A model generated the notes under the pieces. That model had not been told where the DNA came from, searched no databases, and worked only from the letters and a program-made list of their open reading frames with translations. A DNA stretch of 64,000 bases from Stygiobacter sp. RIFOXYC2_FULL_38_25 (GTDB taxonomy: Bacteria > Bacteroidota > Ignavibacteria > Ignavibacteriales > Melioribacteraceae). Every line of letters begins with the position of its first letter. The stretch's first letter is position 1. Position numbers and translations under genes: made by a program. Location: assembly GCA_001803165.1 (NCBI GenBank), contig MHAZ01000017.1, positions 124,001 to 188,000 of the forward strand, given 5' to 3'. Shown in pieces: positions 1-64,000 of the stretch.

Positions 1-1
1 T

Positions 2-634
2 TCCGATGATATCCAAAAAATGTTTGGTGAGTTCAGGCAAATAAGCGAAGGACTTGGACGGGCGTTTGAAGGCTTGGGCGTAGGGCTTAATGTTGCAAAA
101 AGAGTTGTTGAGATGATGAATGGCGAAATTAGTGTTACCAGCCAAATAGGCAGGGGAACAGCTATTTCAATTTCTCTTCCATTAAGAATGAGCGACGACC
201 AGCTTAAAAAAGAAATTGCAGTGAGACGCAGAACTACTATTATTGAAGAGACTCCTCTTACTTTTAAAGACAAACCGTTATTATTATTAGTTGAGGATAA
301 TCCGCTAAACATGGAGGTCATTAATATCTACCTTAAAAACGAATACAACATAACAGCTTCACAGGACGGAATTTCTGCACTGGTTGTTGCTTCTCAAAAG
401 AATTTTGATGCTGTGCTAATGGACATAAACCTTGGTAATGGTATAGATGGAATTGAAACGATGAAACGATTGCGTACTATTGAGCATTATAGGAAGATTC
501 CGATAATTGCAGTTACTGCTTATGTTATGGCGGGCGATAGAGAAAAATTTATGGAACACGGCTTTGATGCTTATCTTCCAAAACCATTTACCAAAGAGAT
601 GGTTAACAAGTTATTAGAAAATGTTCTTCGTTAA
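2..634 (+). CDS. Hybrid sensor histidine kinase/response regulator, C-terminal part
   Basis: The reading frame is open to the left edge, so the true start lies outside the window; the first ATG at 20 falls inside the kinase domain. Residues before about 60 are the end of a HATPase_c domain, with the glycine-rich 'GLGVGLNVAKRVVEMMNG' lid region. After a short linker comes a receiver domain with the acidic pair in 'LLLVEDN', the phospho-acceptor Asp in 'VLMDINLG' (codon at 422), 'AVTAY' and 'PKPF'. The protein therefore ends as a hybrid kinase that passes phosphate to its own receiver. Its sensor and partners cannot be seen. The order HATPase then REC and all receiver motifs look intact. No output domain follows the receiver. 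Confidence 0.93.
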   Translation, partial: SDDIQKMFGEFRQISEGLGRAFEGLGVGLNVAKRVVEMMNGEISVTSQIGRGTAISISLPLRMSDDQLKKEIAVRRRTTIIEETPLTFKDKPLLLLVEDNPLNMEVINIYLKNEYNITASQDGISALVVASQKNFDAVLMDINLGNGIDGIETMKRLRTIEHYRKIPIIAVTAYVMAGDREKFMEHGFDAYLPKPFTKEMVNKLLENVLR

Positions 635-662
635 CGAAGGATAAAAATTAGGGTTATACCTA

Positions 663-797
663 GAGACCTCTGAATAATTAATTTAGTGTCACACTGAAGT
701 CCGTCGGCTGACGGATCGAAGTGTGACAATTTAGTTTGTAGTGTCATGGTTCGACAAGCTCACCATGACTTAGACTTAATAATTCAGAGGTCACTCC
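663..797. repeat. MITE-like palindromic element with terminal inverted repeats
   Basis: Terminal arms GACCTCTGAATAATTAA (665-681) and TTAATAATTCAGAGGTC (776-792) are inverted copies with 16 of 17 matches. Inside are two hairpins: 687-695 pairs with 720-728 (TGTCACACT/AGTGTGACA) around a smaller stem at 701-714, and 743-750 pairs with 762-769 (GTCATGGT/ACCATGAC). The hexamer TACCTA occurs just outside both ends (657-662 and 798-803) and may be a target-site duplication, although six bases can match by chance. There is no coding potential, so if it moves it must rely on an enzyme encoded elsewhere. Confidence 0.7.
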
Positions 798-803
798 TAC
801 CTA

Positions 804-1096
804 AACATTTTATGAATCGGTTTTTGTTTTTCTTCGCACCATTTTTTATTTAGAAAAATCTTGATCTGTACGAGGAAATAGAATAAAGTAATTTTAACCG
901 TTAGCTACATGCTATTAAAACTTTGACGCAGGATGCATCATTAGAGCATTTTATTAATCTAAACAGTAAAAAATGAATTATCGGATTTATTTTTAACGCT
1001 AAAAAATTAGTTAATTGACAAGTTTTGCCGGTGTTTTTCAGTGTTTATCATTTCACCTTGCGGTTCCACCCCAAAAAGTTTATCTTTTTTTTAGAA
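804..1096. other. AT-rich intergenic stretch, no gene seen
   Basis: No supportable gene, tRNA or strong hairpin is visible. A TTGACA hexamer sits at 1015-1020, but I see no well-spaced -10 box, so no promoter is called. Confidence 0.5.
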
Positions 1097-1456
1097 ATGG
1101 GCAAATTCAAAAAAATATTACTAGTCATTTTGGCGCTGATATATGTTACGCATGTTTACAGCCGCTTAGTGCACACACCTCCAATTTATCTACCACTTAG
1201 TGCCGGTTCATCAAAGTGTACTTTAGATAATAATTTCGGAAAGTATAGTAGTTCTTTCATTCTTCACAGAAGACATCTACCATTAATAAAAAAAGTCGAA
1301 GTTGGAAAACTATATCCCACCTTATTGCAAGAAAATATTTCGCTACTTTATTCTAATAAGCCAATTGTTGTTTGTATCTTTTCATTAGTACACTTCAATT
1401 TATTCGATCTGAATTCTTTCCATAATAAGGCTCCACCGCTGTTTAACCTAATCTAA
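1097..1456 (+). CDS. Small hypothetical protein with possible signal peptide (doubtful)
   Basis: A 119-residue frame from the ATG at 1097. The N-terminus looks like a signal peptide or membrane anchor: lysines at 3, 5 and 6, then the hydrophobic run 'ILLVILALIYVTHVYS'. The rest is basic and aromatic, with no motif I recognise. The frame is open further upstream to a TTG at 1025, but the residues between do not look like a better N-terminus. No Shine-Dalgarno sequence precedes the ATG, and the gene is isolated between a repeat element and the next operon. It may be a real small exported protein, a decayed gene or a chance frame. Confidence 0.35.
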   Translation: MGKFKKILLVILALIYVTHVYSRLVHTPPIYLPLSAGSSKCTLDNNFGKYSSSFILHRRHLPLIKKVEVGKLYPTLLQENISLLYSNKPIVVCIFSLVHFNLFDLNSFHNKAPPLFNLI

Positions 1457-1504
1457 AACCTCTTATTAATTAAATACCTTGATTGTGTTTTCATTTTTGT
1501 AATA

Positions 1505-1601
1505 GAAGCAAGAAGGAGAACCGTCTCCATGAAGAAGCAAGAAAACCATTGACTTCATATTTGAAAGATTTTATTTGATAAAAAAAATCTTTCAGGGAGA
1601 A
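1505..1601 (+). promoter_or_regulatory. Structured leader upstream of the opine dehydrogenase cluster
   Basis: Two structures precede the ATG at 1606. A short hairpin (GGAGA 1515-1519, TCTCC 1524-1528) is flanked by direct repeats GAAGCAAGAA at 1505-1514 and 1534-1543. A perfect 10-bp inverted repeat, TGAAAGATTT (1562-1571) and AAATCTTTCA (1585-1594), ends directly against the Shine-Dalgarno sequence GGGAGAA (1595-1601). This placement would suit an operator or an RNA hairpin that affects translation of the first cluster gene. It matches no riboswitch class I know, and the function is inferred only from position. Confidence 0.4.
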
Positions 1602-1605
1602 TATT

Positions 1606-2709
1606 ATGTTAAACGAAAAAACCACTAAACCAAAGTTTGCAGTTATTGGGGCTGGGCATGGTGGGCTTGCTATGGCAGGTCATCTTTCCCTTATGGATTT
1701 TGAGGTTAGTCTTTACAATCGTTCGGCGGAAAGATTGTGGGGCGTGAAATCCATGGGAGGGATTACACTTGAAGGTGAAATAGAGGGATTTGGTAAAATT
1801 GACATTGCCTCGACCAATATCAAAGATGTTATTGAGGATGCTGAAATTATTATGGTTGTTGTTCCGGCTACTGCACATGAATTCATAGCTGAACAATGTG
1901 CGCCATATCTAAAAGATGGTCAAATAGTAATTCTTAATCCCGGCAGAACATTTGGCGCACTAGAGTTTAAGCAAGTTGTAAAGAGACTGGGAAACGATGC
2001 TGATGTAATTTTCGCAGAGGCACAAACATTCATTTATGCATCTCGAGTTGTAGGACCAGCTCAAGCTCATGTTTTCAGAATTAAAAACTCTATACCTGTT
2101 GCTTCCGTAAGAGCTTATCTAATTCCGAAAGTATTGAATAGACTTAGAGAAGCATATCCGCAATTCGTTGCCGGAGATAATATTTTCAAAACAAGTTTTG
2201 AAAATATTGGTGCTGTATTCCATCCGGCAATCTGCATTTTAAATTCCGGCTGGATAGAAGATGACGCAGAGTTTCAATTCTATCTTGAAGGTGTAACTGA
2301 ATCTGTTGGTCGTGTTTTAGAGAAGGTTGATTTAGAGAGAATAAAAGTAGCAGAATCACTAGGAATTAGAGCCATGAGCGCTAAAGAATGGCTTTATCTT
2401 GCATACGGTGCCCAAGGCAATAGCTTACGCGAAGCAATGAGAGCTAATCCGGGTTATCGTGGTATAATGGCTCCAAATAGACTAACAATAAGATATATAA
2501 GTGAAGATGTACCAAGCAGCTTGGTACCTATTGCATCTATCGGAAAGAAGTTTGGCATTCCTACGCCAACAATCAATTCACTTATTGAAATAGCTTCGGT
2601 TATTAATGAAACTGATTATTGGTCTGTTGGAAGAACAGTAGAAAAACTTCAAATAAATGAAATGTCTCTTAGGGAATTAAGACTCCTAGCAATAGGTGAA
2701 AAAATGTAA
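1606..2709 (+). CDS. Opine (octopine/nopaline-type) dehydrogenase family protein
   Basis: This 367-residue protein has an N-terminal Rossmann fold with GxGxxG at G15-G17-G20 ('VIGAGHGG') and a C-terminal helical domain of the octopine-dehydrogenase type. In that domain the family's conserved histidine is visible as H206 in 'NIGAVFHP'. Family members reductively join the amino group of an amino acid to a 2-oxo acid using NAD(P)H, giving an N-carboxyalkyl amino acid, or run the reverse reaction. The length is normal for the family. The start is supported by GGGAGAA five bases upstream. The next gene starts 17 bases downstream and the third follows after one base, so the three are very likely one transcript. 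No nicotianamine-synthase-like gene or metallophore exporter is adjacent, so a staphylopine-type metallophore is not indicated. The actual substrates cannot be read from sequence. Confidence 0.85.
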   Translation: MLNEKTTKPKFAVIGAGHGGLAMAGHLSLMDFEVSLYNRSAERLWGVKSMGGITLEGEIEGFGKIDIASTNIKDVIEDAEIIMVVVPATAHEFIAEQCAPYLKDGQIVILNPGRTFGALEFKQVVKRLGNDADVIFAEAQTFIYASRVVGPAQAHVFRIKNSIPVASVRAYLIPKVLNRLREAYPQFVAGDNIFKTSFENIGAVFHPAICILNSGWIEDDAEFQFYLEGVTESVGRVLEKVDLERIKVAESLGIRAMSAKEWLYLAYGAQGNSLREAMRANPGYRGIMAPNRLTIRYISEDVPSSLVPIASIGKKFGIPTPTINSLIEIASVINETDYWSVGRTVEKLQINEMSLRELRLLAIGEKM

Positions 2710-2726
2710 TTCAAAAGGAGAACGCA

Positions 2727-4370
2727 TTGAAAAAGAAAAAAATATTAGGCGCATCAATAGGCAACTGTGTACATGTTGGTGGATTATATCATTTTATGAA
2801 GATAGCGGAGGCAGAAGGTTTTGATATTGTGTTTTTGGGTCCGGCTGTTTCAATAGATAGACTAGTTGATGAAATTATATTAAACAATCCAGACATAGTG
2901 GCTATTAGTTATCGGCTAACTTCTGAAAATGCTATAAGCTTATTCGATCAACTAAAAACCCAGATTGATATATGTAAACTAGAAAAGGTAAAGTTTATAT
3001 TCGGCGGTACTACGCCTGTTGCCGAAGTAGCAAAAGAATATAATTTCTTCGCTAAAGTTTTTACTAGTGAAGATTCTGAAAGTGAAATTAAAAAATACTT
3101 GCGTGGATCAGGCACCCGAAAGATAGAGACTCAATTCCCGCAATCCCTTATTGAAAGAATTAATTCTAAATATCCTTATCCGTTACTACGCCACCATTTT
3201 GGCAGACCTACTGTAGATGAAACTATTCAAGGTGTACAAATAATTTCGGAAGCAGAAGTACTAGATGTAATTTCTTTAGGCACAGATCAGAATGCTCAAG
3301 AGCATTTTTTTCATCCTGAAAATATGATCCAATCATTAGATGGTGCCGGCGGAGTACCAATAAGAAGTAAAAATGATTTAGTGAATATCTACAAAGCGTC
3401 ACGCTGCGGCAATTATCCGCTTATGAGGTGTTACAGTGGGACAAACGATTTACTTAAATGGGCGGAAATGAGTGTTGAAACAATTAATAATGCATGGGCG
3501 GCAATTCCTCTTACATGGTATAGTGTAATGGATGGAAGATCAAAACGTTCGTTGAAGGATACAATTTCGGAAAACCAAAGTGTAATGCGTTGGTATGCAG
3601 AGAAGGGGATTCCGGTAGAAGTTAATGAGTCACATCAATGGAGTTTAAGAGATGCTCATGATTCTTTAGCTGTGGCTATGGCTTACTTAGCTGCACTTAA
3701 TGCCAAAAAGCAAGGTGTTCATAATTATGTGGCTCAGTATATGTTTAATACTCCACCGGGGACATCGCCAAGGATGGATTTAGCCAAAATGTTAGCAAAA
3801 AAAGAATTAATACAATCACTTCATGATGACAATTTTTCTTCTTTTACTGAAGTACGAGCCGGGATAGCACACTTTTCTTCAGATCCTTTTGTAGCTAAGG
3901 GACAGTTATCAGCATCTGCGGTAATATCACTTGCGCTAAATCCGCACATATTACACGTAGTTGGTTTTAGTGAAGGCAATCATGCCATAAAACCGGAAGA
4001 ATTAATTGAGAGTTGTAAAATTATTCATGGAGTATTGCAAAATTCATTACACGGTCTTCCGGATTTTTCGGTTGATAGTGTAGTACAGAAAAGAAAATAT
4101 GAACTAATTAAAGAAGCTGCTGCACTAATTGATGCAATTAAAAATTCGGCGGATAATTCTGTTGAAAATCCATTAACAGACCCACAAACAATTGCGAATG
4201 CAATAAAATCCGGTTTGCTGGATACGCCGCATTTTAAAGGCAATCCACATTTGTGCGGAAATATTTCAACACAGTTAACCAATGGTGCATGGTATGCAGT
4301 TGATTCTGAAACCGGGAATGTAATAACTGAGAAATATCGTAACGAATTAATTAATTCAAAGGAGATTTAA
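2727..4370 (+). CDS. Cobalamin-binding, mutase-like protein (B12-binding domain plus large catalytic-type domain)
   Basis: This 547-residue protein starts at TTG 2727 behind a strong AAGGAG (2715-2720). Residues 1 to about 130 resemble a B12-binding fold: a strand, then 'GNCVHVGG' with H16 as candidate lower cobalt ligand, then 'FDIVFLGPAVS' and 'PDIVAISYR'. The usual DxHxxG motif is altered, because the Asp position is Cys or Asn. Residues from about 160 to 460 look like the TIM-barrel-type partner of adenosylcobalamin mutases such as the glutamate mutase E subunit, with 'CYSGTND', 'AAIPLTWYSVMDGRS' and 'NESHQWSLRDAHD'. That would be a carbon-skeleton or aminomutase with both modules in one chain. 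This assignment is by general resemblance and the substrate is unknown. It lies between an opine dehydrogenase and an asparagine-synthetase-like ligase. The window also carries a B12-riboswitch-controlled receptor at 57-59 kb, so cobalamin uptake is likely. Confidence 0.65.
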   Translation: MKKKKILGASIGNCVHVGGLYHFMKIAEAEGFDIVFLGPAVSIDRLVDEIILNNPDIVAISYRLTSENAISLFDQLKTQIDICKLEKVKFIFGGTTPVAEVAKEYNFFAKVFTSEDSESEIKKYLRGSGTRKIETQFPQSLIERINSKYPYPLLRHHFGRPTVDETIQGVQIISEAEVLDVISLGTDQNAQEHFFHPENMIQSLDGAGGVPIRSKNDLVNIYKASRCGNYPLMRCYSGTNDLLKWAEMSVETINNAWAAIPLTWYSVMDGRSKRSLKDTISENQSVMRWYAEKGIPVEVNESHQWSLRDAHDSLAVAMAYLAALNAKKQGVHNYVAQYMFNTPPGTSPRMDLAKMLAKKELIQSLHDDNFSSFTEVRAGIAHFSSDPFVAKGQLSASAVISLALNPHILHVVGFSEGNHAIKPEELIESCKIIHGVLQNSLHGLPDFSVDSVVQKRKYELIKEAAALIDAIKNSADNSVENPLTDPQTIANAIKSGLLDTPHFKGNPHLCGNISTQLTNGAWYAVDSETGNVITEKYRNELINSKEI

Positions 4371-4371
4371 G

Positions 4372-5727
4372 ATGGCTGGAATAATTGGAATTACCGGCAT
4401 TAATCAAAATAAGGTTGCTCATGATATGCTTTCCAAAATATCACATAGAGGGAAAAATCATAACATACTTTTATTAAAAGAAGGGTTAACAATAGGCATT
4501 GCATCAAATGATCTTGGAATACTTTGCGGCGAAGTTAAGAATACGAATTTCATTTCATTATCAAATAAAACCGACTCAACTTCTGTAAAGATGGAAAACA
4601 AAAAAATAATTCTAAAAAGAGATAGATATGGAGTTGAACCTCTTTATTATACTTACCTTGATGATAACAATATTGCATTTGCCTCCGAAGTAAAAGCTCT
4701 GAACGGTTTTGGAACTATTATTCATGAACTTGAACCTGGATTTATTCTTGATAATGGGGAATTGAAAAAATACTATGAACTGCAAAAAGTTGAAGCAATT
4801 GAAATTGACCAACGCGAAACAAGTATCTTTATTAAAGAAACACTTACGAATGCAATTGTTAAAAGGATTTCAGATAATTCAATAGGTGCTTGGTTGTCTG
4901 GTGGTTTAGATTCAAGCGCTATTTCAGCTTTAGTTCGACCACATGTAAGTATGCTTCATACATTTGCGGCGGGCTTTCCCGATGCGGAAGACCTTACCTT
5001 TGCAAAAATTGTAGCCGACCATATTGGGGCGCATCATCATGAAAGAATAATATCTTTTGAAGATATTATAAAAGCTTTGCCTAATGTGATATATCATTTG
5101 GAATCGTTCGATGCTTTATTAGTTCGTTCCAGCGTGATGAATTATCTAGTTGGTCAGCTAGCCTCTGAATATGTTGATGAAGTATTCAGCGGTGAAGGGG
5201 GCGACGAATTATTTGCCGGGTATCATTATATAAAAGAACTTCCCGTAGCTCAAATAGAAGATGAGCTAATTGATATAACCAAAAGACTTCACAACACTGC
5301 TTTACAGCGTGTAGATAGATGTTCTAGCGCATTCGGTACAAACGCTCACGTCCCGTTTATAGATAATGATATGGTTGATTTAGCAATCACTATTCCGGTT
5401 GAACAGAAACTTTACAAAAAAACAGAGAAATGGATATTGCGTTTAGCTCTTGTTGATGTTCTACCCACAGAAGTGCTGATGAGACCAAAATCTAAGTTTT
5501 GGGAAGGTTCCGGAATGGGGCATCACTTTTACAGTTATGCCGAAGGTTTGATTACTGATTCGGATTTCAAACAAGAAAGAAAAATAAAATGTGGATGGGA
5601 ATTAAATTCCAAAGAAGAATTGATGTATTACAGAATATTTAAAGAGCATTTTGGTGAAATAGAAAATTTAGACTGGATGGGAAGAACTAAACTGGTAACT
5701 ACTAACGGTGAATTGAGCAAGGCATAA
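4372..5727 (+). CDS. Asparagine-synthetase-like ATP-dependent ligase without the glutaminase Cys
   Basis: The 451-residue protein has the two-domain layout of AsnB. The N-terminal domain keeps the class II glutaminase outline ('HRGKN' for HRGPD, 'RDRYGVEPLYY', 'FASEVKAL'). However, it begins 'MAGIIG' instead of 'MCGI', so the essential nucleophile Cys2 is Ala and glutamine hydrolysis should be lost. The C-terminal domain is intact by eye, with the ATP-pyrophosphatase loop SGGLDSS (176-182) and GEGGDELFAGY (274-284). This combination is known in beta-lactam synthetase and carbapenam synthetase, which adenylate a carboxylate and close a lactam. It also occurs in other AsnB-like amide-forming enzymes. 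At 451 residues it is shorter than AsnB (about 550) and those synthetases (about 500). It starts one base after the mutase-like gene. Amide or lactam formation is an inference from the missing Cys and the context. Confidence 0.8.
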   Translation: MAGIIGITGINQNKVAHDMLSKISHRGKNHNILLLKEGLTIGIASNDLGILCGEVKNTNFISLSNKTDSTSVKMENKKIILKRDRYGVEPLYYTYLDDNNIAFASEVKALNGFGTIIHELEPGFILDNGELKKYYELQKVEAIEIDQRETSIFIKETLTNAIVKRISDNSIGAWLSGGLDSSAISALVRPHVSMLHTFAAGFPDAEDLTFAKIVADHIGAHHHERIISFEDIIKALPNVIYHLESFDALLVRSSVMNYLVGQLASEYVDEVFSGEGGDELFAGYHYIKELPVAQIEDELIDITKRLHNTALQRVDRCSSAFGTNAHVPFIDNDMVDLAITIPVEQKLYKKTEKWILRLALVDVLPTEVLMRPKSKFWEGSGMGHHFYSYAEGLITDSDFKQERKIKCGWELNSKEELMYYRIFKEHFGEIENLDWMGRTKLVTTNGELSKA

Positions 5728-5783
5728 AATATTTGAGTAGATAAGGAAATTATGGTTGTCCATTTAAATGAGGCAACCACTAG

Positions 5784-6101
5784 TTCTATGTTGAACGGTT
5801 TGCAAGTCAAATGATGAGATTCACGGAAGGAAAACTGGACCTCGAATATGATGGTAAGCTTGATGCGTCCTCTATCAGTCTTATTCTTGATTCAAATTTT
5901 TATTCTAAGCGGCATAGTTGGAAAGAGATTGCTGACGAAGACCTTATTAGAAATCATAATTATAAAGGGAATACGCTTTATGGAATCGAAGTTTTGGCTG
6001 AACCGGATTTTCGGAGAATGAAAGTGACGAGAAAATTATATGATGCAAGAAAAGAAATTGCAAAGAATAATAAAACACAGACAAACCGAAAGTGTACTTA
6101 A
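5784..6101 (+). pseudogene. Remnant of a GNAT acetyltransferase/nitrilase fusion gene
   Basis: An open stretch reads 'EYDGKLDASS', 'WKEIADEDLIRNHNYKGNT', 'LYGIEVLAEPDF' and 'KLYDARKEIA'. This matches the acetyltransferase part of the two-domain GNAT/carbon-nitrogen-hydrolase proteins (YhcX type) as I know them. Family-like sequence continues upstream of the first ATG (5811) in the same frame ('VERFASQ') back to an in-frame TAG at 5781. Downstream the similarity stops after 'DARKEIAKN' and the frame ends at 6101, with no nitrilase domain before the next gene. Both ends are therefore lost and the piece is most likely a decayed gene. It could still make a short peptide from ATG 5811, but an active enzyme is unlikely. 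Confidence 0.75.
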
Positions 6102-6151
6102 TTAGCAAGATAGAAGAATGGACTTTTATCAAAAAATAAAGAATTTTAAGT

Positions 6152-7243
6152 ATGAATCAGAATAACAAAATTCTACAAAGCATTTTTTGGGGTAATACTG
6201 TAGCTGAGTGGCTCACCGGTATTGGAGTTGCTTCGTTTACATTTATTTTGATTATCCTAGTGAAAACTTTTTTTGTTAAGCGACTTAGCATTTTTGCAGA
6301 TAGAACTACAACGGATATAGATGATTTTGTTGTTGAGATTATAAAAAAAACAAAACCTTTTTTCTTAATAGTTTTCTGCGTGTTTATTTCTTCCTTCACG
6401 CTTACACTTTCATCAACGACAACCAAAATAATTCAGAAAGTTGTTGTTCTGGCATTCCTTATACAAATTATTGTATGGGGGACCACTTTAATTAAATATG
6501 TAATTCGAAGAATGGAGAGCCAAGGAAAAGAAAATCAATTCAGTAAAACCTCTCTTGTTGTACTTGGCTATTTAGGTAAGCTATTGCTATGGTCTATAGT
6601 TGTACTTGTAGCTCTGGATAATTTGGGAGTTAACATTACTGCACTTGTTGCCGGATTAGGTGTTGGAGGAATTGTAGTAGCACTTGCTGTGCAAAGCTTA
6701 TTAGCAGATGTTCTTGCATCTCTTTCAATAGTATTTGATAAACCATTTGTAATCGGAGATTTTATTGTTGTAGAAGATTTCCTTGGAACTGTAGAATACA
6801 TAGGACTGAAAACAACTCGGATTCGCAGCCTCTCAGGCGAGCAAATTATTATTTCCAATAATGATCTCCTTCGATGTCGTATCAGAAACTATAAGAGAAT
6901 GACTGAACGTCGAGTTGTTTTTCACCTTGGAGTAATATACCAAACAACACATGAGAAACTTTCACATATCAATTCTATTGTTCGTGATATAATTGAATCA
7001 AGGGAAAATGTTCGTTTTGATAGGGTACATTTCAAAGAGTATAGTGATTGGTCGTTAATTTATGAAGTTGTTTATTATGTATTGAGTCAGGATTATAATC
7101 TCTATATGGATATTCAGCAGAAAATTAATCTGGATCTGTTCCGCAAATTTCAGGAAGAAGGGATAGAATTTGCCTACCCCACTAACAAAGTTAAAATTGT
7201 TAATGACGCAAATGATAGGCACAAAGATGCCATGAGTATATAA
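6152..7243 (+). CDS. MscS-family small-conductance mechanosensitive channel
   Basis: This 363-residue inner-membrane protein has three or four hydrophobic segments in the first 180 residues. The last, a Gly/Ala-rich helix ('AGLGVGGIVVALAVQSLLADVLASL'), is the pore-lining TM3 of the MscS family. The beta domain follows ('DKPFVIGDFIVVEDFLGTVEYIGLKTTRIRSLSGEQIIISNNDLL'), then an alpha/beta cytoplasmic domain. Such channels open under membrane tension after hypo-osmotic shock and release small solutes. The gene lies just upstream of trehalose synthesis genes and not far from NhaA and ClC transporters, so a role in osmotic adjustment fits well. The start at 6152 has no strong Shine-Dalgarno sequence. 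Confidence 0.92.
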   Translation: MNQNNKILQSIFWGNTVAEWLTGIGVASFTFILIILVKTFFVKRLSIFADRTTTDIDDFVVEIIKKTKPFFLIVFCVFISSFTLTLSSTTTKIIQKVVVLAFLIQIIVWGTTLIKYVIRRMESQGKENQFSKTSLVVLGYLGKLLLWSIVVLVALDNLGVNITALVAGLGVGGIVVALAVQSLLADVLASLSIVFDKPFVIGDFIVVEDFLGTVEYIGLKTTRIRSLSGEQIIISNNDLLRCRIRNYKRMTERRVVFHLGVIYQTTHEKLSHINSIVRDIIESRENVRFDRVHFKEYSDWSLIYEVVYYVLSQDYNLYMDIQQKINLDLFRKFQEEGIEFAYPTNKVKIVNDANDRHKDAMSI

Positions 7244-7353
7244 AAATGATTTTAGTATTCCGGCATAAAGAAGAATATTTAATGAACATAACTTTGTTGC
7301 AAAGTTGATGATTGAGTTGCCATGAAATATCTTATTAATAATGGAGTTGAAGA

Positions 7354-9615
7354 ATGAAGATTACTGTTAAACTAATTCTGGCGCTCGTTTTTGTTACCAC
7401 TCTTGTAGTTTCAATTTTCGCATATCTTCAAATGGAAAGTGAGCGTGATAGATTAAGAAACGAGCTGGATATTCGCGCTTCGATACTTGCTGAAAGTCTG
7501 CAAGAATCTGTGCAAGAATTATTACACTTAAAATCTCCTGTTAAACTTCAGCGACTCGTTAATAGATTCGGAACTAAGGATAGACTTTCGGGTGTAGTTG
7601 TTTTTGACAGTCTTGGAAAACAACTTGAATCAGTTAATACAAATATTACAACGCTTCCGGATTCCATCACTCATATTTTAGAATCCATAACTCAAAGTGA
7701 AGGTCGTTTTGATATTGTAAAACTTGGTGGGAAAACGATGCATATTTATTCCACACCGTTATTTCTTGATAATAAAGCCATAGGCGCGCTGCTGATTTTG
7801 CACGATGCAAGTTATATAGATACCCGAATTCAAAATATTTGGAGAAATAACTTTTTCCGTCTTCTTGTTCAAACACTGATGATTATTCTTACTACGGTAA
7901 TCGTTTTTCGTTTTACGATTGCCGGTCCAATCACACAAGTTGTTAAATGGATGAAGAATATTCGAACAGGTAAAACTAATTTACAAATGAGTTTACCGCG
8001 TGGTGATATTCTTAAGCCGCTGGCAGACGAAGCTGCTCTACTCGCGAAAAGTCTTTCTATCGCCAGATCTAAAGCTGAAGAGGAAGCTCGTCTTCGATTA
8101 CAGACAGAGTCTATTTGGACATCCGAACGATTGAAAGAATATATTCGTCAGGAAATAAACGATAAAAATTTAATAGTCGTTTCCAACCGCGAACCGTATA
8201 TGCATATAAAACATGGGAGTAATATTGAGTGCATTGTTCCGGCAGGCGGTTTAGTTACTGCTTTGGACCCCGTGCTAAAAGCTTGCGGTGGTGTGTGGAT
8301 TGCTCAAGGAAGCGGTGATGCTGATCAAGAAATTGTTGATGCTAATGGAAAGCTGCTTGTTCCGCCGGAAGAGCCGGCTTATTCTTTGAGGAGGGTTTTT
8401 ATTTCGAAGGAAGAAGAAGAGGGATATTACTTTGGATTCTCTAACGAAGGGATTTGGCCTCTGTGCCATATAACTCACACCAGACCTGAATTTCGTTTAG
8501 AGGATTGGATTGATTATCAATCTGTAAATCAAAAATTTGCCGATGCTGTTCTCGATGAAATTAAAGATCAAAAAGAACCATTAGTGTTAATCCAAGATTA
8601 TCATTTTGCCTTACTGCCACTGTTGATAAAATCCAAACGACCCGATGCACATGTAGCATTGTTTTGGCACATACCTTGGCCTAATCCGGAAGTGTTCGGA
8701 ATTTGCCCGTGGAAACAAGAAATTCTTCTTGGTCTTCTCGGAGCCGACGTAATTGGATTTCACATTCAATTTCATTGCAACAATTTTCTTCAAACAAGTA
8801 ACCGTTTTTTGGAATCAAAAATAAATTGGGAACAATTTACTGTTGAACGAAGAGGCGGAACCACATTGGTAAAACCATTTCCTATAAGTATTGCATTTAA
8901 AAATCATAGTATATCAGAAACAGAAGTGCTTCAGCAAAATGATTCTTCACGCGAAGTTGTTTATAAGAAGATTGGGTTCAAGGTAAAATATATTGGAGTA
9001 GGAGTAGATCGTATAGACTACACAAAAGGAATTGTTGAACGATTTAGAGCCGTTGAAAGATTCTTTGAAAAATATCCGGAATACATAGGGCAATTTACAT
9101 TTGTTGAATTAGGTGCACCAAGCCGTACACACATTAAGCGCTACCATGATTTGATTGCGGAAGTTGAAGAGATGGTTGATAAAATAAAGTGGCGTTTTCA
9201 AATAAAAGATTGGCAGCCGATAATTTTTCTAAAGGCACATCACAACCATGAGCAGATAAATCTTTTCTATAAAGCGGCAGATCTATGTATGGTAACTTCA
9301 TTACACGATGGAATGAATTTAGTTGCAAAAGAGTTTGTTGTAGCAAGAAATGATGAGGATGGTGTGTTGATACTTAGTCAATTTGCCGGTGCTTCAATCG
9401 AATTGCAAGACGCTCTTATAGTAAATCCTTATGACGTTGAAGAGATGACAAACTCAATTTATGTTTCACTAACAATGGCACCCAAAGAAAAAAAGGAACG
9501 TATGCAGAATATGCGTAATCTTATTCGTGAGCGGAATGTTTATCGCTGGGCTGCAAATTTAATTACAGCATTATCTCGAATACGCATTCAGAATAAAGTG
9601 GAAGAAAATGTTTGA
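7354..9615 (+). CDS. otsA: Membrane-anchored trehalose-6-phosphate synthase with sensor and HAMP domains
   Basis: This 753-residue fusion has a TM helix (about 5-24), an extracytoplasmic region (25-165) of the kind found in receptors, a second TM helix (about 168-188), a HAMP-like linker ('AGPITQVVKWMKNIRTGK') and a helical stretch to about 268. A GT20 glycosyltransferase domain then runs from about 272 to 745. GT20 features seen are 'VVSNREP' (R279), 'QDYHFALLP', 'WHIPWPNPE', 'GVGVDRIDYTKG' (R553, K558) and 'LHDGMNLVAKE' (D652). GT20 enzymes make trehalose-6-phosphate from a nucleotide-glucose donor and glucose-6-phosphate. The matching phosphatase starts in the stop codon of this gene. The receptor-like front suggests that synthesis is controlled by a signal at the membrane, which is inference. 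A related GT20 activity such as glucosylglycerol-phosphate synthase cannot be excluded. Confidence 0.87.
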   Translation: MKITVKLILALVFVTTLVVSIFAYLQMESERDRLRNELDIRASILAESLQESVQELLHLKSPVKLQRLVNRFGTKDRLSGVVVFDSLGKQLESVNTNITTLPDSITHILESITQSEGRFDIVKLGGKTMHIYSTPLFLDNKAIGALLILHDASYIDTRIQNIWRNNFFRLLVQTLMIILTTVIVFRFTIAGPITQVVKWMKNIRTGKTNLQMSLPRGDILKPLADEAALLAKSLSIARSKAEEEARLRLQTESIWTSERLKEYIRQEINDKNLIVVSNREPYMHIKHGSNIECIVPAGGLVTALDPVLKACGGVWIAQGSGDADQEIVDANGKLLVPPEEPAYSLRRVFISKEEEEGYYFGFSNEGIWPLCHITHTRPEFRLEDWIDYQSVNQKFADAVLDEIKDQKEPLVLIQDYHFALLPLLIKSKRPDAHVALFWHIPWPNPEVFGICPWKQEILLGLLGADVIGFHIQFHCNNFLQTSNRFLESKINWEQFTVERRGGTTLVKPFPISIAFKNHSISETEVLQQNDSSREVVYKKIGFKVKYIGVGVDRIDYTKGIVERFRAVERFFEKYPEYIGQFTFVELGAPSRTHIKRYHDLIAEVEEMVDKIKWRFQIKDWQPIIFLKAHHNHEQINLFYKAADLCMVTSLHDGMNLVAKEFVVARNDEDGVLILSQFAGASIELQDALIVNPYDVEEMTNSIYVSLTMAPKEKKERMQNMRNLIRERNVYRWAANLITALSRIRIQNKVEENV

Positions 9616-10424
9616 TGAAGAACGCTGCTCCTAAATATATTTTTAAGAATAATGATAATACTTGGGCAAATATTTTTGATGGAATAAAAACAGCCCGCCA
9701 AATTATCCTTTTCCTTGATTACGATGGTACATTGGTACCTATAATGGAGAAGCCTTCATTGGCAGTGATGTCTTATCAAATGGAAGAGATATTACGTGAT
9801 TTGAATAGAAAAGGAAACATTTCCATTTTCCTTGTTACCGGTAGAGCCCATTCAGACATTAAGAAAATATTCCGCGTAAAAGATGTTACTATCATTTCCA
9901 ATCATGGATTTCAAATTACCGGAAAGAATATAAACTGGTCTCATCCAGACATCAAGCACTTCCTTCCTTCTTTAAGGAAAACAAAATTATTGTTGATGAA
10001 GAAATTGAATTTCTTCCCATCAACTTTTTTAGAAGATAAAAGAATTACTATGACGGTGCATTTCCGAAATGCAGAAAAAAAACATATTCCTTTGTTAAAA
10101 AAGACAGTGCGTAATATTGTCGTTAACTATAAGGAAGATTTACATACCACATCTGGAAAAAAGGTAGTAGAAGTAAGACCAAATATTAGATGGAATAAAG
10201 GTGAAGCAGTACTCAAAATTATGAAGAGGCTTCGAATAAGAAATGAAGCAACTAAAATTTTATACGTTGGTGATGATAAAACCGATGAAGATGCATTCAA
10301 AGCATTAAAACATAAAGCTGTTACAATTGTTGTAGGCAGAAAACAAAATTCACATGCTAACTATTATGTTCGCAACACCGATGAAGTGCAAAAAGTGCTG
10401 CAATCAATTCATTCTATTACTTAA
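9615..10424 (+). CDS. otsB: Trehalose-6-phosphate phosphatase
   Basis: This HAD-superfamily phosphatase contains 'FLDYDGTLV' (nucleophile D35, acid/base D37), 'FLVTGR', 'KKVVEVRPNIRWNKGEAV' and the metal-binding 'VGDDKTDEDAFKAL'. These are the standard OtsB motifs in the usual order, and the length of 269 residues is normal. The ATG at 9615 overlaps the stop of the upstream synthase in the sequence TGATG, so the two are translationally coupled. A TTG three bases earlier would add one residue only. It removes phosphate from trehalose-6-phosphate to give trehalose, an osmoprotectant. The next gene starts 14 bases downstream behind AGAAAGGAG. Confidence 0.95.
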   Translation: MKNAAPKYIFKNNDNTWANIFDGIKTARQIILFLDYDGTLVPIMEKPSLAVMSYQMEEILRDLNRKGNISIFLVTGRAHSDIKKIFRVKDVTIISNHGFQITGKNINWSHPDIKHFLPSLRKTKLLLMKKLNFFPSTFLEDKRITMTVHFRNAEKKHIPLLKKTVRNIVVNYKEDLHTTSGKKVVEVRPNIRWNKGEAVLKIMKRLRIRNEATKILYVGDDKTDEDAFKALKHKAVTIVVGRKQNSHANYYVRNTDEVQKVLQSIHSIT

Positions 10425-10438
10425 GAAAGGAGTAGAAA

Positions 10439-11116
10439 ATGGTTTCTGTGAAAAAAGAGCCGTTTAAATTTTATACTCGTCAAAACATTATATACTTATT
10501 AGGGAGAAAAGCACATAATCTGGAAGAGCTTCTCAGTGGTATTAAAGAGGTTCCCGCCATGTCCATTTATCATCATACTCATCATTATTTGGAGATGCAT
10601 GAATTTTTATCTCCGGAACCGCCAAACGATTATGCTTATTGGATTACAAATATTCTTTTAGAAAAACTTTTAGGGGAAGAAGTTGCAAGCATAGATTTGC
10701 GGCAATTATCAACTATTGAAGAAATACGCTCACGGTTAATTGAAGTAATAGAATCATATCTTCAAGCAACTCAAGAAACAACTCTGCGTTATGCCCCAAA
10801 TGGACAAGAATTTCATTTTATGAGTGCACGTACTTTTGTTTTTCCTACAAAATACAAAGCGATTGATTTGAAACAATTTTTAAAATATCTAAAAAAAGTT
10901 TCTCTCCATTCTATTTACTTCCATGTGTTTGAAGCCGGACTTGAAAAGCAAATTCCGGATTTTGCGACATGGCTTTCATCATCGTTAAATGAGAGTACAC
11001 TTGCAAAAGAATTCAGAAAAATGGATCCCTATACGCAAACGCTTGAAAATCTGAGACAAACGCTTATCAAAATAGTTGAAAACAGATTGAAGGAGATAGA
11101 AAATGGTAACTCTTAA
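10439..11116 (+). CDS. DUF5752-like protein next to TreT
   Basis: This 225-residue soluble protein has a His-rich segment near residue 42 ('IYHHTHHYLEMHEFLSPEPPNDYAYW') and Leu-rich helices ('LEELLSGIKEVP', 'SRLIEVIESYL'). As I know it, the pattern matches the DUF5752 family, whose members lie beside trehalose-type glycosyltransferases and have no assigned activity. The Shine-Dalgarno sequence is AAAGGAG. Its last 14 bases overlap the start of treT, so the two proteins are made together and may act together. The clustered histidines could bind metal or form an active site, which is speculative. Confidence 0.65.
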   Translation: MVSVKKEPFKFYTRQNIIYLLGRKAHNLEELLSGIKEVPAMSIYHHTHHYLEMHEFLSPEPPNDYAYWITNILLEKLLGEEVASIDLRQLSTIEEIRSRLIEVIESYLQATQETTLRYAPNGQEFHFMSARTFVFPTKYKAIDLKQFLKYLKKVSLHSIYFHVFEAGLEKQIPDFATWLSSSLNESTLAKEFRKMDPYTQTLENLRQTLIKIVENRLKEIENGNS

Positions 11117-12323
11117 AGAATATGAAAAGTATGTCGGCGCCGATGTTCTATATGAACTTGAATTGTATGCGGCTAAACTTAAAGGTGTCTCCATACAAAA
11201 TATAAATTCAACTGCTGTTGGCGGCGGCGTAGCCGAAATTCTCAATAGAATGATTCCGCTCCTTCACCAGCTTGGTGTTAACGCAAGCTGGGATGTTATT
11301 AAAGGTGGCGAGAGATTTTTTGAAGTAACTAAAAAAATGCATAATGCTCTTCATGGTAAAGCGGAAATATTTACAAAAGAGGAGACCGATCTTTATCTTG
11401 AGACAAATGAAATGAATGCTAATGTTTTAGATAATGACGCCGATATTTATTTCATACACGATCCTCAACCATGCGCGTTAATTCGGAATAAAAAAAAGAA
11501 GGATAGCTGGATATGGCGGTGCCATATAGATTTTTCCAACCCCGATCTATTTACCTGGGATTATTTAAAACAATTTATTGAACAGTATGATGTAGGAATA
11601 TTTTCGGCACCATCTTTTGCTCGTAACTTAAAAATTCCGCAAGTATTAATCTCGCCTTCTATTGATCCGCTAAGTAATAAAAATAAAGAGTTGCCGCAGG
11701 AAACTATAGATTCTGTTCTGGAAAAATTTAATATAGATAAGAAACGACCGATAGTTACTCAAATATCCCGTTTCGATTATTTGAAAGATCCGGTAGGAGT
11801 AGTAAAAGTTTTTAGGCAAGTTAAAAAATATATTGATTGTCAACTTGTACTTGCAGGCGGAGGTGCTACCGATGATCCGGAAGGCTCTCAAGTACTGGCT
11901 GAAGTTCAAGCTATTGCTGAAAACGATCCGGACATATTTCTCCTACTTCTCCCTCCGGCAAGCGATATAGAAATCAATGCTCTTCAACGCGCTTCAACTG
12001 TGGTTCTTCAGAAATCATTAAGGGAAGGCTTTGGATTAACTGTTGCAGAAGCACTTTGGAAATCAAAACCGGTTATTGCAGGAGCAGTTGGCGGAATCCC
12101 ACTTCAAATCTCTCACAAGTATTCCGGACTTTTAACTCATACAATAGAAGGAACTGCATTTGCACTTAAACAATTACTTCAAAATCCGGAGTATGCAAAA
12201 AAACTTGGAGAGAATGGTCGTGAACTTATCAGAAAGAATTTTTTAATAACGAGGCATTTGAGAGACTACTTATTATTATTTCTTTCACTTCTGAACAAAA
12301 AAGAGGACATAGTTTATTTATAA
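11103..12323 (+). CDS. treT: GT4 glycosyltransferase, trehalose synthase TreT type
   Basis: This 406-residue retaining glycosyltransferase opens with the TreT-like 'INSTAVGGGVAEILNRMIPLLHQLGV' segment and has 'DIYFIHDPQP', 'WRCHIDFSNP', 'ISRFDYLKDPVGVV' and the donor-site helix 'REGFGLTVAEALWKSKPVI' near the C-terminus. TreT joins nucleotide-glucose and glucose into trehalose directly, without a phosphorylated intermediate. This is a second trehalose route beside OtsA/OtsB. The start at 11103 lies inside the preceding DUF5752 frame behind a GGAGA. A different disaccharide-phosphorylase-like GT4 activity cannot be ruled out. Confidence 0.82.
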   Translation: MVTLKEYEKYVGADVLYELELYAAKLKGVSIQNINSTAVGGGVAEILNRMIPLLHQLGVNASWDVIKGGERFFEVTKKMHNALHGKAEIFTKEETDLYLETNEMNANVLDNDADIYFIHDPQPCALIRNKKKKDSWIWRCHIDFSNPDLFTWDYLKQFIEQYDVGIFSAPSFARNLKIPQVLISPSIDPLSNKNKELPQETIDSVLEKFNIDKKRPIVTQISRFDYLKDPVGVVKVFRQVKKYIDCQLVLAGGGATDDPEGSQVLAEVQAIAENDPDIFLLLLPPASDIEINALQRASTVVLQKSLREGFGLTVAEALWKSKPVIAGAVGGIPLQISHKYSGLLTHTIEGTAFALKQLLQNPEYAKKLGENGRELIRKNFLITRHLRDYLLLFLSLLNKKEDIVYL

Positions 12324-12347
12324 AAGCGTAATGTTAATTATCATATA

Positions 12348-12500
12348 AGTCTGTTCTAAAAAGGTCGTAATTACAAAAGTTCGTTTTGTAGTCTGACAGT
12401 TTTATCGAAATTCATTTTTTCGGTTCTTTAAACGATATATGGAAGCATTACTTTTTGAAAAAAGAACACAAATATAATTTTACTCTTTTTAGAACGGACT
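12348..12500. repeat. MITE-like element with 16-bp terminal inverted repeats
   Basis: AGTCTGTTCTAAAAAG (12348-12363) and CTTTTTAGAACGGACT (12485-12500) are inverted copies with one mismatch. Inside, TACAAAA (12372-12378) and TTTTGTA (12384-12390) form a perfect small hairpin. ATCATAT occurs near both ends (12340-12346 and 12503-12509) and may be a target duplication, but it is not flush with the arms. There is no coding capacity. It fills most of the gap between treT and treZ and could add a terminator or promoter there. Confidence 0.6.
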
Positions 12501-12546
12501 CAATCATATTATATATTGTTTTATCTTCTAATTAAAACAAAAGTAA

Positions 12547-14349
12547 ATGGAAATAGGACCGAAATACAAAACTAATGGAGATTGCGAGTTTGTTGTATGG
12601 GCTCCTTTCAGAAAATTATCACTACAATTACTCACACCAAAAGAACAAATCTTTCAAATGGAGAAGGACGAAAAAGGTTTTTGGAGAGCAACCATTGAAA
12701 ATATTCAACATGAGGTATGCTACCGTTACATCTTAGATTCAAGTTTGATACGACCTGATCCGGCTTCACATTTTCAACCTTATGGTATTTATAATGCATC
12801 GCAAACAGTAAATCATGTATTATTTAATTGGAATGACGGTGATTGGAAAGGAATTGATTTATCCAGTATGATTATTTATGAATTGCATGTAGGGACCTTT
12901 ACTGCGGAAGGAAATTTCGAAGCAATTATTCCTCGTCTTGAAGAACTGAGATCCATTGGTATCAACTCTATTGAATTAATGCCAATTGCACAATTTCCGG
13001 GAGAAAGGAATTGGGGATATGACGGTGTTTTCCCATTTGCAGTACAAAATTCATATGGTGGTCCAATTGGTTTGAAAAAACTAGTGAATGAATGCCATAA
13101 AAAAGGATTGGCGGTTATTCTAGATGTAGTATATAATCACCTCGGTCCGGTAGGAAACTACCTTTCTGATTTTGGTCCATACTTTACAGACAAATATAAA
13201 ACGCCTTGGGGCAATGCAATTAATTATGACGGACAATACAGTGATCTTGTACGAAATTATTTTATTGAGAATGCTCTGCATTGGTTTAGAAATTATCATA
13301 TTGATTCGCTCCGCCTTGATGCTGTACACACTATTTATGATAAAAGTGCTAAACCGTTTCTCAAAGAACTTGCAATGTGCGTAAGAGATTATTCTAAAGA
13401 GCAAGGACGCGATTTCTATTTAATCGCTGAAAATGATCTGAGAAATTCCGGAATGATACAACCAGCTGCACTTACCGATTATGGAATCAATGCTCAATGG
13501 TGTGACGACTTACATCATTGTCTGCATGCAATTCTTACCGGCGAACACATTGGATTTTATGCCGACTTCGATAGTGAGCAAAAACTGGTTCAGTGTATGA
13601 AAAATGGTTATATAAGCTTAAATAGGAAAACGCAATTGGAAAGCGAAAATTTTAATGATATGCAATTTGTGGTTTATTGTCAGAATCATGATCAAATAGG
13701 AAATCGAATTTATGGAGAAAGACTGTCATCCTTAATTTCTTTTGAAGCTCTTAAACTTGCGGCAGGTATTGTAATACTATCACCATTTATTCCTCTGCTT
13801 TTTATGGGTGAAGAATTTGCGGCAGACTCACCTTTTTTATACTTCGCAAACTACTCTAATCATTATTTAACTGAAGCCGTTAAAAAAGGAAGACTTGAGG
13901 AATTTAAAAAAATCGGTTTGATAGGAACACAATCCGATCCGTTCGAAATAGAAACATTCATTAGTTCGAAATTAAAGTGGGAATCTAGAACTAGCGGCAA
14001 TCATAAAATCATGTTAAAATTCTACAAACATCTTTTACAGTTAAGAACTTTATTGCCGGTTCTTTCAAACTTGGATAGAAGCTGCATGGATGTTGATATT
14101 ATAGATAATACAAATGTAATAGTAATGAGAAGATGGGCTGATGAACATTCCGTACTTATAATGTTAAATTTTAACAAGATGGATATTACTTTTAAACTAT
14201 ATGCACCCCCAGGACGATGGGGGAAAATTCTTGATTCAGCCGATATTTTATTCGGCGGACCGGGAACTCTTATGCATTCATCATTCGTTACTGGCGACTT
14301 TATAACTTTAAGGTGCAATAGCGTTTCAGTACTAAACAAAGTCGAGTAA
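12547..14349 (+). CDS. treZ: Malto-oligosyltrehalose trehalohydrolase
   Basis: This 600-residue GH13 enzyme has an N-terminal CBM48-like domain ('CEFVVWAPFRKLSLQLL', 'CYRYILD', 'RPDPASHFQP'). A TIM barrel follows with 'YELHVGTFTAEGNFEA', 'IELMPIAQFPGERNWGYDGVF', nucleophile D258 ('SLRLDAVH'), acid/base E295 ('LIAEND') and D382 ('QNHDQIGNR'). 'ELHVGTFT', 'PGERNWGYDGV' and the length fit TreZ, which releases trehalose from maltooligosyl-trehalose. Its usual partner TreY is not in the window, so either treY lies elsewhere or the enzyme works on another glucan as a branching-type relative. No Shine-Dalgarno sequence is visible, but the start matches the usual TreZ N-terminus. It lies directly after the trehalose genes. 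Confidence 0.85.
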   Translation: MEIGPKYKTNGDCEFVVWAPFRKLSLQLLTPKEQIFQMEKDEKGFWRATIENIQHEVCYRYILDSSLIRPDPASHFQPYGIYNASQTVNHVLFNWNDGDWKGIDLSSMIIYELHVGTFTAEGNFEAIIPRLEELRSIGINSIELMPIAQFPGERNWGYDGVFPFAVQNSYGGPIGLKKLVNECHKKGLAVILDVVYNHLGPVGNYLSDFGPYFTDKYKTPWGNAINYDGQYSDLVRNYFIENALHWFRNYHIDSLRLDAVHTIYDKSAKPFLKELAMCVRDYSKEQGRDFYLIAENDLRNSGMIQPAALTDYGINAQWCDDLHHCLHAILTGEHIGFYADFDSEQKLVQCMKNGYISLNRKTQLESENFNDMQFVVYCQNHDQIGNRIYGERLSSLISFEALKLAAGIVILSPFIPLLFMGEEFAADSPFLYFANYSNHYLTEAVKKGRLEEFKKIGLIGTQSDPFEIETFISSKLKWESRTSGNHKIMLKFYKHLLQLRTLLPVLSNLDRSCMDVDIIDNTNVIVMRRWADEHSVLIMLNFNKMDITFKLYAPPGRWGKILDSADILFGGPGTLMHSSFVTGDFITLRCNSVSVLNKVE

Positions 14350-14469
14350 ATTGATGACTCTATTCAGCGCTTACAATTATATCCAAACCGCCAGAGTCTG
14401 ATGAAAAAAAAATTGTAGAAAATAAGAGATGGTTCTAAAAAATTCCGATAAAAGGAAAAGGGTAAAATC

Positions 14470-14943
14470 ATGGAAATCAATTTAAGCACGAAATCAATTG
14501 GCAAGAAAATATTTCGTTATTCAAACAGAGTTTTTATGAAGACTATATTAGTTTCTTTTGCAATCTTTTTTTTCATAGGTAATTTCAATAGTTACGCACA
14601 AGCAGATTATTCCAAGCCAAAAGAAGTAGCTCAAGCATTTTTGGATTTTTGTTTAGCTGGTAAACGATTTGAAGCTTGTAAACTATATGGGGCGGAAGGA
14701 TGTAATGATGAGATAGAAATCTTGATTAAGCAGCTTGTAAACAAAGATATTCCACTGATAAACAAAACATGTAAATATACTGTTGATAGTTGCAAAATTG
14801 ATCCATCCGGAAAATCAGCTAAATGTTTTTTTAGAAAGTTATGTACGGATGTTAGTATGTATAATGAGGGATTCCTAACTCTTAAAAAGATTGAAAACAA
14901 GTGGCTGGTAGAATATTTATATAAAAGGGATAAGTATTTATAA
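14470..14943 (+). CDS. Small secreted protein, DUF4878/NTF2-like
   Basis: The protein has 157 residues from the ATG at 14470, which follows AGGAAAAGGG. A second start at 14536 gives a classical signal peptide ('MKTILVSFAIFFFIGNFNSYAQ'), so either start is possible. The mature part ('PKEVAQAFLDFCLAGKRFEACKLY', ending 'FLTLKKIENKWLVEYLYKRDKYL') resembles small exported DUF4878/NTF2-like proteins of unknown function. It contains several cysteines that could form disulfides outside the cytoplasm. It stands between treZ and nhaA, 32 bases upstream of the latter. No function can be assigned. Confidence 0.6.
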   Translation: MEINLSTKSIGKKIFRYSNRVFMKTILVSFAIFFFIGNFNSYAQADYSKPKEVAQAFLDFCLAGKRFEACKLYGAEGCNDEIEILIKQLVNKDIPLINKTCKYTVDSCKIDPSGKSAKCFFRKLCTDVSMYNEGFLTLKKIENKWLVEYLYKRDKYL

Positions 14944-14975
14944 TCTTATCCTCAAATCATTAATACGGGAATTCA

Positions 14976-16193
14976 ATGCGAAATAGAATAAAAAACGGCT
15001 TAACTAAACTAAAAATAAAACAACTTGATCTGTTTAAAGATTTTACAGAAAGCGAAAAATCATCCGGTTACATGCTGATTTTGTTAACAATAATTTCGTT
15101 GGCTATAGCAAACAGTTCTCTTGGTTCAGATTATATTAAAATGTGGCATAGCTATCTCAATTTATCCTTTTCGGAAATTCAGCTTAATTACAGTATAGAA
15201 CATTGGATTAATGATGGTCTGATGGCAATATTCTTTCTTCTGGTTGGGTTAGAAATTGAAAGAGAAATATATTCCGGTGAATTGTCTTCAATTAAAAAAG
15301 CAATCTTACCGGTTATCGCTGCCGTTGGCGGAATGATAGTCCCGGCAGCAATTCATTTTCTATTGAATACCGGAACTTCTACAGAAAGAGGATTCGGTAT
15401 TCCTATGGCTACTGATATAGCTTTTACACTTGGAATATTATCTCTACTTGGTAAACGTATCCCAATCTCTCTCAAAATATTTATTACTGCTCTAGCAATT
15501 ATTGATGACCTAGGAGCCATTGTTGTTATTGCGTTATTTTATTCCACTGATGTGTCGTTAGCGTATTTACTCGGTGCCTTCGGTGTGTTTATCGTTTTAT
15601 TGTTAATGAATAGCGCGAAAATAAATAGGCTAACACCCTACTTGGTTTTAGGTGTCGTTATGTGGTATCTAATGCTAAAATCCGGGGTGCATGCAACCAT
15701 AGCAGGTGTTTTACTTGCATTTGCAATTCCATTTAGTAAAAACGAGTTAGATAATATCTCCGTCACTTTACAAGAAAGACTTCATAAACCGGTTGCATTT
15801 TTTATTTTACCTCTTTTTGCCTTGGCTAACACAGCTATTATTTTGCCGGATAATATTGTTAACAGCTTAACTACAAATAATTCCTTAGGAATAATATTGG
15901 GTCTTTTCTTTGGGAAACCATTGGGAATATTTTTGTTTTCGTATGCGGCTGTAATTTTTGGTGTGAGTCAATTACCGGAAGGAATTAATTGGAAATTAAT
16001 CTTTGGCGCTGCAAGTCTTGCCGGCATAGGATTTACAATGTCCGTTTTCATAGCAAACCTTGCTTTTACTGATGGTGATATAATTGTGGGCAGTAAGATG
16101 AGTATAATCGTTGCATCAGCTATTTCAGCTTTAGCAGGTCTTTTGATACTTACTTTTATCACTAAGATTAAAGTAAAAATAAATTTTGATTGA
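14976..16193 (+). CDS. nhaA: Na+/H+ antiporter NhaA
   Basis: This 405-residue inner-membrane protein has about 12 hydrophobic segments and clear NhaA signatures: 'FFLLVGLEIEREIYSGEL', 'GIPMATDIAFTLGIL' and 'ALAIIDDLGAIVVIALFY', with the ion-binding aspartate pair D177-D178. The C-terminal half carries 'GVHATIAGVLLAFAIP' and 'FGKPLGIFLFS'. It exchanges cytoplasmic sodium for protons and protects against salt and alkaline stress. Its place after the trehalose genes and before a ClC transporter fits a salt-tolerance block. The start is preceded by only a weak purine stretch. Confidence 0.96.
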   Translation: MRNRIKNGLTKLKIKQLDLFKDFTESEKSSGYMLILLTIISLAIANSSLGSDYIKMWHSYLNLSFSEIQLNYSIEHWINDGLMAIFFLLVGLEIEREIYSGELSSIKKAILPVIAAVGGMIVPAAIHFLLNTGTSTERGFGIPMATDIAFTLGILSLLGKRIPISLKIFITALAIIDDLGAIVVIALFYSTDVSLAYLLGAFGVFIVLLLMNSAKINRLTPYLVLGVVMWYLMLKSGVHATIAGVLLAFAIPFSKNELDNISVTLQERLHKPVAFFILPLFALANTAIILPDNIVNSLTTNNSLGIILGLFFGKPLGIFLFSYAAVIFGVSQLPEGINWKLIFGAASLAGIGFTMSVFIANLAFTDGDIIVGSKMSIIVASAISALAGLLILTFITKIKVKINFD

Positions 16194-16319
16194 AAGACGA
16201 AACTAACTGTATCATTTTGTTAACCACCTGAGTTAGGCAATTATGAAATATGAACTATGCTTCGGATTTTACTTATAAATAGTTAATTTTATTCCAAAGA
16301 AAGAAACTGAATTCTGAAA

Positions 16320-16350
16320 TAAACTCCGGCTTGTGCGAGTCGGGGTTTAT
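16320..16350 (+). terminator. Hairpin between nhaA and the ClC gene
   Basis: TAAACTCCG (16320-16328) can pair with CGGGGTTTA (about 16341-16349) with one G-U pair. No solid T-run follows, so this may be a weak terminator or a leader hairpin just upstream of the ClC gene's Shine-Dalgarno sequence. Confidence 0.4.
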
Positions 16351-16370
16351 ATTCTCACCAGAAGGATAAT

Positions 16371-18173
16371 TTGAACAAACTGATCAAATACCTAAAAGTA
16401 AACTCATCTCATAATCTTAATAAATCGGTTAGGTTTTTAAAAAGCAGACTTGGGCATAAAACCTTCTTAGTTATTGCAAGTCTTTTTGTTGGAGTTCTTT
16501 CCGGATTGGCTGCGGTGTTACTAAAAAATCTGGTGCACTTTTTCCAGCGTGAACCCAAAATCTTCTTCACTCAAATTGGTTTGCAGTTTTTGCTTCCGGT
16601 TACTCCACTTATCGGAATTTTACTTTCCGTTTTACTTATCAATGTTGTGTTCAAAGGGAAATTTACTCGCGGACTGAGTAACCTTATCTATTTTATTGTT
16701 AGAAAAAATTCGGATGTGCCACGCCGGAAAATACTTTCGCATCTGCTTACCAGCGCCGCAACTGTTGGTATGGGTGGTTCAGCAGGACTTGAAGCTCCAA
16801 TCGTTCTCATCGGCTCATCAATCGGGTCTAACGTTGCAAAAGATTTGAAGCTGAATTATAAAACAAGAACACTTTTGCTTGCGTGCGGTTCAGCCGCGGG
16901 CATCTCGGCAATTTTTAATAGTCCGATTGCCGGAGTAATTTTTGCCGTTGAAGTTCTTCTGCCGGAAATTACTATCAGCTCGTTCATACCATTGCTAATT
17001 GCTTCGGCTTCATCTGCGGTGCTTTCAAAATTTCTTTACAGCGGACAGTTATTCTATTTGGTAACAGAGGGCTGGCATCTTTATGCAATCCCATATTATA
17101 TCGTCTTAGGAATTCTCTGCGGTTTAATTTCTTTGTATATGATAAAGTCCACTTTTTTGCTGGAAGACTGGATAGGGAAGTTTAAGAAACCATATTTGAA
17201 AGCAACTGTTGGCGGAATAATTTTGTGCGTTTTGATTTTCTTATTGCCACCCCTATACGGCGAAGGTTACTCAACTGTTGTTGACTTACTGAAAGGGAAT
17301 CAATTCGGATTATTGGATGGGAGCTATTTCAATTTTTTGGGAGATATTAATCTTTCGCTGTTGTTTGTTCTTGCTCTAATAATTCTGTTTAAAGTAATCG
17401 CTACTTCTTTTACGCTCGGTTCAGGAGGGAATGGCGGAATTATTGCGCCATCTTTATTTACCGGTGCGATAACTGGATTCTTCTTAGCTAAACTTTTTAG
17501 CTATTTAGGAATTGTAGAACTCAATCATGCAAATTTTTTGGTTGTGGGAATGGCTGGGATACTGAGTGGAGTCTTGCATGCACCGCTAACCGGAATATTC
17601 TTAATTGCAGAAATAACCGGCGGCTACACATTAATAGTTCCATTAATGATTGTAGCTGCACTATCATTTTTTATTTCAAAGTACTTTCATCCGGAGTCTA
17701 TTTACACAACAGCCTTAGCAAGAAGAGGAATTAAATTTCGCTCTGAAAAGGAAAAATATTTTATCCAGCAGACAAATCTGGAAGACCTTATAGAGAAAGA
17801 CTTTGAGTGCATAAATCCGAAACAAAGTTTACGCGAACTTTCTAAAAAGATTGCACAGACAAAACGAAATTTATTTCCGGTTGTGAATGAGCAAAAAAGC
17901 CTGGTTGGAATTATTACGCTTGATGATATTAGAGAAGTGATGTTAAACTCTGAGATGTATGATATTATTCTGGCTTATGAGATTATGAACACGAGTTTTC
18001 AATCTGTAGAAATGAATACCGATATAAACACAGTAATGGATATTTTTGAGAAAAAACAAATATGGAATCTCGCTGTAACGAATAAAGGTGAATATGTTGG
18101 CTTTATTTCAAAATCAAACATCTTCAATAAATTCATTTCGGTTTGGGCGGAACAGCACCATGACGAAATTTAA
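16371..18173 (+). CDS. ClC-family chloride channel/antiporter with C-terminal CBS pair
   Basis: This 600-residue protein starts at TTG 16371 behind AGAAGGA. The membrane part (about 30-440) has the ClC selectivity signatures 'GGSAGLEAPIV' with gating glutamate E141, 'GSAAGISAIFNSPIAGVIFAVE' and 'GSGGNGGIIAPSLFTGAI'. The last 130 residues form two CBS motifs ('FPVVNEQKSLVGIITLDDI', 'LAVTNKGEYVGFISKSNIF'), which often bind adenine nucleotides and regulate transport. The gating glutamate is present, as required for Cl-/H+ exchange, but channel and antiporter cannot be told apart safely by eye. It follows nhaA and is plausibly part of ion homeostasis under salt stress. Confidence 0.92.
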   Translation: MNKLIKYLKVNSSHNLNKSVRFLKSRLGHKTFLVIASLFVGVLSGLAAVLLKNLVHFFQREPKIFFTQIGLQFLLPVTPLIGILLSVLLINVVFKGKFTRGLSNLIYFIVRKNSDVPRRKILSHLLTSAATVGMGGSAGLEAPIVLIGSSIGSNVAKDLKLNYKTRTLLLACGSAAGISAIFNSPIAGVIFAVEVLLPEITISSFIPLLIASASSAVLSKFLYSGQLFYLVTEGWHLYAIPYYIVLGILCGLISLYMIKSTFLLEDWIGKFKKPYLKATVGGIILCVLIFLLPPLYGEGYSTVVDLLKGNQFGLLDGSYFNFLGDINLSLLFVLALIILFKVIATSFTLGSGGNGGIIAPSLFTGAITGFFLAKLFSYLGIVELNHANFLVVGMAGILSGVLHAPLTGIFLIAEITGGYTLIVPLMIVAALSFFISKYFHPESIYTTALARRGIKFRSEKEKYFIQQTNLEDLIEKDFECINPKQSLRELSKKIAQTKRNLFPVVNEQKSLVGIITLDDIREVMLNSEMYDIILAYEIMNTSFQSVEMNTDINTVMDIFEKKQIWNLAVTNKGEYVGFISKSNIFNKFISVWAEQHHDEI

Positions 18174-18257
18174 TTACTGCTTGAGCCTTTCTTTATTGTG
18201 CTAAATATTGAGGAATGTTATCACAAACCATTTTATTAACTTTTATAAAAACTAATT

Positions 18258-19106
18258 ATGAATACTATGCTTGCCTATTTCAACGGAAAAATAATTCCAC
18301 TCGAAGAAGTGAAAATCTCTCCTTTTGATAGAGGATTCCAATTTGGTGATGGTGTTTACGAAGTGATTAGATACTATCCGCCAAAGCTGTTCCAGATTGA
18401 TTTCTATATAGAGAGGTTAAAAGGAAGTCTTGAGAAAATGGAAATTAAAGTAGGTAGCCTGGAATTTCTTAAACCCGCAATAATGGAATTGCTTACCAGG
18501 AATAATCTGCTCGATGTTCCATCAATAGCCTACTTGCAGATAACGCGGGGTGTTCAATATCCACGCCGCCACGATTATGCGGATGAACTTACTCCAACAA
18601 TTCTTATTTATACTTCCGAATTACCGGTGAAAAATGAAATTCTAACCAAAGGTATAAAAGTTGGTTTAGAAGATGATTTGCGCTGGCTTAGGTGTGATAT
18701 TAAATCCATTTCGTTAGCTGCTAACGCTGCGGCAAAACAACATGCAAAAGAAAAGGGATTTGAAGAAACTATTTTCATCCGCAACGGATTAATTACGGAG
18801 GGAGCGCATAGCAATGTGTGTTTTGTGAAAGATGGCAAAGTTGTAACTCCTCCTCTAAGTAATCTTATTCTCCCCGGTGTAACAAGAAGAACTGTATTGC
18901 TTCTGTGTAAAGAATTAGGAATTGAAGTTGAAGAAAGAGAAATCCAGTCAGCAGAACTAAATAGATTCGATGAGGTGTTTATGACTGCAACTACAGCTGG
19001 AGTAGTTCCGGTTATAGAGATTGATGGAAAAGTAATTGGCAGCGGGAAACCTGATAAGATCACACGCATGCTGCAAGAAGCATACAATAAATTAGTTGCC
19101 GGATAA
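18258..19106 (+). CDS. Class IV PLP aminotransferase (D-amino-acid or branched-chain type)
   Basis: This 282-residue fold-type IV aminotransferase has 'ISPFDRGFQFGDGVYEVIRYY', the probable PLP lysine K149 in 'CDIKSISLAANAAAKQHAKEKGFEE', 'ITEGAHSNVCFVKDG', 'LPGVTRR' and 'EVFMTATTAGVVPV'. The sequence 'DIKSISL...AKQ' and the length are most like D-alanine aminotransferase (Dat), but branched-chain aminotransferase cannot be excluded. It makes or uses a D- or branched-chain amino acid by exchange with 2-oxoglutarate or pyruvate. It is a single gene with no evident link to its neighbours. Confidence 0.82.
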   Translation: MNTMLAYFNGKIIPLEEVKISPFDRGFQFGDGVYEVIRYYPPKLFQIDFYIERLKGSLEKMEIKVGSLEFLKPAIMELLTRNNLLDVPSIAYLQITRGVQYPRRHDYADELTPTILIYTSELPVKNEILTKGIKVGLEDDLRWLRCDIKSISLAANAAAKQHAKEKGFEETIFIRNGLITEGAHSNVCFVKDGKVVTPPLSNLILPGVTRRTVLLLCKELGIEVEEREIQSAELNRFDEVFMTATTAGVVPVIEIDGKVIGSGKPDKITRMLQEAYNKLVAG

Positions 19107-19223
19107 ACTTATTATATAGGCTATTCAGCGTGCTATTCTGCGGTTCGACTGTTTATGCTGTACTTAATATATGTTTCTCTGCATAATGCAATGAGCAATT
19201 TAGAAGTTTAGTGATACAGTTGA

Positions 19224-20372
19224 ATGGAAAGAACGCAGCAAAATATTTTGTACAGATATTATAAAAGCAGTCAGCACAAAATATATTTAGTCAGGTCGCT
19301 GGCTCTTTTTCTTTTTATTGTTGCGTTGGCTGTAGCATTTCAACATTATTATATAATTGATGTCCAAATGGTGCCCCGCTTTTCACTTTCGTGGCATATC
19401 CCATTCAACCTTTTTTATTTTTCAGTCTGGCTGATTTTCCTCCCGTTGATCGAGTGGAGTGATACCAATCTTAGACATAAAAATTCGCGTGTTATTAACC
19501 GGATTATCTTTTATTTACTTCTGCCCATTACATTTGTGTTTGTACACCAACTAATTGCTACTGTGGTAATTAATCTGGTTTTAGATTACATGGACCTATA
19601 TTCTCTTTTTTATCAAAGAATGTTGCGCAACCCTTGGATTTGGGAAGATTTTGTAATCTACTTTCTGATAATGGCAGGTATCGGCATTCAAGATTATCAA
19701 ACAAAAACCGACATTCATCTGTTTAGGGCTTCGCAATTGCAGTCACAGCTGGCACAAACACAATTACGTGCGCTTAAAAGTCAGCTTCATCCTCATTTTT
19801 TATTTAACACACTTAACACACTTTCTACATTGATTTTGAAACAAGATAATTCTGAAGCGGAAAGAATGCTCGGATTGCTTGAAAAGTTTTTGAAAACTAC
19901 GTTGAACGAAAATGAAAAATCGGAAGTTAGTTTGAGTGAAGAACTTAAATTTATCCGGCATTATTTAGAAATTGAAAAAGTACGTTTCAAAGATAAATTA
20001 GTAGTGGAAGAAGTAATCGGTGTTGGGACAATAACGGCGAGAGTTCCGGTGTTTTTGCTTCAGCCTATAGTTGAAAATTCAATCCATCACGCGATTGCAA
20101 CTAAAACAACAGAAGGCATTATCCGTATTATTTCGAGAAAGGAAAGAGGAAATCTCGTTTTGATTGTAGAAGACAACGGACCGGGAATGGTTGAGCCGAG
20201 AAAGAAAAAATCAAAAGAAGGAGTTGGGTTAAAAATCTCGAGAGAAAGATTAGTACAGCTTTATAGCGCTAATCAATCATTGGAATTAAACAAGTCAACT
20301 ATGGGGGGATTGCAAGTTGTGATTAAAATCCCGTTCATAGAAGTTTCTGTCCTGAGAACAAGCGAATCATGA
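19224..20372 (+). CDS. LytS/YehU-type sensor histidine kinase
   Basis: This 382-residue membrane kinase has four hydrophobic segments in the first 165 residues. They are followed by the His_kinase (LytS) domain 'LRALKSQLHPHFLFNTLNTLSTLI' with phospho-acceptor H189, then a HATPase domain with N-box N285 ('PIVENSIHHA') and G1 box 'VEDNGPGM'. All catalytic boxes look intact. The stop overlaps the next start in ATGA (20369-20372), and the third gene follows after one base. The three form a kinase / kinase-like / LytTR-regulator operon. The short membrane sensor has no recognisable ligand domain. Confidence 0.93.
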   Translation: MERTQQNILYRYYKSSQHKIYLVRSLALFLFIVALAVAFQHYYIIDVQMVPRFSLSWHIPFNLFYFSVWLIFLPLIEWSDTNLRHKNSRVINRIIFYLLLPITFVFVHQLIATVVINLVLDYMDLYSLFYQRMLRNPWIWEDFVIYFLIMAGIGIQDYQTKTDIHLFRASQLQSQLAQTQLRALKSQLHPHFLFNTLNTLSTLILKQDNSEAERMLGLLEKFLKTTLNENEKSEVSLSEELKFIRHYLEIEKVRFKDKLVVEEVIGVGTITARVPVFLLQPIVENSIHHAIATKTTEGIIRIISRKERGNLVLIVEDNGPGMVEPRKKKSKEGVGLKISRERLVQLYSANQSLELNKSTMGGLQVVIKIPFIEVSVLRTSES

Positions 20373-21499
20373 AAACGAGCATAAATAAAATAGTTGGCAA
20401 CTTTAATCTCATTGTGCCGCTTATACTAATTCTTACAATTATTGCTCTTGTTAATTCAACTCAGTTTTTCTTTTTCTTATTCCAGGGTGAATACAACTTC
20501 CTAAATTATACTAAGTTGACACTTAGTAAGCTGATCTATTTCTACTACTTCCTAATTCTGGCTTTGTTGTTAAATCTAAATGTTAAGATTCAACTGAGAA
20601 AGAAAAAACTACTTTTTTGGATTGGCTTTCACTGCCTTCTACTTGCACTTTCCTTTTTTATTCATCAAGCAATAACAATTTATATAGATAAACTACTATT
20701 TAAAGAAAGCTATTTGCGGAGTTATTATGATACTTTATTTAATAATCCGGATGCCTGGATTGATATTGTAGCTTATATACTTCTTGTTGTTGGGATTACG
20801 CTTCTTGATTCAAAGCGAATCAGTCAAGAAAACGAAATAAAATGTGCGCAGTTGGAAGAGATGCTGCTAAAATCAAATCTGCAAGAACTTCGCACAAGAA
20901 TACATCCGCAATTTTTGTTTAAAACTCTCGCCACAATTAAAGCTCAGATTGGGAAGAAGAAAAACCGGGAGGCAAATAATTTATTATCAATGTTAAGCGA
21001 TTTTCTCCGTACAACTGTTTATGAAAGCGGCAAAGATGAAATTGAGCTGATCGAGGAATTACAGTTTCTAAATACCTACCTGAGTATTGAAAAAACTGCA
21101 TTTGATGGAGTTATAGGTTACAGAGAAAATATTGCATTGGATTCCAGAAACGCACTTGTTCCAATTTTTATTATACAGCCGATAGTAGAATCTATATTGT
21201 ATGAACTATCATGCGAAACAAATTTGTCTTTTGAATTTTATGTTGAATCATCTGTGCAAAATTCGAATCTTAGAATTATGTTAGTGACGAAATTTGAAAA
21301 TGGATTTTGTTTGAGCACAAATACAATCGAAAATCTGGAAGCTGTTAAGGTTGTAAAAGAAAGGCTTGAACAAATATTTGCATCAAGACAATCTTTTGAA
21401 GTTAATTGCTCGAACGAAAACATTATTGAAATTGGAATTTTGTTTCCTTTTAAAGAGAATTTTGAAGACTCTGCCTTAATAAATTTGATGGAGAAATAA
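20369..21499 (+). CDS. LytS-like protein with degenerate ATPase domain (probable pseudokinase)
   Basis: This 376-residue protein has the same architecture as the upstream kinase: four hydrophobic segments, then 'LQELRTRIHPQFLFKTLATIKAQI' with H179 still present. The ATP-binding half has decayed. The N-box asparagine is Ser ('PIVESILYEL', S275), and the 'VEDNGPG' G1 box is replaced by 'VTKFENGF'. It probably cannot bind ATP normally but could still accept phosphate at H179, form a dimer with the intact kinase, or modulate it. It arose most likely by duplication of the neighbour. It overlaps that gene by four bases, so the two are made in similar amounts. The reading frame is intact, so it is not called a pseudogene. 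Confidence 0.85.
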   Translation: MKTSINKIVGNFNLIVPLILILTIIALVNSTQFFFFLFQGEYNFLNYTKLTLSKLIYFYYFLILALLLNLNVKIQLRKKKLLFWIGFHCLLLALSFFIHQAITIYIDKLLFKESYLRSYYDTLFNNPDAWIDIVAYILLVVGITLLDSKRISQENEIKCAQLEEMLLKSNLQELRTRIHPQFLFKTLATIKAQIGKKKNREANNLLSMLSDFLRTTVYESGKDEIELIEELQFLNTYLSIEKTAFDGVIGYRENIALDSRNALVPIFIIQPIVESILYELSCETNLSFEFYVESSVQNSNLRIMLVTKFENGFCLSTNTIENLEAVKVVKERLEQIFASRQSFEVNCSNENIIEIGILFPFKENFEDSALINLMEK

Positions 21500-21500
21500 A

Positions 21501-22313
21501 TTGAGGGCAAAAGTATTAATTATTGATGACGAACCGCATGCACGAGAAGGAATAAGAATCCGGCTCGGAGAATTTCCGGAAGTTAATATTGTTGGTGAAT
21601 GTTCATCCGGAAAAGAAGCGGTTCAAACAATTATCCAGCTCAAGCCGGATATTGTTTTTCTCGATATTCAGATGCCCGAAATGAATGGATTTGAAGTCCT
21701 TCAAAACCTTACGCAGGATTGTATGCCTGTAGTAATATTTGTAACCGCGTATGATGAATATGCGCTCAAAGCTTTTGAACATCATGCGCTTGATTACCTT
21801 CTTAAACCGGTTAATGAAGAGCGCTTCAGAGAGACTTTGAAGTATGCGCTAACAGAAGTTACTCACAGAAGTCTGGAAGTTTATTCTAACAAACTTAAAT
21901 CGGTAGTAAATGAGTATCTCAAAGTGCTGGATAAGGAACCGGAAGTTGAGCAAGTAGATTATGTAAGCAGCAAGAATGTTCTTTCCCGGTTGATGATTAA
22001 AACGAAAGATCAGATTTCCATAATTTCTGTTGATGAGATTGATTGGATAGAAAGTGCAGGGGATTACGTTTACATTCATTCCGATAGAAAAAAATATTTA
22101 ATTCGGGAAACTCTTACATCGCTCGAACAAAAAATGGATGCTCAAAAATTTGTTCGCATTCACCGCTCATCAATCGTAAATATTGATAAAATAAAAAGCA
22201 TGCGCCAAAACGAGCATGGCGATTTTGATGTTTATCTCAACGATGGAACAAAACTGAAACTAAGCCGCACATACCGTGTAAATTTCCAAAAAGCAATTGG
22301 AAGCCAACTTTAA
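21501..22313 (+). CDS. LytTR-family response regulator (LytR/AlgR type)
   Basis: This 270-residue regulator starts at TTG 21501, one base after the pseudokinase stop. The receiver domain (1 to about 125) has 'LIIDDEPHARE', phospho-acceptor D55 ('VFLDIQMPE'), 'VTAYDEYALKAF' and 'DYLLKPV'. The C-terminal LytTR DNA-binding domain (about 165-268) has 'VDEIDWIESAGDYVYIHS', 'LIRETLTSLEQKM' and 'FVRIHRSSIVNIDKIKSM'. It is the natural target of the upstream kinase pair. Its regulon is unknown. The pectinesterase gene begins 140 bases downstream, so local control is possible but not shown. Confidence 0.95.
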   Translation: MRAKVLIIDDEPHAREGIRIRLGEFPEVNIVGECSSGKEAVQTIIQLKPDIVFLDIQMPEMNGFEVLQNLTQDCMPVVIFVTAYDEYALKAFEHHALDYLLKPVNEERFRETLKYALTEVTHRSLEVYSNKLKSVVNEYLKVLDKEPEVEQVDYVSSKNVLSRLMIKTKDQISIISVDEIDWIESAGDYVYIHSDRKKYLIRETLTSLEQKMDAQKFVRIHRSSIVNIDKIKSMRQNEHGDFDVYLNDGTKLKLSRTYRVNFQKAIGSQL

Positions 22314-22454
22314 CACTTCCGCCTTATCGTATTTTTTTAGCAGCTCACCGATTCATTCTCCTAATTATCTCATTCCAATTTCTTCACAAAACCTTTTCAA
22401 ATAGTTTGCCGATAAAGTTAACGATTAAGTTGTATTCATTAAAAGGAGAAGAAA

Positions 22455-25400
22455 ATGAGTAAATACTTCACACTAGTTATTGCTTTATTTTTTCTATCTG
22501 TGTTAACCGTAGAAAGCATAGCGCAGCAATCATCTGCTACTTGGGCGCTCACTAATCCGGGCACAGGTGGTTCAGGCTTCACAGCTGTAACTTCAGGTAC
22601 TGTTGTAGCTGTTGATGAGAAATTCAAAGGAACCGAAATAAACGGCTACACCGGAACAAACAGCAGTCAAAGAATTAGAATGGCCGGAACAAGCAATTCA
22701 TGGGCTCCAAACCTTACCGCAAAGATTGATACTGTTTATGTTCAGTTTGCAGTTTCACCAAAAACCGGTTCATCGTTTACAATTGCCAATGTAGCTTTAA
22801 GTATTGGCGCTGCAAGTACAACAACAATGAAAGCGGCTATTTTTTATTCGACTGATGCAGCTTTCACTAATCCAACAGAAATTACCTACGCTACTGGTAA
22901 CGCAAGCAATTACTTATTGTCGAGCGCACTTACCTCGGTTGCTGCAACTCCTAACATTACCGTGCCGGATGGCGGAACATTTTATTTGCGCGTATATCCG
23001 TGGCACGAGTCCGCAACTAAAGCAACCGGAAAATATATGTGTCTGCAGAATATTGTTATCTCCGGTACATCTGTAGGTGCGGCAACTCCTTTTTCAGCCA
23101 CGTGGCCTTACGAAACTGATGACAAAGTAGTAACAAAAGGCTCGATCACAGGTAATCAATCATACAATGCAACAATGAAATTCTATGGTTTTACAACTCT
23201 TCCTACGGTTGATGGAGTAAACTTAAAAGTAGGCGCTGTTCAAACAGTTTCTAAGACGTGGAAAGCAGAACCAAACCCAACGGATACACTTCACTTTCAA
23301 TATTCTGTTTCCCCTAAAACCGGAGGAACCTTAAATGTTACTTCTGTATCAATGTACTTAGGCGGATGGTTCAGCAGTAATATTCGCGCGGCAATTTATT
23401 ATTCCAAGGATCCAACATTTGCAACAAAGACTTTACTTATACAAGATTCGGCTTTAGTTGGAAATAAAGTCTCTAAGTTTAAAGCCGCATTGAACGCTAC
23501 AATTAATAGCGGGGAAACTTTTTACTTAAGAGTTTATCCTCATAATAAAGCAGCCGAAGGTTGGGCAAAACTTGTAGCTGTAGATAGCGTTGTTATTGCA
23601 GGAACAGGAAGCGGCGTTAATGCAGATCCACCAACTGTAACTACTATTGAACCAACTTATATTTCAACAACGTTTCTAACTACCGGCGGTAACGTTACAA
23701 CAGATGGCGGTGCAGATGTAACCGAACGCGGAGTATGCTGGAATACTACCAGTAACCCAACAATAGCTAATAGCAAAACTTCTGTTGGAGTTGGAGTTGG
23801 TTCATTTACTTCCAAACCAACCGGACTAACACCTAAGACAAAATATTATATACGGGCTTACGCAACAAATTCTGCTGGTACATCTTATGGCGCAGAATAT
23901 ATTATTACAACTTTAGAAAAAGTTTCCGTACCAACCGTAACAACAACTCCGGTTTCAAATATTTTAGTAACAACAGTTAATGTTGGCGGTAATGTTACAT
24001 TTTGGGGAGGCGATCCAATTACAGCACGCGGAATTTGCTTTGGTACATCTCCGGAACCAACAGTTGCCGGCAACAAAACAGTTAATGGTTCGGATATAGG
24101 TTCATTCTCTACAACTTTAGGAAACCTTTTACCCAACACAACTTACTATGTTCGCGCATATGCTACTAATGGCTTAGGCACAGCATACGGCGATGAATTT
24201 GCTTTCGCTACTTATTCACCTTCCAAAACAAGAACCCTGGAGGTTGCAAAAGATGGAACTGGTGATTTAACAACAGTTCAAGAAGCGTTCGATTTGGTGC
24301 CGGTAAATGGAACAGGCACTACAATTATCTACATTAAGAATGGTGTATATAAAGAAAAATTGAAATTAGCCGCTGGAAAAATAAATGTGATTATCCGCGG
24401 AGAAAGCCGTGACAAGACAATTTTAACTTACGATGATTATTCCGGAAAGCCGGGCACCACTATTGGAACATCAACCTCTGAAACACTCTCAATACAAGCC
24501 AATGATGTTACTGTTCAAAATATTACAATCCAGAACACAGCTACTCAAGCACAAGCTGTTGCTGTTAATGTAACCGGCGATAGAATTATTTTCACTAAAT
24601 GTAATATCCTCGGCTATCAAGATACTTACTATACATGGAATTCCGGTCGTATCTATAACAAAGATTGTTTTATTGAAGGAACAGTAGATTTCATTTTTGG
24701 CAGCGGCGTTGCGGTTTTTGATAACTGTATCATAAATGAAAAAAGAAACGGCGGTACACTTACTGCTGCTGCAACCTATGATTACTTGAAATTCGGTTAT
24801 GTGTTTATGAACTGTAAAATAACTACCGATCCGGTTGGTTATGATGGTAATCCGATCAATACGTTTTTGCTTGGACGTCCATGGCAGAATTCACCAAAGA
24901 CCGTCTTTTTCAAATGTGAAGAACCTGCTCAGCTGGATCCTGTAGGCTGGTCAACCTGGAATGTTACACCGGCACTTTATGCCGAGTATAATTGCACGGG
25001 CGCCGGTTCAAATACTTCCAAACGATTGACATCAATATCTAGACAATTAACCGAAGCCGAAGCGGCTGACTATACAATAGCGAACATCTTCTCAAAGAAT
25101 ACTAGTCCAAACTTTGGTTTTGATTGGACTCCACTCATTCCCGTTTCGGTTGAAGATGATTTTTCTTCTAATAAACAAATTCCGAGTGACTATGCGCTCA
25201 GCCAGAATTATCCAAATCCGTTCAATCCCACAACTTCAATTAAGTATCAATTACCTAAGAGTGGAGTTGTTAAGATTTCTGTTTACGATATTTTGGGCGC
25301 AGAGGTTCTAAAACTAGTTAACGAAGAAAAATCTGCCGGCTATCATGAAATTCAATTTGACGCGAATTCCGCCAACGGCGGATTAGCGAGCGGAATTTAT

Positions 25401-25460
25401 ATATATAGAATTCAAGCAGCGGATTTTATCCAGTCCAAGAAGATGATACTTTTAAAGTGA
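22455..25460 (+). CDS. Secreted pectinesterase (CE8) with T9SS sorting domain
   Basis: This 1001-residue exported enzyme has a signal peptide (about 1-23), two similar beta-sandwich-like segments (about 25-200 and 250-385, each with 'FYLRVYP'), two extracellular repeats of the 'ERGVCWNT...YYIRAYATNSAGTSYG' type (about 395-590), a pectinesterase domain (about 595-905) and a C-terminal T9SS sorting domain ('SQNYPNPFNPTTSIKYQLP' to 'KKMILLK'). Catalytic residues fit CE8: D723 ('GYQDTYY'), D745 ('GTVDFIFG') and R808 ('LGRPW'). It removes methyl groups from pectin at or outside the cell surface. AAGGAG lies just upstream of the ATG. A pectate lyase gene, which prefers de-esterified pectin, follows after a terminator. 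Confidence 0.92.
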   Translation: MSKYFTLVIALFFLSVLTVESIAQQSSATWALTNPGTGGSGFTAVTSGTVVAVDEKFKGTEINGYTGTNSSQRIRMAGTSNSWAPNLTAKIDTVYVQFAVSPKTGSSFTIANVALSIGAASTTTMKAAIFYSTDAAFTNPTEITYATGNASNYLLSSALTSVAATPNITVPDGGTFYLRVYPWHESATKATGKYMCLQNIVISGTSVGAATPFSATWPYETDDKVVTKGSITGNQSYNATMKFYGFTTLPTVDGVNLKVGAVQTVSKTWKAEPNPTDTLHFQYSVSPKTGGTLNVTSVSMYLGGWFSSNIRAAIYYSKDPTFATKTLLIQDSALVGNKVSKFKAALNATINSGETFYLRVYPHNKAAEGWAKLVAVDSVVIAGTGSGVNADPPTVTTIEPTYISTTFLTTGGNVTTDGGADVTERGVCWNTTSNPTIANSKTSVGVGVGSFTSKPTGLTPKTKYYIRAYATNSAGTSYGAEYIITTLEKVSVPTVTTTPVSNILVTTVNVGGNVTFWGGDPITARGICFGTSPEPTVAGNKTVNGSDIGSFSTTLGNLLPNTTYYVRAYATNGLGTAYGDEFAFATYSPSKTRTLEVAKDGTGDLTTVQEAFDLVPVNGTGTTIIYIKNGVYKEKLKLAAGKINVIIRGESRDKTILTYDDYSGKPGTTIGTSTSETLSIQANDVTVQNITIQNTATQAQAVAVNVTGDRIIFTKCNILGYQDTYYTWNSGRIYNKDCFIEGTVDFIFGSGVAVFDNCIINEKRNGGTLTAAATYDYLKFGYVFMNCKITTDPVGYDGNPINTFLLGRPWQNSPKTVFFKCEEPAQLDPVGWSTWNVTPALYAEYNCTGAGSNTSKRLTSISRQLTEAEAADYTIANIFSKNTSPNFGFDWTPLIPVSVEDDFSSNKQIPSDYALSQNYPNPFNPTTSIKYQLPKSGVVKISVYDILGAEVLKLVNEEKSAGYHEIQFDANSANGGLASGIYIYRIQAADFIQSKKMILLK

Positions 25461-25474
25461 GTAAATAACATTCC

Positions 25475-25510
25475 AGAAGCGGCTTCACCGTAAGCCGCTT
25501 CTTTCTTCCC
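25475..25510 (+). terminator. Rho-independent-type terminator after the pectinesterase gene
   Basis: A perfect 11-bp stem, AGAAGCGGCTT (25475-25485) and AAGCCGCTTCT (25492-25502), has a six-base loop and is followed by a pyrimidine-rich TTCTTCCC tail. It lies 15 bases after the stop. Confidence 0.75.
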
Positions 25511-25674
25511 GCTTGATAAAGAATAACAACATCCAATTATTTCCTTGACTATTAACAGACGATTCAAGAATTTTAGTTATCGTTTAAGTCATCAATAAAG
25601 TAGTTTGCTATAATTTACTATGTTTAGAGTTTAAGCTGGTGATTTTCTGCTGCCGGCGATATAAAAGGTGTTAA

Positions 25675-28194
25675 ATGAGAAATAGATTTACAATTGCACT
25701 TCTGCTTCTGGTAGTAATCAATTACAACTACGCGCAAAAAACCGCTTCCATTACATGGAATTTATCTTCCGTTGATAGCCAAAAAATATCGTTAACGGTT
25801 GGAGACATAGAAGGAAAAAAAGAAACATTAAGTGGCGGACCAAATGGAATGGTTATAGCAAGTTACAACAGCAACGGTCAACGCTTAAACCAAGGCAGTT
25901 TTGGATGGGTGAAAGAGGCTACTCATAACGATTCCCGCTATATCCAATTTGATGCATCACCAAGTGCCGGAAATAATTTGGTCGTATCCAAAGTCTCTTT
26001 TAATTTTGGGTTTGCCGGTAGTACTGCATCAATGAGTTCCAATGTGTATTATTCCACAGATAATTGGGTTACCCGGACACAAATGAATTCCGATATTGGT
26101 TCACTTGTTTATGGCAACTCAACTGGCGCTAACTATTCAAAAGAACTTAGTGTAGCTGTTCCAAACGGTGCAACCTTCTCTGTTCGTATATATCCCTTCT
26201 GGGTTGGAACGACAACAACAAGTACATCAAAATACGCTGTTCATAATACAATGATTATTTCCGGCGCTACAACATCATCATCGCAGAATAATCAACTTGC
26301 AATTATTACGAGCAATGTAAATGAGATTAAAGATGTTTCCGCTGTAAGCGGCGGAAGTATTTTAAGTCCGGGTGTAACGCCAATCCTTGATAAAGGAGTG
26401 TGCTGGAGTACAAATCCATTACCAACTATTAATGATAGTAAAGTTTCTGCCGGAAGCGGTTTGGGAAATTACAGTGCAACACTTAACTCATTACTGCCTA
26501 GGACCAAATATTATGTTAGAGCGTTTGCAGCAAATAGTGATGGCACTGTTTACGGTAATGAACTTACATTTACCACTTTGCCGAAAACTATTCCTTCATT
26601 TCCGGGCGCAGAAGGATTTGGAAAATTTACAACCGGCGGAAGAGGCGGCGCAGTTTACGAAGTAACAAACTTGAATGATGATAATTTGCCCGGAAGTTTA
26701 AGATGGGCAATTAACCAAAGCGGACCGAGAACAATTGTGTTTAGAGTATCCGGTACAATTCAGTTAAAGTCAACCTTATCAATTAGCAAAGGTGATTTAA
26801 CAATTGCCGGACAAACCGCACCGGGTGATGGAATTTGTCTGCGTGATTATACATTATCTGTAAACGCAAACAATGTTATAATTCGTTTTATTCGTTCCCG
26901 TTACGGCGATGCTGTTTCAACTAACGAAGATGACGCAATTCACGGAATGGGCTACTATAAAAATATTATAATCGATCATTGTTCGTTTAGCTGGTCAATT
27001 GATGAAACCGCGTCATTTTACAATAACGAAAATTTTACGATGCAGTGGTGCTTAATCAGCGAAAGTTTATACGCATCAATTCATAATAAAGGTAACCATG
27101 GTTATGGCGGAATTTGGGGCGGGACTAATGCTTCGTACCATCATAATTTACTGGCTCACCACACAAGTAGAAATCCAAGATTTGCCGGCGGACAAACTGC
27201 TACATGTGTAAATGTGGATTTTAGAAACAACGCAATTTTTAACTGGGGCTTTAACAGTGCTTATGGTGGCGAAGAAGGAAAAATAAATGTTGTAGCTAAT
27301 TACTATAAATCTGGTCCGGCTACAAGTTCTGGAGTGAAGGCAAGAATTTTGGATGCATCTCCAAATCCTACAGAAGGCAAAGGTGTTGGGCAATTTTTTG
27401 TTGATCAAAATTATGTTGAAGGATATGCAGCAATTACTGCAAACAATTGGGCTGGCGGAGTGCAAGGTTCAGGCGCTTCGGATCCAAAAGCAAAAGCAAC
27501 AACTCCATTTCCATATGAACCGATTGTGGTACAAAATGCTCAACAAGCTTACAATTCCATTCTTCAAATTGTTGGTTGTAATTTCCCCAAAAGAGATGTA
27601 GTTGATACCCGCGTAATTGAAGAAACCAGAACCGGTACAGCTAAATTTGGTGCAACTTATGGCGGCGGTGGCAAAGGTATTATCAACTCGCAAACAGAAG
27701 TTGGCGGCTGGCCTGAATTAAAATCTACAGCGGCGCCGGTTGATACGGATAAAGATGGAATGCCGGATGATTGGGAAAAAGCAAAGGGTTTGAATCCGAA
27801 TGATAAAACTGACGGCAATACTTTTAATGCTGAAGGTTATACAATGCTGGAAGTTTATTTAAATGAATTGGTAGCTTCAAGTATAACAGATGTAAAGAAA
27901 GAAGAAAGCATTCCGGTTGGATTTGAACTTGAGCAGAATTATCCAAATCCATTTAATCCGGAAACCACAATTGGCTACAAAGTACAAACATCGAGCAACG
28001 TAAGCTTAAAAGTTTATGATGTGTTAGGAAGAGAAGTTGCTACCTTAGTTAATAATTATCATTCGGCTGGAACATATAAAGTTGCATTTAATGTAGAGAC
28101 GCGCCATGGCGCGTCTTTACAAAGTGGAGTTTATTTTTACAGATTACACGCTGGTAATTTCAACGAAACAAAGAAAATGTTGTTAGTGAAATAA
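25675..28194 (+). CDS. Secreted pectate lyase (PL1-like) with T9SS sorting domain
   Basis: This 839-residue exported protein has a signal peptide (about 1-20), an N-terminal segment similar to those of the pectinesterase ('FSVRIYPFWVG'), one 'DKGVCWSTNPLPTINDSK...YYVRAFAANSDGT' module (about 205-300) and a right-handed beta-helix lyase domain (about 305-690). That domain opens with the pectate-lyase-like 'FPGAEGFGKFTTGGRGG' and contains 'VIIRFIRSRYGD', 'DDAIHGMG', 'IIIDHCSFSWSIDE' and 'SRNPRFAGG'. The sorting domain starts 'EQNYPNPFNPETTIGYKV' and ends 'KKMLLVK'. It would cleave polygalacturonate by beta-elimination after the neighbouring esterase removes methyl groups. A palindromic repeat is inserted in frame in the sorting domain (28093-28120), giving the odd 'VETRHGASLQSG'. 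The start follows AAAGGTG. Confidence 0.88.
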   Translation: MRNRFTIALLLLVVINYNYAQKTASITWNLSSVDSQKISLTVGDIEGKKETLSGGPNGMVIASYNSNGQRLNQGSFGWVKEATHNDSRYIQFDASPSAGNNLVVSKVSFNFGFAGSTASMSSNVYYSTDNWVTRTQMNSDIGSLVYGNSTGANYSKELSVAVPNGATFSVRIYPFWVGTTTTSTSKYAVHNTMIISGATTSSSQNNQLAIITSNVNEIKDVSAVSGGSILSPGVTPILDKGVCWSTNPLPTINDSKVSAGSGLGNYSATLNSLLPRTKYYVRAFAANSDGTVYGNELTFTTLPKTIPSFPGAEGFGKFTTGGRGGAVYEVTNLNDDNLPGSLRWAINQSGPRTIVFRVSGTIQLKSTLSISKGDLTIAGQTAPGDGICLRDYTLSVNANNVIIRFIRSRYGDAVSTNEDDAIHGMGYYKNIIIDHCSFSWSIDETASFYNNENFTMQWCLISESLYASIHNKGNHGYGGIWGGTNASYHHNLLAHHTSRNPRFAGGQTATCVNVDFRNNAIFNWGFNSAYGGEEGKINVVANYYKSGPATSSGVKARILDASPNPTEGKGVGQFFVDQNYVEGYAAITANNWAGGVQGSGASDPKAKATTPFPYEPIVVQNAQQAYNSILQIVGCNFPKRDVVDTRVIEETRTGTAKFGATYGGGGKGIINSQTEVGGWPELKSTAAPVDTDKDGMPDDWEKAKGLNPNDKTDGNTFNAEGYTMLEVYLNELVASSITDVKKEESIPVGFELEQNYPNPFNPETTIGYKVQTSSNVSLKVYDVLGREVATLVNNYHSAGTYKVAFNVETRHGASLQSGVYFYRLHAGNFNETKKMLLVK
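28093..28120. repeat. Palindromic repeat inserted in frame in the pectate lyase gene
   Basis: 28097-28116 is a perfect 20-base palindrome centred on CCATGG, flanked by GTAG and TTAC to give a 28-base near-palindrome. It encodes part of 'VETRHGASLQ' in the sorting domain, where related domains in this window read straight through to 'LASGVYFYRL'-type sequence. It resembles the 'agacgcgccatggcgcgtct' repeats I know from intergenic regions of several bacterial groups. Confidence 0.7.
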
Positions 28195-28229
28195 GTAAAT
28201 TCAATAAGCGAATTCATTAGGAGTGAAAG

Positions 28230-31200
28230 ATGAATCAAAAAAATCTTTCTGTTAAACTGTTGTTTCTATCCCTCTTACTTCTATCCATTCTTTTTACCAA
28301 CGCTACTATCGCTCAAACAAGAAGCAGAATACTTGGTGTGGTAAAAGACTCTCAAAACAAAGAGGCTTTGGTTGGTGTAACCGTTATGGTAAAAGGAACT
28401 TACCTTGGTGCTGCAACAGATTTCGATGGAAAGTTTATTATCATAAATGTTCCCGTTGGTACTTATGAAATGCAAATATCTATGATTGGCTACACTGCTA
28501 AGACGTTGCGTGGTGTGGTTGTTTCTGCCGACCGGGTTACATCATTAGATATTCAACTTGATCCAACTACTGTGCAAGGACAAGAAGTTGTTGTAACAGC
28601 AAAGGCGGATGAACTTCACAAAGAAGTTTCCAATACACAAATGGTTGTATCATCGGATCAATTGCAAGAAGCTTCCGGCGTAAGACAGATTAACGCTTTT
28701 TTGCAAAAGATGCCCGGTATATCGGAAAGCAACGGATTCTTAACAATTCGCGGCGGTTCGGCAGACCAAACCGGAACAATGGTAAACGGTCTTGCTTACA
28801 ACAACGCTGCTGTTGGAAATGCCGAGACCTCAATCCCGATGAGCGCTGTTGAACAAATTTCACTTCTTAGCGGCGGTTACAATGCAGAGTATGGAAACTT
28901 TCGTTCCGGTTTAATAAATGTTACAACCAAGAGCGGTTCGCAAGATGGCTATCATGGAACGTTTAGCTATTCAAGAAATAATGAACATATGAAGCGCTTC
29001 GGCGATTCTTTTTACGATGCGAACAATGATTTGTTGAAATCATTTCTTTCTCCGAGTGTTGGTTTTGTTGGTACAAACACAGCTTGGGCAGATGATCCTT
29101 ACATGCGCTCTCAACACATTGTTTTTCCGGGTTGGATTAGCCAAGCTAAAGCATACAATACCGGTAAGCCGGTTAATCAACAAGCAGCTCCTTACGATAT
29201 GTTTTTACTTGCAAACTGGCTTCACATGACTGTTCCCGATTACAAAGGTCTGGCAAGTCTTTCTGATGACATGAAAAAAACAATTGGTTACTATGAATTA
29301 AGCGATACACAGAAGAAAGCTTTCGAAGATCATCACATGACTGAAGAAGGAGTTGATTGGAATTTTGACGGCGGATTTGGCGGACCGATTCCATTTATTG
29401 GTAAAGAATTAGGCAACGCAACATTTTACATTTCGAACTCATCAACAGAGCAATATTATGTAATGCCGGTTGTGCGTAAAAGTCAATTTTCGTATACAAC
29501 TTTAGGAACTGTTAAAGCACAGCCAACAGAAAATATTACGTTTACATATAACGGATTGTGGAAGCGCCAGCAAGGTGTTTCTCCAGCAAGACCGCCTCAA
29601 GGCGATGCGCCTAATGCCGGAAACTCCGGCGGTTTCATGTCAATTGATAATGTTCGTCACGTTGCAACAAGAACTGAAAGTCCGTTAAAGTACGCTTACG
29701 ATCCTCCATTCTTTCCGCTGCTGGATCAAACAACAATGATGCATGGTGTTACAATCAATCACGTTCTCAGTCCAAAAACTTTTTATGAATTATCATTCAG
29801 TTACTTAACAATTAAGAATGATTCTCCAATTGGCGACAATAGAGATTCTAGTGTGATAAATCAGATTGGACCATTTCCACTAACAGAACTTCCATATGGC
29901 AAATTACAATTTGGTTCGCGCAGTGTCCGGGGAACAACTTATCCAATTTATCTTGCATTGCCCGGTTTAACTTTTGCATACGGAAGCAAAGAAGGCGATT
30001 TGTATGATAGAACTAAAACCAGCCAGGCTAGAGTAAAATTTGATATAGCTTCACAGCTCGATGATCATCATTACCTTAAAGGCGGATTTGAATACAATCA
30101 TATTAATATGAATCATAATTTTTGGGAAAAGTGGAACACAAACGCATACAATGCTTACGAGTTTAACTTTCAACGCACACCTAGCCAGACCGGACTGTAC
30201 ATTCAGGACCAGATAAACTACAACGAGATTGTTGCTAATGTCGGCGTTAGAGTAGATTACTATTACAACGGCGGCGGCAAATGGCCAACCGGAGATCCGT
30301 TTAATGAATCAATGTTCCGTCCGCAAAAGGTTGATACATCTTTATTCCGTTATCTTGCAAGCGGCAAATCATACATCTGGGATATTTGGGAAGCATACGA
30401 TAAAGAACACCCGGGATTTTTAGAACCGATTAAAAACTTCTTAACAGTTAGTCCCAGAATCGGCGTTTCATTTCCAATTACTACAGATTCCAAATTTTAT
30501 TTTAACTACGGACACTTCAGATCAAATCCACCTTATTACACAATGTATCAGTACAGATACAGATATGATAAAAACGGATTGTATGATATGTCTAATCCAA
30601 ATTTGGAACCGCCGAGAACAATTTCTTACGAACTTGGTGTTGCTTACAACTTCTACGAAAATTATATAATGCAAATTTCCGGTTATTCAAAAGATGTTAC
30701 AGGTGAAGCCGGAAGGGTTACTTACAAAAATGCTGCCGGCACATTAAACTATAACAATCAGGCAAACAACCGCTACGAAGACATACAAGGTTTGGAAATA
30801 AATATTTCTAAAAATGACAACAGCTGGCTTTCCGGCTGGTTGAATTTTAATTACATGCTAAAGAAGGATGGTCTTTCCGGAAGAAGTTTGGTTACAGATG
30901 TTACAATTAATAATGATCAGGCGGGATTGTATGCCGGTAACGAAACCAAAACTTTACCTCAGCCTGAATTAAACGCGAACATTACATTCCGTTCACCCGA
31001 TGATTTCGGTCCAGCGTTTTTGGATAATCATATTTTAGGCGGTTGGGATTTAACATTATTCGCAACATATTCTGCCGGAGATTACTTTACATGGAATCCG
31101 CTTGGAAAACTTCATTATACGAACAATATGCAATGGCAAGACTATTACATGTTAGATTTAAAACTTTCCAAAACATTTAATCTTGCGGGATTAAAGACCA

Positions 31201-31499
31201 CAATCTTTCTTGATATAAGCAATCTTCTCAATATCAAAGTTGATCAGATGAACAATGGCTACGCTTTTGCAGATGCAACCGACAGATCAAAATATTTAGC
31301 TTCGTTGCATTTGCCGATGTATAACTCCGCTGAGTATGATAATCTTCGCAAGGCAAACGCCGGATATTATATTGGCGGCAATGATAAGATTGGCGATTTA
31401 CGCTCTGCTGATAAATCATATATAGACGATCCAAACTACAATTTCTGGCTATACAAACAGCCGCGAGATATTTGGTTTGGTGTAAGAGTTGATTTTTAA
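28230..31499 (+). CDS. TonB-dependent outer-membrane receptor with carboxypeptidase-like N-terminal domain
   Basis: This 1089-residue protein has a signal peptide (about 1-29), a CarboxypepD_reg-like beta-sandwich ('GVVKDSQNKEALVGVTVMVKGTYLGAATDFDGKF'), a plug domain ('RQINAFLQKMPGISES', 'LTIRGGSADQTGTMVNG', 'VEQISLLSGGYNAEYG') and a large beta-barrel ending 'DIWFGVRVDF' with the terminal Phe usual for barrel proteins. It would import a large substrate across the outer membrane using TonB energy. No SusD-like lipoprotein follows, so this is not a standard SusCD pair. The next two genes, a large secreted protein and a PorV/PorQ protein, are closely spaced and probably co-transcribed. Pectin fragments are a guess from the neighbours. 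GGAGTG precedes the start. Confidence 0.92.
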   Translation: MNQKNLSVKLLFLSLLLLSILFTNATIAQTRSRILGVVKDSQNKEALVGVTVMVKGTYLGAATDFDGKFIIINVPVGTYEMQISMIGYTAKTLRGVVVSADRVTSLDIQLDPTTVQGQEVVVTAKADELHKEVSNTQMVVSSDQLQEASGVRQINAFLQKMPGISESNGFLTIRGGSADQTGTMVNGLAYNNAAVGNAETSIPMSAVEQISLLSGGYNAEYGNFRSGLINVTTKSGSQDGYHGTFSYSRNNEHMKRFGDSFYDANNDLLKSFLSPSVGFVGTNTAWADDPYMRSQHIVFPGWISQAKAYNTGKPVNQQAAPYDMFLLANWLHMTVPDYKGLASLSDDMKKTIGYYELSDTQKKAFEDHHMTEEGVDWNFDGGFGGPIPFIGKELGNATFYISNSSTEQYYVMPVVRKSQFSYTTLGTVKAQPTENITFTYNGLWKRQQGVSPARPPQGDAPNAGNSGGFMSIDNVRHVATRTESPLKYAYDPPFFPLLDQTTMMHGVTINHVLSPKTFYELSFSYLTIKNDSPIGDNRDSSVINQIGPFPLTELPYGKLQFGSRSVRGTTYPIYLALPGLTFAYGSKEGDLYDRTKTSQARVKFDIASQLDDHHYLKGGFEYNHINMNHNFWEKWNTNAYNAYEFNFQRTPSQTGLYIQDQINYNEIVANVGVRVDYYYNGGGKWPTGDPFNESMFRPQKVDTSLFRYLASGKSYIWDIWEAYDKEHPGFLEPIKNFLTVSPRIGVSFPITTDSKFYFNYGHFRSNPPYYTMYQYRYRYDKNGLYDMSNPNLEPPRTISYELGVAYNFYENYIMQISGYSKDVTGEAGRVTYKNAAGTLNYNNQANNRYEDIQGLEINISKNDNSWLSGWLNFNYMLKKDGLSGRSLVTDVTINNDQAGLYAGNETKTLPQPELNANITFRSPDDFGPAFLDNHILGGWDLTLFATYSAGDYFTWNPLGKLHYTNNMQWQDYYMLDLKLSKTFNLAGLKTTIFLDISNLLNIKVDQMNNGYAFADATDRSKYLASLHLPMYNSAEYDNLRKANAGYYIGGNDKIGDLRSADKSYIDDPNYNFWLYKQPRDIWFGVRVDF

Positions 31500-31532
31500 G
31501 TGTTCATCGAAACAAAATAATTGGAGAATTAA

Positions 31533-33749
31533 ATGAAACTAAATGAATTAAAAAATATAGCCGCAAAAACTCTCTGGCTTTTTTTGTTTGCGTTCTTATT
31601 TATGCAGAGCGAAAATATTTTTGCACAGCTTGTTCAAAAAACCGCAGCGATGAAAGCCGGAAGATTTTGGATAGGAATTACTGATAACGGGGACCGCGGC
31701 AACTTTACTTACACTTCCGGTTTCTTCCCGAACGATCATGATATTCTTGGTATCCGGGGACAGTATGCTCAAGCAAATACTGGTGCGGGCTTTCAAATAG
31801 CAACATTATTGTTTACTAATCCTTATGAAAATGATCCGATAAAAAAGAATGATACTGTTGCTGTTTATGGATTAACTAATACTTATTTGCCAACCGGAAA
31901 AGTTACGTCTCCTCTAACTAATTACATTCGCTACAAATATCCGCAGCAGACGGTTGTTAATCCTACAAAGACAGAAAATGTAACGCTTACTGATGTTGGA
32001 ACTCACGATCCAAGCAAGTTCGCCGGCGGCACTTATGATCAGATAGTTGAAGTTGCTAACGAATACGTTTATGGAATTACTCTTAAAAGAAAAATTTTAG
32101 GATGGGGACAAAACTTCAACGACAATTATGTGATTTTTGATTATGAGTTTACGAACAACAGCACGCAAACTTATGATAGCGTTTTTATCCAGATGAATAC
32201 AAACCTGGATAACGGAGAATATTCTAACGGTAGAAACCCCGGACCGCAAGGGAACGAAATTGGTTTTGAACCGCAAAAATCTTGGCAGCATTATCATGGC
32301 GCAAGAGCAAGTGATACACTTAAAACTTTTGTAGGCGGAAAAGTGCCGGGCAAGTTGAGAGTGTTCTATGAGTATGGCGCAGATGATCCTACCCGCAACG
32401 GCGATAATATGGGCGCTCCTGTTCTTAGTCAAAATGGAAGATTGATTGGAACGGGAATGCACTTCTATACAATTCTTCACGCATCTAAAAACTCTTTCAC
32501 TAATGATGCGGATGATAAAGATGATTTTCTTCAGCCAAGAATTACTTACACTGGAAACGGTTCGCAGATGCCCTATTCATCTGTTGGAGATCCATACGGT
32601 GATAAAAACTTTTGGGCAATGAGAGGCGGATTGTATGCAATTTCTAAAATGAGCGGAGCTACTTTCCCGGGAACATCACACAGCGTAAATAACGATGAAC
32701 TTGGCAAAGTAGAATGGTTTAATTATCCGTCCGGTGCCCAATCGGAAAATTTTATGTTCTCCTCATTTGGTCCATACAAATTATTGCCGGGACAAAAAGT
32801 TAGAATAGTTTACGCTTCCGGCTGGGCTGGCATTGATCTTAAAACAGCAAAAGATGTCGGTAATAAATGGCTCAAAGGAACATTGCAAGATCCGCAGAAT
32901 ATGCCCGATTCCAAAACCGGCTGGCTTCCAAGTAACTTCGCCTTTCCGGCTGATGCAACTGAACTTGATAAGAAAAAAGATCGCTGGGTTAGTTCCGGAA
33001 TTGATTCTGTAATGTTATCAGCATACCGTGCAAAATGGAATTTTGATCGTGGTTATAAAATTCCGCAAGCACCTCCTCCGCCTTCAATGATTACAATTTC
33101 TGCTTATGGTGATGGAACTGAAATAAATTGGGTTGGAACAGAAGCGGAAAATTTTCCAACATTTGCCGGTTATAGAATTATGAGAAGAGTTTCTAATCAA
33201 GATACTACCTTCTACGAGATTGTTTATGATTCCGACAAGAATGATAAAGCAAGTTCACACATGTATAAAGACAAGGGTGTTTTAGCTTTAGCTCAATACT
33301 ATTATTATGTTCAAACAAAGGCTCAGATTGCTTCTAATGATTTGAACGCCGATCCGACAACTCGCGGAAAAATAATTTATAGCAGCCGTGTTTTAATTCC
33401 CAATATTTATTGGATTAATCCGCCGAGAGCATCACAAGATGATCTTTCAAAAATTAGAATTGCTCCAAATCCATATAACATTAACGATCCGCTTCTAAAA
33501 ACATTTGGTTACACCGATCAGCGCGCTATTAACTTTTACAATCTCCCGGCTTCGTGCAACATTCAAATTTATACTGAGAACGGCGATCTAGTAAAAACAA
33601 TTCGGCACGAAAGCACAGTAAGAGCTGGCTCGGAAACTTGGGATATGATTACCGAAAGTCAGCAAGTAATTAGCAGCGGCGTTTACATTGCTGTTATTAA
33701 GAAATCATCCGGCGAGCAAACATTTCTAAAATTTGTTGTTGTCCGTTAA
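31533..33749 (+). CDS. Large secreted protein with T9SS-type C-terminal domain, function unknown
   Basis: This 738-residue protein has a signal peptide (about 1-31, ending 'SENIFAQ') and a long region of aromatic, Gly/Asn-rich sequence without a recognised catalytic motif. A fibronectin-like segment follows near 510-620 ('TEINWVGTEAENFPTFAGYRIMRR', 'YYYYVQTKA'). The last 90 residues ('RIAPNPYNINDP', 'NIQIYTENGDLVKTI', 'SSGVYIAVIKKSSGEQTFLKFVVVR') are a sorting-type domain of the 'PNPY' variety. It is probably displayed on the surface. It sits between a TonB receptor and a PorV/PorQ protein with gaps of 33 and 18 bases. A binding or surface-layer role is possible; no activity is claimed. Confidence 0.75.
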   Translation: MKLNELKNIAAKTLWLFLFAFLFMQSENIFAQLVQKTAAMKAGRFWIGITDNGDRGNFTYTSGFFPNDHDILGIRGQYAQANTGAGFQIATLLFTNPYENDPIKKNDTVAVYGLTNTYLPTGKVTSPLTNYIRYKYPQQTVVNPTKTENVTLTDVGTHDPSKFAGGTYDQIVEVANEYVYGITLKRKILGWGQNFNDNYVIFDYEFTNNSTQTYDSVFIQMNTNLDNGEYSNGRNPGPQGNEIGFEPQKSWQHYHGARASDTLKTFVGGKVPGKLRVFYEYGADDPTRNGDNMGAPVLSQNGRLIGTGMHFYTILHASKNSFTNDADDKDDFLQPRITYTGNGSQMPYSSVGDPYGDKNFWAMRGGLYAISKMSGATFPGTSHSVNNDELGKVEWFNYPSGAQSENFMFSSFGPYKLLPGQKVRIVYASGWAGIDLKTAKDVGNKWLKGTLQDPQNMPDSKTGWLPSNFAFPADATELDKKKDRWVSSGIDSVMLSAYRAKWNFDRGYKIPQAPPPPSMITISAYGDGTEINWVGTEAENFPTFAGYRIMRRVSNQDTTFYEIVYDSDKNDKASSHMYKDKGVLALAQYYYYVQTKAQIASNDLNADPTTRGKIIYSSRVLIPNIYWINPPRASQDDLSKIRIAPNPYNINDPLLKTFGYTDQRAINFYNLPASCNIQIYTENGDLVKTIRHESTVRAGSETWDMITESQQVISSGVYIAVIKKSSGEQTFLKFVVVR

Positions 33750-33767
33750 GATCAAGGAGAAAAGAAA

Positions 33768-34772
33768 ATGAAAACTATAAAACTATTATTCACTTTGATT
33801 ATCGGACTAACAATAGCATCACAAACTTTTGCTCAGATTAGTCTGAATAAGCTTGGTCAAAGTACAATGAATTTTCAGCTCGTTAGTATTTCACCAAAGG
33901 CGAGCGCAATGGGAGAAGCGTATTACACAATCGGTTCCGGCTCAGAGAGTGTTTTCTTTAATCCGGCAGGGCTTTCAACAACAACAACGCAGTTTGACGC
34001 AACTCTAAACTACACTCAATGGATTGCCGATATCGCTTATCTAGGGGGAGCTTTTGCGTACAACATGGGAAATTATGGTACAGTTGCGCTGAGTTTTTTA
34101 TCTGTTGATTACGGAACAATATACGCAACAAGTTTAGATCCGTCACCGTCAAGTGCAAGCGGTTACATTGATAATGGCAAGATGAGCAACATTGGCGCTT
34201 ACTCAATAGGTTTGAGTTACGCCAAATCTATTAGTGAAAAATTTTCAATTGGCGGCAATGTGCGTGTGGTTGGACAAAACTTAGGCTCAAATACTTTTGT
34301 TGATGGTTCAACCATAAATAACAACGCACAAAAGTTAGTCTTTGATGCCGGCGTTCTATACAACACTGGTTACAAAGATTTTCGTTTTGGAATGACAATT
34401 AGAAATTTTTCATCCAACATTAAACGTGAAGAGATTAATGAGCAGCTCCCGCTAGCTTTCACTATGGGTGGAGCCGTAAATGTTCTTGCTTTTATTCTTC
34501 CGGAATCAAAAAATGATGTATTAACTCTCGCGGTGGATTTTCTACATTCCAACTCTTACTCGGAAAGAATAAACATTGGCGCTGAGTATAAGTTTTTAGG
34601 AATGGTGGCTCTCCGTGCCGGTTATCAAACAAATAGAGATGTCGCTTCTTGGTCTGCCGGTGCCGGATTTAACACAGAACTTTCCGGTTACAATTTACAA
34701 GTGAACTATTCGTTTTCGAAGATGGAAGTGTTTGATAATGTAAACCGGATTTCGCTCAACTTTATGTTTTAG
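33768..34772 (+). CDS. PorV/PorQ-family outer-membrane protein
   Basis: This 334-residue protein has a signal peptide (about 1-22, 'IASQTFAQ') and then the typical 'SPKASAMGEAYYTIGSGSESVFFNPAGLSTT' start of PorV/PorQ-type barrel proteins. Alternating beta-strands follow, ending 'INRISLNFMF' with a terminal Phe. In T9SS organisms PorV is the outer-membrane shuttle that receives sorting-domain cargo. Many paralogues accompany individual cargo genes. It lies 18 bases after the large secreted protein, which suggests a dedicated partner. AAGGAG is visible before the ATG. A MITE-like element follows the stop. Confidence 0.88.
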   Translation: MKTIKLLFTLIIGLTIASQTFAQISLNKLGQSTMNFQLVSISPKASAMGEAYYTIGSGSESVFFNPAGLSTTTTQFDATLNYTQWIADIAYLGGAFAYNMGNYGTVALSFLSVDYGTIYATSLDPSPSSASGYIDNGKMSNIGAYSIGLSYAKSISEKFSIGGNVRVVGQNLGSNTFVDGSTINNNAQKLVFDAGVLYNTGYKDFRFGMTIRNFSSNIKREEINEQLPLAFTMGGAVNVLAFILPESKNDVLTLAVDFLHSNSYSERINIGAEYKFLGMVALRAGYQTNRDVASWSAGAGFNTELSGYNLQVNYSFSKMEVFDNVNRISLNFMF

Positions 34773-34788
34773 TTTTTATAGGAGAGAG

Positions 34789-34978
34789 GAGAAATCCCAA
34801 TGCTGTCAGGTTAAGAGATATTCTTTCTATAGCGCTGACCTTTAGGTCAGCGAACAAATTAAAAACATTCGCGGCTTTAGCCACAAATAATGTGACTAAA
34901 GTCGAAAATCCTTTTTTCCTTCGCAACGAGCTAAAGCTCGTTGCAATTTGCTTAACGTGATAGCATTGTGAGAAATCC
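34789..34978. mobile_element. MITE with 18-bp inverted repeats and 9-bp target duplication
   Basis: CAATGCTGTCAGGTTAAG (34798-34815) and CTTAACGTGATAGCATTG (34951-34968) are inverted copies with 16 of 18 matches. GAGAAATCC flanks both sides (34789-34797 and 34970-34978), a 9-bp direct repeat that fits a target-site duplication; the right copy is one base away from the arm. Inside are three hairpins: 34833-34852, 34868-34906 (imperfect) and 34923-34944 (perfect 10-bp arms), each with CTTTAG or CTAAAG at the tip. There is no coding capacity, so a transposase would have to act from elsewhere. Confidence 0.75.
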
Positions 34979-35026
34979 TCTTTTTGCGCTAGTATAACAG
35001 AATAAAAAAACCAAACGGAACCTGGA

Positions 35027-35998
35027 ATGAAAAAAGTTTTGTCATTTTTATTAATTCTGCTTACACAAGTTTCCGCTCAGCAAGATGTAATTCCAAAAGA
35101 CACTTCATTCAATACAAAACTAACTGCTGTTAAAATCGCAAAAGATTTTCCAAACGCTAAAGTAGTAGAAGCCATAATTCCGGAAAACATTACAGCAAGC
35201 TATGATGTTGTTTACGCTTCTCACACCGGTCGCAAATTGCATATAGATGTTTTTTCTCCAAAGCCGGTCGGTAAAAAACCATTACCATTTGTTATGATAA
35301 TGCATGGCGGAGGTTGGCGCAGCGGCGATAAAAGCATGGAATGGCCGACTGCAATTCATCTGGCAAAAAATGGTTACATAACTGCAACAGTTGAATACAG
35401 ATTATCCACAGAAGCAAAATATCCGGCAGCTATTCATGATCTAAAAGAAGCTATCCAATGGGTTAGGAAAAATGCTAAAAAGTTAAATGTTGATGCGAAT
35501 AAAATTGCTGTTAGCGGCTGCTCGGCTGGTGGTGAACTTGCCGCTTTTCTTGGTACAACAGGCGGCTTAAAACAATTTGAAGGATTGGGAGAAAACAAAA
35601 ATATTTCAAGCGCTGTTCAAGCTGTTATTGATGTTGATGGAGTGGTTGATTTCGCTAATCCGGCAGAAAGTGGAAAAGATAATGATCCGGCAAAGCCATC
35701 CGCCGGGAAAGCTTGGTTCGGCGCTTCTTATAATGATAATCCAAATATTTGGGAAGAAGCTTCTCCTACAAAATATGTTAGCGATAAAACTCCGCCAATA
35801 CTTTTCATTAATAGCTCGCTGGATCGTTACCATGCCGGACGTGATGAAATGATTGCAAAACTTAACAAGCTAAACATCTATTCCGAGGTTCACACAATAC
35901 CAAAAACACCTCATCCGTTTTGGTTATTTCATCCTTGGTTCGATGAAGCAATGACTTACATGGTTAACTTTCTTGATAAAATTTTCAAGACAAAATAA
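35027..35998 (+). CDS. Secreted alpha/beta-hydrolase, esterase/lipase type
   Basis: This 323-residue protein has a signal peptide ('MKKVLSFLLILLTQVSAQ') and an esterase of the HGGG type. It has the oxyanion motif 'MHGGGWRSGD', the nucleophile elbow 'SGCSAGGE' with S166, a probable acid in 'FINSSLDRYH', and a late His in 'TPHPFWLFHPWF'. The family hydrolyses small acyl esters, often acetyl or feruloyl groups on plant polysaccharides. Its place after pectin enzymes suggests a pectin or hemicellulose esterase, but the substrate is inferred only from context. The Tat-exported oxidoreductase begins 20 bases downstream, so the two are probably one operon. Confidence 0.83.
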   Translation: MKKVLSFLLILLTQVSAQQDVIPKDTSFNTKLTAVKIAKDFPNAKVVEAIIPENITASYDVVYASHTGRKLHIDVFSPKPVGKKPLPFVMIMHGGGWRSGDKSMEWPTAIHLAKNGYITATVEYRLSTEAKYPAAIHDLKEAIQWVRKNAKKLNVDANKIAVSGCSAGGELAAFLGTTGGLKQFEGLGENKNISSAVQAVIDVDGVVDFANPAESGKDNDPAKPSAGKAWFGASYNDNPNIWEEASPTKYVSDKTPPILFINSSLDRYHAGRDEMIAKLNKLNIYSEVHTIPKTPHPFWLFHPWFDEAMTYMVNFLDKIFKTK

Positions 35999-36018
35999 AT
36001 GCAGTTCAAGGAGTAAAG

Positions 36019-37494
36019 ATGGAATCAACAACAAAAGAAAGAGTAAAAGATTTTTCCCGTAGGGATTTCATTAAAGTTTCTGCGGCTGCTGGTGCGGGCG
36101 TTTTATTCAGCGGAAATATTTTAGCTAACACATTCAGCTCGCTAAGTTCTAAGAAACGTTACGCGGTGGTTGGCACCGGGCACCGCGCAGAACTCTGGCA
36201 AGGCGCTATATGTAAAGAATACAAAGAAACATGTGAAGTTGTTGGCTTATGCGATACTAATCCCGGCAGAGGGCAGCGTTACCAAGAGTTGGCACAAAAA
36301 CTAACTGGTAAAACTCCACCCTTCTATGAAGCTAAAGATTTTGATAAGATGATTGCCGAAACTAAACCACACACCGTAATCGTTACAACTATGGATAGTA
36401 CACATGACTATTACATTTGCCGCGCAATGGAATTAGGCTGCGATGTAATAACTGAAAAACCAATGACGAATACCGCCGAGCGATGCCAGCGGATTGTTGA
36501 CGCGCAGAATAAGTTTGGTAAAACAGTAACGGTTACATTTAATTACCGCTACTCGCCGCCGCGTACACAAGTAAAAGATTTGCTGATGAGTGGAACGATA
36601 GGTGATATACTTTCTGTAGATTTCCATTGGATGCTTAATACACATCACGGTGCGGATTATTTCCGCCGCTGGCATAGTCAAAAAAAATATTCCAATGGAT
36701 TGTTGCTTCACAAGTCAACTCATCATTTTGATTTGGTAAACTGGTGGACGTCTGCAATTCCGGTTTCTGTTTCTGCGATGGGTAAAAAAGAATTCTACAC
36801 ACCGGAAACAGCTAAGCGGCTCGGCTTAAATAGTTACCACGAGCGTTGCCACACTTGTCCGGAAAAAGACAAATGCGCATTCGAGCTTAGTCTGGCAAAA
36901 AATAAACGACTTAAAGAATTATATCTGGATCAAGAACATTACGACGGCTACTTCCGCGATCAATGTGTATTCCGTCCCGAAATTGATATTGAAGACACAA
37001 TGAATGTAATTGCAAAATATGATAACAACGCAACTCTTAGTTATTCCTTAAATGCGTTTAACTCATGGGAGGGATACTATATTGTTTTCAACGGAACAAA
37101 GGGAAGGCTTGAACATAAAATTGAAGAAAAAGTTTATGTAGCCGGCGATGGTAGTGAGCAAGGCGGATCTAAAGAAGGTGGAACAACAATAAGAATTTAT
37201 CCTCTTCGCGGCGCTGCAAAGGATATAAAGGTTTGGACCGGCGAAGGCGGACACGGAGGCGGTGATGTTTTAATGCTGGATGATGTATTCTCTCTGAATA
37301 AGAAAGTTGATAAATACTTAAGAGCGGCAGATCAGAGAGCCGGTGCTTATTCCTTGCTAACCGGTGTTGCCGCTAATATCTCTATGATGCAAGGAAAAGA
37401 AATTCTGATTGCGGATTTAGTGAAAAATATCGGCAGACCGGAATTTACACCAATGCCTAAGCATACAGACCCAATAGATATGCCTCCCAAGTAA
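36019..37494 (+). CDS. Gfo/Idh/MocA-family oxidoreductase with Tat signal
   Basis: This 491-residue protein opens with a twin-arginine signal ('DFSRRDFIKVSAAAGAG', R14-R15), which predicts folded export with bound cofactor. A Rossmann domain follows ('YAVVGTGHRAELW', 'VVGLCDTNPGRG', 'VIVTTMDSTHDYYICRAMELGCDVITEKPM'), including the family's Lys in 'EKP'. The C-terminal domain has 'HKSTHHFDLVNWW' and a Cys cluster ('CHTCPEKDKC') that could bind a metal. Such exported Gfo/Idh proteins usually act on sugars or sugar derivatives. It follows the esterase by 20 bases and is followed by a clear terminator, so it ends the carbohydrate locus. The sugar is unknown. Confidence 0.88.
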   Translation: MESTTKERVKDFSRRDFIKVSAAAGAGVLFSGNILANTFSSLSSKKRYAVVGTGHRAELWQGAICKEYKETCEVVGLCDTNPGRGQRYQELAQKLTGKTPPFYEAKDFDKMIAETKPHTVIVTTMDSTHDYYICRAMELGCDVITEKPMTNTAERCQRIVDAQNKFGKTVTVTFNYRYSPPRTQVKDLLMSGTIGDILSVDFHWMLNTHHGADYFRRWHSQKKYSNGLLLHKSTHHFDLVNWWTSAIPVSVSAMGKKEFYTPETAKRLGLNSYHERCHTCPEKDKCAFELSLAKNKRLKELYLDQEHYDGYFRDQCVFRPEIDIEDTMNVIAKYDNNATLSYSLNAFNSWEGYYIVFNGTKGRLEHKIEEKVYVAGDGSEQGGSKEGGTTIRIYPLRGAAKDIKVWTGEGGHGGGDVLMLDDVFSLNKKVDKYLRAADQRAGAYSLLTGVAANISMMQGKEILIADLVKNIGRPEFTPMPKHTDPIDMPPK

Positions 37495-37522
37495 TGCTGT
37501 TAATTACTTTTTGAACAAAGTT

Positions 37523-37560
37523 AAAAGCCGCTTCAGAAATACTGTCGCGGCTTTTTTTGT
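37523..37560 (+). terminator. Rho-independent terminator after the oxidoreductase gene
   Basis: AAAAGCCGC (37523-37531) pairs perfectly with GCGGCTTTT (37547-37555), followed by a T-run to 37558. It is a strong intrinsic terminator and ends the preceding operon. Confidence 0.85.
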
Positions 37561-37704
37561 CCCCTAATTAATTTCAACCATCATTTTAGGACGTTAGCAA
37601 CATAGCAATTGATTCTGCCGGCGTAAATTAATAAGTTCAATTAAGAACTTGAGTTTGGGTTAGGGTTTAGTTCTTTATCAAATAACAACTTTCTGTAGGT
37701 TAAC

Positions 37705-40290
37705 ATGGGTTCGGACAGAAAAGATACTTCTCTAAATATTACCACCGAAAATTTTGGTGAACCCGATGACAAAAAAGTGATTAGCGAGCTGAGTAAAAAG
37801 GTTCGGCAGATGAGTATGCTGCTGGATGAAGCTCAGAAGACGACAAAAACCGGCAGCTTTAATTTCGATATTGAAATGAATGAAGCAAATTGGTCGGATC
37901 ATAATTTTGAAATATTGGGGATGGATAGACAGACGGAAATACCAACTTTAGATACATTTTTAAGCCATACCTTTCCCGGCGATCAACAATATGTTAGAAA
38001 CGCAATAGCAAAAACTATAGCAACAGGGGAGCCATACGACATAACTGTTAGGTGGACCGGCGATGACGGCAAGCTCCGGTTTATTAACAGTATAGGCGGT
38101 TTAACAATTGATAATGTTACAGGTAAAAAATTTGTCGTGGGCACTAATCATGATGTAACCGATAAGAAAACAATCGAAGAAGAAATTCGGAAGATAGCCA
38201 GAAAGCACCAAACTATAATTCAAACTACACACGATGGTTTTTTTGTTATTGATAAAACCGGAAAAATTCTTGAGTGTAATCCTGCTTTTCAAAGAATGAC
38301 GGGATATTCTGAAAAAGAATTGCTCAATATGTTTATTGCAGATATAGATGCTAAGGAATCTCCGCTTGGTGTAAAAGAACATATTCAAAAAGTTATTGCT
38401 CAAGGATGGGATCAGTTTGAAACTAAACACAGGCGTAAAGACGGTACCATAATTACGGTTGATATCAGCACCACTCATCTGCAAATAGAAGGAGGGGTAT
38501 TCATAAGTTTTGCGCGCGATATAACTACTGCTAAAATTGAAAAAGAATTACTTGAAGCCCGCTTTAGGATACAAGAATTTTCGTTCATGCTGCCTCTTGA
38601 TGAATTACTCCGCAAATGTTTAGATGAAGCCGAACAACTTACAAACAGCAATAGCGGCTTCTTTCATTTTGTAGATGAGGATCAAGATAATCTTCAAATA
38701 CAATTGTGGTCTTCAAGTATTCCATCCAGTACATGCACTGTAAATGATGGAGAAATGCATTATCCTATAAAAAAAGCCGGTGTATGGGCGGATTGTATTT
38801 CCGAAAGGAAAACTGTGGTACATAATAATTATCAAGAGCTAAAACATAAAAAAGGATTGCCGCCCGGTCATATAAATCTTATAAGAGAATTGGTTGTACC
38901 GGTACTAAGGGGCAATAAAATAAAAGCGGTGTTAGGTGTAGGCAACAAACCTACAGATTATATTACATCTGATATTGAAATAGTTGAGAGATTAGCAGAT
39001 TTAGCCTGGGATATAATTGAACGCAAGCGTGCCGATTTACTACTTAAGGAAAGTGAGAAAAAATACCGGGAGCTTTTTAACAGAATGGAAAGCGGTTTTG
39101 CTTATCACGAAATTATTCTTAATGAAAAGGGGGATCCGGTTGATTATAGATTTCTGGCTGTTAATCCTATGTTCGAAAAACTAACCGGATTGAAAAGTAA
39201 AAATATTGTTAATCGCACAGTGTTAGATGTACTACCTGGAACAGAAAAATATTGGTTCGAGACTTACGGCAAGGTAGCTTTAACCGGCAAGCCGATACGG
39301 TTTGAACATTTTTCTAAAACTATAGGTAAGTTTTTTAAGGTTTTAGCTTACTCACCGGAAAAATATCGGTTTGCAACAATACTTGAAGATATTAGCGAGA
39401 AAAAACAAAAAGAAAAGGAGTTGGAAGAGTATAGGAATCATCTGGAAAGAGAAGTTGATAAACGTACCCGCGATTTACACCAGGCTAATGTTAAACTTCA
39501 GCAGGAAATTGTTAATCAAAAAAATACCGAAGCGTTACTGAAAGCTTCGCTTGCAAAAGAGAAAGAGTTAAGCGAACTGAAAACAAGATTTATCTCAACA
39601 ATTTCTCATGAGTTTAGAACTCCGCTCACATCCGTTCTTTCATCAACCGAGCTATTGCAGAGATATGGTCAAAAGTGGAATGAACTAAAGTTTGGTGAAC
39701 ATGTTGAGCGTACAAAGCGCGCAGTAGAATATCTTGTTAAGCTGCTTGAAGATGTACTCACTATTAGCCGGGCTGAGAGCGGCAAGATAGGTTTTAGCCC
39801 TTCTGTAATTGATCTCAAAATCCTTTGCAAGGAAGTAATTGCCGAATCAACTTCTCAGGCAAAAGAAAACCACAAGTTTGTTTTCAAATACAGAATGAAA
39901 CGGAAAGAATTTACACTCGATCCAAAACTGCTCAAGTTTATTTTGGTTAATCTCATTGTTAACGCGTTTAAGTATTCTCCAAATGGAGGCGAAATTAAAT
40001 TCACTGTTTCGGGTGATAAAAAGAATATCATTTTCGCTGTGTCGGATCATGGAATGGGAATAAGCAATGAAGACAAGCCATTTATCTACGATAATTTTTT
40101 CCGGAGTAAAAACTGTATTGATATTCCCGGTACAGGACTTGGCTTATCAATAGTTAAGCGGTCTGTAGATTTACACCGAGGCTCGATCAGTTTTGTATCA
40201 AAACTTAAAGCAGGTACTACATTTAATGTATCCTTGCCGAAGGTATATCAAGCCGCAGACGTAGAACCGGCTACACAATTTGAGAATTGA
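37705..40290 (+). CDS. Soluble PAS/GAF multi-sensor histidine kinase
   Basis: The 861-residue protein has no membrane segment. Domains in order by eye: PAS (about 45-155), PAS (about 165-280, 'DGFFVIDKTGKILECNPAFQRMTGYSEKEL'), GAF (about 290-440), PAS (about 455-575), a helical coiled stretch, HisKA with H635 ('TISHEFRTPLTS') and HATPase_c with N-box ('NLIVNAFKYSPNGG'), 'SDHGMGI' and 'GTGLGLSIVKRSVDLHRG'. It senses an internal signal, such as redox state, light or a small ligand, and phosphorylates a regulator. No cofactor-binding Cys or His stands out. The next kinase gene begins 19 bases after its stop, and a LytTR regulator follows that, so these probably form one phosphorelay operon. Confidence 0.93.
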   Translation: MGSDRKDTSLNITTENFGEPDDKKVISELSKKVRQMSMLLDEAQKTTKTGSFNFDIEMNEANWSDHNFEILGMDRQTEIPTLDTFLSHTFPGDQQYVRNAIAKTIATGEPYDITVRWTGDDGKLRFINSIGGLTIDNVTGKKFVVGTNHDVTDKKTIEEEIRKIARKHQTIIQTTHDGFFVIDKTGKILECNPAFQRMTGYSEKELLNMFIADIDAKESPLGVKEHIQKVIAQGWDQFETKHRRKDGTIITVDISTTHLQIEGGVFISFARDITTAKIEKELLEARFRIQEFSFMLPLDELLRKCLDEAEQLTNSNSGFFHFVDEDQDNLQIQLWSSSIPSSTCTVNDGEMHYPIKKAGVWADCISERKTVVHNNYQELKHKKGLPPGHINLIRELVVPVLRGNKIKAVLGVGNKPTDYITSDIEIVERLADLAWDIIERKRADLLLKESEKKYRELFNRMESGFAYHEIILNEKGDPVDYRFLAVNPMFEKLTGLKSKNIVNRTVLDVLPGTEKYWFETYGKVALTGKPIRFEHFSKTIGKFFKVLAYSPEKYRFATILEDISEKKQKEKELEEYRNHLEREVDKRTRDLHQANVKLQQEIVNQKNTEALLKASLAKEKELSELKTRFISTISHEFRTPLTSVLSSTELLQRYGQKWNELKFGEHVERTKRAVEYLVKLLEDVLTISRAESGKIGFSPSVIDLKILCKEVIAESTSQAKENHKFVFKYRMKRKEFTLDPKLLKFILVNLIVNAFKYSPNGGEIKFTVSGDKKNIIFAVSDHGMGISNEDKPFIYDNFFRSKNCIDIPGTGLGLSIVKRSVDLHRGSISFVSKLKAGTTFNVSLPKVYQAADVEPATQFEN

Positions 40291-40309
40291 ACCAACAACC
40301 CGGAGCGGG

Positions 40310-42907
40310 ATGATGGTATCTAAAAATAAAAGATATTTACTTCTGCAAATAGCACTTACTCTTGCAATCCTTGTTACCGGCGCATCGTTTTTTCTAAAAT
40401 ATGAAACTGAACATATCACAAAAGATAAATATGACGATCTTGAAATTATTGCCAGCCTTAAAACCGAAGAACTTTCAAACCGAATAAGCAAAGAATTAGC
40501 ACACACGGAATTATTGTCTAAAAATTTTTCTATTCTCGATAGAGTTGAAAAGTATCTTTCATCGGGCAGCGTTAAAAGCCGAAAGGAATTTAGCCGGTAT
40601 TTGGGCGAGCTGGCAAAATCGCATAAGTATAAAGAAATAATTATTGCATCGCCTGATGGACAGGTTTTTGTTTCCAGCAATGATTCAAGTTATCCTACCG
40701 AGCAGCAACTCTTCTCTGCAATGCAAAGATCTGTCAAAAGTAAAACAGCAACTTCTACAGGCTTATTTTTTTCTGATTCCCAAAACAGTATTTCTTTCGA
40801 TGTAGTTTCCCCAATTACCAACAGAGAAGATAAAATAGAAGCTTTGCTGGTCGTTCGGGAAGATGTAGATTCTTTCATCTATTCGATAATAAATAGCTGG
40901 CCCGTTCCAAGTGAATCCGGGGAATGTATAATTGTAGAAAGAGAAGGGGACAGTGTACACTTTTTGTCAAACCTAAGATTTCTAAAGAATACTGCACTGA
41001 AACGCCGGATTCCATTGACTGAAACTAATGTACCCGCGGTTCAAGCAGTATTAGGTAAAACCGGAATTTTTGAAGGAGTTGATTACAGAGGTGTAAATGT
41101 TATAGCGGATATTCACCCTGTGCAAGGAACAAATTGGTTAATGATTTCCAAGATTGATAGGGATGAAGTTTTTGAAGAATTTAATTACAGAAAAACACTA
41201 ACGGTAATGCTAATTGCAGTTTTGTTCTTCTTTATTGTTAGCTCTTTAGCAGTTTTTCATTATTACCGCTCTCTAAAATACTACCGGCAGATGTATGAAA
41301 AGGAAAGAGAAATCCGGTCTGTAAATGAAGAATTCCGTACAACATTATACAGTATTGGCGAAGGCGTTATTACCACAGACACTAATGCCAAAATAAAGCA
41401 AATGAACCGTATTGCCGAAGAACAAACCGGATGGAAAGAGGAAGAAGCAATTGGCAAAACTATTCATGAGGTATTTACAATTATAAATAGGGACGCTGGG
41501 GATAAAGAAAATGATCCGGTTGAGAGAGTATTAAATGTTGGGGATATTGTTGAGCAATCAAACCATACCTCGCTTGTTTCCCGTGACGGTACTGAATACC
41601 AAGTTACTATGATTGCCGCACCAATAAAAGAAAAGGGTGGTGATATTTCCGGCGCCGTGCTTGTTTTCAGAGATCAAACAAGTGAGTACAATTCGCAATT
41701 AAGATTGGAGGAAAGCGAAAAAAAATTCAGAATGATATTTGATACTAGTCCGGATGCAATTACAATTACTAAACTTTTTGATGGGAGCTTAATAGAATTT
41801 AATAAAGGTTTCTGTGTGTTAACGGGCTTTTCAAGAGAAGAAATACTAGGAAAAACGACAATTGATTTAGGTATTTGGTTACATCCCGCAGAGCGGGAAG
41901 AACTGATCAGAAAACTTAGTAATAATGAAAAGGTTTACAGCGTGGAGATGAACTTGCACAGAAAAGATGGAAGTATTGTAGCATGTTATTTAAGCGCATG
42001 CTTAGTCGAAATTCAAGGAGAAAAATATATTATTTCTATTAACCGGAATGTGGACGAAAAAATACAAAGTGCCAGAGAAGTTGAACGTTATAGAGATCAT
42101 TTGGAAGAACTGATAGATTTGCGAACAGCTGAGTTGAATATTGCCAACAGAAAACTTATCGAGGAAATTAAAAAGGAAAAGGAAGTTGAAGCGAAACTTG
42201 AAGAAAATCTAGAAAAAGAAATCGAGCTGAACCGGCTTAAATCCCGTTTTATAGCAACTACATCCCACGAGTTTAGAACACCATTAACAATTATTTTATC
42301 TTCTGCGGAATTAATCCAAAGAAACATGAATAGATTAACAGAAGAAAAAGTTGCCGAATATACTATAAGAATTAAAAATGCAGTATTTCATTTAACCAAG
42401 CTGATGGAAGACATAATAATTCTCAACAAAGCAAATACGGGTAAGCTAACGTATGAACCGCATACAGTAAATTTACGGGAAGTATGTGATGAGGTTCTGG
42501 AAGCATCGTTGGTGTATGCAAAGGAAGATCATAAAGTTTTCTTCGATTATCATCCTGAGGAAACAGAATTCCATTTGGACCGGAGGCTTTTGAAGTTTAT
42601 TCTTTCTAATATTCTTGGGAACGCATTTAAGTTTTCTCCGGAAGGAGGAACAGTATCTTTCATTGTACAATATTTTGAAAAAGAACTTATTTTTAAGATA
42701 GAGGATGAAGGAATTGGAATTCCCGAAGAAGATAGAGCATTACTATTTGAACCATTTCAAAGAAGCAGCATTTGTGAAGATATTCCAGGATCGGGATTGG
42801 GACTATCAATTGCACAAAAAGCTGCGGAATTACAGAAAGGAAGTATTTCATTCGAAAGCAAACTTAATAAAGGATCGGTGTTCAAAGTTAGAATCCCAAT
42901 AGATTAA
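40310..42907 (+). CDS. Membrane sensor histidine kinase with extracytoplasmic and PAS domains
   Basis: A start at ATG 40310 (or 40313) is preferred, because GGAG lies at 40302-40305. An upstream in-frame start at 40280 would overlap the previous gene. With 865 residues it has TM1 (about 10-28), an extracytoplasmic Cache-like sensor (about 30-285), TM2 (about 290-312), two PAS domains (about 330-585, 'GVITTDTNAKIKQMNRIAEEQTGW', 'ITITKLFDGSLIEFNKGFCVLTGF'), a coiled stretch, HisKA with H653 ('TSHEFRTPLTI') and HATPase_c ('DEGIGIPEEDR', 'GSGLGLSIAQKAA'). It closely resembles the upstream kinase in its catalytic part, so duplication is likely. The LytTR regulator starts 11 bases downstream and is its probable target. 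Confidence 0.92.
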   Translation: MMVSKNKRYLLLQIALTLAILVTGASFFLKYETEHITKDKYDDLEIIASLKTEELSNRISKELAHTELLSKNFSILDRVEKYLSSGSVKSRKEFSRYLGELAKSHKYKEIIIASPDGQVFVSSNDSSYPTEQQLFSAMQRSVKSKTATSTGLFFSDSQNSISFDVVSPITNREDKIEALLVVREDVDSFIYSIINSWPVPSESGECIIVEREGDSVHFLSNLRFLKNTALKRRIPLTETNVPAVQAVLGKTGIFEGVDYRGVNVIADIHPVQGTNWLMISKIDRDEVFEEFNYRKTLTVMLIAVLFFFIVSSLAVFHYYRSLKYYRQMYEKEREIRSVNEEFRTTLYSIGEGVITTDTNAKIKQMNRIAEEQTGWKEEEAIGKTIHEVFTIINRDAGDKENDPVERVLNVGDIVEQSNHTSLVSRDGTEYQVTMIAAPIKEKGGDISGAVLVFRDQTSEYNSQLRLEESEKKFRMIFDTSPDAITITKLFDGSLIEFNKGFCVLTGFSREEILGKTTIDLGIWLHPAEREELIRKLSNNEKVYSVEMNLHRKDGSIVACYLSACLVEIQGEKYIISINRNVDEKIQSAREVERYRDHLEELIDLRTAELNIANRKLIEEIKKEKEVEAKLEENLEKEIELNRLKSRFIATTSHEFRTPLTIILSSAELIQRNMNRLTEEKVAEYTIRIKNAVFHLTKLMEDIIILNKANTGKLTYEPHTVNLREVCDEVLEASLVYAKEDHKVFFDYHPEETEFHLDRRLLKFILSNILGNAFKFSPEGGTVSFIVQYFEKELIFKIEDEGIGIPEEDRALLFEPFQRSSICEDIPGSGLGLSIAQKAAELQKGSISFESKLNKGSVFKVRIPID

Positions 42908-42918
42908 GAGGTGGAACT

Positions 42919-43692
42919 GTGAAAAAGAATAGAATTCTCGTCATTGAAGATGATAACGATGTTCGCGAAAATATTCACACACTGCTCCATGAAGAAGGGT
43001 ACGAAGTTTACTCTTGCGACAGCGGCGAAAAGGGAGTTGAACTTGCAAAGGAACACTTGCCTAACATTATTGTTTGCGATATTCTGATGAATGGAATGGA
43101 TGGCTATGCTGTATTAACCGAGCTTTCCAAATCAAAAAAAACCAGACCAATTCCTTTTATCTACTTAACTGCAAAAGTAGAGCGCGATGATATCCGTAAA
43201 GGAATGCAGCTTGGCGCAGACGATTACTTGTTCAAGCCATTCAAAGCAGGTGAACTTCTTCAATCAATAAGAGCCCGCTTAAAGAAAAGGGAAGCATTAA
43301 AAGCCGAGTCAATTCAAGATTCGGCGAAGCAAAAGAAAAATCCTAAAACCAAATACAACATTGATGATAAAATCTTTTTAAACATCAGCGGCAAACCTCA
43401 TATTGTTGCCATAAAAGATATTGTTTACATCGCAGCCGAAAACCAGTACACTTCAATTAAAACTACAGACAGCAAATCCATCCTTGTGCGCAAGTCAATT
43501 TCGGCTTGGGAACAAATACTGCCGGACAAAATTTTTCTCCGCATTCACCGCGCTACAATTATTAACACAGACTACATTGCCAAAATGGAAAAGTGGTATA
43601 ACTCTTCTTTCCTCGTTTATCTAAAAGAGATTAAAGAACCGTTCGTTATCAGTAAGCGCTATTCAACTCAACTGAGAAGAAATCAAATATAA
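42919..43692 (+). CDS. LytTR-family response regulator
   Basis: This 257-residue regulator starts at GTG 42919 behind AGAGGTGG. The receiver has 'LVIEDDNDVRENIHTLLHEEGYEVY', phospho-acceptor D54 ('VCDILMNGMDGY'), 'IYLTAKVERDD' and 'DDYLFKPF'. After a Lys-rich linker comes a LytTR DNA-binding domain ('IKDIVYIAAENQYTSIKT', 'LVRKSISAWEQIL', 'FLRIHRATIINTDYIAKM'). It follows two kinases by 11 bases and ends in a terminator, so the three genes form a unit. Unlike the regulator at 21.5 kb, its receiver is of the OmpR/PleD-like type. Confidence 0.93.
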   Translation: MKKNRILVIEDDNDVRENIHTLLHEEGYEVYSCDSGEKGVELAKEHLPNIIVCDILMNGMDGYAVLTELSKSKKTRPIPFIYLTAKVERDDIRKGMQLGADDYLFKPFKAGELLQSIRARLKKREALKAESIQDSAKQKKNPKTKYNIDDKIFLNISGKPHIVAIKDIVYIAAENQYTSIKTTDSKSILVRKSISAWEQILPDKIFLRIHRATIINTDYIAKMEKWYNSSFLVYLKEIKEPFVISKRYSTQLRRNQI

Positions 43693-43698
43693 TTTAGT

Positions 43699-43730
43699 GC
43701 CGGGATTGTAAACTATTCCGGCTTTTATTT
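43699..43730 (+). terminator. Rho-independent terminator after the LytTR regulator
   Basis: GCCGGGA (43699-43705) pairs with TTCCGGC (43716-43722), including one G-U pair, and is followed by TTTTATTT. It separates the kinase operon from the next signalling genes. Confidence 0.7.
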
Positions 43731-43831
43731 CTCGGACTTCTACAACAGGTATATCCCATTAACAACATTAGCCTTAAATAAAAAAGAGCCTTTCGCGAAT
43801 ATTACCTGTGAGAAAGGCGAGGAGTGGACAA

Positions 43832-44917
43832 ATGAAAAAAATATTAATTGTTGAAGATGAATTTGACGTAAGAGTTAATTTGCAAGATTTATTAGAATCT
43901 GAGTCCTACGAAGTAATTGCTGCTAAAGATGGAAAAGAAGGATACGTTAAGGCAATTGAAGAACTTCCCGATTTAATTATTAGTGATATTAAAATGCCTT
44001 ACGTTGACGGGTTTGAGCTCTATAAAAAATTACAAGCTAACGCAGGCACAAATCAAATTCCGTTCATATTCCTAACCGCGAAAGTTGAAATGTCGGATTT
44101 CAGGGAGGGGATGTCTTTGGGTGCCGATGATTATTTAATTAAACCGTTTAAGATAAATGATGTATTAAAGGCGATTGAAGTCCGGCTGAAAAAAAGAGAA
44201 AACTTTGTGGAAGAGTTAGAGCAGTTGCGCGAGAGTTTGCTTCGTAAAGTGCCGCATGAGTTAAGAACTCCGCTTGTTGGCATAATTGGTTTTTCAGAAT
44301 TAATTGTTGATGATCTGGAAAATCTCTCTAAAAATGAAATTAGAGAGATGATAGTAAAAATTAAAAAATCGGGCAAACGGCTTCAGCGCCGCATCGAAAA
44401 ATTTCTTGCTTATGCAGAGCTTATTTCATCCGAAACAAAGCAGCAAACATTGCCGGATATGCAAAACCCAAAGACTGAAATTGACCCGCGTATTATAGCC
44501 TATAAGTTAAAACCAACAATTGAAGATTTTGACCGCAAGAGCGATGTAGATATAAAGATTGCTAAGGGCAATGTTAAAATAAGCGAAAGATATTATGACA
44601 TGATTCTGAAAGAGCTATTAGAAAATGCCTTGAAGTTTTCACCAAGGGGTTCGATAATAAATATAGCCGGAGAAAAAAACGGCAATTTTTATATAACCAA
44701 AGTCAAAGATAATGGCTGCGGTATAGAGGATACATCAATAAAGGAAATACAGGCACTTAAACAATTTGCCGATGAAAAATATTTGAAAGAAGGGGTTGGG
44801 ATGGGATTAGCGTTAGTCCAGAAAATTCTGAAAATTGACGGCGGTTACTTAAAACTCGAAAGCAAGTTAAATGAATCAACCCTTGTTGAATTTGGTATTC
44901 CATTAGTTAATGGATAA
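43832..44917 (+). CDS. Receiver-histidine kinase (REC-HisKA-HATPase)
   Basis: The ATG at 43832 is preferred because GAGGAG lies just before it and the receiver begins at once. A GTG at 43808 would add eight residues. In this 361-residue protein the receiver (1 to about 120) has 'ILIVEDEFDVR', D52 ('IISDIKMPYVDGFELY') and 'DDYLIKPFK'. HisKA follows with H142 ('KVPHELRTPLVGIIGFSELI'), then HATPase_c ('LLENALKFSPRGS', 'VKDNGCGIED', 'GVGMGLALVQKIL'). The order is reversed from the usual hybrid kinase: an input receiver controls kinase output. It has no membrane segment. It lies between a LytTR regulator and CheW, so it may link the phosphorelay with the chemosensory proteins. Confidence 0.92.
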   Translation: MKKILIVEDEFDVRVNLQDLLESESYEVIAAKDGKEGYVKAIEELPDLIISDIKMPYVDGFELYKKLQANAGTNQIPFIFLTAKVEMSDFREGMSLGADDYLIKPFKINDVLKAIEVRLKKRENFVEELEQLRESLLRKVPHELRTPLVGIIGFSELIVDDLENLSKNEIREMIVKIKKSGKRLQRRIEKFLAYAELISSETKQQTLPDMQNPKTEIDPRIIAYKLKPTIEDFDRKSDVDIKIAKGNVKISERYYDMILKELLENALKFSPRGSIINIAGEKNGNFYITKVKDNGCGIEDTSIKEIQALKQFADEKYLKEGVGMGLALVQKILKIDGGYLKLESKLNESTLVEFGIPLVNG

Positions 44918-44958
44918 CAAACAAATTAATAACTTAAAACTAACTAGGCGGAGCGGAT

Positions 44959-45438
44959 ATGAAAAGCATGACAATTGAGAGCAATGATCTGATACAGCTT
45001 GTTAGCTTTAAACTTGGCAATGAAGAATTTGGAATTGACATTGGACGCGTTCAAGAAATTAATATGATGATGCAGTTGACTAAAATTCCTAACTCCAACC
45101 AGTTCATTGAAGGGGTCGTAAACCTTCGTGGTAAAATTGTACCGGTAGTTAATTTACGCGAACGGCTCGGCTTATGTAAAAAGGCGGACGATAGCCGGAC
45201 TAAAATAATTGTCTCCGATGTGAACAATAAACTGATAGGTTACATTGTTGATGAAGTGAATGAAGTACTTAGAATTTCCAAATCTATTATTGAACCCACA
45301 CCGGAAATCATATCCGGAGTGAATTCCGATCTTATAGAGGGAGTAGCTAAGCTTGAAGGCAGACTCCTTATTCTCTTAAACCTCGATAAACTTTTAAGTA
45401 CAACCGAGATAAATCAATTACAACAAATAGAAGAATAA
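44959..45438 (+). CDS. cheW: Chemotaxis coupling protein CheW
   Basis: This 159-residue protein is a single CheW domain: '[24 protein letters not shown]', '[31 protein letters not shown]' and '[16 protein letters not shown]'. CheW connects a methyl-accepting receptor to kinase CheA in the chemosensory array. The receptor gene starts 11 bases downstream, but no CheA is in the window, so either the pair works with a distant CheA or it feeds another kinase. Confidence 0.95.
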
Positions 45439-45449
45439 GGAGAAAAATT

Positions 45450-47639
45450 ATGTTAGGTAATATGAAAATCGGGTTAAGGTTAACAGCCGGGTTTGCGGCA
45501 GTTCTGTTGGGGCTTATAATTGTGGCTTTTGTTGGGCTATCTGGTTTGGGAGAAGTAGATGAAGAAATCCAATTACTCGTTCATGATAAATTTCCCAAAA
45601 CTATTTGGTCAAACGATATCATTGATAACATTAATGTCAATGCAAGAGTTATTAGAAATATTATAATTACTAATGACCCTGAAGTCAAAAAGAAAGAATT
45701 AGCCAGATTTGACGATACTAAAAAAATAATAGACGCAAGGATGGATTCATTAAGAAGGACTGTAAAATCCGGAACTGGAAAAGAGTTGTTTACAAATTTA
45801 GAGACTGCACAGGAAAAATATTTATCAACTAGAGATGTCCTTGTTGGGCGAATTAATTTCGGAGAAAAGGAAAAAGCTGCCGCAATGTTATTTGCCGAAA
45901 TGAGAGATGCTCAGAACGCATACTTTGATGCAATTAACGCTTTAATAAAACACCAAAACGCATCGGTTGCAGAAGTGGGTGCCACTGCTATTGAACATCA
46001 CGAGACGGCAGAGACCGAAATTTATCTCACCGGAATGATAATCTTATTAATAGTTATTGGTGGTGCTTACTATATAACAAGAAGCATAGTAAAACCGGTT
46101 GATGAGTTAAATATTGCTTCTAAAAGAGTTGCTAACGGCGAACTAGGTGTAAATGTGATTAATAATTCCAAAGATGAAATAGGTGCCCTAGCCGCTTCAT
46201 TCAATACAATGTCTGATAAAATAACACAGACAATGAATGACCTTGATGGAATACCAACTCCGTTAATGATGATTGATCCGGATTTTAACATAACATATTT
46301 TAATAAAAGTGCGGCGGAAGTTGCCGGCTTAGCTCAAAAAGATTGTCTTAATAAAAAATGTTATGATTTATTTAAGACTGAACATTGCAGAACTTCCAAT
46401 TGTGCTACACATAAAGCTATGCTGACAAAACAAGCTCAAGTGTCTGAAACAATTGCTAGACCTAAGGGACAAAACATTCCTATTGCTTATGCAGCTAAAC
46501 CAAACATAGATAAAAATGGTAAAGTAGTTGGTGCCTTGGAATTTGTAACTGATTTAACTAAAGCCAAAGAATTTGAAAACTACTTAAACAAAAATGCCAA
46601 CAATCTTCTTGTTGAGATGGACAAATTTGCTTCCGGCGACCTTACTGTAAGCATAACTGCAAGTAATGAAAATGACGTTATCGGAAAACTATTCAGCGGC
46701 TTTAATAAAGTTGTAACAAATCTTAAGAGCATTATCCTAAATCTTACGGATGCGGTTCAAGCTACAGCAAGTGCAAGTAATCAAATATCAAGCAGTACGG
46801 AGGAACTGGCAGCCGGAGCTCAAGAACAAAGCGCGCAGACCGGAGAAATTGCCGGCGCTGTTAACCAAATGTCGGCTACAATTATTCAAACAACAAGACA
46901 CGCTGCCGAAGCTTCCGAAAACGCAAAGGAAGCGGGAACTGTTGCTAAAGAAGGAGGCAAAGCTGTAGAAGATACTATAAATGGAATGGGCAGAATAGCT
47001 AATGTAGTTTCCAGAGCAGCGCAAGTTGTTCAAGAGCTCGGTAAAGGCAGCGAACAGATTGGAGAGATTGTACAAGTGATAGATGATATTGCAGACCAAA
47101 CTAACTTGCTGGCATTGAATGCAGCAATTGAAGCCGCTAGAGCCGGCGAGCAAGGACGTGGTTTTGCCGTGGTTGCCGATGAAGTACGCAAACTAGCCGA
47201 GCGCACAACGAAGGCTACTAAAGAAATTGCAGTAATGATTAAGCGGATTCAAAATGATACAAAAGAAGCCGTAGTATCAATGAATGAAGGAACCAAAGAA
47301 GTAGAAGTCGGTAAAGAGCTTGCAGAAAGAGCCGGTGGTTCCTTGCGGCAAATAATTGGATCTTCGGGAAAAGTTGTAGATATAATTACGCAAGTAGCTG
47401 CCGCAAGTGAAGAGCAATCTTCAGCAGCAGAGCAAATCTCGAAGAACATAGAATCTATTAGCAATGTTACACATGAAGCTGCTTCCGGCACTCAGCAAAT
47501 TGCGCGCGCTGCCGAAGACCTAAACAGATTAACCGATAATTTGCAGAATTTAATTTCTCAGTTCAAAATTGATTTAGCTTACTCATCTTCGAACCGAAAT
47601 CTTGCTGTTAGAAATGATGGAAGGTTAGTTCTGCATTAA
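45450..47639 (+). CDS. Methyl-accepting chemotaxis protein with Cys-rich PAS domain
   Basis: The 729-residue protein has TM1 (about 10-32), a four-helix-bundle-type periplasmic sensor ('[21 protein letters not shown]'), TM2 (about 190-210), HAMP ('[21 protein letters not shown]'), a PAS-like domain (about 265-370) with '[20 protein letters not shown]', a second HAMP-like segment ('[13 protein letters not shown]') and a long signalling coiled coil. The conserved hairpin tip is '[43 protein letters not shown]'. The four cysteines of the PAS domain could bind metal or sense redox. This Cys-rich PAS type is familiar from anaerobe receptors. AAGGAG precedes the ATG, and CheW lies just upstream. 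Confidence 0.94.
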
Positions 47640-47687
47640 TTGCTAAGACTGAGGTTAAGTTGCCGGGGTAAACACCTAAATCGTAGG

Positions 47688-47724
47688 CGGCGGCTTTAGT
47701 AATTCTATAGCCGCCGTTTTGTTT
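47688..47724 (+). terminator. Rho-independent terminator after the chemoreceptor
   Basis: CGGCGGCT (47688-47695) pairs perfectly with AGCCGCCG (47709-47716) and is followed by TTTTGTTT. It ends the CheW-receptor unit. Confidence 0.8.
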
Positions 47725-47837
47725 ATAAAACACTTACTAAATAAAATTTTTGAGTAACAATATTTGTAATGCTTCCTTATCTTGATTTATCACTCAACAA
47801 ACTGCTAACTTAGCTTTCAAAAGAAAAGACCTCTTGT

Positions 47838-49247
47838 ATGGAAAAAAAATATGACGTTTTTATAATTGGCAGCGGACCCGGTGGGGAAGGCGCTGCAATG
47901 ACTTGCGCTAAACAAGGTAAAAAAGTTGCCGTGTGTGATGATTTTTCTCTCGTTGGCGGCAGCAATACACACAAAGGAACAATCCCCAGTAAAGCGCTAA
48001 GACACGCAAGCCAAGTTTTGATTGATGGTAAAGGATTAGATGGAACTACCTATCAAGAATTATTAAGCCAAACAGATTCTGTTATTAGGAGGCAAGTTGA
48101 ATTACGCCACGGTTTTTATGTGCGTAATGATGTTGATTTGATAATTGGCAGAGCTGCTCTTCTAGATGCGCATACAGTTGAAATTACTGAAGCAAGCGGC
48201 TTAAAGAAAAAATACAAAGCTGAATCAATAATTATTGCGACCGGTTCCCGTCCTTATCATCCGCCGGATGTTGATTTTTCTCATCCGAGAATTGTTGACA
48301 GCGATAAGCTTCTGAAAATTGGAGACAACCCAAAGACGATAACAATTTACGGCGCCGGTGTTATTGGCTGCGAGTACGCATCAATATTCCGCGGGCTGTC
48401 TATCAAAGTAAATTTGATAAACACTCGCCACCAGCTTCTTTCATTTTTAGATGATGAAATTATTGACGCGCTCGCATATCACTTACGCGAAAACGGTGTA
48501 CTCATTCGTCACAGTGAAGAATATGAAAAAGTTGAAGCGGATGATTGTGGTGTTACGATTTTTCTAAAATCCAACAAGCAAATTAGAAGTGATTACTTGC
48601 TTTGGGCACAAGGTAGAACCGGAAATACGCAGAATATGGGATTAGAAGAACTCGGGATTAAAATTGATGCGCGCGGCTCTATACCGGTTAATCAATTCTA
48701 TCAATCAACAGTGCCAAATATTTATGCTGTGGGTGATGTAATCGGCTATCCAAGTTTAGCGAGTGCCGCTTACGATCAAGGAAGATTTGCCGCGCGCCAT
48801 CTGCTGCTCGGCGAAACAAAAACGCTTCGCCTCGAAGATATTCCAACCGGCATTTATACGATTCCGGAAATCAGCTCTATTGGGATGAACGAGCGTGAAC
48901 TAACAGAGAAAAAAATTCCTTACGAAGTTGGACATTCTTTCTTTAGACATTTAGCAAGAGCGCAGATAACCGGAAGAACAACCGGAATGTTGAAAATACT
49001 TTTCCACCGTGAGACATTCGAAATTCTTGGAATCCATTGCTTTGGTTACGGCGCTTCGGAAATTATTCACATCGGACAGGCAATCATGTCGCAGAAGAAT
49101 GGCGGAAACACTTTAATGTATTTCATCAACAGCACATTTAACTACCCAACTATGGCTGAAGCTTACCGTGTTGCAGCATTAAACGGATTTAACCGTGTAG
49201 AGTTAAGCGAAGTACACTTAAAACAAAAATCCCAGAATAATGGCTAA
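47838..49247 (+). CDS. sthA: Soluble NAD(P) transhydrogenase (Si-specific)
   Basis: This 469-residue flavoprotein has the disulfide-reductase fold: FAD site '[21 protein letters not shown]', NAD(P) site '[20 protein letters not shown]' and '[23 protein letters not shown]'. At the position of the redox cysteines it reads '[17 protein letters not shown]' with no Cys. This is the hallmark that separates SthA from dihydrolipoamide dehydrogenase and glutathione reductase. It transfers hydride between NADPH and NAD+ in the cytosol. Its end overlaps the next gene by eight bases, so the two are coupled. No convincing Shine-Dalgarno sequence is visible. Confidence 0.93.
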
Positions 49248-49884
49248 AAGAAAATTTATTCTTGCCGATGGATTTACTATTGATGAATTAAAAGTTATTG
49301 CCGGATTTAAGGAACCGCATAATATTCAATTGTTTCTTAACGAGATAAAGTACAATCCGGAATACGTTACGCGCTCACCGAAGATGGTTTTGAAGCACAA
49401 AGTTGCTAACTGTTTTGAAGGAGCTTTGTTTGCCGCCGCAGCATTAAGAATGCTTGGTTACAAACCTTTGATTGTTGATATGATGGCAAAGAACGATGAC
49501 GACCACGTAATCGCAATTTTTAAGAAGAACGGTTTGTTCGGCGCGGTAGCAAAATCCAACACTACCGTACTTCGTTTTCGCGAACCGGTTTACAGAACTG
49601 TGCGGGAACTTGTAATGTCTTACTTCGATTTTTACTTCAACACACTTGGGGAAAAATCACTTGTCAGTTATTCCAATCCTGTTGATTTAACTAAGTTTGA
49701 TAAATACAACTGGATGACAACTGAAAACGATCTCGAATTTATTGGTGATTATCTTTTCGAAATTAATCACAATGAGATTTTTCCAAAAACATCCCGTCCT
49801 CTAAATTATGCCGATAAAGAGCTTGTTGATTTGTGTTTTAGCAGCTCTGTTACCGAGGGGCTTTTTGTTCCGAAAAAGAAATAG
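49240..49884 (+). CDS. Conserved hypothetical protein, transglutaminase-like
   Basis: This 214-residue soluble protein has C58 in '[20 protein letters not shown]', followed by D80 ('[16 protein letters not shown]') with H89 and 'GAVAKSNTT'. A buried Cys at the start of a helix with a later His and Asp on strands is the pattern of transglutaminase-like or papain-like proteins, so it may be a cysteine-dependent amidase or peptidase, or an inactive relative. It overlaps sthA by eight bases, which ties its expression to the transhydrogenase. I do not know a function for this family. Confidence 0.6.
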
Positions 49885-49944
49885 TAATGGTTGTGTGAAT
49901 TAAAATCCGAGAACACAAAAAAGGTTCACGAGAATAATTTTTTC

Positions 49945-50000
49945 GGGTTTGATTAATCAAACCCCTACAATTTTTTGTAGGGGCTTCATTCATGAAGCCC
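49945..50000. repeat. Cluster of three overlapping palindromes
   Basis: Three stems overlap by shared GGG or CCC ends. 49945-49964 is a perfect palindrome with arms GGGTTTGATT and AATCAAACCC. CCCCTACAA (49962-49970) pairs with TTGTAGGGG (49975-49983). GGGCTTCAT (49981-49989) pairs with ATGAAGCCC (49992-50000). The gap 49885-50152 holds no gene. The element resembles short palindrome arrays elsewhere in this window and may act as a terminator or an RNA-end stabiliser. Confidence 0.7.
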
Positions 50001-50152
50001 GCTTTATAGATAAATCATTCGATTGATTCTAGTTCACGCAACGGGCAAATAATATATTCTTCCAGCAGAACATTTTCTCATTTTAACGATTGTAAACACT
50101 TCGCGAAATTCCTATTATCACAACAAAATTAAACATCCTTCGCGGAGTAGTT

Positions 50153-52723
50153 ATGAAACGTGTCTTCTTGATGTGTCTGCTTATTGCTTCTCTTTCTTTT
50201 TCTCAAACGCTTAAATCACCGGAAGAATTTCTCGGATTCAAGGTTGGCGCTGATTATAAAATCGCCGACTACGAGACCATCTCGAAGTATTTCAAACACC
50301 TCTCTGAAAATTCTAAAAAAATAACTTTTGAAATAATCGGCAAGACTTCGCAAGGGCGCGATATGTTTATGTCGGTAATCAGCACAGAAGAGAACATTGC
50401 GAACGTAGCTAAATATAAAGCAATAGTTAAGAAACTTTCCGATCCGCGATACATTACTGACGCAGAAGCAGCACAGCTTGCTAAAGATGGAAAGATAGTT
50501 GTTCTTATAACTTGCAATATTCACTCTAACGAGATTGCTTCTTCGCAAATGTCAATGGAGTTTGCTTATAAACTTGTTTCAGGAACTGCTTCGGAAAAAT
50601 CTAACAAAGCGCTTAACGATGTTCTATTCGTAATCATGCCGTCAATAAATCCGGACGGCACAACAATGATTGTAAACTGGTACAATAAATATTTGAACAC
50701 GGAATTTGACGGCGCATCAATGCCTTATTTGTATCATATTTATTCCGGTCACGATAACAACCGCGATTGGTTCATGTTCAATTTGAAAGAAACGCAAAAC
50801 GTAGTAAAGGTTGCGTTTCATGATTTGATTCCGCAAATCTGGCTGGACGAACATCAAATGGGAAGCACCGGCGCGCGCTTGTTTGTTGTTCCTTACAAAG
50901 ATCCAATTAATCCGAATGTGAATCCTTTGATTTGGCGCTGGCAAAGTATTTTGGGAGGAATGAGCGCGCTCGATTTGCAGAAACAAAACAAAACCGGAAT
51001 AATCACTCAAGCTTTGTTTGAAGGCTGGTGGGAAGGACCGGCAAGCGATTGCGGATTGTGGCATAATCAAATTGCAATGCTTTCGGAAATGGCGAGCGCA
51101 AATGTTGCATCGCCAATTTTTATTGATTCGGCGGAAGTGCGTGTAAATCCCGAATTAGCTACTTATGATATCCGCACGAATTATCCTTCGCCGTGGCGCG
51201 GCGGCTGGTGGCGCTTGCGTGATATAGTTGATTATGAATTGATACTTACGGCAAGTTTGTTGGAAACCGCCGCATCACACAAAGAGGATTTGCTTCTTGA
51301 CTATTATAGAATGGGAAAGGAAGCAATTGAAGAGGGCAAAAAGGGAAATCCGTTTGCTTATGTAATTCCAAGAGATCAAAAAGATCCGCAGACAACTTCT
51401 AAGATGATGGAGATGCTGCAAATGGGTGGAGTTGAAGTTAATTGGACTGATAAAGAGTTTAAACTTGGCAGTACAATTTATCCGGCTAACTCATATATCA
51501 TTTATACCGCACAGCCTTACGGAAAGTATGTTAAAGATTTGTTTGAAGAACAGCGCTACCCGGATTTGCGCAAGTCGAGAAGTGAAACGCCTATTCGTCC
51601 ATACGATGTAGCCGGCTGGACGATGCCATATTTAATGGGCATTAAGTTTTCAATGATTGAAAAACCATTTTCACTGGATGTTAAACTATTAAGTGATGCT
51701 AATTACACGGTTGGCAATGTAGAAGAATCAATTGGAAATTATTTTGTTGTACCGTCCGGTTCAAATATTAATTCAGCGCTGATCAACAAATTGCAGAAAC
51801 AAAATATTCCGGTTTTCTGGAACACCTCAAAGATAAATGAGTTAAGCGAAGGCTCTGTTTTCGTTACAGTTAATGAAACATCGAAAAAAGCTTTGAGTGA
51901 TATTGCTAAAGGACTTCATATTAAAATTTCTTCGGTTAATCTAAGCGATAAATCTGTTTTGAAAGAGCTTAAGAAAGTTCGTGTTGGGTTGTATCAGTCG
52001 TTTTCTGCAAGCATGGATGAAGGCTGGACACGTTTGCTTTTAGAAAATTATCAGTTTGATTTCAAGACGATGGTTAATAAGGATTTCAAGAACAAAAAAA
52101 TCAAAGATCAATTTGATGTAATTATTATTCCCGATATGAGCGGCGAAATAATTAAGACAGGAAAACCAAGCGGCGATAACGCCCGCTTTTATAGACCAAA
52201 GCCGGCTGAATATGAAGGTGGAATAGAGAAGGAAGGCTTAGAAAATCTTAAGAACTTTGTTGAAAAAGATGGCGGATATGTAATCACTCTTGGACAAGCT
52301 TGCAATTTTGCAATTGAGGACATCGGTTTGAAAGTAACGAACGTTCTCAAAACAGTTAAGCCCGAAGAGTTCTATTGCCCGGGTTCTCTTGTAAAAATGA
52401 ACGTTAACAATTCTCATCCGATTGGGTATGGTTTTGATCCGGAAGTGATTGGATATTTAAGCAATAACATTGCGTTTTCTACATCGGTTCCTTATGGAGA
52501 ATTTGATAGGAGCGTTGTATCAAGATACCCAACAAGCAATCTGCTTAAGTCCGGCTTCCTTTTAGGTGAAGATTATTTGTTCCGACGTGCATCCATTGTT
52601 GATGTGAAGCAAAAGAAAGGACATGTAATTTTGTTCGGATTCAAAGTTCAGAACAGACATCAAACCTTCGGAACGTTTAAATTTTTGTTTAACGCCATTC
52701 ATTCTGCGGGATTATCCTTATGA
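50153..52723 (+). CDS. Secreted M14-like zinc metallopeptidase
   Basis: This 856-residue protein has a signal peptide ('MKRVFLMCLLIASLSFSQ') and an M14 carboxypeptidase-type domain in the first 400 residues. It has 'GKTSQGRDMFMSVIST', zinc ligands in 'CNIHSNE' (H124, E127), 'MPSINPDGTTMI', and a probable third ligand H234 in 'WLDEHQMGSTG'. The C-terminal half (about 430-850) resembles the glutamine-amidotransferase-like, non-catalytic tails of large M14 relatives. It likely digests peptides outside the cytoplasm. The stop overlaps the next gene by four bases, so a lipoprotein is co-translated. Confidence 0.85.
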   Translation: MKRVFLMCLLIASLSFSQTLKSPEEFLGFKVGADYKIADYETISKYFKHLSENSKKITFEIIGKTSQGRDMFMSVISTEENIANVAKYKAIVKKLSDPRYITDAEAAQLAKDGKIVVLITCNIHSNEIASSQMSMEFAYKLVSGTASEKSNKALNDVLFVIMPSINPDGTTMIVNWYNKYLNTEFDGASMPYLYHIYSGHDNNRDWFMFNLKETQNVVKVAFHDLIPQIWLDEHQMGSTGARLFVVPYKDPINPNVNPLIWRWQSILGGMSALDLQKQNKTGIITQALFEGWWEGPASDCGLWHNQIAMLSEMASANVASPIFIDSAEVRVNPELATYDIRTNYPSPWRGGWWRLRDIVDYELILTASLLETAASHKEDLLLDYYRMGKEAIEEGKKGNPFAYVIPRDQKDPQTTSKMMEMLQMGGVEVNWTDKEFKLGSTIYPANSYIIYTAQPYGKYVKDLFEEQRYPDLRKSRSETPIRPYDVAGWTMPYLMGIKFSMIEKPFSLDVKLLSDANYTVGNVEESIGNYFVVPSGSNINSALINKLQKQNIPVFWNTSKINELSEGSVFVTVNETSKKALSDIAKGLHIKISSVNLSDKSVLKELKKVRVGLYQSFSASMDEGWTRLLLENYQFDFKTMVNKDFKNKKIKDQFDVIIIPDMSGEIIKTGKPSGDNARFYRPKPAEYEGGIEKEGLENLKNFVEKDGGYVITLGQACNFAIEDIGLKVTNVLKTVKPEEFYCPGSLVKMNVNNSHPIGYGFDPEVIGYLSNNIAFSTSVPYGEFDRSVVSRYPTSNLLKSGFLLGEDYLFRRASIVDVKQKKGHVILFGFKVQNRHQTFGTFKFLFNAIHSAGLSL

Positions 52724-53517
52724 TCAAAAAACTCAGCACGCTTTTATTACTTTTACTTGTAACCACTTTTCTAACGAATTGTACTAAGAGCGCTACCAAC
52801 CCGGTTTCGGTAAAATTTCGAAAAAAGAATTTTACAAAAACTTACGACAGCACCGCTGCAAATGCGGAAAATTATGTTCACATAAAAATTGATTATATAG
52901 AATTTACTGAGGCAGCGACTTCGGTAGCTAAAGATTCCTTAAACAAGATTGTTGAAGACTACATAAGTGCATCAATTTTTGAACAAAAAACTAAAACTCT
53001 TGAGCAGCTAGCCGAATCACTTATTAATGATTATAAAAAACAGAAGAGGGAATTCCCGGATTTTCCGGGAGGGTATGAACTGGAGCGGAGTGTTGAAGTG
53101 CTATATAGTAATGACAAGCTGGTGTGTGTAAAATTTAACGAGTATTCATACTTCGGCGGCGCTCACCCAAATTCGGTTATGTTTTATACTAATGTTGATT
53201 TACAAACCGGAAAAACAATTAAGCTGAAAGAGTTGTTTGTTGATGGATACAAGGATGAATTAAATAAAATAGCAGAGAAGTATTTTAGAAAAGAAAGAGA
53301 ACTGAAACCGGATGAAGATTTAGAGCAAGCCGGTTTTTGGTTTAAGGAAAATATATTCTCTGTTAATGAAAACTTCGCAATAGCAGAAACCGGATTGGAT
53401 TTTTTCTTTAATGATTACGAAGTTACTTCGCACGCCGCTGGACCTACGTTGATTGAGATCCCTTACTCTGAATTGAAATCAATCATTAAACCTTCCGGAT
53501 TCATCTCGAATAAATAA
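52720..53517 (+). CDS. Lipoprotein with DUF3298/DUF4163-like domains
   Basis: This 265-residue protein has a lipoprotein signal with the lipobox 'LTNC' (C21). The mature part contains 'YVHIKIDYIEF' and 'CVKFNEYSYFGGAHPNSVMFYTNVDLQTGKTIKLKELF', which matches the DUF3298/DUF4163 layout found in RsiV-type proteins and similar exported proteins. It is probably anchored to a membrane and may bind peptidoglycan or lysozyme-like ligands, but no function is shown. It overlaps the peptidase gene by four bases. Confidence 0.8.
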   Translation: MIKKLSTLLLLLLVTTFLTNCTKSATNPVSVKFRKKNFTKTYDSTAANAENYVHIKIDYIEFTEAATSVAKDSLNKIVEDYISASIFEQKTKTLEQLAESLINDYKKQKREFPDFPGGYELERSVEVLYSNDKLVCVKFNEYSYFGGAHPNSVMFYTNVDLQTGKTIKLKELFVDGYKDELNKIAEKYFRKERELKPDEDLEQAGFWFKENIFSVNENFAIAETGLDFFFNDYEVTSHAAGPTLIEIPYSELKSIIKPSGFISNK

Positions 53518-53658
53518 TCTCCTTATAGAACAAAATCGGGCAGTGCCATCTGATATAATCTGTTTGTATGAACTAAATCACTGTCCGGAAACTCTGTCTT
53601 GTTTGTAGTTAAACTTTCCGCTAAAATCATTTGTCGAAAAATCACACTTGGGAATCAA

Positions 53659-55080
53659 ATGGATAAATCTTCATACCTAAAAAAAATCAGCGCGTGGGAT
53701 GCTGACGCCGCACGCCATGTACTTTCAAGATCGCTTTACGGTTATTCCAGAACAGATATAGAATTTGCTCTCTCAAAATCTTTAGATGACTTCATAGATA
53801 ATTATCTTCTTAAAGATTTGCCGGAGCCAACACCGCCAACTTATAACGGGGCAGAGTGGGTAACACTGGCGAATAATTCAACAAATTCTCCTAACTACAG
53901 TAATTACCGTTATTCGCTTATTTGGTGGTGGGAAGATTTAATGCTTCAGCAAGGTTATTCCTTGCGTGAAAAGATGGTTTGGTTTTACGCAAATCATTTT
54001 GTTACTGAATACAACACTGTTCAAGTTCCGCAATACTATTATTTATCGAATAAACTTTTCCGGCAGTTTGCTTTTGGAAATTTGATTGAGCTTACAAAGA
54101 AAGTTACAATTGATCCGGCAATGCTTAAATATCTTAACGGAGATGTGAGCACACGAACAGCACCTAACGAAAACTACGGTCGTGAATTAATGGAACTGTT
54201 CACACTTGGAATTGGAAATTATTCCGAAGAAGATATTAAGCAAGCAGCTAAAGCGCTAACTGGATGGAGAATTAACAGCACAACTTTATCAGCTTACTTT
54301 ACAAGTTCACGATGGGACTCCGGCACAAAAACAATCTTTGGTAAAGCCGGCAATTGGAATGCCGATGATGTAGTTGATATAATCTTTTCTGAAAAAGCAG
54401 TTGCCGCTTCGGAATATCTTTGCCGGAAACTTTATAAAGAGTTTGCATACTATGAACCGAATGTAGATTATGTTAAGCAGCTTGCTGAAGTGATGAGAGC
54501 AAACAATTTCAATCTGAAACCGGTTCTTTCTACAATGTTGAAGTCGCAATACTTTCATTCGGTTGATATACGCGGCGCAAAGATAAAATCGCCAATTGAG
54601 TTTTTAGTTTCGCTCATCCGCTTCTTCAATCTAACTTATGATAACGATTTGCTAAATCAGATTAGAACAAAATCCCGCGAACTTGAACAAGAAATTCTAA
54701 ATCCGCCTGATGTACGCGGCTGGGAAGGGCAGCGCAAGTGGATGAACACAACAGTTTATCCAACAAGAAATAAGTTTACGGATTCTCTTGTGACAGGTAT
54801 AAAAATTAACAATAAAACTTACAAGATAGATGTGCTTACATTTTCTCGCTCTTTCCCATCTGCAATTCCGCCAAGTGAAAATGCTGTTCAGTTTATAGAA
54901 GAAGTAACACAAGTTTTAATTCAATTTCCTTTGAGTCAAGCGAGAAAAGATTTTCTTCTCGCGTCTCTGCTTGATGGAACCGCCGTGCAAAACTGGTCAA
55001 CCTACGCAACCGGAGCTTCCACTCGATTGGAAAAGTTTTTTAAGGCGCTCATGCGCTTACCCGAATTTCAATTATCTTAA
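53659..55080 (+). CDS. DUF1800 family protein
   Basis: The start at ATG 53659 is preferred ('MDKSSYLKK') because the 20 residues upstream, to GTG or ATG-like starts at 53599, do not look like DUF1800. The 473-residue protein has the family features 'AARHVLSRSLYGYSRTDIEFA', 'LREKMVWFYANHFVTE', 'NENYGRELMELFTLGIGNYSEEDIKQAAKALTGW', 'AASEYLCRKLYKEFAY' and 'NPPDVRGWEG'. DUF1800 proteins of unknown role are usually encoded beside DUF1501 proteins, as here. No signal peptide is obvious. Confidence 0.88.
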   Translation: MDKSSYLKKISAWDADAARHVLSRSLYGYSRTDIEFALSKSLDDFIDNYLLKDLPEPTPPTYNGAEWVTLANNSTNSPNYSNYRYSLIWWWEDLMLQQGYSLREKMVWFYANHFVTEYNTVQVPQYYYLSNKLFRQFAFGNLIELTKKVTIDPAMLKYLNGDVSTRTAPNENYGRELMELFTLGIGNYSEEDIKQAAKALTGWRINSTTLSAYFTSSRWDSGTKTIFGKAGNWNADDVVDIIFSEKAVAASEYLCRKLYKEFAYYEPNVDYVKQLAEVMRANNFNLKPVLSTMLKSQYFHSVDIRGAKIKSPIEFLVSLIRFFNLTYDNDLLNQIRTKSRELEQEILNPPDVRGWEGQRKWMNTTVYPTRNKFTDSLVTGIKINNKTYKIDVLTFSRSFPSAIPPSENAVQFIEEVTQVLIQFPLSQARKDFLLASLLDGTAVQNWSTYATGASTRLEKFFKALMRLPEFQLS

Positions 55081-55136
55081 AAATCTTTTTATGTAAGAGT
55101 ATAATAATGATAGGTTCAAAGGACAAAAATAGATTT

Positions 55137-55228
55137 GGGCTAAAGCCCTTCTAGTCTTTGCTTTAATTAACCCCACGCTTAAGCGTGGGGTTATAACGAA
55201 CACTATTACATTTATGGACTTTAGTCCA
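55137..55228. repeat. Palindrome cluster between the DUF1800 and DUF1501 genes
   Basis: Three hairpins are seen: 55137-55148 (GGGC TAAA GCCC), a 24-base palindrome at 55169-55192 with arms AACCCCACGCTT and AAGCGTGGGGTT, and 55215-55228 (TGGACT, AGTCCA). Two carry CTAAAG or CTTTAG at the tip, as in the element at 34.8 kb. The outer arms (ATTTGGGCTAAAGCCC; GGACTTTAGTCCAAAT) are themselves roughly inverted. No gene lies in the gap. Confidence 0.7.
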
Positions 55229-55268
55229 AATTTATTAATGAGATATTAACGAGTTTTGTGAGCGCAAA

Positions 55269-56804
55269 ATGAAAAGAAGAGATTTCTTAAAAAATGTTGG
55301 AATGATTACCGGAGCCGGAGCGGTTTCACTTTCTATCGGCGGAATTCCGATGAGAGCTTTCGCAAAACCATTCATGAATATTCAATCAACGAATGGAAAA
55401 ATTCTGGTTCTCATTCAGTTAAAAGGGGGCAACGATGGGATTAATACAGTAATTCCACTTGATCAATATTCAACTTACGCTAACTATAGACCAACACTAA
55501 AAATATTAGATACAAACGTTGTAAAACTAACGGAAGCAACCGGACTTCATCCGGCGCTTCAACAGTTTCAAACTTTGTATAGTGAAGGAAAACTTTCGCT
55601 CGTTCAAAATGTTGGTTACGCGAGCCCAAACCGTTCTCACTTCCGCGCTACGGATATTTGGCTTTCAGCTTCGGACTCAAACCAGTATTTGTATGATGGC
55701 TGGGTTGCCCGTTATCTATTAAAAACATTTCCGACTTTTCCCGGTACGCCTCCAGCTCACCCAATGGGAATACAGCTAAGTTCTGTTCCTTCCGGTTTGT
55801 TTGATAGTGACAATGGCGGGTTGGCTGTAAACTTTAGCGATCCGAATGCATTCTATACTTTGGTAAGTGGAATGACAGCCGATACTGATCCGCCGCCAGC
55901 TACAATTGCCGGTGATGAATTAAAATTCTTGAAAGAAGTTGCCGCGCTCTCAATGCAATATGCCGGAGTGATTAAAGAGAAAGCTGATAAAGGAAATCCA
56001 ACTTCAACCTATCCAACTTCTCGTTTGGGACCACAATTAAAAATTGTTGCGGATTTAATTCTCGGCGGTCTTGAAACGCCGGTTTATCTAACGCAGCTTG
56101 ATGGATTTGACACTCACTCGAATCAATTAACAACGCAGCAAACTTTGTTTCAAAATCTTGCTGATTCTGTCATGGCGTTTCAGCGAGATATTGAAAAAGC
56201 CGGACTAGCTGATAAAGTTGTGATTATGACTTTCTCTGAGTTTGGCAGAAGAGTAAAGGAAAACGCTAGTGCTGGAACAGACCATGGTGCTGCTCTTCCA
56301 TTGTTTGTAATAGGAAAAGGAGTGCAAGGCGGAATAATTGGTGCTAACGCAAACTTGAGCAGCCTGGATGGCAACGGCGATATTAAATTCGCTTATGACT
56401 ATCGCCAGATATACACAAGTATTCTTAAAGATCATTTTGGAATGACAACAACGGAAGTGAAAGATATTCTGCTAAAAGACTTTACAACTCTACCTATCTT
56501 AAAGCCTACTACAGATATACAAGATTACGATTCTATACCAACGGAATTTTCTTTGGCTCAGAATTATCCTAATCCGTTCAATCCAACAACTACAATCCAT
56601 TATCAACTGTCTGAGTTCGCCAACGTTTCATTGAAAGTATATGATGTATTAGGTAACGAAATAGCTACTCTGGTAGATCAATCCCAGCACGCCGGAAAAT
56701 ATAATGTTAGGTTTGATGGAAGCCGGCTTGCGAGCGGAACATACATTTATACATTAAGAACAAATAGCTTCACTCAAACAAAAAAAATGTTACTGGTTAA
56801 GTAA
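55269..56804 (+). CDS. DUF1501 protein with Tat signal and T9SS sorting domain
   Basis: This 511-residue protein opens with a twin-arginine signal ('MKRRDFLKNVGMITGAGAVSLS') and continues as DUF1501 ('LVLIQLKGGNDGINTVIPL', 'NRSHFRATDIWLSA', 'DGFDTHSNQLTTQ', 'TFSEFGRRVKENASAGTDHGAALPLFVIG'). These last segments resemble sulfatase/alkaline-phosphatase-like metal sites. The final 85 residues are a T9SS sorting domain ('LAQNYPNPFNPTTTIHYQLS' to 'KKMLLVK'). A Tat signal combined with T9SS export is unusual: the protein would fold in the cytoplasm and then be sorted across the outer membrane. It is paired with the DUF1800 gene upstream. Confidence 0.9.
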   Translation: MKRRDFLKNVGMITGAGAVSLSIGGIPMRAFAKPFMNIQSTNGKILVLIQLKGGNDGINTVIPLDQYSTYANYRPTLKILDTNVVKLTEATGLHPALQQFQTLYSEGKLSLVQNVGYASPNRSHFRATDIWLSASDSNQYLYDGWVARYLLKTFPTFPGTPPAHPMGIQLSSVPSGLFDSDNGGLAVNFSDPNAFYTLVSGMTADTDPPPATIAGDELKFLKEVAALSMQYAGVIKEKADKGNPTSTYPTSRLGPQLKIVADLILGGLETPVYLTQLDGFDTHSNQLTTQQTLFQNLADSVMAFQRDIEKAGLADKVVIMTFSEFGRRVKENASAGTDHGAALPLFVIGKGVQGGIIGANANLSSLDGNGDIKFAYDYRQIYTSILKDHFGMTTTEVKDILLKDFTTLPILKPTTDIQDYDSIPTEFSLAQNYPNPFNPTTTIHYQLSEFANVSLKVYDVLGNEIATLVDQSQHAGKYNVRFDGSRLASGTYIYTLRTNSFTQTKKMLLVK

Positions 56805-56816
56805 CAAGGAGAAACA

Positions 56817-57194
56817 ATGAAAGTAAAAGCAATCTTTGTAATCGCGGTTATGTTTGTTTTGTCACTGGCTGCAAATTCTTACGCGCAAATGGGGGGCGGA
56901 ATGAATCCGCAAGAAAGAATGAAAAGAACTTTGGAAGAATTAAAAACGAGATTAACATTAACAGATGCTCAGTTCGCAAAAGCTGATACAATTCTGCAAG
57001 CACAAACTGCCGAGATGACGAAAATTAGAGAGAGCAGCGGCGGCGATAGAGAAGCTATGCGTTCAGCTATTATGGATTTGCGTGCAAAAACGGATAAACA
57101 AATTGAAGCTATTCTAACAGATGAACAGAAAGTTGAGTATAAAAAACTGCAAGAAGAAAGAGCTCAGCGTATGCAAGGTATGGGAAGAGGGTAA
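56817..57194 (+). CDS. Spy/CpxP-like small periplasmic protein
   Basis: This 125-residue protein has a signal peptide ('MKVKAIFVIAVMFVLSLAANSYAQ') followed by a Gly/Met patch and a helical region with two repeats of the LTxxQ pattern ('LTLTDAQFAKADTIL' and 'ILTDEQKVEYKKLQEER'). This is the Spy/CpxP layout, whose members act as periplasmic chaperones or metal-stress sensors. AAGGAG is visible before the ATG, 12 bases after the DUF1501 stop, so it is probably the last gene of that operon. Confidence 0.82.
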   Translation: MKVKAIFVIAVMFVLSLAANSYAQMGGGMNPQERMKRTLEELKTRLTLTDAQFAKADTILQAQTAEMTKIRESSGGDREAMRSAIMDLRAKTDKQIEAILTDEQKVEYKKLQEERAQRMQGMGRG

Positions 57195-57205
57195 TCTTGA
57201 TAATA

Positions 57206-57256
57206 GATGCTGGATACTGGATGAATTTCTAAATCTAGTATCCAGTATCAAGCATC
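57206..57256. terminator. Inverted repeat between convergent genes
   Basis: GATGCTGGATACTGG (57206-57220) and CCAGTATCAAGCATC (57242-57256) are inverted copies with 14 of 15 matches. The position between the ends of a + and a - strand gene suits a bidirectional terminator, though no long T-run follows. The TGGATACTGGAT-like motif also recurs just beyond the arms (ATCCAG). Confidence 0.5.
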
Positions 57257-57267
57257 CAGAATCCAGC

Positions 57268-59193
57268 TTACAAACTAAAATTCAATCCAAAGTAGAGACT
57301 TCTTCCAAGTGTTCCGTAGAAAAGTACTTCTTCGTATTTCTTATCGAATAGATTTTCAACACGGGCATTTAATGCCAAATTTTCCAGCAATTGATAGCTT
57401 GCGGCGAAATTTACCAACAAGTAATCCGGCATTGTAATTCGCTTAACCGGATACGCACCAAAGTCTTTGTCCTCTCGCTTGCCAACATATCTAAGAGATA
57501 AATTCAGATTCAGCGCTTCCATCATTTTATAATTTGTATTGATCGAAAGCTGATGCTTCGGTCTGCGCAAAAGCTGGTTGCCAAAATCCGCGCTTTGTTC
57601 CGATTCATCTTTAGTTTCGGTAAAAGTATAGCTTGCGTTGAAGGCTAAATCGTTGTTCAGTCTTGCTACTCCTGTGATTTCCACACCGCTTGTTTTAGCT
57701 TTAGCAATGTTGATTGTTCTAAAATTTGCATCAAAGCCGAACATATCTGTGAGTTGCAGATTGAAATATGTTACACCAACAAAAAATTTCTGACCGCCGA
57801 AAGATTGTTCAACGCCAAAATCCCAACCTTTACTTTTTTCCGGTTTCAAATCCGGATTGCCAAACGTAGGATCGAAAATATAAAACAGTGATGGCGCTTT
57901 GAATCCACTGCCGTATGTAGCTTTAATTTTTGTATTAGTTGAAGTGATGTAATAAGCCGGCGCAATTCTAAAAGTTGTTATGCTTCCAAACTTTTGGTTT
58001 TTATCGTAACGCAAGCCAACGGTTGCAAAGAGTGAGTTTTCTATGTTTAGCTGATCTTGCAAGTACAAGCCGGTGTTGCGCATAGATTCGCGCGGGAAAA
58101 CGCTTTCAAATGGTCCCCATTCACTTGTAGAGAAATAGCTTGTAGTTGCGCTTTCGGTTTCACTTTCAATACCGAACGTAATTAAGTTGTTTGGAATTGC
58201 CGAGATGTTATTCTGCCAATCAATTTTGAATCGGGAAGCGTTGTTAAAAGCATCGGAAGAAGTTGAAGGATGAGCTTGATCAACAAGATCGAGCGAGTTG
58301 CTGAACCGCTTAATATATGTCGCCGATAAATTTTGCTGCCATGCGCTATCAAAAGAAAGAGCAGCAAGATTCGCTTTTATAATGTTTTCTTCTTGTTTGT
58401 ATGTGTTGTTCGGATCGTCGCCAAGTTTTTCGTTCTGGTCTAGATCTACTTTCGTCTTTTGAAATTTGTAAATCAATCCGGCTTTCCAATTCTCGTTTAT
58501 ATCTAAATCCAACCGGGAAGAAAAAGCGCTGTTGGAAAAACCGTCTTTCTCTTTGTTCCCATATATAGAATTCGCTGCGGAAACTCCATCGCTTCCGCTT
58601 TGCGAAGCAACAACCGCGTAGCTAAGTTTTCCGAATCCACCGAGAGCTGAAAGATTGCTTCTGTAATAATTGTTTGCACCGCCTTCTCCTTCAAAACCAA
58701 ATTGTTGTTTTCCATTTCCTCTTTTGGTTATGATATTGATTACTCCGGCAATTGCGTCCGATCCGTAAAGAGTGCTTTGGGGTCCGCGCACCACTTCAAT
58801 TCTATCAATCTCTTTAGCGTTGAGAGAAGAAAAATCGAAAGCGTTGTTTGGCGAAGAAGGATCGTTCATTTCTACACCGTCTAAAATTACAAGAGTATGA
58901 TTTGAATTTGCGCCGCGCATTGTAACGTAGGTTAATTTTCCCGGTCCCCCTTGTTGAGAAACAGAAATGCCCGGCACATCTCGGAGAATATCAACAACAG
59001 TCTTTAATTGTTTCTGCTGGATTACTTCCGAAGTGACAACAGAAACAGAGCTGCCGATTGCATAATAAGGCGTTGCAGTTTTTGTAGCGGAAACTAGAAC
59101 TTCGTTAAGAGTTGTCCTAACAGAATCCGATTGAGAAAAAGTTAAGTGAGTTGCGATTAGAAAGACCGCAGAGATTTTGAAAATGTTTTTCAT
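57268..59193 (-). CDS. btuB: BtuB-like TonB-dependent receptor (cobalamin uptake)
   Basis: The 641-residue receptor is on the minus strand. It has a signal peptide (about 1-20), a TonB-box-like stretch ('TTLNEVLVSATKT'), a plug ('VVDILRDVPGISVSQQGGPGKLTYVTMRG', 'DRIEVVRGPQSTLYGSDAIAGVINIITKRG') and a barrel ending 'GRSLYFGLNFSL'. The 'EVLVSATKT...VDILRDVPG' layout and length are typical of BtuB-class receptors. The strongest evidence is the cobalamin riboswitch in its leader, which places it in B12 uptake. AAGGAGT precedes the ATG. No BtuFCD genes are adjacent, so they must lie elsewhere. It is the only clear minus-strand gene in the window. Confidence 0.9.
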   Translation of the reverse strand: MKNIFKISAVFLIATHLTFSQSDSVRTTLNEVLVSATKTATPYYAIGSSVSVVTSEVIQQKQLKTVVDILRDVPGISVSQQGGPGKLTYVTMRGANSNHTLVILDGVEMNDPSSPNNAFDFSSLNAKEIDRIEVVRGPQSTLYGSDAIAGVINIITKRGNGKQQFGFEGEGGANNYYRSNLSALGGFGKLSYAVVASQSGSDGVSAANSIYGNKEKDGFSNSAFSSRLDLDINENWKAGLIYKFQKTKVDLDQNEKLGDDPNNTYKQEENIIKANLAALSFDSAWQQNLSATYIKRFSNSLDLVDQAHPSTSSDAFNNASRFKIDWQNNISAIPNNLITFGIESETESATTSYFSTSEWGPFESVFPRESMRNTGLYLQDQLNIENSLFATVGLRYDKNQKFGSITTFRIAPAYYITSTNTKIKATYGSGFKAPSLFYIFDPTFGNPDLKPEKSKGWDFGVEQSFGGQKFFVGVTYFNLQLTDMFGFDANFRTINIAKAKTSGVEITGVARLNNDLAFNASYTFTETKDESEQSADFGNQLLRRPKHQLSINTNYKMMEALNLNLSLRYVGKREDKDFGAYPVKRITMPDYLLVNFAASYQLLENLALNARVENLFDKKYEEVLFYGTLGRSLYFGLNFSL

Positions 59194-59371
59194 AGAAGTT
59201 ACTCCTTTGAAAATGGAAATGGAAAATCCATTCCGAATTAGAAGAAATAACTTCGTGGGAGTTTAAGTCCGGAGAACCCGAACCGATTTGAAACGAAAAG
59301 TGATTGTAAAATTCGTAAATCAAAACCCTACCCGCGAAGGTTAAGCCCGATGGCTTGTTGATTAAATTTTT

Positions 59372-59531
59372 GCGGCAGGTCTCCTGGCTTGAGACATCGA
59401 ATAACGCCTTCCCGTCCCGATTTATCGGGACAGTGGCTTTGTGTTAAACGAACTTTTAGCGTCTCTTACAGTTGCGCGTCAGCACCGGATTCTTCGCTTC
59501 CTTAGATATAACGAACCACCGGTTTCCCTAT
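59372..59531 (-). promoter_or_regulatory. Cobalamin (AdoCbl) riboswitch
   Basis: Read on the minus strand it shows, in order, the conserved blocks GGGAAACCGGTG, AATCCGGTGCTGACGCGC, AACTGTAAGAG, GCCACTG, CGGGAAGGCG and the B12-box-region AAGCCAGGAGACCTGCC (at about 59373-59389). These are the standard elements of the class I cobalamin riboswitch. It lies 180 bases upstream of btuB. Between the two, AAGCC/GGCTT (59343-59356) and neighbouring AACC/GGTT stems could form the expression platform. B12 binding should lower btuB expression. Confidence 0.95.
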
Positions 59532-59782
59532 TAAGTTGTAACACCACAAAATTGTAAAGAACTACGGCGCTAAGTTAGAAAAGCATATTCAACATTACAA
59601 CAAAAAGAATTTTTCTTTATTGGCGCTTGAGTTGGAAAAAATATTGAATAGCTTTATTTTGCCTCAAGAATAAAAAATATGCAGAACGTGAACATTCTGA
59701 AAAAATCTTCTTATGATACGGCTCTCATTGCAGCCCACAAAAAAACATTTCAACTAATCCACTTTAAAATAGGAGTACTTTA
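59532..59782. other. Divergent intergenic region before the sdh operon
   Basis: This AT-rich stretch separates the btuB leader (minus strand) from sdhC (plus strand) and must hold promoters for both. I see no box pair I can defend. Only the Shine-Dalgarno sequence AGGAG of sdhC (about 59771-59775) is clear. Confidence 0.5.
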
Positions 59783-60454
59783 ATGAGCTGGTTTACAAAA
59801 GCTTTGAACTCATCTATTGGGAAAAAGTTTGTAATGGCTCTTACCGGTATCTGTTTGATCTTATTTCTGATCATTCACATGGTTAACAACTTAACATTAT
59901 TTGCCGGTCCGGAGCTGTTCAATACAGTTGTGAAAAATTTAGACGGTATTAAACCGTTGATCCGTGTAATTGAAGTTATCTTAGCTTCAATTTTCATTCT
60001 GCACATCTTTAATGGAGTTAAACTTTGGCTTGAAAACAAGAAAGCCAGACCGGAACCTTATGCAGTTAACGGTTCTTCAAAAAATTCTACGCTTCTTTCA
60101 AGAACTATGATATGGAGCGGGAGTGTTGTGTTCATTTTCTTAGTTATTCACTTAAGAACAATGTGGATTTCATTTAACTTTGGTGAAGCTCATCATTCCG
60201 ACCATAAGTATTACGAGTTTGTAGCTAAATCTTTCTCTGATCCGGTCTATTCTGTTTTCTATATAGTTGCAATGATTATACTCGGTTTCCATCTTAATCA
60301 TGGTTTCCAGAGCGCGTTTCAAACTTTTGGCTGGAACAACACAAAATATTTTCCAATTGTTGAAAAGGTTGGATTTTTCTACGCTTGGATTATGGCGCTT
60401 CTCTTCGCTGCAATTCCGGTTTACTTTTTATTTTTCTACGGAGGTAACGTATGA
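59783..60454 (+). CDS. sdhC: Succinate dehydrogenase/fumarate reductase cytochrome b subunit
   Basis: This 223-residue integral membrane protein has five hydrophobic segments ('[19 protein letters not shown]', '[19 protein letters not shown]', '[16 protein letters not shown]', '[17 protein letters not shown]', '[17 protein letters not shown]'). Each of the first four contains one or more His, consistent with the di-haem type b cytochrome of Bacteroidetes-like complex II, which needs no separate SdhD. It passes electrons to quinone. It overlaps sdhA by four bases (ATGA). AGGAG precedes the start. Confidence 0.93.
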
Positions 60455-62361
60455 TAAAGCTCGATGCTAAAATTCCGGAAGGACCAATTAAAGATAAATG
60501 GACGAATCACAAATTCAATATGAAGCTTGTGAATCCGGCTAACAAAAGAAAGTATGATATTATAGTTGTTGGCAGCGGACTTGCCGGCGCATCTGCCGCT
60601 GCAAGTTTGGGAGAACTTGGTTACAATGTTAAAGTGATTACATTTCACGATAGCCCGCGCCGCGCGCACAGTATTGCCGCTCAAGGCGGAATCAACGCAG
60701 CAAAAAATTATCAGAACGATGGAGACTCTGTTTATAGATTATTTTACGATACTGTTAAAGGCGGCGACTTCCGTGCTCGTGAAGCAAACGTTTACCGCTT
60801 GGCAGAAGTTAGCAACAATATTATTGATCAATGCGTTGCTCAAGGTGTTCCATTCGCAAGAGATTACGGCGGATTGTTAGACAACCGTTCTTTCGGCGGC
60901 GCGCTTGTTTCAAGAACATTTTATGCAAGAGGACAAACCGGACAGCAATTACTTCTTGGCGCTTACAGCGCGATGAACAGACAAATTGCGCTCGGCAAAG
61001 TTAAAGTTTACGCACGCAGAGAAATGCTTGATGTAGTTTTAGTTGATGGAGTTGCAAAAGGGGTTGTTTGCAGAAATCTACTTAATGGTGAAATTGAAAA
61101 ATATTCTGCTCACGCTGTAGTTTTAGCAACCGGCGGATACGCTAACGTTTTCTTCCTTTCTACCAATGCGATGAACTGCAACACTACTGCGATTTGGCGC
61201 GCGCATAAAAAAGGCGCTGCGTTTGCAAATCCTTGCTACACACAAATTCACCCAACATGTTTGCCGGTTCACGGAGAAAATCAATCTAAGCTTACATTGA
61301 TGAGCGAAAGCTTACGTAACGATGGAAGAATTTGGGTTTCCAAAATTAAAGGTGATATGCGCAAGCCTAATGATATTCCGGAAGAAGAGCGAGATTATTA
61401 TCTCGAAAGAAAATATCCAACTTACGGCAACCTTTCTCCGCGCGATATTTCTTCTCGCGCAGCAAAAGAAGCTGTTGATGATGGACGCGGCGCTCAAGGT
61501 AGAGATTCTGTTTATCTAGATTTCCGCGATGCAATTAAACGCCTTGGTCAAAATGTAATTGAAGAACGCTATGGAAACTTGTTCGAGATGTATGAAACAA
61601 TTACCGGCGAAAATCCATACAAGATACCGATGCAAATTTATCCTGCGCCTCATTACACAATGGGCGGCTTGTGGGTAGATTATAATTTGATGAGCTCAAT
61701 ACCGGGCTTATTCGTTGCCGGTGAAGCTAACTTTAGCGATCACGGTGCAAACCGCTTAGGCGCAAGTGCGTTAATGCAAGGTTTGGCAGACGGTTATTTT
61801 GTTCTTCCTTTTACTGTCAGTAATTATCTCGCCGGCGATAAACCAACATTAGTAAAAGAAGATCATCCGGAATTTGTTGCTGTTGCAAAAAGTATTGATG
61901 ATATGACCAACAAACTTCTTTCTATAAAAGGAAAGAGAACCGTTGATGATATTCACAAACAGCTTGGCAGATTGATGTGGAATAAAGTTGGTATGGCTCG
62001 TAACGAAAAAGGATTGAAAGAAGTTATTGGTGAAATTGCACAACTCCGTGAAGAATTCTGGAAGAATGTAAATGTTGTTGGCGATGCAAAAGATGTTAAC
62101 CAATGTTTGGAAAGAGCCGGACGTTTGGCAGATTATCTTGAACTTGGCGAATTGATGGCTGTTGATTCACTTCACAGGAATGAATCTTGCGGCGGACACT
62201 TCCGTACTGAATATCAAACTGAAGAAGGTGAAGCCTTACGCGATGATGAAAACTTTGCTTACGTCGGCGCCTGGGAATACATAGAAGCCGGTAAATGGGA
62301 ACTCAACAAAGAACCATTGGAATTTGAGAATATTCATTTAGCTACAAGGAGTTATAAATAA
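60451..62361 (+). CDS. sdhA: Succinate dehydrogenase/fumarate reductase flavoprotein subunit
   Basis: This 636-residue flavoprotein has the FAD-binding motif '[22 protein letters not shown]' and the covalent-FAD histidine H73 in '[14 protein letters not shown]'. It also has 'CTRFHSIAA'-equivalent spacing, '[15 protein letters not shown]', '[11 protein letters not shown]', '[14 protein letters not shown]' and '[14 protein letters not shown]...[32 protein letters not shown]'. It oxidises succinate or reduces fumarate on the cytoplasmic face. It overlaps sdhC by four bases. An unrelated nuclease gene follows eight bases downstream, before sdhB. Confidence 0.96.
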
Positions 62362-62369
62362 TTGTAGCT

Positions 62370-63392
62370 ATGAAGGAAAACAAACGAAATAGTGTTGGAG
62401 TTAAGAAAAACTATTCTTCACTTGTTGAAGATATAGGTGAGCTGCTTAAAGCCGGAAGAAAACAATTTTATTCTTCTGCCAACACTATTCTTGTACGCAC
62501 ATATTGGCAAATTGGAAAACGAATTGTTGAATTTGAACAAGGCGGCAAAGAGAAATCAGTTTACGGCTCGAAGTTGTTAGATGTTCTTTCGCAAGATCTG
62601 AAATCTAAGTATGGTAAAGGGTTTAGCAGAACTAATCTTGTTTTTGTTCGGCTTTTGTATATCAATTACCGAAAAAGTCAGACACTGTCTGACCAATTGA
62701 GTTGGTCGCATTATGTTGAATTATTAAGTATTGAAGATGATCTTGCGCGAAGCTTTTATGAGAAGCAAACGCTTATTGAAAAGTGGAGTGTACGTGAACT
62801 GAGAAGGCAAATTAATTCTGCTCTTTTTCAACGGCTTGCTCTAAGCAAAGATAAAAAAGGAATTTTAGAGCTTTCTAAAAAAGGAAAGAAGATTAAAACG
62901 GAAGATGATATAGTTAAAGATCCGTATGTTCTTGAGTTTCTAAAAATTCCGCAGTCTCACAAGTATTCCGAAAAAGAACTTGAGCAGAAGCTAATAGAAA
63001 ATCTTCAACTCTTTCTGCTTGAACTTGGAAAAGGCTTCGCTTTTGTCGCAAGACAGTTTAGGATTACCCTTGATAATACACACTATTACGTTGATCTTGT
63101 TTTCTATAACATTGCTTTGAAATGCTATGTCTTGATTGATCTTAAACTTGGTAAAGCTTCTCATCTTGACGTAGGGCAAATGAATCTTTATCTCAACTAC
63201 TTTAAGAAAGAAGAGATTTTCGCTGGAGATAGCCAACCTATTGGAATTATACTAGCTACGGAAAAAGATAATGTTTTAGTAGAATATGCTCTCGGCGGGA
63301 TTTCCAATAAACTATTTGTTTCCAAATATTTGCTCTATTTACCGGATAAAACTTTGCTCGAAGAAAAAATTAAAGGTTTATTAACAAAATAA
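62370..63392 (+). CDS. DUF1016/YhcG-type PDDEXK nuclease
   Basis: The 340-residue protein has an N-terminal helical domain ('SSLVEDIGELLKAGRKQFYSSANTILVRTYWQIGKRIVEFEQGG', 'LSWSHYVELLSIED', 'WSVRELRRQINSALFQRL') and a C-terminal PDDEXK-like nuclease fold. Candidate catalytic residues are D242 ('YYVDLVFY') and D257-K259 ('LIDLKLG'). This matches the YhcG/DUF1016 family, in which the role is uncertain; members occur near restriction and defence genes. It lies between sdhA and sdhB, eight bases after sdhA and 25 bases before sdhB, in the same direction, so it would be transcribed with the sdh operon. The codon use and context look ordinary, but such an insertion in sdh is unexpected. Confidence 0.9.
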   Translation: MKENKRNSVGVKKNYSSLVEDIGELLKAGRKQFYSSANTILVRTYWQIGKRIVEFEQGGKEKSVYGSKLLDVLSQDLKSKYGKGFSRTNLVFVRLLYINYRKSQTLSDQLSWSHYVELLSIEDDLARSFYEKQTLIEKWSVRELRRQINSALFQRLALSKDKKGILELSKKGKKIKTEDDIVKDPYVLEFLKIPQSHKYSEKELEQKLIENLQLFLLELGKGFAFVARQFRITLDNTHYYVDLVFYNIALKCYVLIDLKLGKASHLDVGQMNLYLNYFKKEEIFAGDSQPIGIILATEKDNVLVEYALGGISNKLFVSKYLLYLPDKTLLEEKIKGLLTK

Positions 63393-63417
63393 AGTTTGAT
63401 AAACAGTAGGAGATTAA

Positions 63418-64000
63418 ATGAACGTTGAAAAATTAAATCTAACTCTTAAAATCTGGCGGCAGAAAAGCATTAACACGCCGGGTAGTTTTGTAGAATATAA
63501 AATTTCTGTTTCACCCGATTCATCATTCTTAGAAATGTTGGATGATTTGAACAACGATTTGGAAAGCAAGAATCTTGAACCGGTTGCTTTTGAAAGCGAT
63601 TGCCGCGAAGGTATTTGCGGGACTTGCGATTTGGTTATTCAAGGTCAGCCGCACGGACCCGTTCCCAAAATTGCAACTTGCCAGCTTCACATGCGCAACT
63701 TTAGAGACGGCGAAACAATTTGGGTAGAACCTTTCCGCGCTAAAGCTTTTCCAATCATCAAAGACTTAATTGTTGATAGAACCGCTCTGGATAAAATTCA
63801 GCAAGCTGGCGGATTTATTTCCGTTAACACCGGCAGCGTACCTGATGGCAACGCGATTCCAATTCCAAAAGATCATGCTGGTTTATCAATGGATGCAGCC
63901 GCTTGCATCGGTTGCGGTGCGTGTGTTGCGGCTTGTAAAAATGCATCTGCAATGTTGTTTGTAAGCGCAAAGGTTTCTCAGTTTGCTCTGTTGCCGCAAG
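63418..64000 (+). CDS. sdhB: Succinate dehydrogenase/fumarate reductase iron-sulfur subunit, partial
   Basis: The gene starts at ATG 63418 behind TAGGAGA and runs off the right edge, with 194 codons present. The ferredoxin-like domain has [2Fe-2S] ligands in '[17 protein letters not shown]' and later '[10 protein letters not shown]'. A [4Fe-4S] motif follows as '[13 protein letters not shown]'. This is the electron link between the flavoprotein and the cytochrome subunit of complex II. The end and remaining cluster ligands are outside the window. Confidence 0.95.

Follow-up and report, generated by a model that had tools for sequence, protein, structure and literature searches.

The window analysed here is the entire 64,000-nucleotide stretch from Stygiobacter sp. 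RIFOXYC2_FULL_38_25, in which a single open reading frame joins a receptor-like N-terminal half to a GT20 enzyme (Table 1). From its N-terminus, the encoded protein consists of a first transmembrane (TM) helix, an extracytoplasmic domain of ~135 residues, a second TM helix, a HAMP-like linker, a short coil, and a complete GT20 domain. A preliminary description of this DNA had proposed that OtsB is coupled to the fusion through a TGATG overlap, and the sequence bears this out: stop TGA and start ATG share an A, and OtsB adjoins the fusion-related enzyme in 16 of 17 related loci by synteny, one of these carrying an OtsB fragment only. For otsB, the ATG at 9615 is a likelier start than the TTG at 9612 picked by the ORF caller. 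The presence of MscS, NhaA, ClC, OtsB, and TreT genes beside the fusion suggests a role in osmotic or ionic stress. No mention of DUF5752, the family of the protein between OtsB and TreT, was found in the literature searched. A promoter and terminator scan returned 38 promoter-like sites, compared to 34.3 in shuffled sequences.

Table 1 Features of the locus, with positions counted from the first base of the window
Feature	Positions	Strand	Basis
MscS-type mechanosensitive channel	6152..7243	+	Pfam MS_channel E 1.8e-18; 110 bases upstream of fusion ORF
Receptor-fused GT20, probable trehalose-6-phosphate synthase, 753 aa	7354..9615	+	ORF (ATG start); GT20 Pfam match; fusion recurs
TM helix 1, residues about 5-25	7366..7428	+	Hydropathy; position kept in 18/18 N-termini
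Extracytoplasmic single-Cache/PAS-like domain, modelled as WalK type, residues about 26-160	7429..7833	+	AF2, VIA, profile match
TM helix 2, residues about 167-187	7852..7914	+	Hydropathy
Degenerate HAMP, residues about 188-240	7915..8073	+	hhalign vs own-genome HAMPs; heptad test; Pfam HAMP sub-threshold
HAMP parts: AS1 188-205; connector 206-219; AS2 220-240
Conserved coil, residues 241-256	8074..8121	+	A241, A245, R248, W255, T256 invariant in 18 rows
Helix 257-267 and link to first GT20 strand	8122..8166	+	Structure models; similar stretch in relatives
GT20 catalytic region, residues 272-741	8167..9576	+	Pfam; Foldseek; OtsA-equivalent site residues kept
TGATG overlap	9613..9617	+	Fusion stop TGA (9613-9615) and otsB ATG (9615-9617)
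otsB, trehalose-6-phosphate phosphatase	9615..10424	+	Pfam E 5.1e-48; TIGR00685 151 bits, cut-off 68
DUF5752 protein, recurrent treT neighbour	10439..11116	+	Pfam E 2e-60; synteny
TreT-like trehalose synthase (GT4)	11103..12323	+	Pfam TreT_GT1 E 2.9e-55
NhaA-type Na+/H+ antiporter, neighbourhood	14976..16193	+	Pfam E 1.1e-140
ClC-type channel/transporter with CBS, neighbourhood	16371..18173	+	Pfam E 1.8e-78

The catalytic half belongs to GT20 (PF00982, 393.9 bits against a cut-off of 32.5, E 1.3e-117), and Foldseek matched it to the trehalose-6-phosphate (T6P) synthases 5jio and 1uqu. Nine positions of E. coli OtsA, which we take to be active-site residues (R10, Y77, W86, D131, H155, R263, K268, D362, and E370), are invariant in all five aligned rows. 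Because the score against the OtsA equivalog TIGR02400 lies below its cut-off (420.7 vs. 564.85 bits), the enzyme is filed as a GT20 protein and probable T6P synthase rather than as an OtsA equivalog. It resembles OtsA and other GT20 T6P synthases, such as 1gz5 (E. coli OtsA) and 5jio (Mycobacterium thermoresistibile), in its fold, active-site residues, and adjacent OtsB, but is 30% identical to E. coli OtsA and carries a membrane receptor in front. Judging from the active-site residues and the adjoining otsB, this protein, the only GT20 found in its own genome, would make T6P from NDP-glucose and glucose-6-phosphate. For mycobacterial OtsA, one report describes control by soluble metabolites (PMC6879718).

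The N-terminal half and its link to the enzyme

The two TM helices proposed in the preliminary description are supported by hydropathy, with the main helices falling near residues 3-25 and 167-185 in all 18 N-termini examined, the window protein included. Overlapping secondary hydropathy peaks occur in some of these 18 rows, and one locus (L043) has a weak peak within GT20. Between the helices, the AF2 model of the extracytoplasmic domain (pLDDT 79) shows the single-Cache arrangement of a long helix followed by a Cache/PAS sheet. The N-terminal 271 residues aligned to the integrative WalK model 9a5d, a partly computed model in which WalK is placed with its partner YycH, over 264 of 271 residues (VIA Z 16.1, rmsd 5.3). 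Similar scores were obtained against crystal structures of WalK receptor domains (Z 16.1 for 4ywz, 15.6 for 5is1, and 15.2 for 7dud), and WalK structures outranked KinD, CitA, and DctB domains, within a Z range of 13-16 across all four. Sequence profile searches likewise placed WalK receptor domains first (E 0.001-0.01, with 5is1 at 0.001), and 16 of the 18 N-termini match the NCBIfam WalK model (best E 4.3e-13). No Pfam Cache-type model exceeded its cut-off on the window protein (LapD_MoxY_N, 14.6 bits of 25); over the 18 rows, sCache_like and dCache_3 each list two (best E 0.0078 and 1.4e-4, respectively). The receptor half models as a WalK-type single-Cache receptor. Its resemblance to WalK/YycG-type sensor histidine kinases, the best structural and profile match, extends through TM1, the single-Cache domain, TM2, HAMP, and the following helix, but no full WalK with kinase output was recognized (NF033092, 32.9 bits vs. 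a cut-off of 725): GT20 alone was found behind the coil, a sugar enzyme in the place of the kinase, and the HAMP is degenerate.

The linker had been described as HAMP-like, which holds in a weakened form. By Pfam, the yardstick that the preliminary description had itself put forward, it stays below threshold: even at E<=10 the window protein gives no match to PF00672 (gathering score 25 bits), which lists 2 of the 18 family rows (best E 0.081). A degenerate HAMP is nonetheless supported by profile comparison, heptad periodicity, and the structure model. Hhalign placed the 18-row family in register with 15 HAMPs encoded in the window's own genome over 50 columns (score 25.9, probability 54%, E 1.3e-4), compared to a best score of 15.6 among 100 column shuffles. 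For the two predicted helices, 22 and 2 of 10,000 shuffles reached the observed heptad hydrophobicity. HAMP domains are marked by two amphipathic heptad helices, a connector of about 14 residues, a Pro in AS1, and a Gly at the end of AS1. All of these features are found in the window family, with P192 in at least 16 of 18 rows (17 by alignment column) and G206 in every row, and the structure model has a helix at 153-205, a loop at 206-220, and a helix at 221-254. At the DE pair ahead of AS2, the glutamate common to all 15 own-genome HAMPs gives way to I, L, V, or F in 18/18 family rows, while D218 of the pair is kept in 16. We therefore describe the linker as a degenerate, sub-threshold HAMP only.

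Behind the HAMP, an unbroken heptad coil running into GT20 was considered and is unsupported: heptad periodicity over residues 220-254 was not significant (877 of 5000 shuffles), and the coil is not hydrophobic past residue 241. Helix 257-267 ends about a dozen residues ahead of R279, the first active-site arginine, and a similar stretch also precedes GT20 in one receptor-less sister and in an Aminobacter protein.

Mean pairwise identity across 16 rows was 0.36 for the extracytoplasmic domain, 0.60 for TM2, 0.54 for AS1, 0.40 for the connector, 0.59 for AS2, 0.68 for the coil, and 0.69 for GT20, a pattern in which the sensor varies and the transmitter is conserved. Where the ratio could be computed, dN/dS of the receptor parts was 0.05-0.29, i.e., purifying selection, and in the closest pair the extracytoplasmic domain was less constrained than GT20 (0.29 vs. 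0.065). At the level of sequence, the transmitter looks conserved as a working part would be.

Distribution and relatives of the fusion

A search for the TM-HAMP-GT20 architecture across 391 sampled genomes of the class identified the fusion layout in 17, always with the same junction. The 16 aligned relatives are 48-70% identical over their whole length, and the fusions form one clade (98/91) spread over six GTDB families. Together with the structure and profile comparisons, this recurrence and the single clade bear out the earlier proposal that a receptor architecture is joined to a GT20 enzyme. In one further genome (G294), residues 1-159 find a match (26% identity, E 5.8e-12) that stops at a contig end, and this genome was excluded from the count.

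Receptor-less forms of the enzyme also exist, as seen from its close sisters and an Aminobacter relative. The sisters have 0-22 residues upstream of the enzyme, depending on the start codon chosen, and an MscS gene directly follows the enzyme in five of the eight close loci read. The Aminobacter protein (WP_286299173.1) is 49.8% identical from residue 222 and shares with the fusion a related GT20, a WT-E motif before the catalytic part, and an N-terminal hydrophobic helix, but this is its single TM helix, without extracytoplasmic domain or HAMP. No other receptor-fused GT20 was found among eight GT20 loci of the class (L121-L128), which have 5-126 in-frame residues upstream; several contain long open frames, and by eye these upstream stretches look like non-coding read-through without a receptor. 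Across 24 loci of the phylum (L008-L031), no receptor-sized extension was detected, with at most 124 residues ahead of the match. One of them (L011) has a short hydrophobic segment whose coding status is uncertain. The GTDB contig scan, based on short exact peptide patterns from one protein, recovered one relative, apparently from genome G589 (L042, identical to L032 in the data compared). Viral contigs yielded 292 pattern stretches and no relative, and 359 plasmid records gave a match, 40 of them listed, with none covering 80% of the query. HAMP-GT20 proteins are possible in phyla other than Bacteroidota. Going by titles and abstract openings, no description of a receptor- or HAMP-linked T6P synthase was found in the literature searched.

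A candidate sense-and-make receptor enzyme

We favour, with a probability of roughly 0.58, the interpretation that the fusion is a one-protein sense-and-make receptor enzyme. The signal would pass from the WalK-like single-Cache domain outside the membrane through TM2, the degenerate HAMP, and the short coiled helix to the cytoplasmic GT20. A cue from outside the membrane, most probably linked to osmotic, ionic, or envelope stress (the genomic neighbours suggest an osmotic or ionic setting), may alter the packing of a dimeric HAMP and coil, and helix 257-267 would relay this change to the acceptor half of GT20. T6P synthesis might then go up or down, with the coupled OtsB converting the product to trehalose. 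In receptor enzymes with cyclase or diguanylate-cyclase output, receptor, HAMP, and coil are joined directly to the catalytic domain; unlike these enzymes, which make second messengers, the fusion would yield the precursor of a bulk osmoprotectant.

The main rival, which we consider rather unlikely, is that the N-terminal half serves mainly as a membrane anchor, keeping T6P synthase in place there together with OtsB and possibly the MscS channel, while the sensor does not control activity. The single TM helix of the sensor-free Aminobacter relative, the MscS gene right behind the enzyme in those five of eight receptor-less loci, and the sensor being the least conserved domain would all fit an anchor. 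However, a bare anchor would have no need of a Cache domain, a HAMP, and a coil, the entire receptor layout matches WalK, and the fusion persists as one clade over six families. The coil and HAMP helices are also nearly as conserved as the enzyme, with A237, A241, A245, and R248 unchanged across all 18 rows.

Improbable, in our view, is a receptor half that serves another partner (a kinase resembling WalK, for example, or regulators in the membrane) or signals sugar-phosphate status outward, with enzyme activity constant. The best match being WalK, modelled with a partner in 9a5d, points in this direction, as does a 635-residue HAMP protein of the same genome, with 24% identity between its N-terminus and residues 2-93 of the fusion, but synteny among the window homologues searched showed no kinase-like partner beside the fusions, and GT20 is the sole cytoplasmic domain found behind the coil. 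That a missing stop or an assembly error joined a receptor gene to the enzyme has a negligible probability: although the genomes are mostly multi-contig assemblies, the recurrence of one junction in 17 of 391 genomes, the whole-length identity of the relatives, and the single clade rule out an artefact or read-through fusion.

Returning to the receptor enzyme, we tentatively propose, at somewhat less than even odds, that its output is osmolyte synthesis itself, such that outside conditions would gate trehalose production post-translationally within a single protein, bypassing kinase, second messenger, and transcription, while in the receptor-less sisters the MscS of the same operon would fill a matching membrane-stress role. 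HAMP receptors are known from kinases, from chemotaxis, and from nucleotide second-messenger signalling. If our interpretation is correct, a receptor acting straight on the synthesis of a bulk osmoprotectant would represent a sense-and-make device that needs no relay. A plain enzyme assay could then test what stimulates a Cache/HAMP receptor, providing an easily read output for HAMP signalling, and the natural variants, i.e., receptor-fused, anchored by a single TM helix, or soluble with an adjoining MscS, would offer a ready comparison set.

The fused gene and its enzyme half

As the preliminary description proposed, two transmembrane helices and a GT20 domain (residues 272-741; Pfam, E 1.3e-117) share one ORF, with the two main hydrophobic helices near residues 3-25 and 167-185 in 18/18 aligned fusion N-termini. 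The overlap with otsB described there was read directly in the sequence, the otsB ATG sharing a base with the GT20 stop codon. This was the one GT20 found in the genome.

A full-length model (pLDDT 74, pTM 0.57) matches trehalose-6-phosphate (T6P) synthases of Mycobacterium thermoresistibile, E. coli, and Candida. E. coli K-12 OtsA positions R10, Y77, W86, D131, H155, R263, K268, D362, and E370, which belong to the OtsA active site, are invariant across five aligned rows. Because the OtsA equivalog score (420.7) lies below the cut-off (564.85), we assign the fusion to a separate GT20 branch, as a probable T6P synthase.

Coordinates of features, in the window unless another locus is named
Feature	Position	Strand	Remark
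Receptor-fused GT20 gene	7354-9615	+	ORF, 753 residues
TGATG overlap with otsB	9613-9617		
DUF5752 gene	10439-11116		directly 5' of treT
treT	11103-12323		
treZ	12547-14349		653.7 bits vs cut-off 538.8
Octopine-dehydrogenase-like, B12-binding, and asparagine-synthase-like genes	1606-5727		consecutive; B12-binding gene has a sub-threshold methylaspartate-mutase-E match
Aminobacter plasmid GT20	L067:8890-10710		single hydrophobic N-terminal helix
otsB piece at a fusion locus	L033:9484-9804		N-terminal open-frame piece
Receptor-like frame, locus L129	G294:C25:4041-4514		contig ends at 4521

Receptor half and linker

An AlphaFold model of the 271-residue N-terminus, built from the 18-row alignment (mean pLDDT 79, pTM 0.56), starts with a long helix (residues 2-59) and a Cache/PAS-like sheet (78-151). 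Helix 153-205, a loop at 206-220, and two further helices, 221-254 and 257-270, complete it. Searches with this model ranked WalK first by both Foldseek and VIA-align: the integrative WalK model 9a5d aligned with Z 16.1 across 264 residues at rmsd 5.3, and the receptor-domain crystals 4ywz, 5is1, and 7dud reached Z 16.1, 15.6, and 15.2, followed by KinD, CitA, DctB, and others at Z 13-14. A PDB sequence search with the alignment profile also had WalK domains at its head (E 0.001 to 0.01), followed by GSU0935 and a weak DcuS match; two of the eight matches were weak and unrelated. The NCBIfam WalK model matched 16/18 rows (best E 4.3e-13), the window protein scoring far under its cut-off.

The linker, previously called HAMP-like, failed the Pfam HAMP test: no match appeared in the window protein even at E<=10, and 2/18 rows were listed (best E 0.081). 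The resemblance found support when the family was compared by hhalign with an alignment of 15 over-threshold HAMPs from the same genome, 50 columns falling in register (score 25.9, probability 54%, E 1.3e-4) vs <=15.6 for 100 column shuffles. Heptad hydrophobicity was reached by 22/10,000 shuffles for helix 190-205 and by 2/10,000 for 220-240; across 220-254 as a whole it was not significant in the shuffle test. The DE-pair glutamate, present in 15/15 of the genome's own HAMPs, is replaced in 18/18 fusion rows. In our reading, the linker is a degenerate HAMP, and the coil after it is polar and strongly conserved.

Recurrence, origin, and constraint

Using the whole protein as query against 391 Ignavibacteria genomes sampled from a larger group, we found matches that begin at residue 1 and extend into GT20 in at least 17; at most two candidates were scored per genome, so these counts are lower bounds. 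The match ends at residue 743-753 in 16 of the 17 genomes and at 642, with the contig, in G504. Two carry a second copy, full in G078 and partial, at a contig edge, in G671. Identity to the window protein is 48-70% (16 relatives aligned over full length). At least 4/395 genomes sampled across Bacteroidota had a full-length match, all four among the 17. Genome G294 was left out of the count, its match reaching the contig end; the frame there matches receptor residues 1-159 (26%, E 5.8e-12) and would be either a divergent fusion or a different receptor.

In a 63-row GT20 tree, the fusion rows (19, counting the partial second G671 copy beside the 18 loci) form a single clade (98/91, one change, 96% of 200 bootstrap trees), with the fusion present in GTDB families f1, f4, f5, f10, f14, and f19. 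Thirteen receptor-less proteins of the class adjoin this clade at a weakly supported join (92/62); their match starts at residue 253-254, preceded by 0-22 residues according to which start codon is chosen. Outside both groups, in a tree with long branches among its outer rows (tree program warning), lies a relative on an Aminobacter plasmid whose identity from residue 222 onward is 49.8%; with its single N-terminal TM helix it is a natural anchored form. This single-helix protein favors the main rival explanation, that the N-terminal half is a plain membrane anchor.

Mean pairwise identity (16 rows) is 0.36 in the extracytoplasmic domain, 0.60 in TM2, 0.54 and 0.59 in the HAMP helices, 0.40 in their connector, 0.68 in the coil, and 0.69 in GT20. 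Receptor-part dN/dS, where computable, is 0.05-0.29, synonymous change being near or at saturation in every pair used other than L047-L049, the closest (extracytoplasmic 0.29, TM2-HAMP-coil 0.145, GT20 0.065). Constraint is distributed as for a variable sensor joined to a conserved transmitter, which does not prove gating.

Beyond the architecture, the whole mechanism is what we infer. Most likely, an outside cue would change the Cache-TM-HAMP dimer, with that change relayed through the coil and helix 257-267 to the strand carrying R279 (OtsA R10) at the acceptor site. A soluble counterpart of such control is mycobacterial OtsA, reported in PMC6879718 to be allosterically controlled by metabolites. 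Among the PMC papers listed, titles and abstract openings yielded no description of a HAMP- or receptor-linked T6P synthase.

Gene setting

The fusion gene is followed by otsB, a DUF5752 gene, treT, treZ, and genes encoding NhaA (antiporter) and ClC proteins, and is preceded, at a distance of 110 bases, by an MscS channel gene on its own strand. We compared this setting with 17 related fusion loci from 16 genomes, in stretches of differing length with several contigs ending nearby; since the loci are mutually related, their counts describe setting, not statistics. otsB adjoins the fusion gene in 16/17 loci (in L036 from the upstream side), the contig ending inside the GT20 gene in the remaining one. 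At L033, one of two G078 fusion loci, an N-terminal open-frame piece was the only otsB found, so the gene looks broken there. Downstream, TreT occurs in 11/17 loci and DUF5752 in 8/17, contigs ending nearby in several.

DUF5752 immediately precedes TreT in 8/17 fusion and 11/12 receptor-less loci read; Pfam gives it no function and we found no paper on it, and its position suggests that it may be a TreT partner. No TreY over cut-off was found anywhere in the window's genome, which leaves TreZ as an orphan maltooligosyltrehalose trehalohydrolase.

No match to the window MscS was found in the stretches read of the 17 related fusion loci (blastp E<=1e-5). An MscS gene directly follows GT20 in 5/8 close receptor-less loci (L037, L038, L104, L105, and L106, within the trehalose cluster; the ORFs overlap as called in L037 and L038) and heads the cluster in 3/4 more distant ones. 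Matches to NhaA were seen in L093, L102, and, on the opposite strand, L101, and L092 has a 68-residue piece; ClC matches lie on the opposite strand in both L032 and L034. The setting points to osmotic or ionic stress.
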